Assembly (NCBI RefSeq): GCF_005473905.2
Contig: NZ_CP061336.1
Coordinates: forward strand, 1,852,501-1,916,500
Source of the DNA: Ruminiclostridium herbifermentans
Lineage (GTDB): Bacteria; Bacillota; Clostridia; Acetivibrionales; DSM-1351
Direction of reading: 5' to 3'
Length of the DNA: 64,000 bases
Shown here: one piece after another, positions 1 to 64,000 of the stretch
Numbering within the stretch: position 1 is the first letter of the stretch
Layout: every line of letters begins with the position of its first letter
Made by a program: the position numbers and the translations under genes
The notes under the pieces: generated by a model
What the model was told of the DNA's origin: nothing
The model's input: the letters and a program-made list of their open reading frames with translations, nothing else
The model's database searches: none

Positions 1-1
1 T

Positions 2-988
2 CAAAGATACAGGAAATTAAATACTAAAAAAGAAAAAAAGCAATTTATTTTAATGTGGATAACCATTTTTACATGTGTATTTACTGTTATATTTGTAGGA
101 TTTTGCATATCTTATAGTATTAATAAAAATAAATCCTCTCAAATTCAGCTTAATCAGTATAGTAAACTAGAGCAAGAAGAAATAAATCAAAAATTGAACT
201 CATATTTACATAACATAATTGAGAAAAATACAGAATATGAGAATCAAAATTCAAGCGAAGATCTTAAAAATGATACTTCAGAATCAAACAAGATTAAAAT
301 TGATATGCATGAAAATTTGACTGAGACTAACAATATTAAAATAAGAAAAGCGATAAATATGGTAGAAAAAACTACGTATGCTGCAATTACCTTTGATGAT
401 GGCTATAACAAAGAATATGTAGAAAAGGTATTGGATGTTTTAAAAAAGAATAATGTAAAATCTACTTTTTTTATAATAGGCAAGGTACTTGATGCTTATC
501 CTGAGGTTTGGAAAAGAGCCATAAATGAAGGACATCAAATTTGTAATCATACTCAGTCTCATCAAATATTAACTGATATGTCAAGTGAAGCTATTCAAGC
601 AGAAATATTGGGATGGGAAGCAAGCGCAAAAAAAGTATTTGGTGAAGATTATCTTATCAAAATGAAAAAAGAATTCCCATTTTTGAGGCTTCCTGGAGGT
701 GGAGGAGCAAAGAGTGATAGAGTATTGGCAATTGCTCAGAAAAATGGTTATAAAGTAATAGGGTGGAACTTAGAAACCATCAGCAGTGTAATTAATCCGT
801 TAAAAAATAAAAAAACTGTAAGTGAAATATCTGATAGAATTGAACAGCATGTGGTAAATAATTGTAAAGGAGGCTCTATTATATTGCTTCACTTTAATCA
901 ATATGATATGGGCAATATAGAGCAAATTGTAAGTGGGCTTAGAAATAGAGGATTTGAACTGCAAACAATAAGCAAGATGGTCAAATAA
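2..988 (+). CDS. Membrane-anchored polysaccharide deacetylase (NodB family), 5' end outside window
   Basis: Carbohydrate esterase family 4 enzyme that removes acetyl groups from N-acetylated polysaccharide, most often peptidoglycan, outside the membrane. The NodB motifs are visible: TFDDGY (metal and base Asp pair), NHTQSH (metal His pair), RLPGGGG and the late LLH. One N-terminal membrane helix (WITIFTCVFTVIFVGF) and a low-complexity Asn/Glu/Lys linker of about 80 residues precede the catalytic domain. The first ATG is at 53, but the frame stays open to the window edge and encodes a Lys/Arg-rich stretch just before the helix, as expected for a cytoplasmic tail, so the true start probably lies upstream. 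Substrate (peptidoglycan or xylan) cannot be told from sequence. Confidence 0.85.
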   Translation, partial: QRYRKLNTKKEKKQFILMWITIFTCVFTVIFVGFCISYSINKNKSSQIQLNQYSKLEQEEINQKLNSYLHNIIEKNTEYENQNSSEDLKNDTSESNKIKIDMHENLTETNNIKIRKAINMVEKTTYAAITFDDGYNKEYVEKVLDVLKKNNVKSTFFIIGKVLDAYPEVWKRAINEGHQICNHTQSHQILTDMSSEAIQAEILGWEASAKKVFGEDYLIKMKKEFPFLRLPGGGGAKSDRVLAIAQKNGYKVIGWNLETISSVINPLKNKKTVSEISDRIEQHVVNNCKGGSIILLHFNQYDMGNIEQIVSGLRNRGFELQTISKMVK

Positions 989-1134
989 TATGTTGAAACC
1001 GTTTTTAATGTAGATTATAATTCTAATTGTATATTTGCTTAAAAGTACTTTTTGTAAGTGCTAGATAATGAGAATATTTATCAAAAGTTATTTAATAGAA
1101 TGTTTTAAAAATACATCTTATGGAGGATTGTTAA

Positions 1135-2382
1135 ATGAAGAGTGTTATTAGAGATATATCCTTAGCAGACAAGGGCAGACAGAAAATTGAATGGGTTAGA
1201 AAAAATATGCCTCTTCTAAGAGGCTTAGAAGAAGAATTTAAACAGACAAAGCCATTTAGAGGAGTAAGAGTGGTGGTTTCTGTACATTTAGAGGCAAAGA
1301 CTGCTTATTTGGCAAAACTATTTGCAATTGGCGGTGGAGAGGTCTCAGTAACAGGTAGTAATCCTCTTTCTACACAAGATGATGTTGCGGCAGGCTTAGT
1401 AGCTGATGGACTGGATGTTTATGCTTGGTACAATTCTACAAAGGAAGAGTATGAAGAACATTTGAACTTAGCTCTTGGATATAAACCTAATATAATCATT
1501 GATGATGGCGGAGATTTGGTTAATTTGCTTCATACCACTAGAAAAGAGTTACTGCCTCACATAATGGGTGGATGTGAAGAAACAACTACTGGAGTACTGA
1601 GATTAAAGGCTATGGAAAAGGAAGGCGCTCTTAGATTCCCTATGATAGCAGTAAATAACGCTCAATGCAAATATTTATTTGACAATAGATACGGAACAGG
1701 ACAGTCTGTTTGGGATGGAATAAACAGAACTACAAATTTGATTGTAGCAGGAAAAAATGTTGTTGTTGCAGGATATGGATGGTGCGGTAAAGGTATTGCA
1801 ATGAGAGCTAAAGGCTTTGGTGCAAATGTTATTGTTACAGAAATAGATTCTATAAAGGCTGCAGAAGCAATTATGGACGGCTTTAAGGTAATGAAAATGT
1901 CTGAGGCAGCTAAGATTGGAGATTTATTTATTACAGTAACTGGCTGCAGCGATGTTATTACAGCAGAGCATTTCAAGAATATGAAGGATGGAGCTATTTG
2001 TTGTAATGCAGGTCATTTTGATGTTGAGGTATCTGTAAAACAGCTTGAGGCTATTGCTGTTGAAAAGCAGGAGCAGAGACACAACATTATGGGTTATAAA
2101 TTGGAAAATGGAAAATGGATAAACATATTAGCAGAAGGCAGATTGGTAAATCTTGCTGCTGGTGATGGACATCCTGCTGAGATTATGGATATGAGTTTTG
2201 CATTACAGGCTCTTAGCGCACAATATATGCTTCGTAACTTTAATAAGTTAGGAAATAAAGTAATTGATGTTCCTGCTGAGATAGATGCAGCTGTTGCTGA
2301 AATGAAGTTAAAGTCATGGGGCGTAAAGATTGATAAGTTGTCAAAAGAGCAGAAGAAGTATTTGAACAGCTGGACAGTATAA
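1135..2382 (+). CDS. ahcY: Adenosylhomocysteinase (S-adenosyl-L-homocysteine hydrolase)
   Basis: Cytosolic NAD-dependent enzyme that splits S-adenosylhomocysteine into adenosine and homocysteine, relieving product inhibition of methyltransferases. Family landmarks are clear: a start-proximal substrate region with SVHLEAKTAYL, the CEETTTGVLRL segment, the Rossmann NAD site GYGWCGKG near residue 214, and CNAGHFDVEV followed by LAEGRLVNLAAGDGHP. The length of 415 residues is normal for the compact bacterial form. A TGGAGG site lies 7 bases before the ATG. The MTA/SAH deaminase gene follows after 50 bp, so the two probably share a transcript for SAM by-product recycling. Confidence 0.96.
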   Translation: MKSVIRDISLADKGRQKIEWVRKNMPLLRGLEEEFKQTKPFRGVRVVVSVHLEAKTAYLAKLFAIGGGEVSVTGSNPLSTQDDVAAGLVADGLDVYAWYNSTKEEYEEHLNLALGYKPNIIIDDGGDLVNLLHTTRKELLPHIMGGCEETTTGVLRLKAMEKEGALRFPMIAVNNAQCKYLFDNRYGTGQSVWDGINRTTNLIVAGKNVVVAGYGWCGKGIAMRAKGFGANVIVTEIDSIKAAEAIMDGFKVMKMSEAAKIGDLFITVTGCSDVITAEHFKNMKDGAICCNAGHFDVEVSVKQLEAIAVEKQEQRHNIMGYKLENGKWINILAEGRLVNLAAGDGHPAEIMDMSFALQALSAQYMLRNFNKLGNKVIDVPAEIDAAVAEMKLKSWGVKIDKLSKEQKKYLNSWTV

Positions 2383-2432
2383 CTAATTGCAGCTTTGACC
2401 TAATAGGGCAGTTACAGTTTGCGGAGGATAGA

Positions 2433-3743
2433 ATGACCAAATTTGATTTATTGATAAAGAACATTGATATAATCACCCTGGATGATTCAGACAGGGTGAT
2501 TAAAAATGGTTATATAGGAATAAAAGATGGTAAGATTTGCTTGGTTTCGGATAGCTTGCCTAATGAAGTTGTATCAAAGAAGGAAATGGACGGAAGAGGT
2601 AAGTTAGCTATGCCAGGTCTTGTTAATGGTCATAGTCATAGTGCAATGACATTAATGAGAAATTATGCAGATGATATGGCTTTGGATACATGGTTATTTG
2701 ATAATATATTCCCTGTTGAGGCAAAGCTTAATGAAGAATATGTTTATTGGGGTACTATGTTGGGTATTGCAGAAATGCTTAAGTCTGGAATAATTGCGTT
2801 TGCAGACATGTATATGTTTATGGATGAAGTTGCACGTGCGGTTACTGAGGCGGGTATCAAGGCCAACTTATGTAAGAGTCCTGTACAGTTTTTTGAAGGT
2901 GGAGAACTAAAGAGACTGGACAAGAGCCAAGGGACAATAGATTATTATAATAAATATCATAATACCGCAGATGGCAGGATAAAAGTATTTGTTGAAATAC
3001 ATTCAACATACATGTTTAATGAAAGAACTTTAACAAATGCTGCTGCGCTTGCAAAGCAATTGAATACAGGTATTCATATACATCTTTTAGAGGCTGCTAC
3101 TGAGGTTGAATCTAGCCAAAGAGATTATGGTATGACATCTGTGGAAATATGCAAAAAAACAGGTGTACTTGATGTTCCAGTTTTAGCTGCCCATTGTGTT
3201 CATTTGACTGACAATGATTTAGAGATAATGAAAGCCATGGGAGTAAGTGTATGTCATAATCCTACAAGCAATCTAAAGCTTGGAAGCGGTATTGCAAGAG
3301 TTCCTAAAATGCTTGAAATGGGAATAAATGTGTGTTTAGGAACTGATGGTGCTGCCAGCAACAACAATCTTAATATGTTTGAGGAAATGAATCTTGCTGC
3401 ATTGATACATAAAGGTGTTGCAATGAATCCACAGTTGATGAATGCAAAGGACGTGCTAAAAATGGGTACATGTAATGGTGCCAAAGCACTTGGCTTTGAA
3501 GATTCAGGTTTGATTAAAGAGGGAATGAAAGGTGACATAATATTAATTGATACTGATAAACCACATTTCTATCCTAAAAATAATGAAATATCAGCCGTTA
3601 TTTATTCAGCACAAGCATCAGACGTTGATACTGTTATTATTGATGGAAATATAATTATGCAGAATAGAATTTTCAGAAGCATTGATGAAGAAAAAATAAA
3701 GTCTGAGGTTGATAGACTATCAAAAAAATTATTAGCAAATTAA
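2433..3743 (+). CDS. mtaD: 5-methylthioadenosine/S-adenosylhomocysteine deaminase (amidohydrolase)
   Basis: Metal-dependent amidohydrolase that deaminates methylthioadenosine, SAH or adenosine to inosyl products. The TIM-barrel metal motif is GHSHSAMTLMRNYADDM near residue 65, followed by HIHLLEAATE, AHCVHLTD and the late metal Asp in CLGTDGAASNNNLNMF. A 436-residue length fits the family. It has a GGAGG site and sits directly downstream of ahcY, which supports a role in clearing SAH or the adenosine it yields; which nucleoside is preferred is not decidable here. The conserved order ahcY-mtaD is inferred to be an operon. Confidence 0.9.
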   Translation: MTKFDLLIKNIDIITLDDSDRVIKNGYIGIKDGKICLVSDSLPNEVVSKKEMDGRGKLAMPGLVNGHSHSAMTLMRNYADDMALDTWLFDNIFPVEAKLNEEYVYWGTMLGIAEMLKSGIIAFADMYMFMDEVARAVTEAGIKANLCKSPVQFFEGGELKRLDKSQGTIDYYNKYHNTADGRIKVFVEIHSTYMFNERTLTNAAALAKQLNTGIHIHLLEAATEVESSQRDYGMTSVEICKKTGVLDVPVLAAHCVHLTDNDLEIMKAMGVSVCHNPTSNLKLGSGIARVPKMLEMGINVCLGTDGAASNNNLNMFEEMNLAALIHKGVAMNPQLMNAKDVLKMGTCNGAKALGFEDSGLIKEGMKGDIILIDTDKPHFYPKNNEISAVIYSAQASDVDTVIIDGNIIMQNRIFRSIDEEKIKSEVDRLSKKLLAN

Positions 3744-3894
3744 AATGAAGTAACTATTTTAAATAAAAATAATATGAAATAAATTTTTGTATATGTGATT
3801 GCTGAAAGATATTTTATGTATACAAATTTTTTATTAAGAATAGTAAGCATCAAAATAATATAATTTGAAGCTTAGTTATAAGATTAGTCAGAAA

Positions 3895-4095
3895 TAGTAG
3901 GTGAAGAGCAAGTATTTCAGCCAGCACAGCGGAAGAAAGCAGCTGTGAGTATTAATCAAGACAAAATTCCTTGGTTAAACGGTGGGCAGAAGTGCTTGTT
4001 CTTCACCGCAATTTCAGCATAAATTTCGGGAATGTGGAATCCTATGTGGATGATTTTTTGTTAATCCCTTCTATTAGGTAAATTTAACCTTTGTT
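3895..4095 (+). ncRNA. Candidate structured RNA (closed three-way junction), family not recognised
   Basis: A 766-bp gap between convergent-free genes contains a compact fold. Thirteen bases at 3900-3912 (GGTGAAGAGCAAG) pair with 3995-4007 (CTTGTTCTTCACC) with a single G-U pair. Inside are two hairpins: CACAGC/GCTGTG (3925-3930 with 3942-3947) and AATCAAG/CTTGGTT (3954-3960 with 3970-3976). Further short pairings (GGAT/ATCC) and a TTAGGT/ACCT element follow to about 4095. No open frame of note covers it. The remainder of the gap up to 4509 shows nothing else I can name. Known clostridial large ncRNA families such as the raiA motif are possible but were not verified. Confidence 0.5.
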
Positions 4096-4509
4096 TAGCG
4101 AATGCTTCCAATGACACAAAATCAGCTATCTCTATGGCATTAATTACATAAAGGAATTATTCAGAGTTTGTCTAATTATTATTATAGAGTTTTTATGCTA
4201 AAGTAGATGAATATAACTTCATTATGCAAAAACTCAAAATTTTGTTAAATACTATGATGAGTTACAGTTTATATAGTACAATGTTTTTTCTATTAACTAA
4301 ATATTTAAAGCATCCCGCATAAAAATATATTAGTGATAGAATTATCATTGATTTGAATGCAAAATAGGTATATTTTGCTGTTAAGTTTGGAGTAAAATGT
4401 CTTTTCTCATATATTAATATATAAAGGTCTGACACAGAAGATACTACGAACCAAAGAATATGGCAAAACAAGTAATTAGCTTTAACAATAAAACCAGGGG
4501 GATAAATTA

Positions 4510-4800
4510 ATGTCTGTTAGTATAAGTTTATGGTCAAATTTGCAAGGAGAAATACAAAGATTTTTATCTAGTTATTATCAAAAGGAATATAAAAATGATG
4601 AGCAGGTTAATAGCTGGACAAATGAATTTTGGAATCCTTTAGAGTCTATTGATATGATAAGTGCATTAATGGATAATTATGACAAATACAATGTTACTAT
4701 GTATATACATATGGAAAATGGATATTTGCATAGAATAACAGAAGAAAACTATGATGATGTTATAAAAGGGCTTTTAGAGTTATACTATTTGCCTATTTAA
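4510..4800 (+). CDS. Hypothetical small acidic protein (96 residues)
   Basis: I do not recognise the family. The product is soluble, acidic and aromatic-rich (many Tyr, Trp, Phe), without signal peptide or membrane helix, and reads as a mixed alpha/beta fold. A strong AGGGGG ribosome site lies 8 bases before the ATG, and coding-type codon use runs through the frame, so the gene is likely real. It stands alone, downstream of the structured RNA candidate and upstream of a short hairpin (AGGC/GCCT followed by TTTATT at 4808-4825) that could end transcription. Confidence 0.6.
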   Translation: MSVSISLWSNLQGEIQRFLSSYYQKEYKNDEQVNSWTNEFWNPLESIDMISALMDNYDKYNVTMYIHMENGYLHRITEENYDDVIKGLLELYYLPI

Positions 4801-5134
4801 TTAAATGAAGGCAGGAGCCTGTTTATTGTATTTTCAAATGCTGAATATTTACTTGGCATTAGCTTTAAAATATAAACTATCATGATGATAGTAATTTGAA
4901 TAGTTGTATTCATATTTAATACTGTTATGGTATAATATCTCTTGAGAGTTTTACTCCTGATTTTTATTTGGTGGCACAAAGTTTTTTAAACAACTTAAAA
5001 ACTGTTTATTTAGCGCATATAAGATTTAAGTAAATTAATAAAAATAACATTATGAGCAGATAAAAATAAGTGCGTATTAGGAGGTACTTTTAATTATATT
5101 ATTTAGTCTATTTGAGGCTAATGGAGGTTAAGGC
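4801..5134. other. Intergenic stretch with two small inverted repeats
   Basis: No gene seen. It holds the weak terminator-like AGGC/GCCT hairpin after the preceding gene and a perfect ACTATCAT/ATGATAGT palindrome at about 4875-4891, followed by AT-rich DNA. An isolated AGGAGG at 5080 has no start codon at a proper distance. Confidence 0.35.
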
Positions 5135-5962
5135 ATGGACGAACAAAACAACATTCAAGAGGAAAGCTTAGCACAGGACAATAATATAAATTCTGTTGAG
5201 TCGGAGGTATTTTCTGCAAACTCTACTCTTGAAGCTGGATTTAGTAATTCTGAAAATACAGAAGCACAACTAAATGGAAATAGAACAAGTGAAGAGGCTC
5301 CAATAAATTCTCATAATACAGCAAATAATAAAGCTATAAATAATGAAGCTTTAAATAATTATGAAGTTTTAAATAATAGAGTTTCAAATAATGAAGCTTT
5401 AAATAATGAAGTTTCAAATAATGAAGTTTCAAATAATGAAGTTTCAAATAATGAAGTTTTAAATAATGAAGTTTTAAATAATGAAGTTTTAAATAATAGG
5501 GCTTCAAATAATGAGGCTTATTATAATAGCAACAATATATTAAACAAAGAAGCTGTCTATAGAGCAAATAACGCTGCTAATAAAGAAACTTATTTAAATG
5601 GTGGCATGGGAAGAAGATATGAAGCCAATCCACAAGCATATAATGCAATGGGAAATCAAGCTTATAATAATCAGATAAGTGCTTTAGAAAGACAAATGTT
5701 ATTAAACTACAACAACCCACTAAATGTTACTAGTTTAAGCAATTGGACAAAGGTTATGCTAACAGCCCTAGTTGTATTAATTCCGGGTATTGGGCAAATT
5801 GTTGGTATAATTTTTGGTTTGGTTTTTATTGCAAATGATAGGGATGCAGATAGAAGGTCATATGGTGGAGCTTTGATTACAGTTTCTGTTATTTCATTTA
5901 TAATTTCAGCTATTTTTTGGTTTTTGCTTGCTATATCTTTTGGGCCAGACTTATATTATTAA
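5135..5962 (+). CDS. Asn-rich repeat protein with two C-terminal membrane helices
   Basis: Unrecognised protein of 275 residues. Residues 1-70 are acidic and low in complexity; residues about 65-130 are a tandem pentapeptide array of the type NNEVS/NNEVL/NNEAL, encoded by near-identical 15-bp units; a Tyr/Asn-rich spacer follows; residues 205-270 form two hydrophobic helices separated by a charged turn (NDRDADRR). The topology suggests a small membrane anchor with a long disordered tail, similar in layout to TM2/DUF4870-like membrane proteins, though I cannot assign one. A TGGAGG site precedes the ATG. The repeat number is likely variable between strains. Confidence 0.7.
   Translation: MDEQNNIQEESLAQDNNINSVESEVFSANSTLEAGFSNSENTEAQLNGNRTSEEAPINSHNTANNKAINNEALNNYEVLNNRVSNNEALNNEVSNNEVSNNEVSNNEVLNNEVLNNEVLNNRASNNEAYYNSNNILNKEAVYRANNAANKETYLNGGMGRRYEANPQAYNAMGNQAYNNQISALERQMLLNYNNPLNVTSLSNWTKVMLTALVVLIPGIGQIVGIIFGLVFIANDRDADRRSYGGALITVSVISFIISAIFWFLLAISFGPDLYY
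5333..5520 (+). repeat. 15-bp tandem repeat array inside the Asn-rich gene
   Basis: About a dozen units of the form AATAATGAAGTTTYA follow each other in frame, each giving Asn-Asn-Glu-(Val/Ala)-(Ser/Leu). Central units differ only at one C/T position. The unit length is a multiple of three, so gain or loss of units keeps the frame open, as in phase-neutral length-variable surface tracts. Confidence 0.85.
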
Positions 5963-6060
5963 TTTAACTTTTGAACTACACAAGGTTTATTAGTGGAAAA
6001 CCCTTACCACTTCCTTAAATTATTCGATATCCGAGTGACAGTGGACGGGGGGAATTAGTT

Positions 6061-6159
6061 ATAGAGGACATAAACAAAAAGCTAATCCGCTGCATCCTAA
6101 GGCAGAACAATCTTTCGCAGGACGAGTTAGAGCAAATAGGAGGCGGAGGTAGCAACTGA
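6061..6159 (+). other. Possible short peptide frame ending in a double-glycine-type motif (relic or leader)
   Basis: A short open frame just upstream of the cyclo-ligase reads IEDINKKLIRCILRQ and then NLSQDELEQIGGGGSN before a TGA. The segment LSQDELEQIGG fits the LSxxELxxIxGG consensus of double-glycine leader peptides of bacteriocins and pheromones. There is a G-rich tract 5-10 bases upstream, but no ATG, GTG or TTG in frame, the part after GG is only four residues, and no PCAT-type exporter is nearby. It may be chance, a decayed gene, or a frame needing an unusual start such as ATA. Confidence 0.22.
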
Positions 6160-6179
6160 ATAATGGAGGTTTTATTATT

Positions 6180-6752
6180 CTGAAGGATGAAGTAAGAAAG
6201 AATTACATTGCTATTCGAAAAAGGCTTCAGAAGCATGAAGTCATTGAAATGTCTGAGGCTGTTGCTGATAGATTAAAGCAACTAGAAATTATAAAAAGTG
6301 CCAAAAGTATTATGTGCTTTGTAAGCTTTGGCAATGAAGTTAATACCCATGAATTAATAAAAATGTGGCTATCTGAGGGTAAGCAGGTAAGTGTACCCAG
6401 CGTTGTGAATAGTACAAAAGAAGCTAGGGGAATGTATGCTGTGAAAATAAATAGCTTTGATGAACTTAAAGAGGCTGGTAAGTATGGAATATTAGAGCCT
6501 CCTCTGCTGGATTGCAATATAATAACGCCTGCATTGCTGGATGTTGTTATTGTACCGGGCAGCGCATTTGACGTTAACAAAAACAGAATGGGATACGGCG
6601 CAGGCTATTATGATAGATTTTTGAGTAATGTGTCACAGGAATGCTGTAAAATAGGTATATGCTATGACTTTCAGGTTTTGGACAAAATACCTTATGAAGA
6701 ATATGATGTACCACTGGATTTGTTGGTTACAGAAAAAAGAGTTATTTATTAG
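6180..6752 (+). CDS. 5-formyltetrahydrofolate cyclo-ligase, probable CTG (or ATT) start
   Basis: ATP-dependent enzyme that converts 5-formyl-THF to 5,10-methenyl-THF in one-carbon metabolism. The C-terminal signature is textbook: VVIVPGSAFD followed by NRMGYGAGYYDRFL. The first ATG (6249) would remove the conserved N-terminal helix with LKDEVRKNYIAIRKRL, which contains the family's basic ATP/substrate residues. In frame 23 codons earlier there is a CTG nine bases after a clean TGGAGGT site, with ATT codons at 6174 and 6177 as alternatives, so translation very likely starts at a non-standard codon. Length from CTG is 190 residues, normal for the family. Confidence 0.85.
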   Translation: MKDEVRKNYIAIRKRLQKHEVIEMSEAVADRLKQLEIIKSAKSIMCFVSFGNEVNTHELIKMWLSEGKQVSVPSVVNSTKEARGMYAVKINSFDELKEAGKYGILEPPLLDCNIITPALLDVVIVPGSAFDVNKNRMGYGAGYYDRFLSNVSQECCKIGICYDFQVLDKIPYEEYDVPLDLLVTEKRVIY

Positions 6753-6781
6753 TTATATGGCTCATATAGTTTTAAGAAATG

Positions 6782-6817
6782 CCACTAGAGATATAATATC
6801 ATTAGTGGTTTTTATTT
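6782..6817 (+). terminator. Rho-independent terminator of the cyclo-ligase gene
   Basis: Stem CCACTA/TAGTGG with additional inner AT pairing, followed by TTTTTATTT, 30 bp after the stop codon. Confidence 0.75.
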
Positions 6818-6818
6818 A

Positions 6819-6929
6819 CAGCAATGAAGAAAGGAGTACGAAAACCTTCTAGCCACATAATTTATATAAACTCAGTAATGTTTCAATATTGATTTGTTGA
6901 CATTTCATAATAATTTTTGCATGTTCCAT
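6819..6929 (-). pseudogene. Second, more decayed copy of an ECF sigma factor 5' end
   Basis: On the minus strand an ATG opens MEHAKIIMKCQQINIETLLSL, then LYKLCG and a TAG stop, then further residues with the same order as the neighbouring sigma factor relic (MEHTEIIMKCQQND...LYKLYGQKAF). The nucleotide match continues on both sides of the stop, including the AAATAATATC-like upstream bases, so this is a duplicated and then ruined start of the same gene. It cannot make a functional product. Confidence 0.7.
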
Positions 6930-6991
6930 TTGATATTATCTTCTGCTAGTTGTTGTTTTATATAATATCCTTCCATTTTAATAAATTATAT

Positions 6992-7369
6992 TTATATAAG
7001 ACCTACAGTTTGTCTCATTTTTAGTCTCATCAACTTTTTGTTTTGATTATTAACCAAATCGTTAATGTAATATGAATACTTGATAGGATTTTCATTTAGC
7101 ATTATATTTTTGCTTTTACCAGCTATTCTCCAGCCTAATTCTTACTAGAATACTGTAAAACCAACTATTAAAAAGGTCTGGATTTTTTAAGCTATTAATT
7201 TGCAAAAGCATTGTGTAAAAGCTTCTTGAACAATGTCTTCTGCTATTTGCTTATTTCCAGCAATGAAGAAAGCAGTTCGGAAAGCCTTTTGACCATATAA
7301 TTTATATAACTCAGCAAATGCGTGAGTATCGTTTTGCTGACATTTCATTATAATTTCTGTATGTTCCAT
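6992..7369 (-). pseudogene. Frameshifted ECF-type RNA polymerase sigma factor
   Basis: The intact 5' part encodes 60 residues with a sigma-70 region 2 core: HAFAELYKLYGQKAFRTAFF, then GNKQIAEDIVQEAFTQCF. The region 2.4 continuation, LKNPDLFNSWFYSILVRIRL, is found in another frame just after the stop, and a third frame continues with AGKSKNIMLNEN before ending. At least two frameshifts therefore interrupt the gene and no region 4 is recognisable. A good AAGGAG-type site (read as AAAGGAGAT) precedes its ATG. Function (sigma factor) is clear from homology; activity is lost. Confidence 0.72.
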
Positions 7370-7471
7370 TTAATATCTCCTTTTAAAGTTTGGAACTCCT
7401 TACCTATATAAGAGACAAAAAAATAAATAAGGTTCATTGTTTTTTGTATTTGAAAATTAAGATTTTTTTAT

Positions 7472-7500
7472 TTGACATACTTAAAGGTATATATTACCAT
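7472..7500 (+). promoter_or_regulatory. Possible sigma-A promoter of the STAND gene
   Basis: A consensus TTGACA is followed after 17 bp by TACCAT (4 of 6 matches to TATAAT), about 115 bp before the start codon. The following sequence is AT-rich and gene-free. Confidence 0.45.
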
Positions 7501-7615
7501 AAAAGTGCTATATTATATATTTTTTGAATTAAAGTGAGTTTATTATTTTCTTACATATACATAATACGATAATTCTTGTAGTTAAAATAATCACAGTTCC
7601 AGCGAGGTAATTACC

Positions 7616-10600
7616 ATGGAAAAGAAAAAAATCACAGAAACTATAACTGAATTAACTAAAGTGACGTTAACCATTGCAGGAGTTATTTCAAGCTATCCAG
7701 CAATTGAGTTGGCTGCTATTTTACTAGAGTATATTTATAAAATTCTGGATGATAAAGGTGTACTGGACAGCAACATAGACCAGGCACGGAAAGAACAGCT
7801 GAACAAGGCTATACTCAGCACTGTTAAAGAAACGAATAAGTGCCTTTCCGTAGGTAATCATAGAGAATTGGTTAGTTCAATTAGTGATAGGTTGAAACTT
7901 GAATTATCTGATCTTAATAATGATATGATCACGCTTGATGCAATAAAAAATAAAATAGAAATGGTAATAGAAGATGAAAAAATATGGGGAGAGAAGTATT
8001 TTAGCAAAGAAGATAGTCTCAGTATTGCTGATACTTTCTACAATTCATTTCTTGCTGAAATTTTGAAACATTCGGAGCTACGAGAATTAGTTCAAATTAC
8101 AAGTATTGAAAAAATTATATGTGATCTTCAGCAATACAGAACACAAATTTCAAAGCATGAAATAGAACTTCAACAGCATGATATAAAGCTTCAACAGCAT
8201 AGCAAAGAGCTTGTGCAGATTAAAGACGATATAATAGAAGTAAAGCGTGAAATAAATCTTTTCGAGCCTAATTTTATCTTAACAGTAAATGCTGACACAA
8301 CACCGACAGAATACTTTGTAGGGCGTGAAGATGAAATTAGGAATTTAAAGGAATTCATACGCACAAAGCAGAAGCTTATATTGGTAAGTGGAATGGGAGG
8401 TATAGGGAAGACCCATCTATGCCGTTATATTTTCCGTGAATATGTTGATTGCCATAAAAGACATGAACCAATTGATATAGACCATATAGGATATTTTGAT
8501 TACACAACGTCAATGGATGTCACTCTTTATAATAACATCAATTTTTATAAAACAGGTAAAATGGAAAAGGATATAGAAACTGCATGGAAAATCTTAAGAG
8601 ATATTTCAGCAGAAAAAAGAGTGCTAATTTTTATTGACAATGTTACAAATACACCTGATACAGACGAAAGCCTTAAAAAACTCTATGAAATTACTAGTGC
8701 AATTATACTTACTTCTAGGAAAACAGTAATTGACCGCTTTAAAACCTACAAAATTGATGAAATGGAACTTGAGCAGTGTATTGAAATGTTTGAGCAGATA
8801 TATGGAAATGTACCGCAAGAGGATTTAGAGGAACTTGAATACATACTTGGCAAACTGGCGGCAAGACATACAAAAACAGTAGAATTACTAGCGCATATGG
8901 CAAATAATAAAGCCTGGTCTATTCATGACTTATGCGGGAAATTGGAGGAAAGCCATTTTAATCTTTCTTATATTTCTGATGGCCAAAAAACAACAATACA
9001 AAAGGAATATGAAAAGCTGTTCAATCTAGCTGGATTATCAGAGTCAGAAGTTAATGTACTTGAAGGATTTTCAGTATTCCCGCCATTACCTCTTTCAGCA
9101 GATATCTGCAACCAGTGGCTGAATGATGATGCTGCTTTAACTGAAGACGATGAAATTTTCAATATCCTGTACCAAAAGGGATGGCTTCAAAGAAGTGGTA
9201 AGTTGTATTCAATGCATCCGATAATTGCAGAAACAATATTAACGATGCAGCAGCCAAAAACAGAAAATCACTTGAAACTTATAAATGCATGTATAAATAG
9301 TCTTACGTTTGCAGAAACAGAAGTATTTACAAAAGTTACAGCATTTTTGCCGTTTGCAGAAGAAATTTATGCAAGATTATATAATAACAGTAATATTATC
9401 TTTGGACTTTTTGCAGGTAAGATAGGATATATATACCATCACCAAGGAGAATATAGCAAAGCACTTGAATGGTACAATAAGGATTTGGCTATCTTTGAAA
9501 AGGTGTTGGGAAAGGAACATCCAGATACAGCCACCACCTATAACAATATAGCAGGAGTTTATGAGGCTCAAGGAGAATATGGCAAGGCAATTGAATGGTA
9601 CCAAAAGGCTTTGTATATATGTGAAAAGGTATTGGGAAAGGAACATCCATCTACAGCCACCACCTATAACAATATAGCAGGAGTTTATAGAGCTCAAGGA
9701 GAATATGGCAAGGCACTTGAATTGTACCAAAAGGCATTGGATATCCGTGAAAATATGTTGGGAAAGGAACATCCATATGCAGCCACCACCTATAACAATA
9801 TAGCAGGAATTTATGACGTTCAAGGAGAATATTGTAAGGCACTTGAATGGTACCAAAAGGCTTTGTATATATGTGAAAAGGTATTGGGAAAGGAACATCC
9901 AGATACAGCCACCACCTATAACAATATAGCAGGAGTTTATGAGGCTCAAGGAGAATATGGCAAGGCAATTGAATGGTACCAAAAGGCTTTGTATATATGT
10001 GAAAAGGTATTGGGAAAGGAACATCCAGATACAGCCACCACCTATAACAATATAGCAGTAGTTTATAGAGCTCAAGGAGAATATGGCAAGGCACTTGGAT
10101 GGTACAAAAAGGCTTTAGCTATCCGTGAAAAGGTGTTGGGAATGGGACATCCAGATACAGCCACCACCTATAACAATATAGCAGTAGTTTATCAAGCTCA
10201 AGGAGAATATGGCAAGGCACTTGAATTGTACCAAAAGGCATTGGATATCCGTGAAAAGGTGTTGGGAAAGGAACATCCATCTACAGCCAGCACCTATAAC
10301 AATATAGCAGGAGTTTATGAGGCTCAAGGAGAATATGGCAAGGCAATTGAATGGTACCAAAAGGCTTTGTATATATGTGAAAAGGTATTGGGAAAGGAAC
10401 ATCCAGATACAGCCACCACCTATAACAATATAGCAGTAGTTTATAGAGCTCAAGGAGAATATGGCAAGGCACTTGGATGGTACAAAAAGGCTTTAGCTAT
10501 CCGTGAAAAGGTGTTGGGAATGGGACATCCAGATACAGCCACCACCTATAACAATATAGCAGTAGTTTATCAAGCTCAAGGAGAATATGGCAAGGCACTT

Positions 10601-10903
10601 GAATTGTACCAAAAGGCATTGGATATCCGTGAAAAGGTGTTGGGAAAGGAACATCCATCTACAGCCAGCACCTATAACAATATAGCAGGAGTTTATCACG
10701 CTCAAGGAAATTACACCAATGCACTGGAGTTGTATTTTATGGCTTTTTACATTCTTATGATGCGTGTGGGGCAGCAGCATCCCTATATTGAGGCAACTTT
10801 TAATAATATGTACACAGCATATACGGAGTCTGGAGGGCGGGAAGATGATTTTGAAGAATGGTTTATTAAACATGTAAATGATTTAAATTTAGAAGTGTCT
10901 TAA
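7616..10903 (+). CDS. STAND-type NTPase with C-terminal tetratricopeptide array
   Basis: A 1095-residue three-part protein. Residues 1-240 are helical with a coiled coil (HEIELQQHDIKLQQHSKELV) and may be an effector or oligomerisation part that I cannot name. Residues about 240-560 form an NB-ARC/STAND NTPase: Walker A SGMGGIGKTHLCRYIF near 260, Walker B RVLIFIDN, sensor IILTSRK, then a winged-helix-like part. Residues about 600-1065 are some eleven 42-residue TPR units of the kinesin-light-chain/TPR_12 type. STAND proteins act as ligand-triggered switches in regulation or antiphage immunity; which applies here is inference. Start chosen at ATG after GAGGTAA. Confidence 0.85.
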   Translation: MEKKKITETITELTKVTLTIAGVISSYPAIELAAILLEYIYKILDDKGVLDSNIDQARKEQLNKAILSTVKETNKCLSVGNHRELVSSISDRLKLELSDLNNDMITLDAIKNKIEMVIEDEKIWGEKYFSKEDSLSIADTFYNSFLAEILKHSELRELVQITSIEKIICDLQQYRTQISKHEIELQQHDIKLQQHSKELVQIKDDIIEVKREINLFEPNFILTVNADTTPTEYFVGREDEIRNLKEFIRTKQKLILVSGMGGIGKTHLCRYIFREYVDCHKRHEPIDIDHIGYFDYTTSMDVTLYNNINFYKTGKMEKDIETAWKILRDISAEKRVLIFIDNVTNTPDTDESLKKLYEITSAIILTSRKTVIDRFKTYKIDEMELEQCIEMFEQIYGNVPQEDLEELEYILGKLAARHTKTVELLAHMANNKAWSIHDLCGKLEESHFNLSYISDGQKTTIQKEYEKLFNLAGLSESEVNVLEGFSVFPPLPLSADICNQWLNDDAALTEDDEIFNILYQKGWLQRSGKLYSMHPIIAETILTMQQPKTENHLKLINACINSLTFAETEVFTKVTAFLPFAEEIYARLYNNSNIIFGLFAGKIGYIYHHQGEYSKALEWYNKDLAIFEKVLGKEHPDTATTYNNIAGVYEAQGEYGKAIEWYQKALYICEKVLGKEHPSTATTYNNIAGVYRAQGEYGKALELYQKALDIRENMLGKEHPYAATTYNNIAGIYDVQGEYCKALEWYQKALYICEKVLGKEHPDTATTYNNIAGVYEAQGEYGKAIEWYQKALYICEKVLGKEHPDTATTYNNIAVVYRAQGEYGKALGWYKKALAIREKVLGMGHPDTATTYNNIAVVYQAQGEYGKALELYQKALDIREKVLGKEHPSTASTYNNIAGVYEAQGEYGKAIEWYQKALYICEKVLGKEHPDTATTYNNIAVVYRAQGEYGKALGWYKKALAIREKVLGMGHPDTATTYNNIAVVYQAQGEYGKALELYQKALDIREKVLGKEHPSTASTYNNIAGVYHAQGNYTNALELYFMAFYILMMRVGQQHPYIEATFNNMYTAYTESGGREDDFEEWFIKHVNDLNLEVS
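9440..10730 (+). repeat. 126-bp TPR-encoding tandem repeats with a 378-bp higher-order duplication
   Basis: Each 126-bp unit encodes one 42-residue TPR of the form GEYGKALEWYQKALYI...HPDTATTYNNIAGVYEAQ. Three kinds of unit alternate (EWYQKALYICEK, GWYKKALAIREK, ELYQKALDIREK). The three-unit block starting near 9919 recurs 378 bp later and looks identical base for base over nearly 400 bp, which means recent unequal crossing-over or slippage. This also creates mirror open frames on the minus strand that are not genes. Confidence 0.9.
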
Positions 10904-10925
10904 TATGTTACTTCTGTGAAATAAG

Positions 10926-10979
10926 AACTACCTTAAATGTTCAGCACTCCGAATGCTGAACATCTAGGGTAGTCCTTTT
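10926..10979. terminator. Bidirectional terminator between the STAND gene and the pectinesterase
   Basis: Long interrupted stem: AACTACC...ATGTTCAGCA pairs with TGCTGAACAT...GGGTAGT, followed by CCTTTT. It lies between two convergent genes. Confidence 0.8.
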
Positions 10980-11017
10980 CCACAAACTATCTATGTGTAT
11001 TACGAGTAGTTGTACAA

Positions 11018-12607
<1,590 letters not shown>

Positions 12608-12692
12608 TCAATTTTCATATACCTCAATTTTATAGGTGTTCAAATTAATAAATGGTTTATTGCAGAAATAATCCAAAAGTATAGTTGGTAAT

Positions 12693-12746
12693 TTACATTG
12701 TACACTTTAGAGTCTCAAGCACTACCACGAGATGTTTTATCTTCAT
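12693..12746 (-). CDS. Very short open frame with strong ribosome site
   Basis: Minus-strand ATG placed 10 bases after a perfect AAGGAGG and encoding 17 residues, MKIKHLVVVLETLKCTM, before a stop. It lies 110 bp upstream of the pectinesterase gene on the same strand, so it could be a leader peptide, a tiny hydrophobic peptide, or the surviving 5' end of a lost gene. Nothing else in the 12581-13150 stretch looks coding. Confidence 0.25.
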   Translation of the reverse strand: MKIKHLVVVLETLKCTM

Positions 12747-13155
12747 TGCTATGATTCCTCCTTAAATAAGATAACACTTGTTTTTTGTAGTTTTTATTTT
12801 TTCGAAAGAGTGTTGTATTCATTATTTTCTATACGAAGAAAGATATTTCAAATTTCTTGCTTGTTTAACTTCCTCATTCTTTTGGTTTATACGCTTATAC
12901 TGCCAAGTTAAAGAATTGATTAAGAAGTGAAAAAGTTATGCAGTTTATTACGTTTTTACGACTACAGTTCTTATTAACTAATATTCTTATATAAAGTAAG
13001 TATAACATATTTATCCATTATACGGCAATATTTGCAAGTTCCCATACTATTGACTATTACCTATGAAACTTACGCTAATTTGATTAGCCTTCTCAGCTAG
13101 CGTTCTTTTCTAATACATTCTCACACAACGGCTGTATATTTTAGTAATTATTTAC

Positions 13156-13185
13156 TTGTGTTTAAAGGGTGTATTATCATATAAT
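13156..13185 (+). promoter_or_regulatory. Promoter of the exporter leader
   Basis: TTGTGT, 18-bp spacer, TATAAT. The inferred start of transcription near 13192 gives a leader of about 120 bases containing the nine-residue peptide and hairpins. Confidence 0.5.
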
Positions 13186-13239
13186 CATTGATAAAATACA
13201 TAGTTTGCTATATGTTTTGTTAAAATATGGAGGAAGCGA

Positions 13240-13269
13240 ATGATAGAAAATGCTTTTAAATATCTTTAA
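13240..13269 (+). CDS. Leader peptide MIENAFKYL upstream of drug exporter
   Basis: Nine codons with a strong GGAGG site six bases upstream, ending 44 bp before the exporter ATG. Its last codons overlap the left arm of a hairpin (TTTAAG at 13265-13270 with CTTAAA at 13286-13291) that precedes the weak AGGGG ribosome site of the exporter. This is the layout of translational attenuators of cat and erm type resistance genes, in which a drug-stalled ribosome on the short frame opens the downstream site. No peptide sequence homology is claimed. Confidence 0.5.
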   Translation: MIENAFKYL

Positions 13270-13313
13270 GCTAGCTATGTAATTACTTAAAATAATGTTA
13301 TTAGGGGTAGAAA

Positions 13314-14516
13314 ATGAAACAGCGTAAATTAAAAAAAGGTGGGCTAATTTTATTGATTACTTTATTATCAATGATTCCGCCTCTTTCAACGGATTTGTAT
13401 ATGCCAGCATTGCCAGAGTTAGTGACGTATTTTAATACGACAACTTCCATTACTAGCTGGACAATGACCATTTTCTTTATTTTTATGGCTTTTGGCACAT
13501 TAGTTTTAGGTCCTATAAGTGATAAATATGGTCGAAAACCTATTCTAGTATGGAGTACCATTTTAACACTTATTTGTAGTACTACTTGTGCATTTTCACC
13601 GACAATTATATTTTTAATTATCGTACGTGCCATCCAAGCATTCAGTGCGGGTGGAATGTTAGCGATCGGAACAGCGCTAATTAAAGACAGTTTTGAAGGC
13701 TCAGAAATAGGAAAAGTGCTTTCTATTACTCAAGCATTGGCTTTTATTGCTCCAATGGCAGCACCAATTTTAGGTGCGCTTATTTTAAAAGTTTCAGATT
13801 GGCGCATGACGTTCATTGCTTTAGCCGTATTGAACGCAATAACGCTTTTAATTGTGCTGCTGTTAGATGAAACATTGCCTGCAGAGCAACGTGTTAAAGA
13901 AAGCATAATTCATTCAATATTGGGGTTATCAAAGGTTGTCAAAAACTCTGTTTTTACAAATATATTGTTAGTAGGAGGATTCTTAACAGCTCCTTACATG
14001 GCGTATTTAGCTGTTGCTTCATATGTATATGTGAATGGATTTCATACATCTGAAACAATGTTTAGTGTTTATTTTGCTATAACGTCTGCCTTTACAGTGG
14101 TTGGCCCGTTACTTTATGGTCGCTTTGGTAAAAAACCATTCAAAAAAGTTTTATGGATTTGCTTTAGTATTACAACATTAGTGGGGATTCTTTTATTAAC
14201 AATCGGACAAATTAGCCCTGTATTATTCTTATTAAGCTATATCCCATTTGCTGTGACGACAACATATATTAGACCATATACTGCGGACTTGCTGTTAAAC
14301 GTACAAAATCAAAACGTTGGTGCTTCATCAGCAGTAATGAACTTTGGCTTCACCATTCTTGGGAGTTTAGGAATGTTTATTGGTTCTTTGCGATGGCCTA
14401 ATTATGTTTCAGGCATAGCATTTACAATATTTATTTTTACTGTATTATCAATGGTAATATTTATAGCTGCTAATAAGTTTAAAGTATTTAAAGACATTGG
14501 ACATGTAAACGAATAA
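13314..14516 (+). CDS. MFS multidrug exporter, Bcr/CflA family
   Basis: Proton-driven drug exporter of the inner membrane with about twelve helices in 400 residues. Typical Bcr/CflA features: an N-terminal PPLSTDLYMPALPEL, the loop 2-3 motif GPISDKYGRKP, and the conserved LIVRAIQAFSAGG in helix 4. Substrates in the family include chloramphenicol, florfenicol and bicyclomycin; the exact one is not predictable. Codon use (CGT, CGC, GCG, ACG) is somewhat unlike the surrounding AGA/ACA-rich genes and suggests acquisition. Its own promoter, leader peptide and terminator make it a self-contained cassette next to a recombinase gene. Confidence 0.88.
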   Translation: MKQRKLKKGGLILLITLLSMIPPLSTDLYMPALPELVTYFNTTTSITSWTMTIFFIFMAFGTLVLGPISDKYGRKPILVWSTILTLICSTTCAFSPTIIFLIIVRAIQAFSAGGMLAIGTALIKDSFEGSEIGKVLSITQALAFIAPMAAPILGALILKVSDWRMTFIALAVLNAITLLIVLLLDETLPAEQRVKESIIHSILGLSKVVKNSVFTNILLVGGFLTAPYMAYLAVASYVYVNGFHTSETMFSVYFAITSAFTVVGPLLYGRFGKKPFKKVLWICFSITTLVGILLLTIGQISPVLFLLSYIPFAVTTTYIRPYTADLLLNVQNQNVGASSAVMNFGFTILGSLGMFIGSLRWPNYVSGIAFTIFIFTVLSMVIFIAANKFKVFKDIGHVNE

Positions 14517-14601
14517 GTTAATATATTTAGTTCTAATCTGATATAATTTGGATTTTTTCTATTTGAGTTTATAGAATTTTTTTATTAGATTTTTCTATAA
14601 A

Positions 14602-14655
14602 TAAAAAAACTCTACCAAAGTTTAAAAAGTTTAAATGGTAGTGTTTTTTTATTTA
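14602..14655 (+). terminator. Terminator of the exporter gene
   Basis: AATAAAAAAACTCTACC pairs with GGTAGTGTTTTTTTATT around an AT-rich loop; the A-rich and T-rich flanks make it work in both directions. Confidence 0.85.
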
Positions 14656-14913
14656 TAGAATCAATGCCAAAGTACACAATCAATGGTTGCTTTTTGTCTG
14701 ACTCTGTAAAGGAAGGTTATAACATAAATCAAAAACTTTAGAAAACGGCAATGCTGATTAAACAAAGGAATATGCAAGGCACATTGACTATTCAGAGTAC
14801 ATATCAAACTTTAATTCAATGGACAAATTTTAATATCTAATCTTTATGAATATAATTAAATAGGACTTATAATTCTCAATATTTATATTGAGCAATGAAG
14901 AGAGGCCTGACTA

Positions 14914-15009
14914 ATGGCAAAGCTTAAACCCATCAAAATTTATAACATTTATAAAGGAAAAATAAACGTAAAAGATTTACTTTACCAGATAATAACACTT
15001 AAAATTTAA
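14914..15009 (+). CDS. Small basic peptide gene upstream of the recombinase
   Basis: Thirty-one codons from an ATG nine bases after GAGAGG, beginning MAKLKPIKIYNIYKGKINVK. It is Lys/Ile/Tyr-rich and has no recognised family. Short basic frames of this kind often accompany serine recombinase genes in clostridial elements, but its reality is uncertain. The rest of 14660-15360 holds only a decayed coding fragment. Confidence 0.3.
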   Translation: MAKLKPIKIYNIYKGKINVKDLLYQIITLKI

Positions 15010-15105
15010 TAAACTTATATATTATATCCATTTCAACTTTCCTAATGAAAAAGCATATCCATGCTCAAGTTATCAATGGTTTTATACAAAGTAAACTAAC
15101 CCTAT

Positions 15106-15231
15106 ATTAAAATATTCGACTTCTCATTTGATAAGGCCTTCAAAACCTATAATTCTTTTGAAAAAGTTGAGTTGATAAGTTTTGAAGATTAGCTAGAAAT
15201 TTGTCCAATGCTTGTAGCTGCTATTTACTAA
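15106..15231 (+). pseudogene. Remnant of an unidentified coding sequence
   Basis: A frame without start reads IKIFDFSFDKAFKTYNSFEK, VELISFED, a TAG stop, and continues in the same frame with LEICPMLVAAIY and a TAA. The stop sits where a Trp codon (TGG) would be expected by a one-base change. The residues look protein-like on both sides, so this is probably the 3' end of a lost gene next to the recombinase. Confidence 0.35.
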
Positions 15232-15361
15232 CTAAAAGGAAGCGAGCGGTTACCGGCTTGGAAAATAATTTTCTGATTTAACTGAAAAAGCGACCTAAAA
15301 TTAAATACTTTATTCTTTAACAGCTATATTTATCGGAATAAATAAGGAGGTAGCAGTTACT

Positions 15362-16933
15362 ATGTTAGGGTTTAATAAACCTGAGATTAATTATCATATT
15401 GGTATATATGTGAGACAGAGCAGGGACGAAAATGATGAAAATTTAGAAACAATTGAAACCCAAAAAAGACTGCTAATAGATTTTATTGCAAGAAATAAAC
15501 TTGGGACTATTTATAAAACATATGTGGATGATAATGTTTCTGGTGCAGGCTTTGAAAGACCAGCGCTTGATGAACTTAAAAAGGACGTATTAGCTTGTAA
15601 TATTAATCTCATTGTTTTGAAGGATTTATCAAGATTGGGAAGAAACAATGCAAAAACCCTTTTATTTCTGGACTTTTTAGAGGAATATGGAGTTCGTGTG
15701 ATAACATCAGATGGAAGATATGACAGCATTAGAGATAATGAAACTGTGGGAATTGACACGTGGTTTAATGAACGCTACGTGCGAGATATTTCTAAAAAAA
15801 TAAGGGCAAATCTCAGATTTAAAATAGAGCAGGGTGAGTACATAGGTAATGCTCCATATGGTTATGTTAAGTCAATAAATGAGAAAAACAAGCTTGTAGT
15901 TGATAATAGAACAGCCCCTGTTGTTAAAGAAATATTCAGTCTATACAAAAAGGGCTATGGATATGCTGCAATTGCCAATATTTTGAATGAGAAAGGGTAT
16001 CCTTCCCCTTCCTCAAAAAATTCAGACATTCCCATAACTCCATGGAACCAAGTGGCAGTACAGCGTATTTTGTGCAATCGTGTATATATTGGAGATACGG
16101 TACAGGGGGTAAGTGAAAAGATAAGCTTCAAAAATAAAAAAACCAGACGTCTGCCTTTTGAAAAATGGATAATTACAACCAACACCCATGAGCCAATAGT
16201 TAATAATGTTGATTTTGAAGAGGTTCAGAGAATAAGGGCGAAAAAGCGTTCAAATCAGGGCTATAACAGAAATACATCACATTTTTTGAGTAATTTAATA
16301 TTCTGTGGTAAATGCGGTAAAGCAATGTATGTTAGAGTGCGCAAAGACAGACCAACTGGCTATATATGCAGTTCTTATGCTAAAAATGGGTGTAAGAGTT
16401 GCTCTAGTCATTATGTTTCTGAACAGACAATAGTAGATGTGATTAATAAGGAATTGCTGGATATGCTTACAAACAGAACTCTTATTGATAGCTTTTGCTT
16501 GAATTGTGATGATTTTAATGAGCAGGAGCAGCAAATTAAGGAAAAGCTGCAAAAGGTTGAGCAGCAAATTGTAGTTAAGCAAAAACAGCAAGACATACTA
16601 TATAGCGATAGGCTTGAAGGAAAAATATCCGAGCAGCTTTTTGCAAGAATGAACCCAGTGATAGAATCTAGAATCAATATGCTTAATCAAGAACTGGAAA
16701 GGCTTAGAGCAGAGCAAAATAACCAGCTTGATAAGATGCAGGTTATTGATAATTTTATAAAAAAAATTAGAAATCAAGGAATAAACAAAAGCATTATTGA
16801 TTTAATGGTTAATAGAATTATAGTTTATGACAGCAACGACAACATTGAATCACTAGGAACAGCTGTAAATGATAATGGAGGTAATGGTTTAATTGTAATT
16901 GAATATAATTTTAATAATTGGAGGGATTTGTAG
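15362..16933 (+). CDS. Large serine recombinase / site-specific integrase
   Basis: Integrase of the large serine recombinase family. The resolvase domain begins YVRQSRDE with catalytic Ser20; KDLSRLGRNN carries the conserved Arg residues; the recombinase domain contains GNAPYGYVKS; a zinc ribbon FCGKCGKAMYV...GYICSSY with later Cys residues is at about residues 314-345; the last third is a coiled coil. At 523 residues it is complete. AGGAGG precedes the ATG. It is the only mobility gene seen in the window, near a drug exporter and small orphan genes, so it may mark an integrated element; the attachment site was not found. Confidence 0.93.
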   Translation: MLGFNKPEINYHIGIYVRQSRDENDENLETIETQKRLLIDFIARNKLGTIYKTYVDDNVSGAGFERPALDELKKDVLACNINLIVLKDLSRLGRNNAKTLLFLDFLEEYGVRVITSDGRYDSIRDNETVGIDTWFNERYVRDISKKIRANLRFKIEQGEYIGNAPYGYVKSINEKNKLVVDNRTAPVVKEIFSLYKKGYGYAAIANILNEKGYPSPSSKNSDIPITPWNQVAVQRILCNRVYIGDTVQGVSEKISFKNKKTRRLPFEKWIITTNTHEPIVNNVDFEEVQRIRAKKRSNQGYNRNTSHFLSNLIFCGKCGKAMYVRVRKDRPTGYICSSYAKNGCKSCSSHYVSEQTIVDVINKELLDMLTNRTLIDSFCLNCDDFNEQEQQIKEKLQKVEQQIVVKQKQQDILYSDRLEGKISEQLFARMNPVIESRINMLNQELERLRAEQNNQLDKMQVIDNFIKKIRNQGINKSIIDLMVNRIIVYDSNDNIESLGTAVNDNGGNGLIVIEYNFNNWRDL

Positions 16934-17551
16934 GGGGAAGGCTTCATAGAAATTATAAAAATTTATTTAAACTCAAATAGCGGTAAAAACAGTATTTGAG
17001 GAATATAAAAAATAGATATTGCACTCAAGCCATTATATTAAAAAGACTTCCTATGTTGAAGCGAAACTGGGTGATAGCGCTTTTATGGTTAGGAATAAAG
17101 AATATAAATATTGTTGATGAAGAAAAATTACAATTTAATTAAATTTTTGCATTGAAAGGTGTCTCAATATATTTCGAGGCACTTTTTGATTGGTTAATAT
17201 ATAAATTATATGTACCTGATTATATATGGATTATTTTAACTGTAAAGAATATAATTATTATTAGCAGTAGTGCTTCTTTTATGAGAGTACATATTTATGT
17301 TTAGTAATGTTATCAGTAATTTGTAATATTGTAAGTGAAATAATTTAGCACAGAGGATTAGTGATAAGTAAAATTTCTCATATTCAGAACATATTCGTTA
17401 CGATCTAAATAGAACATGTTGTTTTATTTATATTTACTTATAAAATATACTAGATTTCAAAGAGTGACGTAAATGCAAACAAATTCAGAATTTAAAGTAA
17501 ATGAAAAACAATATTTAAGCACAAGACACAAAAACATGTAAAAGCAACAGG
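16934..17551 (+). other. Gene-poor stretch after the recombinase with a coding relic and a terminator
   Basis: A startless frame at about 17027-17119 reads HYIKKTSYVEAKLGDSAFMV and RNKEYKYC before a stop and looks like a gene remnant of unknown family. At 17159-17187 the stem GTGTCTC/GAGGCAC followed by TTTTT is a likely terminator. The remaining 360 bp are AT-rich with no supported gene. Confidence 0.35.
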
Positions 17552-17803
17552 ATGGTAAGTTCCACATCATATGCCCCTCGGTGTATGTATATCTATAATA
17601 GTTCGGGTGATCATGTTTTTATATTTTATAGTAGCGTCAATATTGCTGGAGAATTATACTATAATATATATGAAGCTACTACAACCTATAGATATCGAGG
17701 CGGAGGCAGCGATCATGCTGACAAAACAGTTGCTGCAGGATTTTTTGTTGAAGAAGCAAATCTTTATGGATATGTTCATGCTAGACGATACGGTTGGAAT
17801 TAG
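17552..17803 (+). CDS. Small hypothetical protein, possibly the 3' end of a broken secreted-protein gene
   Basis: The 83 residues are Tyr/Ser/Gly-rich and start MVSSTSYAPRCMYIYNSSGD, ending GYVHARRYGWN. No ribosome site lies at a normal distance from the ATG and the frame is open for another eleven codons upstream without a start, so this may be a truncated remnant. Composition resembles extracellular beta-rich proteins. The lipoprotein gene follows after 52 bp. No family recognised. Confidence 0.35.
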   Translation: MVSSTSYAPRCMYIYNSSGDHVFIFYSSVNIAGELYYNIYEATTTYRYRGGGSDHADKTVAAGFFVEEANLYGYVHARRYGWN

Positions 17804-17855
17804 TAATATTTAAGATTAATATAAAACTTAGAAGATAGGAGGTAAGTGTAAAATT

Positions 17856-18503
17856 ATGAAGAGAATAAAGCTTATATCATTGGTAGTCAGTCTATCTGTT
17901 CCATTTATTATAGTTTCTTGTTCTAGTTCTGGAGACAACGCTGCTCCAGTGAGTACCTCTAACATTACTACAACTACAAATCACTCTGAATTGCTGATAG
18001 AAAATAATAAACTAAAGAATGAAAATGAACAACTAGTTTCTGAGAATTATTCTTTGAAATCTAGGAATGAATATCTTGAGAAAGTCCTTAAAGAATCCAG
18101 TATCTCACCGTTGTTAAACAACTATACTGCAGACTTGCTTCTCCACAAAATTTTCACTGAAAACGGTAAGGTTGACATATTCCCTGGAAGATTGAAGGGA
18201 ATACGTGTAGAAGATATTGGAGAAGAAACATATTTTATTTTTACTATCGACAAAATGGCGGTCAATCCAAAATGGGACGGTCCAGGTTCAGACTCTGGGA
18301 AAGGGTATTTCATAAATTCTGAAGAAAAATATGAAGAGTACAAAGGTGGACTAAGTACGATATTCTCATATCAGGGATATGAAAATACCATACAAAAAAG
18401 GGAAGCTATTCTTAATGATTCCAATTATAAAAATGATCGGATTTATAATTTTTATATGATTGGAGATGAAATTGTTTTTGTTGGTCCAGATCCAGGACCA
18501 TAA
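17856..18503 (+). CDS. Lipoprotein with coiled coil, unknown function
   Basis: Signal peptide with a lipobox (FIIVSC, Cys22), a Ser/Thr-rich spacer, then a leucine-zipper-like coiled coil at about residues 45-75 (NHSELLIENNKLKNENEQLV) and a globular C-terminal domain of about 130 residues that contains a Gly/Pro-rich GPGSDSGKGYF loop. It should be tethered to the outer face of the membrane. GGAGGT lies twelve bases before the ATG. I recognise no family. Its position between a recombinase gene and a recombinase fragment suggests it travelled with the element. Confidence 0.75.
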   Translation: MKRIKLISLVVSLSVPFIIVSCSSSGDNAAPVSTSNITTTTNHSELLIENNKLKNENEQLVSENYSLKSRNEYLEKVLKESSISPLLNNYTADLLLHKIFTENGKVDIFPGRLKGIRVEDIGEETYFIFTIDKMAVNPKWDGPGSDSGKGYFINSEEKYEEYKGGLSTIFSYQGYENTIQKREAILNDSNYKNDRIYNFYMIGDEIVFVGPDPGP

Positions 18504-18563
18504 AGAAATAAAATGAAATCTATTAGTAGATAGAAATGTAAAATGTCAGATTGATAATAAGAC

Positions 18564-18706
18564 TACGGCTATGCTGCAATTGCCAATATTCTAAATGAGA
18601 AAGGATATCCTTCGCCGTCTTCAAAAATTCAGACATTCCCATAACTACATGGAACCAAGCGTCTGTACAGCGTATTTTGTGAAATCGTATATACTTTGGT
18701 GATGTG
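18564..18706 (+). pseudogene. Fragment of a second large serine recombinase gene
   Basis: About 143 bp match the recombinase gene near 15958-16100 (GCTATGCTGCAATTGCC and CAGCGTATTTTG are shared), with scattered substitutions and at least one missing base that destroys the frame at the CTTCAAAAATTCAG position. The region corresponds to the recombinase domain with YAAIANILNEKGYPSPSS. It is a relic of a related integrase or of a partial duplication. Confidence 0.82.
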
Positions 18707-18710
18707 TAAT

Positions 18711-19084
18711 TATAATGATATATAAAGGTGGTTTTTATCATTGAAAACCACAATAATTAATTGCGGGATGTGTTCAGGAGAGGCTGCTAACTAGCAGTAT
18801 GACTGGAACAATGATGTGTCTGGAAAAAGAAATATATTAAAAGATGACTGTAGAATTTTATGCATTTTGTATTTTATTCTACAGTTATTTTTATTTTGGA
18901 GAAGCTATATAAATAAGTTAAATGATGCTATAATTAGAAGCAAATTGAGGGAATAGCGGAGAGATAGAGGTTGGAGTGTGGGAAGCTAATTTTAATCGTA
19001 GAGTTGCTTTGAAAGTGGGAGTGGAAATTAAGACTATTATATAAGCTTTTAAATTTTAGTGAAGTAAAAATAAAGGTGATTTTT
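18711..19084. other. Non-coding stretch after the recombinase relic, with a terminator
   Basis: At 18847-18893 a perfect ten-base stem ACTGTAGAAT/ATTCTACAGT is followed by TATTTTTATTTT and is a good terminator. No gene was seen in the rest. Confidence 0.6.
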
Positions 19085-19258
19085 ATGAGCAAAAATATAA
19101 AACAGTATATTTTGAAAAAAGTAAATAAAAAAACGGATAAAATAAAAAGTCTTAAGCCTAAAAATGCGCAGAGTTGGATTGTATTATCAGATATATATTT
19201 TAGAAACTGGTTGCATGAAAAAGCAATAGAAGCAGCAACAAAGACTAGACCAGCTTAG
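19085..19258 (+). CDS. Small TPR-like protein
   Basis: Fifty-seven residues from an ATG six bases after AAAGGTG (a GTG nine bases earlier is a weaker alternative). After a basic N-terminus, the sequence AQSWIVLSDIYFRNWLHEKA resembles a single tetratricopeptide helix pair, as seen in the ends of TPR proteins. It may be a standalone mini-TPR or the remains of a longer protein. No signal peptide. Confidence 0.4.
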   Translation: MSKNIKQYILKKVNKKTDKIKSLKPKNAQSWIVLSDIYFRNWLHEKAIEAATKTRPA

Positions 19259-19317
19259 ATGAATAAAATTTATATTCTTTGAGTTTTAGTTAACATATTT
19301 TTTGAGGAGAAATTGCT

Positions 19318-19650
19318 ATGAATGAATTTATATACTGCAAAATTGAAATATTTATACCAGAAAGCCACTTTCCCCAGCTGCAAAAAGCCTTACAAAGTGT
19401 GGATGCAGGGCACATTGGAAACTATGACAGCTGTTTATCCTACAGCAAGGTTAATAGCTATTGGAGGCCTCTTTCAGGGAGCAGCCCATATATAGGTGAG
19501 GCAAATGAACTATGTTCAGAAACAGAGTTAAAAGTAGAAGTTACTTGCCTGCGTGAAAAAATTGATGTTACAGTGGAAGCCATTAAGAAAGTTCATCCCT
19601 ATGAGGTTCCAGTTATAAATGTTATTCAGTTATATAGGACCAGCTATTAG
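19318..19650 (+). CDS. Stand-alone PII-like NIF3 insert domain protein (COG3323 type)
   Basis: The 110 residues match the small domain that is inserted in YqfO/NIF3 proteins and also exists alone: YCKIEIFIPESHF at the start, then AGHIGNYDSCLSYS, SYWRPLSGSSPYIG and KKVHPYEVPVINVIQL at the end. The fold is a ferredoxin-like PII/CutA relative; the biochemical role is unknown, with metal or small-molecule binding suspected for the family. GAGGAG precedes the ATG. It stands alone between hypothetical genes. Confidence 0.82.
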   Translation: MNEFIYCKIEIFIPESHFPQLQKALQSVDAGHIGNYDSCLSYSKVNSYWRPLSGSSPYIGEANELCSETELKVEVTCLREKIDVTVEAIKKVHPYEVPVINVIQLYRTSY

Positions 19651-19865
19651 TTTTGAACTGAGACAATTAGCATGAGTAAATTATATTAAGGAATTTGAGA
19701 CTGCTAGCTGGATATGCTGCTGAACACGTGGAAGGTTGATTTAGTCGAAGTAAATAACCAGTTCGTAGTGGTGATTTGTTTAATTTTAGCAGTCAGGGGA
19801 TTCTAAATTTTGTATGAAAGCTGAATACCTTTAAAATAAAGATTATTTCTGCTTTATAATTATTG

Positions 19866-19871
19866 TATAAT
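19866..19871 (+). promoter_or_regulatory. TATAAT -10 element abutting a start codon
   Basis: A perfect TATAAT overlaps one candidate ATG and ends seven bases before the next in-frame ATG, with no ribosome site between. The expected transcription start would coincide with the second ATG, so the following gene may be read from a leaderless transcript. No convincing -35 element was found. Confidence 0.35.
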
Positions 19872-19878
19872 GTATAAA

Positions 19879-20568
19879 ATGAGTAAACGTGAAAGATGTA
19901 TAAATGTACCACAGGAATTCAAAATATTTCAAACAAGTAAAGGAGAATTTTTAAAAGATGGCTTTAATCTAGTAGAAGGTGTTCATGTCTCAAATTTAGA
20001 TGGGATAAACGAAGAATATGCTATAGAAGAGTATGAAAATATATTCAGAATAACCATAAATGTAAGTGCTGAGAATATAGACAGTGTATTTAGGGAGTTG
20101 TGTGCTAGAGTTAGAACTCCTGGTTTTTTAATGCTTGAACATGGTACAAACCAAAATATAGAAAAGCAATTAAGAAAGTCAGACACTGATCCTATGCATA
20201 TTGATGTTTTCTATCTTGATGGGCTAGAATCAACAGCATTTTTTGCGTTGTATAATCAATATAATAAATTATTGGTTAATGATGGAGTCATTAGTTTTGG
20301 ATTTGGTTCACATATTTGTACTGACGAAGTATATGTTGGTCCATACAAAATCTTTACCATTTTTACAAATGAAACAGAAAAATATATTGATGTTTTAAAA
20401 AAGTATAATATTCCACAGGTACATAGAGTGAAAACTATTTGGAATAATTTCTCAGAAGAATCACCTGGGAGTCGTATGACAATTAAAGTAAATGGAATAG
20501 ATATATATGAAATGATAGAGCAATTAAGTAAAAAAGGCCTGTATTTGGGAGAAAGAAGAGAAGAGTAG
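19879..20568 (+). CDS. Hypothetical cytosolic protein
   Basis: About 229 residues with no signal peptide or membrane helix and no family I recognise. The C-terminal half has an alternating alpha/beta pattern (DVFYLDGLESTAFFALYNQY, then ISFGFGSHICTDEVYVGPYK) that looks like a well-folded domain. The codon pattern is good to the end. The start is doubtful because neither nearby ATG has a ribosome site (see the TATAAT element). The CAT-like gene follows after 57 bp and may be co-transcribed. Confidence 0.65.
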   Translation: MSKRERCINVPQEFKIFQTSKGEFLKDGFNLVEGVHVSNLDGINEEYAIEEYENIFRITINVSAENIDSVFRELCARVRTPGFLMLEHGTNQNIEKQLRKSDTDPMHIDVFYLDGLESTAFFALYNQYNKLLVNDGVISFGFGSHICTDEVYVGPYKIFTIFTNETEKYIDVLKKYNIPQVHRVKTIWNNFSEESPGSRMTIKVNGIDIYEMIEQLSKKGLYLGERREE

Positions 20569-20625
20569 ACATTTTGTATATGACTTATAGTTAGAATCAA
20601 TCAAAATAAATGGAGTGAAAAGAAT

Positions 20626-21255
20626 TTGAAGTATATAGATATTGACAACTGGAAAAGAAAAGAGCACTTTGACTTTTTTTATAGGTCAGATTATGCTCAA
20701 TACAATATTTGTGCTAATATTGATATAACCAATTTTCTTAATTTTGTTAGGGATAAGCAGATTTCATTTTACTATGCTATGATTCATGCATCCACTTATG
20801 TTGCAAATGAAATAGTCAATTTCCGTTATAGAATAAGAGATGGTAAAGTGGTTATGCATGACAAATTGAATCCTTCGTTTACTGAATTGAATGGAAAAGA
20901 TGATGATTTGTTTAAATTAGTAACAGTAGATATGAAGGATGATATTTTCGAATTTGTTAAATATGCAAAAGAAAAATCCCAATGCCAAAGAGATTATTTC
21001 CCACTAAATGAAACTGCGGGAAGGGATGACTTTGTATATATCACTTGCATTCCGTGGATTTCGTTTACACATATATCACATACTTTTTCACTTAACAAAA
21101 ACGATTCAGTACCGAGGATTTCTTGGGGTAAGTATTTTTCGGAGAATAACCGTGTTTTATTGCCATTCTCTGTACAGGTTAATCATGCATTGGTTGATGG
21201 GGTGCATGTTGGAGAATATTTTGATAAATTGCAAAAACATATTGATAGCATGTAA
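20626..21255 (+). CDS. Chloramphenicol-acetyltransferase-like O-acetyltransferase (CatA family)
   Basis: Trimeric acetyl-CoA-dependent acetyltransferase family. Landmarks: N-terminal YIDIDNWKRKEHFDFF, central FSFTELNGKD-type region (PSFTELNGKDDDLF), and the catalytic motif NHALVDGVHVGEYFDKLQ with His187 and structural Asp191. The classical enzymes have HHAVCDG; here the first His is Asn, which leaves the catalytic His in place. The start is TTG after TGGAGTG. At 209 residues it is complete. Whether chloramphenicol is the substrate is open: many clostridial homologues are uncharacterised xenobiotic or CAT-B-like acetylases. Confidence 0.85.
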   Translation: MKYIDIDNWKRKEHFDFFYRSDYAQYNICANIDITNFLNFVRDKQISFYYAMIHASTYVANEIVNFRYRIRDGKVVMHDKLNPSFTELNGKDDDLFKLVTVDMKDDIFEFVKYAKEKSQCQRDYFPLNETAGRDDFVYITCIPWISFTHISHTFSLNKNDSVPRISWGKYFSENNRVLLPFSVQVNHALVDGVHVGEYFDKLQKHIDSM

Positions 21256-21643
21256 TCGAAGTGTCACTTCATATTTAAGTAAATACATATATGAATACGA
21301 ATACTAGTTATTGGTACAAATATTATTTATTATCTAAACCTAGCAGTAGAATTTACTGCTTAAAGCTTAATAATAACAGGTATGATAGCATTATCAAATG
21401 AGAATAAAATAATTTCATAAAATAATAAAAAATACTTTAAATTTACAAAAATGGATGGTATAATATTTTTGTGTTAAAAAACCTGTCATATTTATGTTAT
21501 GTTTCTTATTTTACAAAATTCTATATAGGAATCTAACAACATAGATTCGATAATTTCAATTAATTATTCTTATAAAACATTTCACTTTATAATAGACAGT
21601 TTCAGAAGAAATTTTAAACAAGTAAAAGGAGTACTTATCAGCA
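21256..21643. other. Gene-free AT-rich stretch
   Basis: Holds the inverted repeat AGCAGTA/TACTGCT at about 21341-21359, a possible transcription end for the CAT-like gene without a clear T-run. Nothing else recognisable. Confidence 0.4.
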
Positions 21644-22141
21644 ATGCTAAGAAGTTTATTTTGCATTATTTTAAGCTTTTCTATTTTATTAAATGGTATT
21701 CCATCATTTGCTGCCTCTCAAGAAAATATTAATATTAAAATTGAGGGCAATATGCAGCTTTTAGAGACCAACACAATGATAGTAAATGGCAGAATACTTA
21801 TAAAGGCTATAGATTTAGAAAGGGAGATGGGAACTACGGTAGAATGGTACGCGACAACAAAGTCAATAATTGTTAAACGGCAAACAGAAAATAGGAACAC
21901 AAATATTTATTTAAAAATTGGACAAGACTGTGCCTTGGTCAATGGCTTGGAAGTTAAGATGGAATGCAAACCAGAAATTTACGGGGGAAGGGCATATATA
22001 CCACTAAGGTTTATTTATGAAAATTTTGGTGCGAAGGTTACATGGGATGGTAAGACAAGAACAGTTAATATCGAATATACAGCGAAAACTCCAGATACAA
22101 TGCCTACAATACCACCACCATGGGAAATGCAATTAAATTAG
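21644..22141 (+). CDS. Secreted protein with copper-amine-oxidase-like N-terminal (stalk) domain
   Basis: A signal peptide (MLRSLFCIILSFSILLNGIP, cleaved after FAA) is followed by one domain of the Cu_amine_oxidN1 type: an NTMIVNGRILIKAIDLEREM first repeat and YGGRAYIPLRFIYENFGAKV second repeat, ending VTWDGKTRTVNI. In clostridia this domain is a common non-enzymatic extracellular or wall-associated module; no copper site is implied. A Pro-rich tail ends the 165 residues. It opens the surface-protein block and is preceded by AAAAGGAG. Confidence 0.85.
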   Translation: MLRSLFCIILSFSILLNGIPSFAASQENINIKIEGNMQLLETNTMIVNGRILIKAIDLEREMGTTVEWYATTKSIIVKRQTENRNTNIYLKIGQDCALVNGLEVKMECKPEIYGGRAYIPLRFIYENFGAKVTWDGKTRTVNIEYTAKTPDTMPTIPPPWEMQLN

Positions 22142-22563
22142 CTTTTATTTTTAGTTAAATAAAGATTTTAACTAAAATCAGTTACCATTATTGCCTTCTT
22201 TTTTGGGTGAATAAAGTTTTAAGCTATTATAAAAGTAAGTTTAATTTCCTCTTAAACTAAAAGAGGTTTAAGCTGAAAATAGTTGATTTTTGAGGATGAG
22301 AAACTGAATTTCATTAGAAGCTATAGAAATCATTATTAAGAAAAGAGAAATATATTTTTTGAGATGTATTATTAAAGCTTAAGTAGTTAGCTTATATGAA
22401 TATAAGTAAGAATTATGCGGAGATTTAAGTTAATGTTAAAAGACCAAAATTTTCTCTGCACATTACAGGGCTAATCAAACTAAATAATATTAACGCCAAT
22501 CTATGTGATTGTTAAGACTATTTAGAAATTATAATTAATTGCTAGTTTAGGGAGGGCATCAAA
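22142..22563. other. Intergenic stretch with strong inverted repeats
   Basis: TTTTAGTTAA/TTAACTAAAA (22149-22158 with 22168-22177) is a perfect ten-base stem directly after the stop, a probable transcription end despite a short T-run. About 22246-22273 contains overlapping pairings CCTCTT/AAGAGG and CTTAAAC/GTTTAAG that exclude each other. No gene seen. Confidence 0.4.
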
Positions 22564-23859
22564 GTGAGGAATTTAAAAAGAGCATTATTTATTTTATTAG
22601 CAATGGCAATAGTTTCATTTGCTAATATTTCATCAATATCGGAAGCAGCAGCTTTTTCTGATGTGGCTAGTAACGCTTGGTATTATGAATATGTAAACAG
22701 GCTGGTAAGCTTAAAAATAACAGCTGGAATAGGCAACAATAAATATGGACCAAATAACTCAGTCACAAGAGCTGAGTTTGTAACATTTCTATGCAAAGCA
22801 ATAGGCTTAACGCAGATAGAAGGATATACATATAAAGACACTCAAAATCACTGGTCAAGCAAGTGGCTTTCAGCAGCTGTAGAGGCTAATTTTATAGACA
22901 AGAATACTGAGTTTTATCCTAATAAAGCTATTACAAGACAGGAAGCTGTAGAAATGCTGTGTAGGTCAATTAATCTTGAGGAAAGTACTGAAAACACATC
23001 TCCATATTCAGATGTTAAATCAGAAATTGGATATTCAAACAGGGCTTTTGAAGAGTATTTAATGCTTGGTTCTGTTGTAAATGGACAGAGATATTTTTAT
23101 CCATTAAATAATATAAAGCGTTCTGAAGTGGCAGCAGTAATAGTTAACTTAGTAGACTATATTGCTGATGCTGAAAGCTATAAAGCAGCAAAAATAGCTG
23201 AATTGGATCAAAAGGAGCAAAAAGCGAGAGAGGAAAAGGAAGAAGCAGAAAGATATGCTGCATGGAAAGAGAGTGTCAAGCATATCTCACCTGAACTGCT
23301 GAATAATACTCAAGGTTTGTATAAGGGTTCGGTTTATGAGAGTAATAAGTATTTAATTGACCAGTCAGGATATTTAAGTGGATGGGGTAAAGATTATGGT
23401 ATGACAGAGGAAGAGTTTGCTGATGAGATTGTACGGGTGGGGAGTAAGTTTCTGCTCTCATGGTATAATGCAGATTATACAAAGATTGATAAACTTAAAG
23501 TAGACTTAAAAGATATATTAGAGACAAATACAATAAAGAACTCTTTACAAGATAACTTAGACTATATAAAAAATAATAAGTTCATAGCAGAAGGTAAATT
23601 TTATACTAGTAAGGGTCTTATAGTATGTACTGATAGTGGATCATTAGGATTAAGAGGAACGATAAAGTTTAGGTATTTAAAACCTACAAGTACAAATGTT
23701 CTTAGTTCGGAAATCGTAAGTGGTACTGGTAAAATAATGCAAGTTGGTGTTTGGTATGAACAAGATTATCAAGTATCATTTTATCCAGAAAAAATAGGAC
23801 TAAAGACAACTGCAATGCACGCAATATCTAAAGTTAGAATATCTCAAATAAAAGATTAA
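22564..23859 (+). CDS. S-layer homology (SLH) triple-repeat surface protein
   Basis: Secreted wall-bound protein. After a signal peptide, three SLH domains bind pyruvylated secondary wall polymer: FSDVASNAWYYEYVNRLVSL...VTRAEFVTFLCKAIGL, then KDTQNHWSSKWLSAAVEANF...ITRQEAVEMLCRSINL, then a divergent YSDVKSEIGYSNRAFEEYLM...IKRSEVAAVIVNLV, to about residue 200. A charged coiled coil (about 205-240) leads to a C-terminal domain of about 190 residues that I do not recognise. The GTG start follows GGGAGGG by six bases. It probably anchors or serves the two giant proteins downstream. Confidence 0.92.
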   Translation: MRNLKRALFILLAMAIVSFANISSISEAAAFSDVASNAWYYEYVNRLVSLKITAGIGNNKYGPNNSVTRAEFVTFLCKAIGLTQIEGYTYKDTQNHWSSKWLSAAVEANFIDKNTEFYPNKAITRQEAVEMLCRSINLEESTENTSPYSDVKSEIGYSNRAFEEYLMLGSVVNGQRYFYPLNNIKRSEVAAVIVNLVDYIADAESYKAAKIAELDQKEQKAREEKEEAERYAAWKESVKHISPELLNNTQGLYKGSVYESNKYLIDQSGYLSGWGKDYGMTEEEFADEIVRVGSKFLLSWYNADYTKIDKLKVDLKDILETNTIKNSLQDNLDYIKNNKFIAEGKFYTSKGLIVCTDSGSLGLRGTIKFRYLKPTSTNVLSSEIVSGTGKIMQVGVWYEQDYQVSFYPEKIGLKTTAMHAISKVRISQIKD

Positions 23860-23892
23860 GTTCAATTACAATAAATAAGGAGGTTTAAATCC

Positions 23893-23928
23893 ATGCTGTT
23901 TAATGGGCACTTGTACCAAAATGTGTAG
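23893..23928 (+). CDS. Short upstream frame MLFNGHLYQNV
   Basis: Eleven codons with an excellent AAGGAGGT site, ending 14 bp before the next gene, whose own ribosome site (GTGGA) is poor. It may couple translation into the 763-residue gene or be a remnant of an earlier start. Confidence 0.25.
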   Translation: MLFNGHLYQNV

Positions 23929-23942
23929 TGTGGATATAAAAA

Positions 23943-26234
23943 ATGAATAGAAAATTATTTGTGAGACTATTCTTATATATTTGTATTATAACAGCTTATA
24001 TGAGTATTTACATTCCTGTAAATGCTGGTTTTGATGAAAAGAAATTACGAATAGACACTGACAATGCAAAACACCAAGCCCTTTCCATGACCGTCGACTC
24101 CATCCCCTCCAATTCCCCTCTTCAAGCCTTTTGCATCGGCTGGAATTTCACTTTCAGCAATGAAGAAGTATCATCAACCCCTGTTTCGGTATATGTGCCG
24201 CTATCCAGCGTAAACACAAGCGGCGGCACAAGAACTTATACCTTTCCGCTAACTACTGGCTGGACAAGGGAATTTACAGGTATAGCGGGAGGGAAATCAA
24301 TACGTGACCTTGTCAGTAATAAACGGTTGTACGATAAAATAATTAAAGCAGGCTGTACTGTTCATGCAAATGCAAAGATACTAAAATATAAATACATAGA
24401 CGGAAAGCCTACTCCAATGGGAACATATTCAAATGGAATTAATTCACCTCCAAATGTATTTGCAGATTGCAAAGATGATATAGAATATATTGATTCAAAA
24501 GGCATTAAGCATGGCAACTTTACAGAGTTTTCTGAAACATTTAAGGAAAATACAAAAAGTGAATATTTTGATTTGAGTTTAACACTAGCTGCTGAGCCGT
24601 TGCCTCCACCTGATGTAGTTCTTAACCTTCCAGAAGATAATTCAACAGTGATACAGGGCACTACAGTTACTATAAAGGGAATTGGTACTGGCTGTCACCA
24701 TATAGGAGCCTTTGTTGATGGTAAGTTTTATGGTACTGAGCAGAAGAATCCAAATGAAGATATAAATATACCAATGGAATTTGAAACTAAAATAACATTG
24801 GATCAAGTAAAAGACTATACCTTTCAAATTAAAGGCAGGAATACTGAACTTGCATCAGATAAAGATTCAGTACTTGCAGAGTCAAAAATACATACAGTTC
24901 ATGTAATAGCACCTAAGCCTAATTCAGGCAATATATATATTAAATGCATTGATTATAATACAAATTCAATTCTATCCTCCAGCACTTTACCTAATATTCC
25001 CTATGACATGCCAAAAGAAATTTCCAGTCCAGCTTTAAACAACTATTCTATAAAAGGCTCCTATTCAACATATACAGGTTCAATTCAAGCAATACCTTCA
25101 ATAGCAGTAATGCAGTCCAATGTCATTTCTCAAATAGTTACATTATCTGATTCAAATCCAAATGCATATGTCTACTTTTGGTATCAAGAATTAAAAAGAC
25201 CAAAGGCAATAATTGACGCACCTGAAAAAGTTAAAGCAGGTAATGAATTCACAGTTTCCGGTGTTCGCTCATATTGTAGGCAGGCAGATGCAGTAATTAA
25301 ATCATATAGCTGGTCTACAGGCTTAGATAAGGTAAGTGGCAATATTTCCTTTGCTAATCCTGGTAAATACACAATAACATTGACTGTAACAGACAGTAAT
25401 GGTTTAACAGACAGCACCACCCATGAAATAGAGGTTATGCCGCCTACACCAGTTGCAAACATTAATTTATCAGGAAAAATAAAAGAAAATAGGAAAATAA
25501 CAATAAGTGCAAGGATGAGTGATACTCCTGACCGCTATCCAATAATTTGGAGCAAAACTAAGTGGTATATAGAACCTGTTATTGGCACTGGTGCAACATG
25601 GGATTTTGGAGTGAAGCTTAGAGATGGAACAGTTATCAAAATTTCTTCAAATTCGGACCAAGCATTATTAAATGGACAAGATGAGTTTTATTTTCAAGCA
25701 AGAAATTCTGGTGTGTATAGAGTAACCTTATCAATTACCAATAGTTATCCAGCAAATGATACCATAAAGGGAACAATAACAGTAAATAAGGATGAACCTC
25801 CCATTGTAATTCTAGAAGCACCAAAAGTTAATTTGCGTGAATATGATAATCCAATTGACAGCACCAAAAGCAAATTTGGAAAAATAGAAATACAGGATAA
25901 GTCCTATTCACCAGATGGAGATATTATTGGGAAAAGATATTGGTACTGCAGATACAATAGTGATAACAATATTGATGCCAAAGGAAACAGCGATTTTTCT
26001 GATGAAGCCGATCAACATATTTTTGCAGATGATATAACCAGTCCTTTTTTACCAGAAGAAAAAATACGTTTAATAGTAGATAATGAAAATGATACCATTA
26101 TAGAGCTTTGGTGGTATGATGTGGGGAAATATAGAATTGAATTAATTGCTGAAGAGTACATTCCAGAGGATGAAACAATTAAAGAGTTGTTAATTCCTTC
26201 TGATATTCGAAGAACTATAGCAACAGGATGGTGA
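23943..26234 (+). CDS. Large secreted PKD-domain surface protein
   Basis: Signal peptide (KLFVRLFLYICIITAYMSIY), an unrecognised domain to about residue 215 (with GWNFTFS and CTVHANAKILKYKY), a CBM/Ig-like beta domain beginning PPPDVVLNLPEDNSTVIQG, and a PKD domain at about 418-500 (PKAIIDAPEKVKAGNEF... GKYTITLTVTDSNGLTDSTT). Further Ig-like modules follow (SGVYRVTLSITNSYPANDTI). PKD domains act in cell-surface adhesion or polysaccharide contact. The gene overlaps the next one by 7 bp. Bases about 24080-24300 are more GC-rich with C-ending codons unlike the flanks, which hints at mosaic origin. Confidence 0.82.
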   Translation: MNRKLFVRLFLYICIITAYMSIYIPVNAGFDEKKLRIDTDNAKHQALSMTVDSIPSNSPLQAFCIGWNFTFSNEEVSSTPVSVYVPLSSVNTSGGTRTYTFPLTTGWTREFTGIAGGKSIRDLVSNKRLYDKIIKAGCTVHANAKILKYKYIDGKPTPMGTYSNGINSPPNVFADCKDDIEYIDSKGIKHGNFTEFSETFKENTKSEYFDLSLTLAAEPLPPPDVVLNLPEDNSTVIQGTTVTIKGIGTGCHHIGAFVDGKFYGTEQKNPNEDINIPMEFETKITLDQVKDYTFQIKGRNTELASDKDSVLAESKIHTVHVIAPKPNSGNIYIKCIDYNTNSILSSSTLPNIPYDMPKEISSPALNNYSIKGSYSTYTGSIQAIPSIAVMQSNVISQIVTLSDSNPNAYVYFWYQELKRPKAIIDAPEKVKAGNEFTVSGVRSYCRQADAVIKSYSWSTGLDKVSGNISFANPGKYTITLTVTDSNGLTDSTTHEIEVMPPTPVANINLSGKIKENRKITISARMSDTPDRYPIIWSKTKWYIEPVIGTGATWDFGVKLRDGTVIKISSNSDQALLNGQDEFYFQARNSGVYRVTLSITNSYPANDTIKGTITVNKDEPPIVILEAPKVNLREYDNPIDSTKSKFGKIEIQDKSYSPDGDIIGKRYWYCRYNSDNNIDAKGNSDFSDEADQHIFADDITSPFLPEEKIRLIVDNENDTIIELWWYDVGKYRIELIAEEYIPEDETIKELLIPSDIRRTIATGW

Positions 26235-29200
26235 TAAAACTGAATAAAGCAAAACAAACTTACATGAAAGAGTTTTTCGTAAATCAATTTTCCAGAATAC
26301 AGCTTTACATAAATAAATTTCATAATCAATTATACAATCAACTATACAAAAAAAACATAGCACGAAGAACGAAGTTATCCATTGAAATTGGCATTCTTAC
26401 AGTAATATTTTTAATTATTTCTCAATTTTCTTCATTTGCATACATTGATATAGAAGGACAAAACCTTCCTCCATATGCAGCACTGGACTTATTCAAAAGA
26501 ACTGCAATTGATATAAACTTTGCTAATGATGGCACATCAGGGTACAGCAATTCTATTCTAAAAAGCAAAATTAATGAGATTCTAAAACCCAAGTTAGCTC
26601 AAAAAGGAATTGATTACAGTCTAAATATTATTGACTCCTATGATAAAAATATTTACTCTAAACAATCAAAATTGAAGGAAATTAATTTTGACACTGGAAA
26701 AATTTATTACCCACAAAATAAAATTGGCCCGTTTGGTGCAGACTATAGCAACATAAGTGGTGGTATAAAAGGGAAAATAGATTATATAATTAAACCTGAT
26801 AAAATTCGAATAGAAAGCTTTATACTTGATAATGAGGCAGTAAATGATAAGATAAATTGCGCAAATGAAAGGTTATTATATATAAGCTTTTATTCGGACT
26901 ATGAAAAAACACAGCTAATTAGAACACATAATATCACTTGTTCTGAACTTGGCAGAGCAAAAAATAATCCTAATGCTTTGGATAATTCTTCTGGTGGTAA
27001 TATTGAAATTGAATTCAGCAGCAATGCTAAATGTTTTGATTTCAAAGTAGATGGTTTCTTTACTGTATCAGCATATTATGGAGGACATTTTTCCTATCAT
27101 CTCATGCAGGATGGAATAAGTAATTTACAAGAGTTAAAGGACCTAACTATTTATTCAGAGAACATCAAACGTAAATCTTTTATAAGTGAAAATATTTCTA
27201 GCATGACATGGAGGCAGGGAACTGAAAAGTATTATGTAGACTTTAGTAACAGAGAATATTCCGAGAATATATATAGTGAAGGTAAAGCAAATTCACTATT
27301 AAACTTGCTGGATAAAAATATCAGCCTGATAAAAATTGGCGATAAAGCAACCAAAGAAGATGCACTTATGTTAATAAAAGAAAATAATAACAACGGAACC
27401 TTTATAGATAATAAGGAACTTGAATCTGCAATTAATGAATTAGCAGAGTATATTATATTAAGAGAAGAACAGAAGCTAAATAATAAAATTGAAAATGGGA
27501 GTTATGTTGTTGTTACAGAAAATGAATTACCATTAGAGTTTGAGGCGGGAGGCTTGGATAATAAAACGGGTGTCCAATGCATTGAACCATCTGCCATAAG
27601 AACAAAAGAATACATAGAAGTCAATGGTGGTGCTACCTATTCAGTAAGTGAAAATAATTCTGGAATAAATTATGTAAACTTATATTTTTATAATCAAGAT
27701 TTATCTATTGTCGGTTCTCCCGTAAAAGTTGCAACAAATAATAACTTTACAATTCCAGTAAGCATAGCATACATAAAATTAACCTGTCCAATAACTAACG
27801 TGTTAAATGCAAATAGATTGTCTATTGTTGGGATTTCTAGCAATGGTGGAGAACGGCTGGAATATAAGCCTAATGTAGTAGACAATGAAAATGATTCTGC
27901 CTATATAGTGTTCAAATTTGACCATGACAATACCAGTATTGCAGGAAAAGCTATTACTAATCAAGCAGAAAAATCTTCTTTAAGCGGAATTGAGTTATCA
28001 GCACCAATGGAAAGGTTTATAAAACCAGGAACATATCAAATATCAATGTATGCTAAGGACATACCAAAACAAATAGCTGATTCTGAAAATTTACTACAAA
28101 ATGGTGATGGTGAAATGCTAGATGCGTCAGGTAGTCCAGTGTGTTGGACTGCTTGGGCAGAGAATTTAAGCATAACTAACTTTGGAACGGGAGAGGCACA
28201 GCCTTATAGTATTTCGGGTAAGAACTCCTTTGAGATATATACAAAGAAAAAAGAATTAACTGAAATAAATGGCCAATCCAATGCTGAATTAGTATCAGAT
28301 TTGGTTACAGAGTCAACATGGGATTTAAATTTTAAATCAAGCGTAGAATCAGGCAAAGAGTTAGCATCCAATTTATATTTTGAATCAAGCATGGAATTAG
28401 GCAAAGATTTAGCATCGAATTCAAATTTTGAATCAGACATAGAATCAAGCAAAAAGTTAACATCAAATTTAAATTTTGAATCAAGCATGGAATCAGGCAA
28501 AGAGTTAGTATCGAATTTATATTTTGAATCAAGCAAAGATTTAGCATTGAATTCAAATTTTGAATCAGACATAGAATCAAGCAAAAAGTTAACATCAAAT
28601 TTAAATTTTGAATCAAGCGTGGAATCAAGCACAGAGATAGCTTTAGAATCAAATTTCGAAAATAATACACTATTAATATCTGCTTCGGGCATGGCTGCAA
28701 GCAAAGCACAAGCAAATACTATACAAAATAATAATTCAGCATGTTACTATCAAGATATAGCAGTAGTACCTAATTCAAGTTATAAATTAAGCGGGTTAAT
28801 CGCTGCCTATAATTGCTGCGGCAAATTTGTCATATATGAAATGGATGACAATTTCAATATATTAAAATATCATGCGTCAAATGAAATTAGAAACTCTTCT
28901 ATTCCACAAACAGGTTCTGTTTCATTTACAACAGGCTTTAGTACAACAAGGCTAAGAATACATATTTTTAAAAGCCAAGTAACTCTAGCTGCGGAATCAG
29001 AATTTGAAAATATCCAAGATAAAGAGGTCACAAATCAAGAATCAAAAACAGAAGAAATTATAGAAGAGAAGTATAACAATCTGAAATTAGAGGCGGGGGA
29101 TATTTTAAATAGTCAGATTACAACTTACGATATCTCAAACTCTATTTTAAATGAGTATAGTTCATTCTTGTTAGCAGACAATGTTACCTTAGTGAAGCTG

Positions 29201-30769
29201 CTGCCTAATCCACTTTTTGATAATTACAGAAAAACATCAGAACCATCAACTACAACAATATATGCTCACAGATTACCTAGAGCGGAATTTACTTATCAAA
29301 TTGAGAATTACCCAGGAGACTTTAGTATTAAAAATCTAACTGACAATCAGCTTTCATTTGATTTAGATCATATGGACAAGGCAAATAAAGGCATAATCAA
29401 TCAAATATGGCGTTGGGCTGAAATAGATTCAGACGGAACAACAATATGGCACGATGGTAAAGTACCTGAAACAAGGAGATTTCCAGTGGGTACGCAAGTG
29501 ATTATTTGGTATAGGGTACAGGATAGTGATGGTCCAAATGGGATAGGTGATTGGAGTCTGCCAAAAGTAGTTAGTATTGATGGCAGTTTAGCCGACCCAT
29601 CAGCCTTATTTGTTGCTGTTCCAAATCCGTTGCCGATACAGAATGAATTGACAATTACAGACCAGTCCTATAGCCCTAATTATGGAGGATTTATAAGAAC
29701 AAGAAATTGGACTATAAAGAAATTAAGCACTGGAGTAACTGAAGAATTATCTTTTGACAGATTAGACACAGCTAACAATAAGTTTTATAAGAAGTTTGCA
29801 GCTACAGGTTTTGGTCAATATACTATAACGCTTACCGTAACAGACAACTACGGAAAAGTTTCAAAACCTTATAGCAAAACAATAACTGTAATTGATACAA
29901 TTAGCCCAACTGTTTCCGTTAACCAAGGCGATGGAATATTCAAAGATGAAAGAGGGGCTGAAATTACCGTAATATGTGCGGATAATACCTTGAATACATT
30001 ATATAATCGAGGACTAAAAACTATTTCCTATGTATGGTCAAAAAATTCAGTGAAGCCACAAAGCACTGATCCTGTGCAAACCATAAACATTCCAAGTGAA
30101 GGAGTGCATTCTAAAAAATTTGTTGCAGCGCAAACCCAGGAGGGAATATGGTATCTTTATATAAGAGATGAAGACTATGCAGGAAATATGAGTAATAATG
30201 AAGGCTATACAAAATTTGGACCCTATACAGTTGAAAAAATAAAAGCAGGAAATTTCTTTATTACAATGATGTTGGACATAGGGTGGAGAGAATATTATTT
30301 TGATACAAATAATGGGATAGATGATAACCATGATGGAGTGATTGATAGGTATCCCAGACGTAATAATACAGATATTGGAACTATAAAAATGCCAATAAAC
30401 TACTATAATCTTGTTAACTTTGATAGAACTTATATCAAGGCAGGATACAAGATTAAGGGTAAAATTGATATTGCAGGACAGCCTGATTATGCAAAATTCA
30501 ATATAAAATATATAAAAGAAGGAAAAGAGCGGACAGACACAGTTATACTAACAAAAGCTGATGGGGATACTTATACCTTTGAATGGATAATTCCATTGGA
30601 AACGGATAACAAAACCTTTATAAGCTTTGATTTGGTTGTAAAAAAAGGGAATACAATCTATGGAAATGAGAAATGGCTGGACACATGGGATAAAAGAAAT
30701 AACTCCAGACTTATACTCTATGTGAAAGGCAAAGCTACTGAGGACTTAAATTTCACTCAGAGCCATTGA
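26228..30769 (+). CDS. Giant (1513 residues) surface protein with PKD-like and Ca-binding modules
   Basis: Starts with a Lys/Arg-rich cytoplasmic tail and a signal/anchor helix (LSIEIGILTVIFLIISQFSS). The bulk is beta-rich and unrecognised. Residues about 700-810 are a tandem of 16-residue Ser/Glu/Asn repeats. Later modules include PKD-like segments (LTITDQSYSPNYGGFIRTRN; FGQYTITLTVTDNYGKVSKP) and an Ig-like part (WYLYIRDEDYAGNMS), plus an acidic loop NNGIDDNHDGVIDRY of calcium-binding type. It overlaps the preceding PKD gene by 7 bp, so both are translated together and probably form one surface assembly. Function unknown. Confidence 0.8.
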   Translation: MVIKLNKAKQTYMKEFFVNQFSRIQLYINKFHNQLYNQLYKKNIARRTKLSIEIGILTVIFLIISQFSSFAYIDIEGQNLPPYAALDLFKRTAIDINFANDGTSGYSNSILKSKINEILKPKLAQKGIDYSLNIIDSYDKNIYSKQSKLKEINFDTGKIYYPQNKIGPFGADYSNISGGIKGKIDYIIKPDKIRIESFILDNEAVNDKINCANERLLYISFYSDYEKTQLIRTHNITCSELGRAKNNPNALDNSSGGNIEIEFSSNAKCFDFKVDGFFTVSAYYGGHFSYHLMQDGISNLQELKDLTIYSENIKRKSFISENISSMTWRQGTEKYYVDFSNREYSENIYSEGKANSLLNLLDKNISLIKIGDKATKEDALMLIKENNNNGTFIDNKELESAINELAEYIILREEQKLNNKIENGSYVVVTENELPLEFEAGGLDNKTGVQCIEPSAIRTKEYIEVNGGATYSVSENNSGINYVNLYFYNQDLSIVGSPVKVATNNNFTIPVSIAYIKLTCPITNVLNANRLSIVGISSNGGERLEYKPNVVDNENDSAYIVFKFDHDNTSIAGKAITNQAEKSSLSGIELSAPMERFIKPGTYQISMYAKDIPKQIADSENLLQNGDGEMLDASGSPVCWTAWAENLSITNFGTGEAQPYSISGKNSFEIYTKKKELTEINGQSNAELVSDLVTESTWDLNFKSSVESGKELASNLYFESSMELGKDLASNSNFESDIESSKKLTSNLNFESSMESGKELVSNLYFESSKDLALNSNFESDIESSKKLTSNLNFESSVESSTEIALESNFENNTLLISASGMAASKAQANTIQNNNSACYYQDIAVVPNSSYKLSGLIAAYNCCGKFVIYEMDDNFNILKYHASNEIRNSSIPQTGSVSFTTGFSTTRLRIHIFKSQVTLAAESEFENIQDKEVTNQESKTEEIIEEKYNNLKLEAGDILNSQITTYDISNSILNEYSSFLLADNVTLVKLLPNPLFDNYRKTSEPSTTTIYAHRLPRAEFTYQIENYPGDFSIKNLTDNQLSFDLDHMDKANKGIINQIWRWAEIDSDGTTIWHDGKVPETRRFPVGTQVIIWYRVQDSDGPNGIGDWSLPKVVSIDGSLADPSALFVAVPNPLPIQNELTITDQSYSPNYGGFIRTRNWTIKKLSTGVTEELSFDRLDTANNKFYKKFAATGFGQYTITLTVTDNYGKVSKPYSKTITVIDTISPTVSVNQGDGIFKDERGAEITVICADNTLNTLYNRGLKTISYVWSKNSVKPQSTDPVQTINIPSEGVHSKKFVAAQTQEGIWYLYIRDEDYAGNMSNNEGYTKFGPYTVEKIKAGNFFITMMLDIGWREYYFDTNNGIDDNHDGVIDRYPRRNNTDIGTIKMPINYYNLVNFDRTYIKAGYKIKGKIDIAGQPDYAKFNIKYIKEGKERTDTVILTKADGDTYTFEWIIPLETDNKTFISFDLVVKKGNTIYGNEKWLDTWDKRNNSRLILYVKGKATEDLNFTQSH
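28330..28640 (+). repeat. 48-bp tandem repeats inside the giant surface protein gene
   Basis: About six 16-residue units of the form GKELASNLYFESSMEL, SKKLTSNLNFESSMES and GKDLASNSNFESDIES. One unit is three residues shorter. Two blocks (SNSNFESDIESSKKLTSNLN) recur almost unchanged. The units look like an extended Ser/Asn/Glu stalk. Confidence 0.85.
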
Positions 30770-31262
30770 CATAGAACCGAATTACAATACGAAAAACTCG
30801 AAAAATACCAAAAAAAATACCTAAAACAATATCCAAAGTAATACTCAAAATGAACCCCAAAATAAACCTCAAAATAAATACAGAAAAACCTCAAAAAAAT
30901 AGCCTACAAAATAAACTAAAGTAAATTAAATAAATCCCCAAAAAGTCAAAGTAAAAGCCCCCAAAGTAAATCCACAAAAAATAAGTTCCCAATAACCCAC
31001 AAATAAACCCCAAAATAAAACGAAAGTAAAAACCTCAAAAACATCAAAATAAAAACTAAAAAATAACAAAAAAGATAACTTCAAAAAACCTCCAAAATAA
31101 CCCGCGAAATACCCACCAAAAAGCCAAAGTAAAACCTAAAAAATAAAAAAAAGATAACCTAAAAATAACCTTCAATATAATCCTCAAAATAATACCTAAA
31201 TAAACAAAGCACCAAAATAAATCCCCAAATAAATCCCCAAAAACAAAGTAAAATCCCAAAAT
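30770..31262. other. Strand-asymmetric A/C-rich low-complexity tract
   Basis: Almost 500 bp whose plus strand is nearly all A and C with few G or T, built from variations of CCCCAAAATAAA and ACCTCAAAA. All plus frames have stops, but fragments read NTQNEPQNKPQNKYRKTSKK and QNKTKVKTSKTSK, as if from a Pro/Asn/Lys/Gln-rich linker that has decayed. The minus strand reads as an implausible Phe/Trp-rich frame. It lies between the giant gene and the apgM terminator. Confidence 0.6.
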
Positions 31263-31264
31263 AA

Positions 31265-31310
31265 AACCGCTAATACTCCTCCTACTAGAAAAGCAGGAGT
31301 ATTAACGGTT
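31265..31310 (-). terminator. Terminator of the apgM gene
   Basis: AACCG-C-TAATACTCCT pairs with AGGAGTATTA-A-CGGTT, a 15-bp stem with one mismatch. On the minus strand the hairpin is followed by TTTTATTTTGGG, so it should end transcription of the phosphoglycerate mutase gene; the plus-strand side lacks a T-run. Confidence 0.75.
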
Positions 31311-31387
31311 AGTAAGTATACAATCAAGAGTGGACTAAATTATGTATATTCTGAAAATGTTAAAAGTTTATTTTTCTGATATTCGAT

Positions 31388-32605
31388 TTAATCCAAAAAA
31401 CCTTTAATAAACAAATCCATTAGCTTGTAACCTTCATCTATAAATATGTTTGACTTTTTTGCCTCAAACTCATCATAGCTAGAAGCTGCAGAATCAATCT
31501 CATTAGTGCTATCATATATGATGAATGGGATTGGTTCAGCCGTATGTGTACGCAAGCTTAGTGGTGTAGGATGATCAGGCAGCACCATTATCTTATATTC
31601 ATCATATTTCTTCATTGCCTCTAAAATTGGACCAACCACTTGAGAATCTATTAATTCAATGGATTTAACCTTATTATCTATCTCATATCTGTGACCACTT
31701 TCGTCAGGGGCTTCAACATGTACATAAACAAAGTCCTTTCCGCTGTCAATTGCTTCAATTGCAGCATTTGCTTTGCCAATAAAATTAGTATGAACATTAC
31801 CGGTAGCACCCTCAACATCAATAGATTCAAGGCCTGCACAAAGCCCTATACCCTTTAAAAGGTCAACAGCTGATATCATTGCACCAGTTTTATTATATTT
31901 CTCGGGAAAAGAAGCTAAAGCTGGCTTTTTACCTTCACCCCAAAGCCATATGGAGTTAGCAGGCCTGAGTCCTCGTTCCTTTCTGGCAAGGTTTACCGGA
32001 TGATCTTTCAGAATATTATAGCTTTTAATCATCATATCTAGTAAAAGGCCAGATTCCTCTTTTGGTAGATATTGTGCAATTTTTTTCTCCAAAATATCAT
32101 GGGGAGGAGTACACCCCAGATCTGTTTTACCATTGCTCCAAACCATACAATGCCTGTAGCTTATTCCTGGATAAAAAGTAATGCTTTCGCTTTTTAATGC
32201 GTTATTCACTGCTTCAATCAAGATTTTTGCCTCAGCAGTAGAAATTTCATCAGAGCTATAATCAATCATAGTTTTATCTGAATATTCTTCTTCGGCTTCA
32301 GAAAGATAAACCAGATTACATCTGAGAGCTATATCTGTTGGAGATAACTCAATACCCATGCTTACAGCCTCTAACGGTGAACGCCCTGTATAATAGACCT
32401 TTGGATTGTAACCCATAACAGAAAGATTTGCAGCATCGCTTCCTGGGGCTATTCCATCAGGAATAGTTTTTACAAGACCTACAGTTCCTTTTTTAGCAAG
32501 CATATCTATGTTTGGCTTCTTTGCATATTGAAGAGGGGTCTTATTATCCAATTCTGGTATAGGATAATCAGCCATACCATCTCCCAAAATTACAATATAT
32601 TTCAT
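31388..32605 (-). CDS. apgM: Cofactor-independent phosphoglycerate mutase, archaeal (ApgM) type
   Basis: Interconverts 2- and 3-phosphoglycerate in glycolysis without bisphosphoglycerate. It belongs to the alkaline phosphatase superfamily: VILGDGMADYPIPELDNKTP with the metal Asp at the start, the phospho-acceptor Ser in GIAPGSDAANLSVMGY, and metal ligands in VHVEAPDESGHR and VLPDHPTP. At 405 residues it fits the ApgM rather than the longer GpmI family. It stands alone with its own terminator; no clear promoter was picked out. Confidence 0.92.
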   Translation of the reverse strand: MKYIVILGDGMADYPIPELDNKTPLQYAKKPNIDMLAKKGTVGLVKTIPDGIAPGSDAANLSVMGYNPKVYYTGRSPLEAVSMGIELSPTDIALRCNLVYLSEAEEEYSDKTMIDYSSDEISTAEAKILIEAVNNALKSESITFYPGISYRHCMVWSNGKTDLGCTPPHDILEKKIAQYLPKEESGLLLDMMIKSYNILKDHPVNLARKERGLRPANSIWLWGEGKKPALASFPEKYNKTGAMISAVDLLKGIGLCAGLESIDVEGATGNVHTNFIGKANAAIEAIDSGKDFVYVHVEAPDESGHRYEIDNKVKSIELIDSQVVGPILEAMKKYDEYKIMVLPDHPTPLSLRTHTAEPIPFIIYDSTNEIDSAASSYDEFEAKKSNIFIDEGYKLMDLFIKGFLD

Positions 32606-32799
32606 AGAATCAAATCCTTTTCACTTAAAATATTAACTCAATTTTCATAATAATAATTCTAGCACTTTTATATAAGTTTGAGCAATGTTATTGAGTTATC
32701 TGCATGCGGCGGTTGCAAACAATAAATAATATTTAGTTCAAAAACTAAAATATCAGCTTAATAATAGTAATAACTTTCGAAAGTAGATTTTCCAATTTA

Positions 32800-34512
32800 T
32801 TAGCCTTTAACAGCAACCTTTGCCCAAGTATCTTTTAATCCAACTGTACGATTGAATATGAGTTTGTTCTCACTTGAGGTTATATCTGCACAAAAATAAC
32901 CCATTCTTAGGAACTGGAATCGATCACCTGGCTTTGAATTAATCAAGCTTGGCTCTACCATACAGTTTTCAAGTATCTCTAGTGAGTTAGGATTTATATT
33001 GGATCTAAAATCATGTCCTTCTTCAACATCCTCTGGGTCAATTTTTGTAAACAAGTGATCGTACAAGCGTACCTCTGCTTTTACAGCATGTTCTACTGAT
33101 ACCCAATGCAAAGTACCCTTTACCTTTCTGCCGTCAGGTGAGTTTCCACCCTTTGAAGCAGGGTCATAGGAGCATCTAAGTTCAAGGATTTTTCCTGTTG
33201 CTTCATCTTTAATCACACGTTCACATTTAATGAAATAAGTATTTTTTAAACGTACTTCTGTTCCTGGTGCTAAACGGAAGAATTTTTTTGGTGGATTTTC
33301 CATAAAGTCTTCCTGTTCAATGTAAATTTCTCTTGAGAAAGGAACTTTTCTTGTTCCCATTTCAGGACACTCAGGATTGTTTTCAACATCAAACCACTCA
33401 ACCTGACCTTCAGGGTAGTTTTCTATAACAACCTTAAGAGGATTTAATACTGCCATAACTCTTGGAGCGTTTGCATTCAAATCTTCTCTTATGCAGTGTT
33501 CAAGTAAAGCATAATCAACCATGCTATTATTTTTTGCAACACCAATTTTTTCACAGAAGGTTCTTATTGAAGCTGGAGTGTAGCCACGTCTTCTTAAACC
33601 AGAAATAGTAGGCATTCTTGGATCATCCCAACCGCTTACATAATTTTCGTTAACCAACTGTAACAGCTTACGTTTACTCATTTGAGTATAAGCAAGGTTT
33701 AAGCGTGCAAACTCTATCTGCCTTGGTTTTGCAGGCAAATCAACATTTTCTTTTACCCAGTCATATAGAGGTCTATGATCCTCAAACTCCAATGAACATA
33801 GTGAGTGGGTAATACCTTCAATTATATCTTCTATTGGATGTGCATAATCATACATTGGATAAATGCACCATTTATCACCAGTTCTATGATGATGTGCTCT
33901 TGCAATTCTATATATAACGGGGTCTCTCATGTTGATATTAGGAGAAGACATATCTATTTTTGCTCTTAATACCTTTGAACCATCAGCAAATTCACCCTTT
34001 CTCATTCTCTCGAATAAGTCAAGGTTTTCTTCAATAGATCTGTCTCTGTAAGGGCTATTTTTACCAGGGGAGGTCAAAGTTCCTCTATATTCTCTCATTT
34101 CTTCAGCAGTTAAATCACATACAAATGCTAATCCTTTTTTTATCAGCTTTACTGCACATTCGTACATGGTTTCAAAGTAATCAGAAGCATAAAAGAGGTT
34201 ATCCCAATTAAAGCCTAGCCATTTTACATCTTCCTGTATTGATTCAACATACTCAACATCTTCCTTGCTTGGATTTGTATCATCAAAACGAAGATTGCAT
34301 TTTCCGCCATATTTTAAGGCAGTACCAAAATCAATGCATATTGCTTTGGCATGACCAATATGAAGATATCCATTTGGTTCAGGTGGAAATCTTGTATGAA
34401 TTTCATTATTTGGAACTCTTCCCGCTGCTAAATCCTCATCAATTAAATCATAAATAAAATTAGATGAAACATATTCTTCATTAGAAATATCATTTTTAGT
34501 TTCTTCAGACAT
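32800..34512 (-). CDS. glnS: Glutaminyl-tRNA synthetase
   Basis: Charges tRNA-Gln directly. Class I signatures: [20 protein letters not shown] (HIGH) and [11 protein letters not shown] (the KMSKS equivalent, MSKRK). The anticodon-binding beta-barrel part ([33 protein letters not shown]) completes 570 residues, the size of bacterial GlnRS. AGGAGTG lies nine bases before the ATG. Its start is 12 bp after the gltX stop, so both are one operon under the gltX T-box. GlnRS in a Firmicute is less common than the GatCAB route and was acquired from proteobacterial/eukaryotic lineages. Confidence 0.96.
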
Positions 34513-34524
34513 TATTATACACTC

Positions 34525-35985
34525 CTATCCTATAGCACTTTTAAGTTTTTCAATACCTATTTTAATTCGTTTCAGAGTTTCTTCTTTTCCTAAAATATCA
34601 GCTATTTCAATAGCTCCTCCTGGTGTTACAGCTTTACCAGATATAGCAGTTCTAATAGGCCAAAGCATCAAGCTGTTTTTAATTCCTAATGCTTCAATAT
34701 GGGAAAATAAAGCTGTGTGTATAGTTTCTTCATTCCAATCACTAATTGCTTCCAATATAGGATATGCAGAGTTTAAGCTCTCAAGTGAGTTTTCCAATGT
34801 GGTTTTACTCTTTTTATGAACATACATATTGATATCATAATCGGGCAGTTCATTAATAAAATCAATAGTTTCAGGAATTGTAGTCAATACCTCTGTTCTT
34901 ACCTGCAACAATTTACTTATCTTTAATGTATCAATATTTTTATTTACTAATGTCTTTTCATAGAATGGCTTTGCAAGCTTGTCAAACTCTTCAACAGGCA
35001 TTTTTCTAATGTATTCGCCATTCATCCAAGTCAGCTTATTTATATCAAAAATTGCAGGAGCCTTACTAATACCTGATATATCAAAAACCTCTTCTAACTC
35101 TTTTAGAGAGAATATTTCTTGATTTGTACTTGGACTCCAGCCAAGCAGAACAACGTAGTTTACTATAGCTTCAACCAGATAACCCATTGAAACTAAATCT
35201 TCAAAGGAAGGGTCACCGGCTCTTTTACTCAGCTTTTGACCTGATGCCTTGAGGATTAATGGAACGTGAACATATGTTGGTATATCCCAACCAAATGCCT
35301 GATACAAAAGATTGTATTTAGGGGTAGAGGAAAGGTATTCATTTCCTCTTACTACATGAGTTATAGCCATTTGGTGGTCATCAATAACATTTGCGAAATT
35401 GTATGTGGGCAGACCATCTGTTTTAATTAAAATTTGGTCGTCAAGTTCACTATTTTCTACGGTAATAGTGCCATAAACAGCATCTTCAAAGCTTGTGGAA
35501 CCAGTATCGGGCATTTTTTGTCTAATAACATATGGCTCGTTATTGGCTAATTTTTGTTCTATTTCTTCTTTAGATAGCTTTAGACAATGGCGATCATATC
35601 TGTGGCCATGACCTGCTGAATCCTGTTCCTCTTTTAATTGCGCTAATCTCTCTTTAGTACAGAAGCAGTAGTAAGCACCACCTAGTTCAACCAGCTTTTT
35701 TGCATAGTCAAGGTACATGCCTTTTCTTTCACTCTGAATATATGGACCATAATCTCCTCCAACGTCAGGTCCTTCATCGTGCTCAATTCCAGCTAGCTTT
35801 AGAGTTTTGTAAATAACGTCAACAGCGCCTTCAACATAACGCTCTTGGTCAGTGTCTTCAATTCTCAAAATAAATTTTCCGTTATCCTTTTTTGCAATTA
35901 AATATTCATATAATGCAGTTCGCAAATTTCCAATATGCATATATCCTGTAGGACTAGGCGCATATCTGGTTCTCGTAATATGCAT
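34525..35985 (-). CDS. gltX: Glutamyl-tRNA synthetase
   Basis: Charges tRNA-Glu. The protein begins [20 protein letters not shown] with the HIGH motif, has [17 protein letters not shown], and [10 protein letters not shown] as KMSKS. At 486 residues it matches GluRS. A longer reading frame continues 48 codons upstream, but those codons lie within the T-box leader and its terminator, while the chosen ATG has GGGAGAT eight bases upstream. First gene of a gltX-glnS operon; read-through is set by the uncharged tRNA sensed by the leader. Confidence 0.96.
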
Positions 35986-36029
35986 GTTAAATAATCTCCC
36001 TTCAATCAATAAAAAGTTAAAAAAATATA

Positions 36030-36310
36030 AAACCCTCCGTCCATATGCAGGACGAAAGGTTAATCTTCCGCGGTACCACCTTGCTTGGCAAAGCCCTCTT
36101 TGTTTCTCTATAACGGGAGTTCCCGTCAAGCTTACTTCAGATTAGAACAATATTGGCAGTGCATGAACACTGAAAAGTAAGTATTTTACTAAAATACTAT
36201 TCTTGATATTGAACAAATCTGTTTCTTCAGCTTGAAGCTCAGATACCTGTTTCCATCAGTGCTCATGCCGACCTCACACCATCGTCGGCTCTCTGCTTGT
36301 CAAATATGAC
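36030..36310 (-). promoter_or_regulatory. T-box riboswitch leader of gltX-glnS
   Basis: The diagnostic T-box core AAGGTGGTACCGCGG is read on the minus strand at 36068-36080 and neighbours. It is followed by the terminator CCGTCCATATG-type stem (CGTCC/GGACG) and a T-run at 36022-36059. Upstream, AGAGAGCCGAC...GTCGGC near 36264-36292 forms the apical part of stem I. The leader binds uncharged tRNA and allows antitermination. A Glu specifier is expected; GAA within ATGGAAACAG (36271-36280) is a candidate, not proven. Confidence 0.93.
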
Positions 36311-36484
36311 TAATGAACTTAAAGATGTACTTATTATCGTCATTGCTAATAAATATCCATTTGTTTTATCATATTATATTATTTATTTCAAATGACTGTC
36401 AAGGCTATATATGCTATTATTATCTTTTATGTAATCATAATTATTTATAACAAATAAAATTAACTACTACTAAATAATTAACTA

Positions 36485-37231
36485 TTATATACACTTTATA
36501 AACTCCATTGCTTTAGACATGAAATTATTTCTGGTAAAGTGGAATCTTTGAGAATCACCTTGCAATCCACCAATATCATTTTCATCTATACCTTCTTCAA
36601 CAAACATTGCAACATTTTTACCCAAAGCCAATGCAGCACCCTTTTCTTCTAGCAACCAAGCAGCTGTAGTATATTTTCCATTTTCCTTTTTATCTCGTTT
36701 AGTCATTATTATAACAGCATATTTTGCTTTTGAAATTTTATCAAGAATGGCTTTAGAAATAGAACCAAGTCTGTCAGCTTTACCATCTACAACATTATAC
36801 CCGTTATGTTCCAAAAAAGATTTAAAACCAGCAACAAACTCATCATCTTCAGGTCTATAGCTATAAGCTAAAAAAATAGAGTTCTCATTTACAAAATTAC
36901 TATCTTTTATTTTTGATTGATTATCAAGAGAATCTTCTTTCCAATATTCTTTAATCTCATCAAGAAAAGATTCTAATATTGCTTTTGCTTTATCTAAACC
37001 TTGGTTATAATACTTAGTATAATCTGTATTTATCGTAGCAATACTTGGTAAATATCTAATTTTAATAAAGTCTTCAATGTGTGAAGAATTGTCACCAAAA
37101 ATATATTTTAAAGCTGTTTGAGTTGATGTCTTCCATTTAATAAATTCAGATGATTTAGTACTTAAATTATAAATTGTTTCAATTTGCCATAAAATATCAG
37201 ATAATTTTCGTATTGCCTCAGCTTTTTCCAT
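36485..37231 (-). CDS. TIR-like domain protein with helical N-terminus, candidate immune NADase
   Basis: Residues 1-110 are a helical domain (WQIETIYNLSTKSSEFIKWK) like those that precede TIR or nucleotide-binding effector domains; residues 116-248 are TIR-like: SIFLAYSYRPEDDEF as strand A and box 1, SKAKYAVIIMTKRD as strand D, and AAWLLEEKGAALALGK with Glu195/Glu196 as candidate catalytic glutamate. Proteins of this layout occur as single-gene or accessory antiphage effectors that degrade NAD; that function is inferred. No signal peptide. It stands alone between gltX and a spermidine-synthase-like gene. Confidence 0.72.
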   Translation of the reverse strand: MEKAEAIRKLSDILWQIETIYNLSTKSSEFIKWKTSTQTALKYIFGDNSSHIEDFIKIRYLPSIATINTDYTKYYNQGLDKAKAILESFLDEIKEYWKEDSLDNQSKIKDSNFVNENSIFLAYSYRPEDDEFVAGFKSFLEHNGYNVVDGKADRLGSISKAILDKISKAKYAVIIMTKRDKKENGKYTTAAWLLEEKGAALALGKNVAMFVEEGIDENDIGGLQGDSQRFHFTRNNFMSKAMEFIKCI

Positions 37232-37516
37232 GTTGCACCTCTTTAATAATAATAATTATTTTGTAACTCAAATTTCACATTTGAGTATACTGCTTAAAGG
37301 CTAGTAATATTAGGTGTGGTAGTATTATCAATGGAAAGTTGGGGTTCAAAATAATTACATGAAATTTATAAATAGCAATTATTTTAACAACAACCCAAAT
37401 AATTCTATCACACCAATGGAAGTTTACATGCGAAGGTTGAGTTAGTTTATCCATATTGTACCATAAAAACTTAAATATAATTATACTTACATTTAATCCT
37501 ACTTAAGTTATAAGCG

Positions 37517-39124
37517 TTACTTCAGCAACTCAAATATCCCATCAAACCCCTTATTTTCAAAGTCAACCATATCCTTAAAATTTTGAAGTTCATCCTTAAC
37601 AATATCATTTAAAAGGCTCTGGCCTAATATGTCAACTGGGGCCACATCATCAGTAAAAATTAACTCTGTTTTTGTGACCTCCTGAAGCTTGTCATATACA
37701 TATGAAGCTACATTTGATAAAGGGTTGTCGGATTCAAATTTGTTTATATTATCTTCAAAATTACTTAGCATATTATTATCATTTGACGCAAATAGCAAAA
37801 CATTAGTGCTGTTGGTCAAATCGCAGGTGTAAACCTTGTTCATAACACTCTTTACAGTTTGAGTAAGATATTGGTTTATAGGGTTATCGCCTTTTGACTT
37901 CATATTAATGTTCAAAATAATTACACCGCCTGGCTTTAGGTGCTTGGATACTTCCGTGAAAAATTCTTGTGTTGCCATATGGAAGGGAACAGTAATGTCA
38001 TGGTACGCATCAACCATAATAACATCGTACATTCCGCATTTCTTATCAGAAAGAAAAGTTCGTCCGTCTGTTTCATAAATATTGGCTTCATCATCTTTCA
38101 AATTAAAATATTTCTTAGATAATTCAATGATTTTAGAATCAATTTCAACGGCATCTGTACTTGTATTTGGATAATATTTTTTTGACTGTTTAGCATATGT
38201 ACCTGTTCCATTGCCTAAAATTAGTAAATCTAATTTTTTATTAGCATCAAAATCCTTGATGAACTGGGGGGCCATTAATGCATAATCATAGTAAAAACCA
38301 GATAGCTTATTGTCTTTTTTATAAACAGATTGAACACCAAAAGCTACGTTAGTTGAAAGATAAACAGCATTTTCGTCTTCAGTTACCTGTAAATAATTGT
38401 ATACAGATTCGTCCTCAACAACACAATCTGTCCAAAAAGCATATGAATTTGATATAGGCAATAATATAAGGGCAAAAATTATTACTGCACTGATTGAAAC
38501 TCTAAAAACCTTTGATTTTATTAATATAAAATAGGTAAGGCAGATTAAATTTAAGACCATTGCAAAAATTAAGAAAGTTTTGCTTGTACCAACAAATGGA
38601 ATGGTTACAAAGGTAGGTATAAAAGTTCCGATAATACTTCCTATTGTATTCATAGCATATATTTTCCCTACAGTCTTACCTGTAGTATCGGTATTGGTAT
38701 CGGTGACACCTATCTTTACCAAATAAGGTGAAACCATGCCTAAGCCAATTAAAGGTATTGAAAATAAAACCAAACAGGATATGACTGAACCTGTAATAAG
38801 TAAATTTGTCGGGAAGAATAGAGCAAGTAAGCCCATTATACCAACAATGACGTATTTGCCAATAAAGGGTATTACTGCAATCCATAAGGCAGCGGCCCAT
38901 ATAATTACATACAATCTATTCATGCTGTTATGTTTATCTGCAGATCTGCCCCCCAAAACATTTCCAATACTCATAGAGATCATTATTAGACCAATAATAA
39001 CTGTCCAAATTATCTGAGAAGTTCCGAAATATGGTGCCAGGAGCTTTGAAACACTTAGTTCTACAGCCATAACAGACATTCCGCAAAAAAATGAAGTTAA
39101 GTATAAAAGAAGCCTATTTTTCAT
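37517..39124 (-). CDS. Membrane-embedded spermidine synthase-like protein (MFS-like helices fused to SAM-fold domain)
   Basis: About seven membrane helices (residues 1-215; first LLLYLTSFFCGMSVMAVELS) are fused to a spermidine synthase/methyltransferase Rossmann domain: DLLILGNGTGTYAK as the nucleotide loop, TDAVEIDSKIIELSKKYF, YDVIMVDAYHDITVPFHMAT. The fused family is widespread but its substrate is not established; aminopropyl transfer needs the GGGxG motif, here GNGTGTY. No speD or speH gene lies nearby. ATG start close to the end of a short leader. Confidence 0.82.
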   Translation of the reverse strand: MKNRLLLYLTSFFCGMSVMAVELSVSKLLAPYFGTSQIIWTVIIGLIMISMSIGNVLGGRSADKHNSMNRLYVIIWAAALWIAVIPFIGKYVIVGIMGLLALFFPTNLLITGSVISCLVLFSIPLIGLGMVSPYLVKIGVTDTNTDTTGKTVGKIYAMNTIGSIIGTFIPTFVTIPFVGTSKTFLIFAMVLNLICLTYFILIKSKVFRVSISAVIIFALILLPISNSYAFWTDCVVEDESVYNYLQVTEDENAVYLSTNVAFGVQSVYKKDNKLSGFYYDYALMAPQFIKDFDANKKLDLLILGNGTGTYAKQSKKYYPNTSTDAVEIDSKIIELSKKYFNLKDDEANIYETDGRTFLSDKKCGMYDVIMVDAYHDITVPFHMATQEFFTEVSKHLKPGGVIILNINMKSKGDNPINQYLTQTVKSVMNKVYTCDLTNSTNVLLFASNDNNMLSNFEDNINKFESDNPLSNVASYVYDKLQEVTKTELIFTDDVAPVDILGQSLLNDIVKDELQNFKDMVDFENKGFDGIFELLK

Positions 39125-40567
<1,443 letters not shown>

Positions 40568-40905
40568 TTGCTATAGATAGCTGATATTAGTTAAAGTAAG
40601 CATATCTGTATTTGGTATTTTTACTTTATATGTAAAGGTTTAATGAGTTTTTTGCATAATGAAAAAAATAAAATATGCTTTAGGTATTCTTAAAGTAGGT
40701 TATAACTGAATAATTAAATGCTTATTGAATCGCTTAATATTTAAGGTTAAATATGGTATAAGTTCAAATTTATCATTTGAAATATACATTTGATGGTTGA
40801 GTAAGATTATTATTCAAATTGTAGGATGATTTTTAAAATTGAATTTTGCATTGAAAAATAAGTAAAGTCAGCGAATTATAATATGTAAAGGGAGATGTGT
40901 TGTAA
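40568..40905. other. Gene-free stretch between pta and ackA
   Basis: AT-rich; no clear terminator and no strong promoter pair picked out. The genes may be joined in one transcript or ackA may have its own start. Confidence 0.4.
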
Positions 40906-42099
40906 ATGAAGATATTAGTTATTAATGCAGGAAGTTCCTCATTAAAGTATCAGTTAATTGATATGACAAATGAAACAGTTTTAGCGAAGGGCTTATGTGA
41001 TAGAATAGGTATTGACAACTCTTTTATTAAGCAAACACGAGGTTCAGAAGATGCTGTTGAAATTAAAAAGGTGTTAAAGAACCACAAGGATGCAATTGAG
41101 GCCGTTATTAGTGCACTTGTTGATGAAAAAATTGGCGTTATTAAAAACATGTCTGAAATTTCAGCAGTAGGACATCGTGTAGTTCATGGCGGTGAGAAAT
41201 TTAACAGTTCAGCGGTAATTGATGAAACCGTTATGGAGGCTATTAGAGAGTGTATTGACATAGCTCCACTTCACAATCCACCAAATATTATTGGTATTGA
41301 AGCTTGTCAAGCAATTATGCCAAATGTACCAATGGTAGCAGTTTTTGATACAACCTTCCACAGTTCAATGCCAGAAGAAGCATACATTTATGCTTTACCT
41401 TATGAGATGTATGAAAAATACAAAATAAGAAGATATGGTTTCCACGGAACATCACATAAATTTGTTGCAGAAAGAGCAGCTGAATTATTAGGAAAGCCTC
41501 TTAATGAATTAAAGATAATTACTTGCCATCTTGGTAATGGCTCAAGTATATGTGCTGTAAACAAAGGAAAATCTGTTGATACATCTATGGGATTTACTCC
41601 TTTGCAGGGTGTTGCAATGGGTACAAGAAGTGGTACAATTGACCCTGAAGTTGTTACTTTCCTTATGGAGAAGGAAGACCTTACTATAAAAGGAGTTAGC
41701 AACTTGTTAAACAAGAAGTCAGGTGTTCTTGGAGTATCAGGAGTAAGCAGTGACTTTAGAGATGTACAAGTTGCTTCAAAGGAAGGTAATAAAAGAGCAA
41801 AGCTTGCTTTGGATATTTTCTGTTATGATTGTAAAAAATACATTGGAGCTTACATCGCTATAATGAATGGTGTTGATGCAATTGTATTTACAGCAGGAGT
41901 AGGAGAAAATGATTTTAACATCAGAGAAAGAATAGCTAATGATTTGGACTTCTTTGGAATTAAAATTGACGAAGAGAAAAACAAAATAAGAGGTCAGGAA
42001 ATTGACATTAGCGCTGAAGATGCAAAGGTTAGAACACTAGTTATTCCGACTAATGAAGAACTTGCTATTGCAAGAGAAGTGCTTAGAATGTTAAAATAA
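40906..42099 (+). CDS. ackA: Acetate kinase
   Basis: Transfers the phosphate of acetyl phosphate to ADP, yielding acetate and ATP. ASKHA-fold motifs: [15 protein letters not shown] at the start, [42 protein letters not shown] and [20 protein letters not shown], then the late FTAGVGEND. Length of 397 residues is standard. GGGAGATG precedes the ATG. With pta it forms the substrate-level phosphorylation branch expected in a fermentative Clostridium. Confidence 0.98.
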
Positions 42100-42224
42100 C
42101 TATAATTTCGTGTTGTTTTAGCAACAAGTTATTAATAAATATGAGCACCAGCAGACTTTTTCTGTGGGGAATTCACATAATTAAGATATGGAAAAGTAAT
42201 AAAAAATTATCCGAAATTGAATTA

Positions 42225-42253
42225 TTGACAAATGTTGTATTAGTTAGTATAAT
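42225..42253 (+). promoter_or_regulatory. Consensus sigma-A promoter of the yceD-rpmF operon
   Basis: Perfect TTGACA, 17-bp spacer, perfect TATAAT; transcription would start near 42260, about 23 bases before the start codon. Confidence 0.85.
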
Positions 42254-42282
42254 ATCAATTGTCGGTTTTTAAGAGGTTACTA

Positions 42283-42780
42283 ATGAGAGTAAATGTATCT
42301 GATATTGTTAAAACTGAAGGTGCAGGTATAGATGTCAATTATTCCGGCGATTTACCTGGATTGCATGAGTTTGATAATTCAGTAGAATTTAAGCCTTCTT
42401 TTGATTTTACAGGTCGCATTGTTAATTTTGGCGGTCTGTTAAAGTTGAGTGGTAAACTTCATTTTGAGTTTGTTGCAGATTGCATTAGATGTCTGAAACC
42501 TGTTGAAACAGCCATGGACATAGAGGTAAATGAAGTCTTCGGTGAGGTTTTTGATCCTGATGAAGTCGATGCATATATATATGAAGGTAATGTTGTAGAC
42601 ATTGAAAAACCACTTATTGACAACATAATACTTGCCTTGCCTACTAAAATTATTTGCAGCGAAGACTGTAAAGGCTTATGCAAGAATTGTGGTGCTAATT
42701 TAAATTTTAAAAATTGTAATTGTGATGAAAGCGAAATAGTAGATTCAAGAATGGAAATTCTTAAAGACTTTTTCAAATAG
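42283..42780 (+). CDS. YceD/DUF177 family protein
   Basis: Family tied to 23S rRNA maturation and nearly always located just before rpmF. Visible marks are DFTGRIVNFGGLLKLSGKL, then CIRCLKP (Cys pair), and CSEDCKGLCKNCGANLNFKN near the C-terminus, with Cys residues in CxxxC spacing. The ATG with AAGAGGT upstream gives 165 residues; a TTG eight codons earlier would overlap the expected transcript start and is rejected. It is followed 43 bp later by rpmF in the same operon. Confidence 0.9.
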   Translation: MRVNVSDIVKTEGAGIDVNYSGDLPGLHEFDNSVEFKPSFDFTGRIVNFGGLLKLSGKLHFEFVADCIRCLKPVETAMDIEVNEVFGEVFDPDEVDAYIYEGNVVDIEKPLIDNIILALPTKIICSEDCKGLCKNCGANLNFKNCNCDESEIVDSRMEILKDFFK

Positions 42781-42823
42781 GTTTCTACTTAGATGGTTGC
42801 AATATAGTAGGGAGGTGTTATTG

Positions 42824-43006
42824 ATGGCAAACCCAAGGAATAGATTTTCCAAAGCTAGGACAGGTAAAAGAAGATCCCAGTGGAAACTGGCGTCTCCAAC
42901 TTTAGTAAGCTGCCCACAGTGTCATACTTATAAGCTGCCTCACAGGGTATGTGTTGAATGTGGTTATTATGATGGCAAGCAGGTAGTTAAAGTAGAAGCT
43001 AAATAA
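42824..43006 (+). CDS. rpmF: 50S ribosomal protein L32
   Basis: Small large-subunit protein of 60 residues. It starts MANPRNRFSKARTGKRRSQW and carries the four-Cys zinc site CPQCHTYKLPHRVC...CGYY (zinc form). The GGGAGG site lies 9 bases before the ATG; a longer frame from 42797 is a spurious extension. Co-transcribed with the DUF177 gene. The fatty-acid genes fapR-plsX that often follow are absent here. Confidence 0.97.
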   Translation: MANPRNRFSKARTGKRRSQWKLASPTLVSCPQCHTYKLPHRVCVECGYYDGKQVVKVEAK

Positions 43007-43020
43007 TAATATTGTCATTA

Positions 43021-43049
43021 AAGCAGCAGGATTATTCTTGCTGCTTTTT
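43021..43049 (+). terminator. Terminator of the yceD-rpmF operon
   Basis: AAGCAGCA/TGCTGCTT with a ten-base loop, followed by TTT, 15 bp after the rpmF stop. Confidence 0.8.
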
Positions 43050-43400
43050 GATTTTTGCGTTCCAATTAGGCCTATGACAATCTACATATGGGTTTTAAGT
43101 ATATATTAATTTATATGTTTATGAGATAATGGCAATAATCTATATTAAATGGCTTTATTTAATGGCGTTGGAGTAATATAAATTGAGAAATAATATAAAT
43201 GAAATGATGGGCTTACAGCTTGCGCTATAAAAGCTGTATGGAACTAAACTTTTTCAATTTAAGAACTTATATTTTAGTAGGAAATTATATTTTAAGTGTT
43301 TCAATATCATTTAAAATAATGAGCGTGATTGTACACTAAATAATTCTCAGAATGATAAATTACTATTTTTGTGGATATTTTAAGATGGATACGGAGTAAA

Positions 43401-43513
43401 CACAAAGTGATTCGAGCAAGGGAACTAGTGTGTTCCTAAAGGGGTCGCTTATACACTTTGTGAACAAAGAAAATTGCTTTGAACTGAAGATATGAGAAAG
43501 CGAATTTTCTTGA
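43401..43513 (+). ncRNA. Structured leader or small RNA upstream of the DUF512 gene
   Basis: A nine-base perfect stem CACAAAGTG/CACTTTGTG (43401-43409 with 43454-43462) encloses GGAAC/GTTCC (43421-43425 with 43432-43436) and GAGC/GCTT. A second hairpin follows, GAAAATT-GCTTT with AAAGC-G-AATTTTC (43469-43508), ending about 25 bases before the chosen start codon. The layout suggests a regulatory 5' leader, but no known class was recognised. The remainder of 43050-43400 shows nothing. Confidence 0.42.
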
Positions 43514-43533
43514 TTATAGGATGGTGTTATTAT

Positions 43534-44931
43534 ATGAGCAATAATAAAAATAAAATATATTTTGTTCAAAAGAACAGTATAGCTGAAGAAGCCGGTATTG
43601 AAGAAGGAGACTTCCTTTTATCCATTAATAAGCAGAAAATTAAGGATATATTTGATTATAGGTATTTTCAAGCCTCAGAAGAATTATTACTTGAGATAGA
43701 GAAACCTAATGGAGAGATTTGGGAAGTAGAGGTTGAAAAGGATGAGAGTGAAGATTTAGGCATTGAATTTGAGGATTCGCTTATTGACGGAGCTAAAAGC
43801 TGTACAAATAAATGTATTTTTTGTTTTATTGATCAACTGCCAAAAGGTATGCGTGAGACGGTGTATTTTAAGGATGATGATTCTAGGCTATCCTTTCTTA
43901 CAGGTAATTATGTTACATTAACCAATATAAAAAGAGACGAACTACAGAGAATTATTAATTATAGAATGTCTCCTATAAATGTATCTGTTCATACCACAAA
44001 TCCTGAACTCCGAAAGTTTATGCTGGGAAATAGGTTTGCTGGCGATGTTTTAGAAAAAATTAAGATGCTCACTGATAGTGGTATTGAGGTTAACTGCCAG
44101 ATAGTATTATGCAGAGATATTAATGACAAGCAAGAGTTAGACAGGACAATAGGAGATTTAGCACAGCTATATCCTGCAGTAAACAGTGTTTCAGTTGTTC
44201 CAGTTGGAATAACTAAATATAGAGATAATTTATACAATCTAATTCCATTTGACAAAGAAAGCAGCATTAATGTTATTAATCAAGTACATAGATGGCAAAA
44301 TGAGTTTCTGCAAGAGAAGGGCTCACGAGTTATATATCTATCTGATGAATTTTATATTAATGCTGAAATGGACATTCCAAATTATAAATCCTATGAAGGC
44401 TTTCCGCAAATAGAAAATGGAGTTGGAATGCTAGCACTATTTATAAATGAAGTAACTGAGGCATTAAAAAGTAAAGATACTTTAAAATTAGCTCAAATGT
44501 GGAAAAATGGGAAGTCTAGTTGCAAGGATACTTTACAGGACTGTGATACAAGGGAAATTAAAATTCAGTCAAAAAGACATATAAGTATTGCTACAGGTAG
44601 ACTTGTTTATAAAAATATATTAAAATTGGTTAGTGATATATTAAAGGTTTTTGAAGGAATAGATGTAAATGTCTATGATATAGAAAATAATTTTTTTGGT
44701 GAACATGTTAATGTCTGTGGATTGCTGACCGGCAGGGATATTGTTGAGCAACTGAAGGACAAGCAGCTGGGGCAGGAATTATTAATAAGCAGGAGCATGT
44801 TAAGAGCAGGAGAACACGTACTATTAGATGATTATACTGTTGAACAAATAGAAGCTGAATTGCATGTTAAAATCCGCATTGTTGAAAATGATGGGGCTGA
44901 TTTTGTGAGTGCAATCATAGGTGAATTCTAA
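43534..44931 (+). CDS. DUF512 family protein: PDZ plus radical-SAM-like iron-sulfur domain
   Basis: A conserved clostridial/bacillar protein of unknown role. Residues 1-70 form a PDZ-like domain (SIAEEAGIEEGDFLLSINKQ); then GAKSCTNKCIFCFIDQLPKG gives the CxxxCxxC cluster motif of radical-SAM-like proteins, followed by the TIM-barrel part (TNPELRKFMLGN, VNCQIVLCRDIND) and the DUF512 tail ending with a LLDDYTVEQIE segment. The ATG with GGATGGTG upstream is used; an upstream ATG at 43492 lies inside the leader hairpin. Der, a ribosome-assembly GTPase, follows 175 bp later, a common gene order. Confidence 0.88.
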   Translation: MSNNKNKIYFVQKNSIAEEAGIEEGDFLLSINKQKIKDIFDYRYFQASEELLLEIEKPNGEIWEVEVEKDESEDLGIEFEDSLIDGAKSCTNKCIFCFIDQLPKGMRETVYFKDDDSRLSFLTGNYVTLTNIKRDELQRIINYRMSPINVSVHTTNPELRKFMLGNRFAGDVLEKIKMLTDSGIEVNCQIVLCRDINDKQELDRTIGDLAQLYPAVNSVSVVPVGITKYRDNLYNLIPFDKESSINVINQVHRWQNEFLQEKGSRVIYLSDEFYINAEMDIPNYKSYEGFPQIENGVGMLALFINEVTEALKSKDTLKLAQMWKNGKSSCKDTLQDCDTREIKIQSKRHISIATGRLVYKNILKLVSDILKVFEGIDVNVYDIENNFFGEHVNVCGLLTGRDIVEQLKDKQLGQELLISRSMLRAGEHVLLDDYTVEQIEAELHVKIRIVENDGADFVSAIIGEF

Positions 44932-45105
44932 TTTTAGATTCAAAATTAATTTCGCTGCTAATTTAATGCAATTATTATAGCAGCAAAATATTGTTTATTT
45001 TAGTACTTGTATTTAAGAGGGAAAGCTATGTAATTAATCTAAATTAGAGAACGGAAAATATCAGCATTTTAGTAGTTGTTCTTAATAAATTCGGAGGTGT
45101 AAGCT

Positions 45106-46428
45106 TTGAGTAAGCCTATTGTGGCAGTGGTTGGAAGGCCAAATGTTGGGAAATCAACATTTTTTAATTATTTAGCAGGCAGAAGAATTTCTATTGTAGA
45201 GGATACCCCAGGTGTTACAAGAGATAGGATATATACCGAGATTGAATGGAGAAATAAAAAGTTTACTCTAATTGATACAGGTGGTATAGAGCCATATTCA
45301 GAGGACATAATAATGCAGCAAATGAAACGTCAAGCTGAGATTGCAATAGAGACTGCTGATGTTATAATTTTTATGGTGGATGCAAAAGATGGTATGACAG
45401 CCACAGATAAAGAAGTGGCAACAATGCTGAGAAAATCAAATAAGCCTGTTATCCTTACAGTAAACAAGGTAGATAAAGTTGGAGATCCTCCGCCAGAGGT
45501 ATATGAATTTTATAATTTAGCTATTGGTGATATGATTGTTATATCTTCAGTGCATGGCTTAGGCATGGGAGATTTGTTGGACGCTGTTTTTGAGCATTTT
45601 CCAGAGGATATTGATGATGATGAGGATGAGGATGTCATTAAGGTTGCTGTTGTTGGTAAACCAAATGCAGGAAAGTCATCCCTTATTAATGCAATACTTG
45701 GAGAAAACCGTGTTATAGTCAGCAATATCCCAGGTACTACTAGAGATGCAATTGATACTCATATAGAGATAGAGGGTCAAAAGTATACATTTATTGATAC
45801 TGCTGGTATTAGAAGGAGAAGTAAGATAAATGAAAATATAGAAAAATATAGTGCGATTAGATCATGGACTGCCATTGAGCGTGCGGATGTATGTTTAATA
45901 ATGATTGACGCTGTGGATGGAGTTACTGAGCAGGACACAAAAATTGCAGGCTATGCGCATGATCAGGGAAAAGCCGCAATTATAGTAATAAATAAATGGG
46001 ATTTAGTTGCAAAGGAAACTGGAACATTAGAGGAATATAGGAGAAAAGTTTATGAAAGTCTTGGTTTTATGACATATGCTCCGGTACTATTTATTTCAGC
46101 TAAGACAGGACAGAGAGTTAATAAGATTTATGAACTTATCAAATATGTGGCAGAACAGGCTTCATTCAGAATTTCAACAGGAATGTTGAATGACTTAGTA
46201 AATGAAGCAGTTGCGATGGTACAGCCTCCTTCTGATAAGGGAAAGAAATTGAAAATTTATTATATGACTCAGACTGGAATAAAGCCGCCGACTTTCGTTA
46301 TATTTGTCAATGAGACGCAGCTGTTTCATTATTCATATGAGAGATATATTGAAAATCAGTTAAGAAAGAATTTTGGTTTTGAAGGTACTCCTATTCGGTT
46401 TATTCATAGGCAGAGGGACAAAGAATAA
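45106..46428 (+). CDS. der: Ribosome biogenesis GTPase Der (EngA)
   Basis: Two tandem G domains plus a KH-like C-terminal domain needed for 50S subunit assembly. G1 motifs are GRPNVGKST near residue 9 and GKPNAGKSS near residue 184; [25 protein letters not shown] and NKWDLV are the remaining G motifs. The KH-like end contains [20 protein letters not shown]. The TTG start follows TCGGAGGT by eight bases. Length of 440 residues is standard. It is followed by plsY. Confidence 0.97.
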
Positions 46429-46429
46429 A

Positions 46430-46474
46430 CTCGACAGTATAGTTTGTGCGAACATGGTGCATTGTCGAGCTTTT
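46430..46474 (+). terminator. Hairpin with short T-run between der and plsY
   Basis: CTCGACA/TGTCGAG followed by CTTTTAT, starting at the der stop codon; probably lowers read-through into plsY. Confidence 0.6.
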
Positions 46475-46502
46475 ATAGTTAGTAGTTAGAATGGAGGTTA
46501 GT

Positions 46503-47165
46503 ATGGGGCTTTTTATTATTAGATGCATTTTAGTTTTGATTATTGGGTATCTTTTAGGTAGTATAAATACTTCAATAATTGTAGGAAAATGTTATGGGAT
46601 TGATATTCGTAAGCATGGAAGCGGAAACGCAGGAATGACGAATACCTTAAGAACATTAGGCAAAGTCGCTGCAGTTCTTGTGGTGTTAGGTGATATATTA
46701 AAAGGAGTATTATCATATATAATTGGTAATATTATTTTGAATTCTGCAGCAATGGATGGTGTTTTTGGAAGCCAATTATCAACTGTAGTTGGCATTGGAG
46801 GTATGGCAGGTGGTATAGCTGCAATTATTGGACACAATTGGCCCCTATACTTTGGATTTAAAGGCGGCAAAGGAATTCTAACATCCTTCGCAGTTGTTAT
46901 GATGATGGACTGGCAGCTAGGGCTTATACTTTTTGGTATATTTTTAGTTGTTGTTATAATTACAAGGTATGTTTCGTTAAGTTCTATTACTGTATGTGTA
47001 GTATTTCCTATAGCAGCATATATTAAGGGGAATGGATTAGTATTTTCAGTATTTGCTGCTATTTTATCTTTGCTGGCAATATGCAGACATAGTGCAAACA
47101 TTAAAAGACTTATAAATGGTACTGAATCAAAAATTGGCGCTAAGAAAAAGGACATTGAAAGATAA
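46503..47165 (+). CDS. plsY: Glycerol-3-phosphate acyltransferase PlsY
   Basis: Membrane enzyme that moves the acyl group from acyl-phosphate to glycerol 3-phosphate, the first step of phospholipid synthesis. About five helices; conserved PlsY motifs are YLLGSINTSIIVGKCYGIDI-RKHGSGNAGMTN, GDILKG, and GHNWPLYFGFKGGKGILTSF. The ATG used has GGAGGT five bases upstream; an ATG four codons earlier would put this site inside the gene. GpsA, which makes its glycerol 3-phosphate substrate, begins 15 bp later. Confidence 0.95.
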   Translation: MGLFIIRCILVLIIGYLLGSINTSIIVGKCYGIDIRKHGSGNAGMTNTLRTLGKVAAVLVVLGDILKGVLSYIIGNIILNSAAMDGVFGSQLSTVVGIGGMAGGIAAIIGHNWPLYFGFKGGKGILTSFAVVMMMDWQLGLILFGIFLVVVIITRYVSLSSITVCVVFPIAAYIKGNGLVFSVFAAILSLLAICRHSANIKRLINGTESKIGAKKKDIER

Positions 47166-47179
47166 TACAGGAGGTAAAT

Positions 47180-48178
47180 ATGAATAAAAATGTTGCAGTT
47201 ATTGGTGCAGGTAGTATGGGTATAGCTATGGCAGTATTATTATCTAAAAATGGTAATAATGTTAAAGTGTGGTCGCCTATGAGCGATGAAATCAACATGC
47301 TTAAAGAGAACAGAGAACATCTTACCAGATTGCCAGGAGTTAAAATTCCAGATAGTGTTGAATTTACTACGGATATTTACATTGCTGCTAAAAACTGTGA
47401 TGTTGTAGTATTGGCTGTTCCTTCACAAACAACAAGACAAAACTGTAAGGCACTATCAAGTATAATTTCAAAAGATACTATTGTAGTAACATGTTCTAAA
47501 GGTATTGAGGATGATACATGTAAGTTGCTTTCTGAAATAATGCATGAGGAGTTGCCTCATAATAATATTGCTGTTTTATCAGGGCCAAGTCATGCTGAGG
47601 AAATAGCACGAGATGTTCCTACAACAGTAGTAGCAGCATCAGAAAAAAATGAAGTGGCACAATATTTGCAGGATTTATTTATGACACCAAATTTCAGGGT
47701 ATACACTAATACGGATGTTATTGGTGTAGAACTAGGAGGAGCATTAAAAAATATTATTGCTTTATGTGCTGGAATATCTGACGGATTAGGCTATGGAGAT
47801 AACACTAAGGCTGCTCTGATGACGAGGGGGATAACTGAAATCTCTAGACTAGGAGTTGCAATGGGAGGAAAAGCTGATACGTTTTCAGGACTTACTGGAG
47901 TTGGAGATTTAATTGTTACTTGTACAAGTATGCATAGCAGAAATAGAAGGGCTGGAATATTAATAGGACAGGGCAAGAGCGTTCAACAGGCGTTAGAAGA
48001 AGTAAATATGGTGGTTGAAGGAGTAGCAACTACAAAGCCAGCATATGAATTAGCAAAAAGACTAGGAGTATCTATGCCAATAACTAATGAGGCTTATGAT
48101 GTTTTATATAAAGGAAAGGATCCTAGAAAAGCAGTTGGAGATTTGATGACAAGGGACAAAAAGAATGAAATGCAATAG
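47180..48178 (+). CDS. gpsA: Glycerol-3-phosphate dehydrogenase (NAD(P)+)
   Basis: Reduces dihydroxyacetone phosphate to glycerol 3-phosphate for lipid synthesis. The N-terminal Rossmann motif is VIGAGSMGIAMAVLLSKNG; CSKGIED, LSGPSHAEEI, GGALKNIIALCAGISDGLGY (catalytic Lys), and FSGLTGVGDLIVTCTS follow. At 332 residues it is complete, with AGGAGGT before the ATG. Operon with plsY. Confidence 0.97.
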   Translation: MNKNVAVIGAGSMGIAMAVLLSKNGNNVKVWSPMSDEINMLKENREHLTRLPGVKIPDSVEFTTDIYIAAKNCDVVVLAVPSQTTRQNCKALSSIISKDTIVVTCSKGIEDDTCKLLSEIMHEELPHNNIAVLSGPSHAEEIARDVPTTVVAASEKNEVAQYLQDLFMTPNFRVYTNTDVIGVELGGALKNIIALCAGISDGLGYGDNTKAALMTRGITEISRLGVAMGGKADTFSGLTGVGDLIVTCTSMHSRNRRAGILIGQGKSVQQALEEVNMVVEGVATTKPAYELAKRLGVSMPITNEAYDVLYKGKDPRKAVGDLMTRDKKNEMQ

Positions 48179-48385
48179 TATAATAGCTTTAATTTAAAAA
48201 GCTATTATTGCGATATTATTCAATCTAAAAAGAAATCTAGCTATAAGATTATCATAATATATAGTTTATAAGCTTTTTAAGGAATTTGCTGTATATTATT
48301 AATAGCTGAATAGCATTAGATTTAAATTGTGATTTTAATAAATGTGATTTTAATAAAATTGAATGATTATTAATGATTATTATTA

Positions 48386-48428
48386 AATAAAAAACTCATG
48401 ATAAAAATTTTGAGTTTTTTATTTTTTT
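48386..48428 (+). terminator. Terminator before spoIVA
   Basis: AATAAAAAACTCA pairs with TGAGTTTTTTATT, then TTTTT. It ends the der-plsY-gpsA transcripts; the AT-rich 48179-48385 stretch shows no gene. Confidence 0.8.
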
Positions 48429-48525
48429 GTAATATTAACTTATTTCGTACATATATTTAATATTGAACAAGACAAATATGCATAGTCCCAATAGGGCATG
48501 TAGCAATATAGGGGAGGGTTCTAGG

Positions 48526-50004
48526 GTGGAAAAATTCAATATATACCAGCAGATAGCTGAAAGAACTCAAGGGGATATTTATATAGGTATTGTGGGACCT
48601 GTTAGAACTGGGAAATCAACTTTTATAAAAAGATTTATGGATTTGTTGGTTATTCCTAACATAGAGAACACATATCAAAAGGAAAGGGCTATAGACGAAC
48701 TTCCACAGAGCGCATCTGGAAGAACTATAATGACTACTGAACCTAAATTCATCCCCAATGAGGCAGTTGAAATATCTATTGATCAAAATGTACAAATGAA
48801 AGTAAGGATGATTGATTGTGTGGGATATATGGTGAAGGGTGCTATGGGTCACTTGGAAAATAATGCTCCAAGAATGGTATCTACGCCATGGTATGACTAT
48901 CAAATTCCGTTTGAGGAAGCAGCAGAAATTGGAACGAAAAAAGTAATTAATGAACATTCAACAATCGGTATTGTAATTACAACAGATGGAAGCATTGCAG
49001 ATATCGAAAGAGAAGATTATGTTGAAGCAGAAAAGAGAGTAATTAGTGAATTAAAGTCAATTGACAAGCCATTCGTAATAATAATTAACTCAACCAGTCC
49101 AAGAAGTGAAGAAACACTGAAATTACGTGATGAGTTAGAACAAAAGTATGGAGTAGCAGTAATAGCAATGGACTGTCTGCAAATGAGAATTGATGATGTT
49201 GATATTATAATGGAGAAAATATTGCAGGAGTTCCCAATATCAGAAATAGGCATAAATATACCAAGATGGGTTGAAGCTCTTGATGATTCTCATTGGCTAA
49301 AAAGTGAAATAATTGAATCAATAAGAAATACTTTCAGTTCTACAAGCAGAATTAGAGAAATAAAATCTGCTGTGAGTTCCTTTGAAAATTATGATTTTTG
49401 TAAAAGGGCCACTATTGACAAAGTTAGTTTAGGTGAGGGTACTGTATTAATTGATTTATCAACCGTTGATGGTTTATTATATAGAATTTTAAGTGAAGAA
49501 TCAGGAATGGAAATTGAGGGTGAGCACAAATTAATAAGCTTGATTAAAGATTTGGCAAGAATCAAAAAAGAGTATGACAGAGTAGAGTATGCTCTCCATG
49601 AAGTAAAAGTAAAGGGCTATGGAATGGTTTCTCCTCAAATGGATGAACTTACTCTAGAAGAACCTGAAATAATCAAGCAAGGCAATAGATATGGGGTTAA
49701 GCTTCATGCAAGTGCACCTTCAATTCACATGATTCGTGCGGATATAGAGACTGAGATAGCGCCAATGGTAGGAACTGAAAAGCAATCTGAAGAGTTGGTT
49801 TCATATTTGTTAAAAGAATTTGAAAATGATACTACTAAGCTTTGGGAATCAAATATATTTGGAAAATCTCTACATGAATTAGTGCAGGAGGGCTTGCAGA
49901 ACAAACTATTTAGGATGCCTGAGGATGCTCAAATGAAGCTGCAGGAGACACTGCAGAAAATAATTAATGAGGGCAGCGGCGGCTTAATTTGCATAATTTT
50001 GTAG
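48526..50004 (+). CDS. spoIVA: Stage IV sporulation protein A (spore coat basement ATPase)
   Basis: Cytoskeletal ATPase that coats the forespore and is the base on which the spore coat assembles; a marker of endospore formers. N-terminus VEKFNIYQQIAERTQGDIYI, Walker A GPVRTGKSTF, and the sequence PRWVEALDDSHWL and C-terminal FRMPEDAQMKLQETLQKIIN with GGLICIIL are characteristic. Starting at GTG, ten bases after a GGGGAGG site, gives 492 residues, equal to the B. subtilis protein; an upstream ATG would add a 21-residue tail absent from the family. Sporulation (sigma-E) control is expected; no promoter was verified. Confidence 0.95.
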   Translation: MEKFNIYQQIAERTQGDIYIGIVGPVRTGKSTFIKRFMDLLVIPNIENTYQKERAIDELPQSASGRTIMTTEPKFIPNEAVEISIDQNVQMKVRMIDCVGYMVKGAMGHLENNAPRMVSTPWYDYQIPFEEAAEIGTKKVINEHSTIGIVITTDGSIADIEREDYVEAEKRVISELKSIDKPFVIIINSTSPRSEETLKLRDELEQKYGVAVIAMDCLQMRIDDVDIIMEKILQEFPISEIGINIPRWVEALDDSHWLKSEIIESIRNTFSSTSRIREIKSAVSSFENYDFCKRATIDKVSLGEGTVLIDLSTVDGLLYRILSEESGMEIEGEHKLISLIKDLARIKKEYDRVEYALHEVKVKGYGMVSPQMDELTLEEPEIIKQGNRYGVKLHASAPSIHMIRADIETEIAPMVGTEKQSEELVSYLLKEFENDTTKLWESNIFGKSLHELVQEGLQNKLFRMPEDAQMKLQETLQKIINEGSGGLICIIL

Positions 50005-50166
50005 AAATATAATAAAGCAGTTATAGCTTTCACCACATTTAAACAAGTATGCCTAATAGTATTAAAAGTTAATCAACCTTTGAAGTTTAAAATTGAGGAA
50101 CTTATTTAAATAATATATAAATCATATTGATGTGTATCCCGATTGGGACGCAACCTAAGAATGGAT

Positions 50167-50220
50167 ATAAGAAATGCGGAAATGTTGCTATGGCACCTTT
50201 TCCGCATTTCTTATGTTTTT
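50167..50220. terminator. Bidirectional terminator between spoIVA and thiT
   Basis: A sixteen-base perfect stem ATAAGAAATGCGGAAA/TTTCCGCATTTCTTAT is followed by GTTTTTG. A small TCCC-GATT-GGGA hairpin lies upstream at about 50136-50148. Confidence 0.85.
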
Positions 50221-50261
50221 GTTTAAGTACATTCGAAAGCAAATGTAATAACTAGTTTAAA

Positions 50262-50810
50262 TTAAATTTTAACTGTTGCCACATTATTCTGTTCTATAAA
50301 TCTCTTTAAAGGTTTATAAAGGGCAACAACCAGTACAGAAGAAATGAAAAATTCAGGCAGCATGTAGCTTCCATTATAGATAAGTGAATAGAGGTATATA
50401 TTCATTCCTTCAGGAGCGTACATGTACCATAAAAAAACTCCCGAGATAAAATGAAAAGTAAATCTTCCAATCATAGCTATAAAAACGCTGGCTATCATTG
50501 TAAAAATGTTCTTCCTAAATAGACCTGCGAATCCAAGCATACCAAATGCAAAGATATAATCAAGGAAAATACCAACAGGATGATAGGAAAACTTTGTTCC
50601 TAGTGCAAACTGAAGAAATCCATAAACTAAACCTACCAGAACGCCATGCTTGCTGCCCCATCTGATAGCGAAAATAATAATGGGAATCATGCTTCCTAAA
50701 GTCACAGACCCACCGTTTTGAAACTCATAAATCTTTACATAACTCAAAATCATTGCAAGAGCAATCAACACTCCTGCTTCTACCAACATTTTAGTAGACA
50801 TTTTTTTCAT
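50262..50810 (-). CDS. thiT: Thiamine ECF transporter substrate-binding subunit ThiT
   Basis: S-component of the energy-coupling-factor transporter that takes up thiamine, with six helices in 182 residues. The signature YEFQNGGSVTLGSMIPIIIF and LVYGFLQFALG are characteristic ThiT marks; the C-terminal half is hydrophobic with WYMYAPEGMN. The general EcfAAT module is elsewhere. GGAGGAG precedes the ATG. Regulation by TPP is shown directly by the upstream riboswitch. Confidence 0.93.
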   Translation of the reverse strand: MKKMSTKMLVEAGVLIALAMILSYVKIYEFQNGGSVTLGSMIPIIIFAIRWGSKHGVLVGLVYGFLQFALGTKFSYHPVGIFLDYIFAFGMLGFAGLFRKNIFTMIASVFIAMIGRFTFHFISGVFLWYMYAPEGMNIYLYSLIYNGSYMLPEFFISSVLVVALYKPLKRFIEQNNVATVKI

Positions 50811-50964
50811 AATAACTCCTCCTTTAATACAGATAACTTAAAATATAAAAATAAATAGACTGAAATAAGACTTTTAGTGTTAAAAAATATTTAATGAATT
50901 AGCTTAGTTATACTTCTAAAGCTTACTAAATAAAAAAGTAAGAAGCATAGTATACATAAAAGCA

Positions 50965-51001
50965 TAAAAAAAGTCATACCAGTATGAAAATGCAGTATGA
51001 C
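50965..51001 (-). terminator. Attenuator terminator between TPP riboswitch and thiT
   Basis: On the minus strand GTCATAC/GTATGAC (with extra A/T pairs) is followed by TTTTTTTATG; located just after the riboswitch, so binding of TPP would stop transcription before thiT. Confidence 0.85.
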
Positions 51002-51012
51002 ATATTATTCAT

Positions 51013-51106
51013 TATTCATTCCTACGCTGGCATTATCCAGATCAGGTATATGGGTTTTAAGTAAAACATACTTATCTCAGCCGAATTATTTTCAGCTCCC
51101 CGAATT
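51013..51106 (-). promoter_or_regulatory. TPP (THI element) riboswitch
   Basis: Read on the minus strand, the conserved parts occur in order: TTCGGGGAGC, GGCTGAGA, ACCC, ACCTGATCTGGATAATGCCAG and CGTAGGAA. ATTC/GAAT pair as P1. Directly followed by the attenuator and thiT. Confidence 0.97.
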
Positions 51107-51298
51107 TTATTTAGTTGTAATAATTGATGAAAGTTAGTTATATTTCATGTTTTTTAAGGCTATTATTAATCAAAAGGCCACATATTAAAAAAATTTCCAA
51201 AAATAAATAAGTTTTGAATATACCAACTTCCAATGGCTATTATATCAATTAACTAAATAAATATCAATAAAAATTCTAAAAATCAAACGAACAAATGT

Positions 51299-51326
51299 TT
51301 GCATTGGTATTTTTATTTGATATAAT
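51299..51326 (+). promoter_or_regulatory. Promoter of RNA candidate A
   Basis: TTGCAT, 16-bp spacer, TATAAT. Transcription would start near 51332, at the first bases of the structured element. Confidence 0.6.
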
Positions 51327-51500
51327 ATATCGTGGTAAGCGAATTGATTATTCTCCAACTTCTATAGTTGAAGGAGCTGATTAGGTTGTCAGCTTATGAG
51401 AATACGTACAACCAAACACGATGAAATACCGCTGATGAAATAAAATTTTTCTATAATCGAAAAATAATCGAAAAATTTTATTCTGAACTTAGGTATTATG
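51327..51500 (+). ncRNA. Structured RNA candidate A (three-way junction plus AT-rich hairpin)
   Basis: ATCGTG (51329-51334) pairs with CACGAT (51417-51422). Inside, ATTCTC/GAGAAT encloses two hairpins, CAACT/AGTTG and AGCTGA/TCAGCT; GGTTGT/ACAACC offers an alternative pairing. After a CCGCTGATGA segment, AAATAAAATTTTTC and GAAAAATTTTATT form a long AT-rich hairpin and then CTTAGGTATTAT follows. It has its own promoter and lies 190 bp upstream of uvrA in the same direction. Segments match RNA candidate B. The remaining intergenic DNA from 51107 and from 51500 to 51687 shows no gene. Confidence 0.55.
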
Positions 51501-51687
51501 GCGTGGCTAGTAAAAATGCAAATTTATAATATAAATTTTAATAATACGGATAATGAACTCAATCTTCATAATATTTTTTATTAATTTGATCAGTCAAAAT
51601 TTATTATTGAAATAGTTTCAAAATTCAGCAAACCCGTGACTGTTAATAATTTAATGATGAAGCTGGGTTGAATAGAAAGGTGAGCAA

Positions 51688-54519
51688 ATGATTAGAGATA
51701 ATATTTTTATTAAGGGTGCTCGTGAGCATAATCTCAAAAATATTGATGTTGAGATACCTAGAGACAAATTTGTTGTAATTACCGGATTAAGTGGTTCGGG
51801 GAAATCCTCATTAGCATTTGATACAATTTATGCAGAAGGTCAGAGACGATATGTTGAATCTTTATCATCATATGCCAGACAATTTTTAGGGCAAATGGAG
51901 AAGCCAGACATAGATTATATAGATGGATTATCGCCTGCAATAGCTATTGACCAAAAAACCACTAGCAGAAATCCCCGTTCAACAGTAGGAACAGTTACAG
52001 AAATACATGATTACCTCAGATTGCTGTATGCTAGAATAGGTGTACCCCATTGTCCAAAATGCGGTAAGGAAATTGCTCAGCAGACTGTGGATCAAATGGT
52101 TGACCAAATAATGGCTTTTGACGAAAATACCAGAATACAGCTGCTTGCGCCTGTTGTAAGAGGCAGAAAAGGGGAATTTCATAAATTAATTGAGGACGCA
52201 AAAAAAGGTGGTTTTGTTAGATTAAGAGTTGATGGTCAGGTAATAGATATTAATGATGATATAGTTTTGGACAAAAATAAAAAACACAATATAGAGATTG
52301 TTGTTGACAGACTTATTATTCGAAAGGATATTCAAAAGAGACTGGTTGATTCTCTTGAAACTGTTTTACAATTAAGCGGTGGAGTAGTAATTATAGATGT
52401 TGTTGGAAAAGAAGAAATACTTCTAAGCCAGAATTTTGCCTGCAGTGATTGCGGAATTAGTATAGAAGAACTTACACCAAGGATGTTTTCCTTCAACAAT
52501 CCATTTGGAGCATGTCCTACATGTACAGGACTTGGTAATTTACTTAAAATTGATCCAGACTTAGTAATTCCAGATAGATCCTTATCACTTGTTGAAGGAG
52601 CCATTGTAGTTGCAGGTTGGAATGTGGAAAGTGAAGACGCATATACCAGGATGATGTTTAATGCTCTTGCAAAGCATTATAAATTTAAATTGGATGTTCC
52701 ATTCCATAAGCTGCCTGCCGAAATCATAGACATTATTTTATACGGTACAAAGGGTGAAAAAATAAAGGTTGATTATGAACGTGAGTATGGCAGCGGCTCT
52801 TACATGGCGGCTTTTGAAGGTGTAATAAATACAATGGAAAGGCGATATAAGGAATCAAATTCCGAAGGCATGAAGCAGTATTATGAGCAATTTATGAGCA
52901 ATAATCCTTGTCCTGACTGCAATGGGGCAAGGCTAAAGCAAGAAAGCCTCGCGGTTACAGTATGTGACAAGAATATCCATGAATTATCTATTATGTCCAT
53001 TGAAGATTTAAGAGAATTTTTTGTCAATATTAATTTGAGTGATAGACACTTAATGATTGCAAATCAGATTTTGAAAGAGATTAACGCTAGAATAGGCTTT
53101 CTTGTGGATGTTGGTTTAAGTTATCTTTCATTATCAAGGACTGCTGGAACTCTTTCAGGTGGTGAGGCTCAGAGAATTAGACTTGCTACTCAAATAGGTT
53201 CTGGCTTGATGGGTGTTTTATATATTTTAGATGAGCCCAGTATTGGTTTACATCAGAGAGATAATGACAAGTTGTTAAGAACTCTTACAAGATTAAGAGA
53301 TTTAGGAAACACCTTAATAGTTGTGGAACATGATGAAGAAACAATGCATGCTGCGGACCATATTATTGATATGGGACCTGGTGCGGGAGTTCATGGAGGA
53401 CATATTGTTGCGGAAGGTCCAACTGAGCAAATTATTAAAAATGAAGCTTCTATTACAGGCCAGTACCTAAGTGGAAGAAAGAAAATAGTTGTTCCGAATG
53501 AGAGAAGAAAGCCAAATGGCAAATGGTTGGAAATTTTAGGGGCAAGAGCAAATAATCTTAAAAACATTAGTGCAAAGATTCCGTTAGGGGTTATGACTGC
53601 AATTACTGGAGTTTCTGGATCTGGTAAAAGTACTCTTATCAATGAAATTCTGCATAAAAGTTTGGCAAGTCAGCTAAATAGAGCAAAGACGAGACCTGCT
53701 GATCATGATACTATAAATGGAGTAAATTATTTAGATAAGGTGATCAATATTGATCAATCTCCTATTGGTAAAACTCCTAGATCTAACCCTGCTACCTATA
53801 CAGGAGTTTATGACCTGATTAGGGAGGTTTATGCTTCAACCACTGAAGCAAAAATGAGAGGATATAAGGCAGGAAGATTTAGTTTTAATGTTAAGGGCGG
53901 CAGATGCGAGGCTTGTAGTGGTGATGGTATTATAAAAATAGAAATGCATTTCCTGCCGGATATATATGTACCTTGTGAGGTTTGTAAGGGAAAACGCTAC
54001 AATAGGGAAACATTGGAGGTAAAATACAAAGGCAAAAGTATTTCAGATGTCTTAGATATGACTATAGAAGACGCATTAGAGTTCTTTAAAAATATACCTA
54101 GAATACAAAACAAACTGCAGACATTGTTTGATGTTGGACTTGGATATGTAAAAGTAGGACAGCCTTCAAATACCCTATCAGGCGGTGAGGCACAGAGAGT
54201 TAAGCTTGCAACTGAACTTTCTAAGAGAAGCACAGGAAAAACTTTATACATTCTTGACGAACCTACTACAGGTTTACACATTGCGGATGTGCATAGATTA
54301 ATTGACATTTTGCAAAGACTTGTGGATGCTGGTAATTCAATGGTTATAATTGAGCACAATTTGGATGTAATAAAAACAGCTGATTATATTATTGATTTAG
54401 GACCTGAGGGAGGAGATAAAGGTGGAACTATTGTAGCTGAAGGTACTCCAGAACAAGTAGCGCAGGTAGAAGAATCCTATACTGGTCAATATCTGAGAAA
54501 GCTATTAGACAGTGATTGA
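51688..54519 (+). CDS. uvrA: Excinuclease ABC subunit A
   Basis: DNA-damage sensor of nucleotide excision repair, an ABC ATPase dimer. Two ATP sites: [20 protein letters not shown] and [14 protein letters not shown], with signature motifs [16 protein letters not shown] and [16 protein letters not shown]. Zinc modules are [14 protein letters not shown]...CPTC and CEACSGDG...CEVCKGKR. At 943 residues it is full length. AAAGGTGAG precedes the ATG. uvrB is not adjacent here. Two conserved Cys-rich insertions confirm it is UvrA and not a general ABC protein. Confidence 0.98.
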
Positions 54520-54552
54520 TTTATGTATGCTTTTTCTTGTTATAATAAGCTC

Positions 54553-54601
54553 TGTTAATTTTGTGTTAAGTAAATTTAATTATGTGTAAAGTATGTTGTA
54601 A
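54553..54601 (+). promoter_or_regulatory. PHO-box-like direct repeats before DUF47-Pit copy 1
   Basis: TGTTAA at 54553 and 54564, TGTAAA at 54585 and TTGTAA at 54596 are spaced 11, 21 and 11 bp. Read on the other strand they are TTAACA-type hexamers separated by five bases, the Firmicute PhoP operator pattern (TTAACA-like hexamers, five-base gaps). Location just before a phosphate transporter pair supports phosphate-starvation control; binding is inferred. Confidence 0.6.
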
Positions 54602-54666
54602 TAGAACTAACAATACATTATCATGGTTAAGTAATTGTCCAATATTATAGAAAGAAGGTATTGTTA

Positions 54667-55290
54667 ATGTTTAGACCAACATCTAAAGAAGAGCGTTTTT
54701 TTGATTATTTTATTGAAACAAGTGAGATTATCTGCAAAGCAGCTAACCTACTAGACGATCTAACAAACAACTATGTAGATGTTAATGAGAAAATCAAAAG
54801 AATTGAAGACGCAGAGCACGCTTGCGATAAAGTGGTACACAAAATTTTCAATGAACTAAACAAATCGTTTATTACACCTATTGACAGAGAAGATATTTAC
54901 TTAATAGCAAGAGAGTTAGATAACATTACTGACGATATTCAAGCAGCAGCCCAGAGATTTAGCATGTATAATGTACAAGAAGTTAGACCTGAGGCTATTG
55001 TTCTTTCTAAATTGATAGTTAATGCAACAAATGAACTAAAAAATGTAATATTAGAAATGAAAAACATGAAGAAGAGCAAGAATCTAGATAAGAAGATTAT
55101 TGAAGTTAATAATATTGAAGACGAAGCAGATACTGCTTTTAGAGATGCTATGACAAACTTGTTCTTAACCGAGAAAAATGCAATTGAAGTAATAAAGTGG
55201 AAAGAAATAATTGACTTTTTCGAAAATACAATTGATGCCTGTGAAGATGTGGCAAATATTATAGAAGGGGTTGTTATGAAGCATGCTTAG
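54667..55290 (+). CDS. DUF47 (PhoU-like) phosphate transport regulator, copy 1
   Basis: Helical PhoU-like protein that accompanies Pit transporters. It has the start MFRPTSKEERFFDYFIETSE, paired four-helix bundles, and metal-type acidic motifs (EDAEHACDKVVHKIF, EVNNIEDEADTAFRDAM). Use of ATG after AAGAAGGT gives 207 residues; an earlier TTG is unlikely. Its end overlaps the transporter start by 8 bp, so translation is coupled. A second copy of the pair lies directly downstream and is about 90% identical in this protein by inspection. Confidence 0.93.
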   Translation: MFRPTSKEERFFDYFIETSEIICKAANLLDDLTNNYVDVNEKIKRIEDAEHACDKVVHKIFNELNKSFITPIDREDIYLIARELDNITDDIQAAAQRFSMYNVQEVRPEAIVLSKLIVNATNELKNVILEMKNMKKSKNLDKKIIEVNNIEDEADTAFRDAMTNLFLTEKNAIEVIKWKEIIDFFENTIDACEDVANIIEGVVMKHA

Positions 55291-56281
55291 CGTATCTTTG
55301 ATATGTGTCATTGTATTAGCGCTGGCATTTGACTTCATAAATGGCTTCCATGATACTGCTAATTCTATTGCCACATCAGTTTCTACAAGAGTATTATCAC
55401 CAAGACAAGCTATTTTTATGTCTGCCTCACTGAATTTATTAGGAGCACTAATGAGCAGTAAAGTAGCGTATACTATAACAAACGGGTTAGTTGATAACTC
55501 AATGATTAAGGTTCAATATGTTATTATTGCTACGTTAGTTGCCGCTATTATTTGGGATTTGATAACTTGGTATATTGCCATTCCAAGCAGTTCCTCACAT
55601 GCCCTTATTGGAGCCCTTATCGGTTCATCAATTGCATATGCGGGTGGACTTAGTATAGTAAAATGGGATGGTGTATTCCAAAAAGTAATAATTCCGCTAT
55701 TTTCGTCTCCAGTACTTGGATTTGCTATGGGCTTTCTATTTATGAAGTTTTTATTTAAAATTCTTAGTTCTTATTCTCAAAGATTTGTAAATAGATATTT
55801 TTCTAAACTGCAAATATTTTCAGCAGCATTTATGGCATACTCTCATGGTAAAAATGATGCTCAAAAGTCAATGGGTATAATAACGCTTGCTTTAGTTGGG
55901 GCAAATATGGTTGACCCAGAGAGTGGTGTCCCATTTTGGGTTATGATGTCTTGTGCCCTTGCCATGGCATTAGGAACTTCTCTTGGCGGTTGGAAGATTA
56001 TAAAAACAATGGGTGTTAATATGATAAGACTTCAGCCAATTGGTGGTTTTGCAGCAGAAACTGGAGCTGCTATAGTTATTGAAACAATGTCTGCAATTGG
56101 TGCACCTGTTAGTACTACTCAGGTTATTTCAACTTCTATAATGGGTGTTGGAGCATCTAAAAGGCTTTCGGCTGTTAGATGGACACTTTGCAGAAATATT
56201 GTTTATGCATGGATATTCACTATCCCAGTTACTGCACTTCTTGGTGCTTTTATTACTATGTTATTTAAAATTTTAGTGTAG
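55283..56281 (+). CDS. Inorganic phosphate transporter, PiT family, copy 1
   Basis: Cation-coupled low-affinity phosphate (or metal-phosphate) importer with about ten helices in 332 residues. The family repeat is visible twice: DFINGFHDTANSIATSVSTR near the start and FMAYSHGKNDAQKSMGII in the middle, with a conserved IPSSSSHALIGALIG and GAPVSTTQVIS. Starts eight bases before the end of its DUF47 partner. No earlier start. Followed by a strong terminator, then the duplicated pair. Confidence 0.95.
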   Translation: MLSVSLICVIVLALAFDFINGFHDTANSIATSVSTRVLSPRQAIFMSASLNLLGALMSSKVAYTITNGLVDNSMIKVQYVIIATLVAAIIWDLITWYIAIPSSSSHALIGALIGSSIAYAGGLSIVKWDGVFQKVIIPLFSSPVLGFAMGFLFMKFLFKILSSYSQRFVNRYFSKLQIFSAAFMAYSHGKNDAQKSMGIITLALVGANMVDPESGVPFWVMMSCALAMALGTSLGGWKIIKTMGVNMIRLQPIGGFAAETGAAIVIETMSAIGAPVSTTQVISTSIMGVGASKRLSAVRWTLCRNIVYAWIFTIPVTALLGAFITMLFKILV

Positions 56282-56312
56282 ATGAAATTTAATATTTTAA
56301 AGAGTTTAATAT

Positions 56313-56367
56313 AAACATGAATATATTTATCTATCTTTGATATAAAATATATTCATGTTTTTTATTT
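56313..56367 (+). terminator. Terminator after Pit copy 1
   Basis: AAACATGAATATATTT/AAATATATTCATGTTT stem with T-rich tail TTTTATTT. It separates the two phosphate operons, so each has its own control region. Confidence 0.85.
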
Positions 56368-56470
56368 AGTTTTGACTTAAGAATTGTGGCTTAAAAATTG
56401 CAGGCATGGGAGAATTTAATAAATACAAGTAATTATTTGTAGCTAAACTGAAATTATGTTGATATTTAAT

Positions 56471-56498
56471 TGTTAATTCTATGTTAACTTTGTTGTAA
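56471..56498 (+). promoter_or_regulatory. PHO-box-like direct repeats before DUF47-Pit copy 2
   Basis: TGTTAA at 56471, TGTTAA at 56482 and TTGTAA at 56493: three hexamers, each exactly 11 bp apart, in the same orientation as those of copy 1. A TATATTATAG stretch about 40 bp downstream may be the -10 element. Confidence 0.62.
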
Positions 56499-56568
56499 AA
56501 AAAATATCATTGATTTATTATGAGTAAGTAAATTTTTTGTTTTATATTATAGAAAGAAGGTATTGTTA

Positions 56569-57192
56569 ATGTTTAGACCAACATCTAAGGAAGAGCGTTT
56601 TTTTGACTATTTTATTGAAACAAGTGAGATTATTTGCAAGGCAGCTGGTCTTCTAGATGACTTAACTAACAATTATGTTAATGTAAATGAAAAAATTAAG
56701 AGCATTGAAGATGCAGAACATGCTTGCGATACTATTGTACACAAGATATTAAACGAACTAAATAAAGCATTTATAACTCCAATTGACAGAGAAGATATTT
56801 ACTTAATTGCAAGGGAGCTAGATAATATTACAGATGATATTGAAGCAGCAGCCCAGAGATTTGGCATGTACAATGTACAGAAAGTCAGACCTGAGGCTGT
56901 TGTTCTTTCAAAATTAATAGTTAATGCAACAAAAGAACTAAAAAATGTAATTTTAGAAATGAAGAACATGAAGAAGAGCAAGAGTCTACAACAAAAAATA
57001 ATTGAAGTAAATAATATTGAAGATGAAGCAGATACTGCATTTAGAGATGCTATGACAAACTTGTTCTTAACTGAGAAGGACGCTGTCGAAGTAATAAAAT
57101 GGAAAGAAATCATTGATTTCTTTGAAAATACCATTGATGCATGTGAAGATGTAGCAAATATAATAGAAGGAGTTGTTATGAAGCATGCTTAG
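56569..57192 (+). CDS. DUF47 (PhoU-like) phosphate transport regulator, copy 2
   Basis: Near-duplicate of copy 1 with the same start, length and 8-bp overlap into its transporter. Differences are scattered and conservative (for example LLDDLTNNYVNVNEKIKSIE and HKILNELNKAFITP), consistent with a tandem duplication followed by drift under selection. The ribosome site AAGAAGGT and the bases around it are identical to those of copy 1. Confidence 0.93.
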   Translation: MFRPTSKEERFFDYFIETSEIICKAAGLLDDLTNNYVNVNEKIKSIEDAEHACDTIVHKILNELNKAFITPIDREDIYLIARELDNITDDIEAAAQRFGMYNVQKVRPEAVVLSKLIVNATKELKNVILEMKNMKKSKSLQQKIIEVNNIEDEADTAFRDAMTNLFLTEKDAVEVIKWKEIIDFFENTIDACEDVANIIEGVVMKHA

Positions 57193-58183
57193 TGTTTCTT
57201 TAATAGTTGTAATTCTATTAGCCCTTTCATTTGGACTAATAAATGGATTTCACGATACAGCGAATTCTATTGCCACATCTGTTTCTACAAGAGTATTATC
57301 ACCAAGACAAGCTATTTTTATGTCGGCTTCATTAAATTTACTTGGTGCACTTATGAGCAGTAAGGTAGCAGAGACAATTTCAGAGGGCTTGGTTGATAGT
57401 GAAATGATTACAGTGGAGTATGTAGTAATAGCTACCTTAATTGCTGCAATTACTTGGGACTTAGTAACTTGGTATATTGCCATTCCAAGTAGTTCCTCAC
57501 ATGCACTTATTGGGGCTCTTATTGGTTCGTCAATTGCATATTCCGGTGGTCTTAGTATTGTAAGATGGGATGGTGTACTAAATAAAGTCATAATACCACT
57601 ATTTTCATCCCCAGTTATTGGTTTTGTTATGGGATACCTGTTTATGACACTATTGTACAAATTACTCCGTCGCTTTTCACAGAGATTTGTAAATAGATGG
57701 TTTTCTAAATTCCAAATTGTATCAGCTGCTTTTATGGCTTTCTCTCACGGTAAGAATGATGCTCAAATATCGATGGGTATTATTACATTAGCTTTAGTTG
57801 GTGCTAGATATGTGGCTCCTGGAAGCGGAGTTCCTATGTGGGTAGTTTTTGCATGTGCTTTTGCTATGGCGTTGGGAACTTCTGTTGGTGGGTGGAAAAT
57901 AATAAAAACAATGGGTGTAAATATGATAAGACTTCAACCTATTGGAGGCTTTGCAGCAGAAACTGGTGCGGCACTTGTTATTCAGACAATGTCTGCAATT
58001 GGAGCTCCTGTTAGTACTACTCAAGTTATTTCGACATCTATAATGGGTGTTGGTGCATCGAAGAGGTTATCAGCTGTTAGATGGGCATTGGCAAGAAATA
58101 TTGTCTTTGCATGGATATTTACAATTCCGGTGACAGCACTTCTTGGTGCATTTATTACCACAATTTTTAAAATGTTTTTTTAA
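57185..58183 (+). CDS. Inorganic phosphate transporter, PiT family, copy 2
   Basis: Same size as copy 1 with the paired motifs GLINGFHDTANSIATSVSTR and FMAFSHGKNDAQISMGII. The two transporters diverge mainly in the large cytosolic loop and in helices 3, 6 and 10, where copy 2 carries more charged residues (KLLRRFSQRFVNRWFSKFQI). The retained intact frame and regulator imply functional diversification, such as different affinity or coupling ion; this is inference. Confidence 0.95.
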   Translation: MLSVSLIVVILLALSFGLINGFHDTANSIATSVSTRVLSPRQAIFMSASLNLLGALMSSKVAETISEGLVDSEMITVEYVVIATLIAAITWDLVTWYIAIPSSSSHALIGALIGSSIAYSGGLSIVRWDGVLNKVIIPLFSSPVIGFVMGYLFMTLLYKLLRRFSQRFVNRWFSKFQIVSAAFMAFSHGKNDAQISMGIITLALVGARYVAPGSGVPMWVVFACAFAMALGTSVGGWKIIKTMGVNMIRLQPIGGFAAETGAALVIQTMSAIGAPVSTTQVISTSIMGVGASKRLSAVRWALARNIVFAWIFTIPVTALLGAFITTIFKMFF

Positions 58184-58260
58184 AATATTATATAAAAATA
58201 GTTGGTGTTTTATGGTTATTTGTTGTTTTATATGGTGTTTTATATGGAATGTATATTAAT

Positions 58261-58482
58261 AAGAAATTAATTATATCGAGGCAAGAAAATGTTCTTAATT
58301 ACTATAAGTGGCGAGTATCGCTTGGTTTTCATGCGTGAGAATTTCACCCAGCCTCGTTGAAACGCCTGTTGATTAAATAAATTATTCCATAATCGGAGAA
58401 TTTTTATCGAGTAATTTTTATCAAAGAATTTTAAGGAAGAATTTCTTTCGAAGAATTTCATTTAAATCTAGGCGTTATAATA
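58261..58482 (+). ncRNA. Structured RNA candidate B, related to candidate A
   Basis: CGAGGC (58277-58282) pairs with GCCTCG (58351-58356) around hairpins GCGA/TCGC and GTGA/TCAC. It is followed by TTGAAACGCCTGTTGATTAA, a hairpin AAATT-ATTCC/GGAG-AATTT with loop ATAATC, several GAATTT repeats and CTAGGCGTTAT. Shared with candidate A in the same order: TATATCG-GG-AAG, TGAGAAT, TGAAA plus CGC(C)TG-TGA, AAATAAA, ATAATCG and TAGG-TTAT. It ends before its own terminator and overlaps no gene. Confidence 0.55.
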
Positions 58483-58545
58483 AAAAGCTGGATTACATTT
58501 GTATAGCTTAGCTATATAGACTATAGCCCAGTTTTTTTTATTTTA
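58480..58545 (+). terminator. Terminator after RNA candidate B
   Basis: An outer AAGCTGG/CCCAGTT pairing encloses a perfect TATAGCT-T-AGCTATA hairpin, followed by TTTTTTTATTTT. It gives candidate B a defined 3' end. Confidence 0.8.
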
Positions 58546-59102
58546 TTTGCCTTAAATCACTAAAATAGGTGCTTAACAGTAAAAATTGATATAAATCTGT
58601 TAGACCTAATATTTTTCTTGTGTTATACTAATAAAAAATCAATAATATTTATAATGTATAGTAATATTTTAGTTTTTGTCATTGTTGGAAATAATATAAT
58701 ATATTGTTAAAGATATATTTTTTATGTTAATTCTCAAAAAGTTTGTTGTATAAGCTTGAATATTTTTGCTATAAGTAGAGGGTACTTATCCAAAAAGCTT
58801 TATTTTATATAGAGAACAAGTTGCTTAAATGTCTTTTAACAAAAAATTATTTTCTGCCTAAATTAGGCGTAGAAGGTTTATAAACTCGAATAATAATTTT
58901 GTGCTAATATACTTATTTTTTCGAGTTTCATAGACCACTAGTGGTTTTGCTTTTGTGAAAAGTTTGCATTAACGAAGTGAATTTTTTAGTTATATGGGGC
59001 TAATTAAGTTATATATAATGCTGCAAACTTATCTGCACAGAGGCTTTCCACTATTAGTTTCAGAATATTTATGTGCCTAAATGGGGCGTAGGAGGTTAAT
59101 AT
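58546..59102 (+). promoter_or_regulatory. Long structured 5' region of the clpE-like gene
   Basis: Contains AAACTCGAA/TTCGAGTTT (58882-58890 with 58920-58928), CCACTAGTGG (58935-58944), and AAGTTTGC-ATT with AATG-CT-GCAAACTT (58960-58970 with 59017-59030). A 28-bp imperfect direct repeat beginning TGCCTAAAT...GGCGTAG (58855 and 59074; 24 of 28 bases equal) occurs twice, the second copy including the gene's ribosome site. No canonical CtsR operator was found. A regulated leader is inferred. Confidence 0.5.
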
Positions 59103-61454
59103 ATGATAAAGTGTTCAATCTGTAATAAAAATATTGCAGTGGTATTTGTAACAAAGCTTGTTGATGGTAAACAAATTCAAGAAGGTCTTTGTGTAAGCTG
59201 CGCCAGAAAGCAAAACCTTCAACCAATAGATCAGTTGCTTTCACAGACAGGAATGACTGAAGAAGAATTGGATAATATAAGTAAACAGGTTGGTGATATG
59301 CTCGAAGGCATAGATGGAAATGAGATAATTGAAGCATTACAAGATGAAGTTGGAAACCTGAATGAGTCTAATCCTTTTTTCGGAATGTTAAATAAAGCAT
59401 TTCCTAAGGTAAACAATATTTCAAATAGTAATATTGATAGTGAAGCATCGACAAATAGTCAGGATACAAATGGTGGAGACGACAAAGATAATAAGAATTC
59501 ATCAAAAACAAAGGTACAAGATAAGAAAGGCAATAAAAAGAAAAAGTACCTAGATATGTATGGGACTAACCTTATTGATAAGGCCAGAAATGGTGCAATT
59601 GATAAGGTTGTAGGAAGAAACAAAGAAATTGATAGAGTTGTACAAATATTAAATAGAAGAACAAAGAATAATCCAGTACTTATTGGTGAACCGGGTGTTG
59701 GAAAAACAGCTATAGCTGAGGGCTTAGCTATGAGAATAGCACTAAAGGAAGTACCAGTCAAATTGTATGATGCTGAGGTATATTTGCTTGACATGACAAG
59801 TGTGGTTGCTGGTACTCAGTTCAGAGGGCAGTTTGAAAGCAGAATGAAAGGAATTATTGATGAGGCTAAGTCATTTGGTAACATCATTCTCGTTATAGAT
59901 GAACTTCATAATATAATGGGTGCAGGAGAAGCTGAGGGGGCAATGAATGCTGCTAATATACTCAAACCAGCTTTATCCAGAGGTGAAATTCAGGTAATTG
60001 GTGCTACTACATTGACTGAATATAGAAAAAATATAGAAAAGGATTCGGCATTAGAAAGAAGATTCCAACCAATTATTGTTGATGAACCGTCAATGGAAGA
60101 ATCAGTAGAAATCCTTATGGGTATCAAGCACTATTATGAAGAATATCATCGAGTAAAGATAAGCGAAGAGGTTGTAAGAGCAGCGGTTAATTATTCAGAA
60201 AGATATATAACTGATAGATTTTTGCCTGATAAAGCTATTGACGTAATAGATGAAGCAGGTTCAAGAGCTAATTTAAGAAATGTAAAGCTAGCTGAATTAC
60301 AGAAATATAAGGATGAGTTGGTAAAGGTTCAAGAAGCTAAGGATAATGCTATATCTGCTGATTCCATTGAGGATTACCAAAAGGCTGCTGATTTAAAAGT
60401 TCATGAATGTAAACTTATAGAAATGATAAAGGAAATAGAAGATACAAATAATGATGTTTCCTTAACAACAGAAGATATTGCCAGTGTAATAGAGGCGTGG
60501 ACAAAAATTCCAATTCAACGACTAAGTGAAGAAGAATCACAAAAGCTGATGAGTCTTGAAGATAGAATACACAAACGTGTTATAGGACAAAACAAAGCAG
60601 TGGAAGGTGTAGCTAAAGCTATACGTAGAAGTAGGTCAGGCTTTAAGAAGAAGAAAAAACCAGCTTCATTTATATTTGTAGGGCCTACAGGTGTTGGTAA
60701 AACAGAGTTAGTCAGAGCTTTGGCAATAGAATTATTTGCAAGCGAAGAGTCATTGATTAGGTTAGATATGTCTGAATACATGGAAAAGCATACTGTTTCC
60801 AAATTGATAGGCTCACCTCCAGGATATGTTGGCTATGATGATGCAGGACAATTAACTGAAAAAGTTAGAAGAAAGCCATATTCAGTTATTTTAATGGATG
60901 AAATAGAGAAAGCACACCCAGACGTATTTAATATGTTGTTGCAGATACTTGAAGATGGAAGATTAACAGATAGTCATGGAAGGACTGTTAGCTTTGAAAA
61001 TACAGTAATTATTATGACATCAAATGCTGGTACTAATCTGAAATCAAATGGTATAGGATTTTCAAATAATTCATATTCTGCTTTGGAAAGCAGAGTTAAG
61101 GATGTAATTAAGGAGACCTTTAGACCAGAGTTCCTTAATAGAATTGATGAAGTAATAGTATTTACTGAACTTAATAAAGAAGAACTTAGAAAGATTATTG
61201 ACTTGATGCTGGATGAAGTTTTACAGGAAGCAAAAGAGAAGAATATAAAGGTAAATGTTTCTGATAGTGTAAAAGAGTTTATTCTTCAAAAGGGTTATGA
61301 CGTAAAATTTGGTGCAAGACCATTAAGACGTGCAATTCAAACCTATATAGAAGATGTTCTATCAGAGGAATATTTAAAGGGAAATGTGAAAGAAGGATCT
61401 TTAGTTGGAATAGATTTAGATGAGAACCAAGAAATTAAACTATCAATTATTTAA
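59103..61454 (+). CDS. ClpE-type AAA+ unfoldase with N-terminal zinc finger
   Basis: HSP100 ATPase that unfolds proteins for ClpP. In place of the usual Clp N-domain it has a zinc finger, MIKCSICNKNIAVVFVTKL with the second CVSCARK, as in ClpE. AAA module 1 has GEPGVGKTAIAEGLA; a short UVR-like middle segment (EDYQKAADLKVHECKLIEMI) follows; AAA module 2 has GPTGVGKTELVRALAIELF, and the DMSEYMEKHTVSKLIGSPPG segment. At 783 residues it is complete. GTAGGAGGT lies seven bases before the ATG. Heat or stress induction is expected, perhaps through the structured leader. Confidence 0.93.
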   Translation: MIKCSICNKNIAVVFVTKLVDGKQIQEGLCVSCARKQNLQPIDQLLSQTGMTEEELDNISKQVGDMLEGIDGNEIIEALQDEVGNLNESNPFFGMLNKAFPKVNNISNSNIDSEASTNSQDTNGGDDKDNKNSSKTKVQDKKGNKKKKYLDMYGTNLIDKARNGAIDKVVGRNKEIDRVVQILNRRTKNNPVLIGEPGVGKTAIAEGLAMRIALKEVPVKLYDAEVYLLDMTSVVAGTQFRGQFESRMKGIIDEAKSFGNIILVIDELHNIMGAGEAEGAMNAANILKPALSRGEIQVIGATTLTEYRKNIEKDSALERRFQPIIVDEPSMEESVEILMGIKHYYEEYHRVKISEEVVRAAVNYSERYITDRFLPDKAIDVIDEAGSRANLRNVKLAELQKYKDELVKVQEAKDNAISADSIEDYQKAADLKVHECKLIEMIKEIEDTNNDVSLTTEDIASVIEAWTKIPIQRLSEEESQKLMSLEDRIHKRVIGQNKAVEGVAKAIRRSRSGFKKKKKPASFIFVGPTGVGKTELVRALAIELFASEESLIRLDMSEYMEKHTVSKLIGSPPGYVGYDDAGQLTEKVRRKPYSVILMDEIEKAHPDVFNMLLQILEDGRLTDSHGRTVSFENTVIIMTSNAGTNLKSNGIGFSNNSYSALESRVKDVIKETFRPEFLNRIDEVIVFTELNKEELRKIIDLMLDEVLQEAKEKNIKVNVSDSVKEFILQKGYDVKFGARPLRRAIQTYIEDVLSEEYLKGNVKEGSLVGIDLDENQEIKLSII

Positions 61455-61479
61455 ATAATATTATATAATAAGATTTATA

Positions 61480-61517
61480 AAGCTATAATAAATAAAATTA
61501 TTATAGCTTGTCTTTTT
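61480..61517 (+). terminator. Terminator of the clpE-like gene
   Basis: AAGCTATAATAA/TTATTATAGCTT perfect twelve-base stem followed by GTCTTTTT. Confidence 0.85.
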
Positions 61518-61718
61518 AAAAAGTGTGTTTTCTTGGCATTTTTCGATGTTATGTTATATAATGTTATCTGCTTGAGGATGTTAAGAATGCATATAATTAA
61601 CTATATTTGAAATCGCAGCATATGTCCAACTCTTTAAATCTGCTATAGCATTATCTTTAATAATTGATTATTATTTAGTTTTCAAACCTAAATTAGTTAG
61701 TATCGATTGGAGTTAGTT

Positions 61719-63026
61719 ATGGGGTGTTCAAAAAAGATATTGACAATGATTTCGATTACCTTACTAAATATTATGATTGTTTCATGTTCTAGTAATAATT
61801 CGCAGAGTTATGATGATGTTCAAAAAAGTAATAAACCGCCCAAGACTCATACCATAAATTTAATGACTACTTGGGGAGGTGCTGATAGTAAGGCAGGAGT
61901 GTTGAAGGAAATTATTGCCAAATTTGAAGAAGAAAATCCAAATATTAAAATTTCAAATCAATCCATATTTGGAGATGATTATTTGCCTACGCTTAAGACA
62001 AAATTTGCATCTGGAAGCGAACCGGATGTTTTTGGTTTATGGCCGGGTTCTGATATAAAATATCTAATTAAAGCTGATAAAATTGCAGATATTACCGACA
62101 CCTTAAAGCAAGACAGGACATGGATGGACTCTTTCGATCAAGCAAGCTTTATGGCAACAACCTATAACAATCGTATATATGGAATTCCATATGAACTTGT
62201 ATTTGAAGGACTTTTCATTAATAAAGACTTATTTGATGAATACGGTGTAAAGGAACCTGCAAATTATAAAGAATTAAAGGACGCAGTAGCTATATTCAAG
62301 AAAAATGGAATTATACCCATAGCATATAATTCTACTGCAGAAGGTTCATATATTTATCAAAATATAATAGCAAGTTTAGGTGGTTCTCAAGGCGTTGAAG
62401 AGTACCTAGTCGATGGTAAAATTAATAATTGCTATATCGATGCAATGAAATACATGAAGGAATTATATGACATAGGTGCATTTTCAGAAGATTCAATGAT
62501 GATTTATAGTGACGAAAGAAATGATCTGTTTTTTACAAAGAAGGCAGCCATGATAGTTCAAGGTTCATGGTTCATACCATACTTCGAAAAGGATGATACA
62601 AGCGTAAAAATGATTCCATTTCCATCAATGACTGATGAGGATTCAAAGATGCCTACAGGCTTAGGCGGAGGTACATTCTTTATTAGTAAAAATGCTTGGA
62701 ATTCATTCATCAAAAGAGATGATGCTATTGTGTTTTTAAAATATTTAACGTCAAAAGAATCAGCTTCATATTTTTATAATACTGCTGGAATGCTAACTTA
62801 TTTAAATATGGAAATGGATTTTCAATCAGCTAATAGTTTATTAGCAGAACAGAGTACAGGAGTTTATAAAAGAATTCTTTCTAAGAATAAAACACCTATC
62901 CCTGATCATATTATCGAAAGATCGGCATGGGAAGATATAGTAATAAAGCAGTTTCCAAAATTTCTACTAGGAGAAAAAACTGCTGAGGAAATATGGGATC
63001 AAGTTGTAGATAAAATCTCTAATTAA
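61719..63026 (+). CDS. ABC transporter sugar-binding lipoprotein (family 1 solute-binding)
   Basis: Extracellular lipoprotein that captures a sugar or oligosaccharide for an ABC importer. The lipobox IVSC (Cys25 counted from the ATG used) follows a short signal peptide; the two-lobe SBP fold shows TINLMTTWGGADSKAGVLKE, KFASGSEPDVFGLWPG, YGIPYELVFEGLFINKDLFD, and FLKYLTSKESASYFYNTAGM. The ATG with GGAG six bases upstream is used; a TTG four codons earlier overlaps that site. A sensor kinase gene follows after 16 bp, so this binding protein may supply the signal or belong to the same uptake operon. Confidence 0.92.
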   Translation: MGCSKKILTMISITLLNIMIVSCSSNNSQSYDDVQKSNKPPKTHTINLMTTWGGADSKAGVLKEIIAKFEEENPNIKISNQSIFGDDYLPTLKTKFASGSEPDVFGLWPGSDIKYLIKADKIADITDTLKQDRTWMDSFDQASFMATTYNNRIYGIPYELVFEGLFINKDLFDEYGVKEPANYKELKDAVAIFKKNGIIPIAYNSTAEGSYIYQNIIASLGGSQGVEEYLVDGKINNCYIDAMKYMKELYDIGAFSEDSMMIYSDERNDLFFTKKAAMIVQGSWFIPYFEKDDTSVKMIPFPSMTDEDSKMPTGLGGGTFFISKNAWNSFIKRDDAIVFLKYLTSKESASYFYNTAGMLTYLNMEMDFQSANSLLAEQSTGVYKRILSKNKTPIPDHIIERSAWEDIVIKQFPKFLLGEKTAEEIWDQVVDKISN

Positions 63027-63042
63027 AAAAACTGAGGTAGAT

Positions 63043-64000
63043 ATGATAAACAAAGTGACATCTGGTATATACTGGCAAATAATGAGGCTTATTAGATTTT
63101 ACAGAAATATATCCATCAAAAAGAAAATTTTTCTAATACTATATATTCAAATACTTATCCCATTAATTTTTATTGGGTATTTTAGCTTTAAAACATCTGA
63201 GAATATTATAGTTGAAAAGTCTAAAACATATTCAAATGAATTATTAAGCATTATAGAACTTAGACTTCAAGATACAATAAATAACTTAAATATGTTAACT
63301 CAGAATATAGGTAATGATGAAGGAATATATTCAGCATTACTTAATGATGACAGCAGTATAAATAGGCTGCAAAATTATGAAGTTAGGGCAGATATTATTA
63401 ATGCGTTTCAAAAAATAGTTCCTAATCAAAATAATATTTTAGCATTGTGTATTGTAACAAAGACTGTAAAGATTATTGAATATGACAGAAACAGTGTAGA
63501 ATCTGATATTAAGTCAGTAGTATTACAAAACTATACTGATATGCAAAAATACGCAAGAGCTGCTGGAGGTGGATCTGTATGGTATTTTGATTCTAATGAT
63601 AATGCATATTTGATAAAAATGATTTATAATAGGGATAACTATCAGGAAATAGGTCTATTGGTGGTTCAGATAGACAAGCAGTCTTTCAAGGGCACTTTGG
63701 GGGGCTCAGAATCAGAGTTAATGAAAAACTTAACAATACTATCTCCTGATAATAGCATTATTTATTGCAGAGACAAAGCAACTTTTAATAAATATAGAAA
63801 AACAATTCAAGATACATTTAATGGAGTTGATAATAAGGCAAAAATTTTTGTTGCATCAAGAACATTAGGTGAGTTAAGATGGACAATAGTAACATATATT
63901 CCCTTAAAACAATTACATGCGGATGTTGAGGGACTTAGAACAAATATGATTTTAATTTGTTTGGCAGCTATTTTGCTATTAACCTTTGTAAGCTTCTTTG
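63043..64000 (+). CDS. Sensor histidine kinase N-terminal part (cut by window end)
   Basis: Reads without stop to the window edge (319 codons). A membrane helix near residues 28-48 (FLILYIQILIPLIFIGYFSF) is followed by an extracellular dCache-like sensor domain of about 240 residues (WYFDSNDNAYLIKMIYNRDN, then GLLVVQIDKQSF), and a second helix begins near residue 305 (LICLAAILLLTFVSF). The layout is that of YesM/LytS-type sugar-responsive kinases, with the HAMP, His-kinase and ATPase parts beyond the edge. GAGGTAG precedes the ATG. The response regulator should follow outside. Confidence 0.8.
   Translation, partial: MINKVTSGIYWQIMRLIRFYRNISIKKKIFLILYIQILIPLIFIGYFSFKTSENIIVEKSKTYSNELLSIIELRLQDTINNLNMLTQNIGNDEGIYSALLNDDSSINRLQNYEVRADIINAFQKIVPNQNNILALCIVTKTVKIIEYDRNSVESDIKSVVLQNYTDMQKYARAAGGGSVWYFDSNDNAYLIKMIYNRDNYQEIGLLVVQIDKQSFKGTLGGSESELMKNLTILSPDNSIIYCRDKATFNKYRKTIQDTFNGVDNKAKIFVASRTLGELRWTIVTYIPLKQLHADVEGLRTNMILICLAAILLLTFVSFF

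Follow-up and report, generated by a model that had tools for sequence, protein, structure and literature searches.

A large family of hairpin-forming, mobile-element-like DNA repeats represented twice in a 64-kb window of a Ruminiclostridium-like chromosome

Correia, RUP and similar MITEs are small intergenic repeats that occur in many copies, carry inverted repeats at their termini and are accompanied by TA duplications. The palindrome-associated transposable elements (PATEs) of Haloquadratum walsbyi are, in the part of their published description considered here, transposase-free and have ends resembling those of IS605-type transposons (PMC3119063). Single-strand transposition by HUH enzymes is described for IS608 and ISDra2 in the sections of the source used here (PMC6006769), and IS605 copies were reported to be without strand bias, 10 of 22 being in the leading-strand orientation (PMC7290912). 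The window, that is, the whole stretch of 64,000 nucleotides that was analysed, corresponds to C1:1852501-1916500 in a genome assembled as one contig (4,817,678 bases), a Ruminiclostridium-like chromosome here called the source genome. It contains two elements, A and B, which in the original prediction were two copies of one RNA type.

Both elements are on the + strand and span from a TATA-type left end to a right end of the form TAGG[C/T][G/A]TTAT. Element B, from TATAT at its left end to TTATAA at its right end, occupies 58272..58480. Its 5' hairpin domain (58277..58356), delineated by alignments to two models, R1 and R2, and by stem-pair counts, has the closing stem CGAGGC/GCCTCG and two inner hairpins, and is followed by a 3' hairpin, H2 (58361..58476, placed by R2), the loop of which is enlarged by A+T-rich repeats and the foot of which, AACGCC/GGCGTT, covaries among the copies. 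Element A (51326..51501) is located upstream of an ORF at 51688-54519 that is presumably uvrA-like. Its 5' domain (51329..51422, R1 and R2 alignments) has inner hairpins and is closed by ATCGTG/CACGAT, and its H2 (51425..51497, R2 and covariation) has the foot AATACC/GGTATT, a compensated version of that of B.

The model R1 was trained on a set containing both A and B, whereas R2 was built from 54 full elements, most of them from the source genome or its genus, with A and B left out. In the 64 kb window R2 scored B at 93.3 bits and A at 82.5 bits, each over model positions 1-156 of 156, and the remaining four of its six matches reached 11.8 bits at most. When aligned directly, A and B are 67.7% identical over 161 bases (E 2.7e-10 for a single pair) and have the predicted common motifs in the order described, and the closing stems, unlike in sequence, are paired in both copies. 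A is absent among the 59 matches obtained with B by BLAST in the source genome (E up to 10), and its membership in the family is therefore based on the structure-aware models and the direct alignment. At A and B all 4227 families of Rfam 15 stay below their gathering cut-offs, and a relaxed search gave matches there only at E 1.9 to 7.7, none of them convincing.

The fold is real, and both hairpins covary. The covariation score was 0.260 in the first 23 sequences (0.196 when shuffled), 0.252 in the 54 full elements aligned with MAFFT (0.173 when shuffled) and 0.193 in 88 matches from other genomes, which were fitted to the model and hence biased toward it (0.160 when shuffled). None of 500 shuffles, which leave the relatedness among the copies in place, scored as high in any of the three sets. 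In the 54 full elements the cells with double changes numbered 113 against 48.1 in the shuffles, and slid versions of the same alignment scored 0.067 to 0.097. Among the 115 of 142 source-genome copies with both ends recognised (27 lacked a recognised end), two positions of the H2 foot are occupied by either a C-G or a U-A type pair, the alternation being significant at both (5e-7 and 2e-8, Fisher test), and the other three are near expectation. Covarying hairpin feet are found at both element ends, the left one beginning inside TATAA, and the 5' domain is approximately 100 nt long (by eye). Since the fold covaries across copies, the compensated stems noticed originally are a true feature of the family. 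The 5' domain of B folded as RNA is no better than shuffled sequence (z -0.33; A, z -2.50), and B folded as DNA is better than shuffles (z -2.95).

The family has many further members, and R1 gives at least 143 matches in the source genome at E up to 1. One of them (one row, E 0.925) was dropped and 142 were used, including two overlapping pairs; the figure of approximately 140 copies is a lower bound because 150 candidates were scored. The copies have the form TATAACGAGGCAAG ... GCCTCG-TGAAACGCC ... TCTAGGCGTTATAA and measure approximately 150 bp in the simplest case; the elements are approximately 150-210 bp in size, too short to encode a transposase. The right-end motif (up to three mismatches) occurs within 260 bases in 130 of the 142 copies, and in the other 12 right-end motifs are found only farther away and with two to three mismatches. 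The copies form 106 clusters, of which 77 are single and 29 are groups of two to five, and in the array that was printed the head-to-tail neighbours have one TTATAA in common. At L136 12972-13827 (C1:2468010-2468865 of the source genome) five copies stand in an array, and the 93% identity of one pair among them points to local tandem amplification. Over the 5' domain of 141 copies the median nearest-neighbour identity is 0.708, and it exceeds 0.9 in only two copies, both in one tandem array. Four antisense overlaps out of 145 were removed before identities were counted and retained in the source-genome pair counts; likewise an antisense row, L069, was left out of the per-genome identities and kept in the other-genome pair counts. 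From their sequences, the copies of the source genome, A and B included, are judged to be old, and they look like decaying remnants with no function in place detected.

The distribution of the family is patchy. At E 0.1 it was matched in 30 of the 59 genomes other than the source genome (31 of 60 when the latter is counted), and in ten further genomes of the genus the number of matches ranged from 0 to 48. Seven of these ten were matched at E 0.01, with counts from one (G002, G003 and G007) up to 46 (G010). In a sample of the class 13 of 196 genomes were matched at E 1e-5, the source genome counted. The pattern of the element also matches NZ_MZGX01000002.1 of Ruminiclostridium hungatei DSM 14427. 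In one genome (G136) all 19 scored candidates match (58-71 bits) and 18 of them score 65-71 bits, which suggests, judged from scores alone, that they are closely similar to one another. In G041 several copies of a subfamily (L216, L220-L223, L225, L226, L230 and L232) have extra hairpin-like sequence at recurring places in the 5' domain (by eye). No family match was obtained in viral contigs by exact pattern or in plasmids and phages by blastn. A real and large family of hairpin DNA, mobile-element-like in character, is thus at hand, and the repeat is not described in the literature searched (partial coverage; titles and abstract openings).

Recent dispersal is seen in G012, a genome from another family of the order, where BLAST gives 15 strong places, the query included. 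Of the other 14, one is a partial copy and 13 are near full length, with 82-96% identity to the query. The matches begin at query base 12-15 and mostly stop near base 150, and the flanks of the six printed copies of this subfamily are unrelated (by eye). In G041 one pair of copies is 96% identical over the 5' domain. A presence/absence difference at one site was found between the sister species G001 and G008: G008 lacks the copy that G001 has at L182, and the flanks are 97.6% (900 bp) and 98.0% (909 bp) identical. At this site 11 bases in G008 replace 192, some of which belong to a local repeat of the left flank. When the left flank, up to and including AATAA, is joined to the right flank, beginning with GAAAGG, the product is as long as the empty site and differs from it by three substitutions (by eye). 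Loss of L182 is possible, because the site is unpolarised, the target bases differ (AATAA as opposed to AACAG) and no copy closer than 83% identity was found in the same genome. Copy L356 of G008 was considered as a second such case and rejected, its flanks not being found in G001. A separate observation concerns one copy common to three species at the 3' end of an ORF (L177 ~12400-12600, L180 and L181); in one species the ORF reads through the element, which apparently supplies the C-terminus (by eye).

The copies are oriented with replication. With the GC skew of the source genome changing sign at 2.4 Mb, 86 of the 106 clusters are in the leading-strand orientation (p 6e-11). The flanking genes are also co-oriented with the fork (171 of 212), and since genes, too, follow the fork direction, the gene contexts were analysed separately. 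Between convergent or divergent genes, a context that is informative because transcription sets no preferred direction there, 28 of 33 clusters are oriented with the fork (28:5, p 7e-5). Between leading-strand gene pairs the ratio is 56 to 13, and between lagging-strand pairs it is an uninformative 2 to 2. In G012 the orientation is 12 to 3 (12 of 15, p 0.035), with replication halves that are less sure because the GC skew is noisier. ORFs were called crudely (at least 90 aa), and the finding of zero copies inside ORFs is not evidence of avoidance, as intragenic copies would break the ORF and be missed.

At the insertion site, TATA is present at model positions 4-7 in 120-126 of the 142 copies per position. 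Of the 122 copies compared, 54 have TATAA at the left end and 63 at the right end, and in the own-genome copies the ends have an 8-base inverted match (TTATAACG/CGTTATAA). These features could be read as the short terminal repeats and TA-type duplication of a classical MITE mobilised by a DDE transposase, and copy L079 of G012, with the same ten bases ATTGGATTTT in both flanks, would on sequence resemble a target duplication; the ten bases are absent from the other five printed copies (by eye). In the 68 copies in which the left five bases are not TATAA, however, the right five equal the left in only four and equal TATAA in 28, and most copies thus give no sign of target duplication, L079 being the exception seen. 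In the G012 subfamily, moreover, the inverted match is not kept, the right end being TTTTAA and the left TATAA, and a symmetric double-strand mechanism would not give a replication-linked orientation. We consider movement by a DDE transposase unlikely.

It had been proposed that A and B belong to a multicopy family of non-coding RNAs; in this reading the scattered copies would be RNA genes, or cis-regulatory RNAs, retained in place for their RNA function. Much of this description stands, as the family is multicopy, absent from Rfam and has a covarying fold; the consensus, in addition, has conserved unpaired stretches, and a same-strand ORF lies downstream of 84 of the 106 clusters. The status of an RNA gene fits poorly with the dispersal, with the presence and absence of copies (0 to approximately 140 inside one genus) or with an orientation that tracks replication even between divergent or convergent genes, and the 5' domain of B, as noted, folds no better than shuffles. 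Five copies that are orthologous between G001 and G008 (five pairs aligned, out of nine and ten matches in these genomes) differ at 22 of 865 positions, compared with 69 of 3575 in the flanks, which are partly coding, with gaps uncounted. The copies are thus conserved no better than their flanks, and nothing in the sequences points to a constraint in place.

If an RNA strand were under selection, G.U pairs should be better tolerated than A.C. In the whole element the tolerance of G.U is barely above that of A.C (140 cells, 0.75 of expectation, and 111 cells, 0.70, respectively). In the closing stem the summed values for the source genome are 59 cells (0.68) and 56 cells (0.66), and in other genomes G.U was counted 31 times against 37.3 expected and A.C 17 times against 23.4. 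An impression of a + strand wobble preference, gained from the first 23 sequences, was not upheld for this stem in the full set. The inner hairpin is mildly tolerant of G.U on the + strand, with 101 cells against 106.3 expected in the source genome (summed) and 42 against 62.0 in other genomes, the A.C counts being 43 against 60.5 and 22 against 44.1, and this counts against a reading of the element as DNA. All in all, an RNA gene family is possible but unlikely.

Our preferred reading is that A and B are probably copies of a non-autonomous mobile DNA element that inserts 3' of TATAA-like sites via single-stranded DNA in an HUH-like manner. The single strand would fold into two parts, the multi-branched 5' hairpin, whose foot in the consensus-like copy is AACGAGGC/GCCTCGTT, and after it the long 3' hairpin with the foot AACGCC/GGCGTT. 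An enzyme supplied in trans would recognise the folded strand and excise it, and the excised strand would be joined 3' of TATAA-like sites where replication forks expose DNA in single-stranded form. Since the right end, TTATAA, is itself a TATAA-like site, head-to-tail arrays would be partly explained, local tandem duplication being another source of arrays. HUH single-strand transposition predicts hairpins at the ends, a short fixed site on the left, strand bias, insertion without duplication and the formation of arrays at the end of the element itself, and from this set of features, by analogy, we infer an HUH enzyme as the driver. The lack of strand bias among the IS605 copies mentioned above (PMC7290912) counts against this reading.

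The search for such an enzyme gave the following picture. The source genome has a single Y1 transposase, which belongs to an ordinary IS200-like element with ends unlike those of the family. Across genomes the Y1 counts do not track the element counts, and G041 (a 93% complete genome) has closely similar copies, yet no Y1 match at E 1e-5. Loci were scanned for the ends of the family at 32 of 83 Y1 places (12 plus 20 REP-type, our label for Y1 proteins of 255-356 aa) and at 14 TnpB places. Over these Y1, REP-type Y1 and TnpB loci R1 gave 17.3 bits at best (E 0.34) and revealed no parent element or enzyme, and the TnpB and REP-type Y1 loci had no flanking copies, the best BLAST matches being 16-19 bases long. 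BLAST hits to the ends only in G012, considered as a possible parent element, were truncated copies or chance.

The same head-to-tail arrays and strand bias could also be produced by a recombination site that folds as a single strand and is mobilised by a recombinase of the tyrosine or serine type, in analogy to integron attC sites. Both hairpins are framed by AAC...GTT, which we take to resemble attC cores, and tandem units have GTTATAAC in common. We regard this as very unlikely. A further, tentative possibility is that the family represents a new class mobilised as a single strand, with a large conserved folded domain. Its enzyme would then differ from both the known Y1 transposases and the DDE transposases and could be, for instance, a recombinase that acts on the paired AAC...GTT hairpins. 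Alternatively, the element may be mobile and its 5' fold may in addition serve as an RNA partner of the enzyme.

The window and the source genome contain several other features. A second dispersed hairpin repeat of approximately 75 bases, CTCGAAAATA...TTTTCGAG plus a CCACAAGTGG hairpin, is found at 46430-46470 of the window and in the source-genome stretches L093, L168 and others. In 84 stretches it has 26 fuzzy matches. Thirteen of them fall within or next to the 3' hairpin of an A/B-type element, and some of those elsewhere are probably chance. A possible decayed relative is located at 58879-58955, between B and a McsA/ClpC-like ORF (by eye); the sole BLAST match near it, at 58959-58990, is weak (E 0.44). 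Beside B, at 54661-58183, a two-gene operon is tandemly duplicated (83% identical over 1640 bp), and it is presumably phosphate-transport-like. The duplicate was considered as an internal empty site for B and rejected, the spacers failing to align. A TPP riboswitch at 51002-51110 (-) lies upstream of a transporter-like ORF, and a T-box leader is located at 36045-36352 (-).

With the preferred reading, a candidate RNA family becomes a mobile DNA family. Covariation alone would misclassify such families, which is a warning for RNA discovery based on intergenic repeats. The family is large and spans several families of one bacterial class, and in some genomes the identity between copies reaches 96%. 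Finding its driver is a well-posed problem because the family is large, some copies are nearly alike and the enzyme was not found at the loci scanned.

Among the known systems, Correia/RUP-type MITEs are small, intergenic and present in many copies, as is the family described here, but their duplications are not seen in most copies of the latter. REP sequences and REPINs with RAYT/TnpAREP are also dispersed, clustered hairpin DNA, proposed, in the part of the source considered, to be moved by Y1 enzymes (PMC6006769). Unlike them, the family is longer, its consensus is without a GTAG/GTGG tag just 5' of the hairpin foot (by eye), and no copy was found at the 20 REP-type Y1 loci scanned. The likeness to PATEs, to the extent covered by the portion of their description at hand, is that both are short, non-coding, present in many copies and mostly divergent, with near-terminal palindromes and no target duplication, and that small repeats insert into the palindromes of PATEs as the second repeat occurs here in the 3' hairpin (PMC3119063). 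The differences are that no IS605-type parent was found here in the 32 of 83 Y1 and 14 TnpB places scanned and that several hairpins make up the large fold of the 5' domain. With IS200/IS605 elements, as they are presented in the passages considered, the family has in common hairpins at both ends, a short fixed sequence 3' of which insertion takes place, absence of duplication and a link to the replication fork (PMC6006769). It differs in having no transposase gene, the resident Y1 element of the source genome having other ends, and in a 5' domain of approximately 100 nt in place of hairpins of 20-25 nt, and the left foot overlaps TATAA, leaving no room for a guide tetranucleotide of the IS608 type as outlined in the same passages (PMC6006769). 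Because the enzyme tests were negative and the left foot overlaps the target, we do not file the family as an IS200/IS605 derivative or as a PATE, but describe it as probably working like one.
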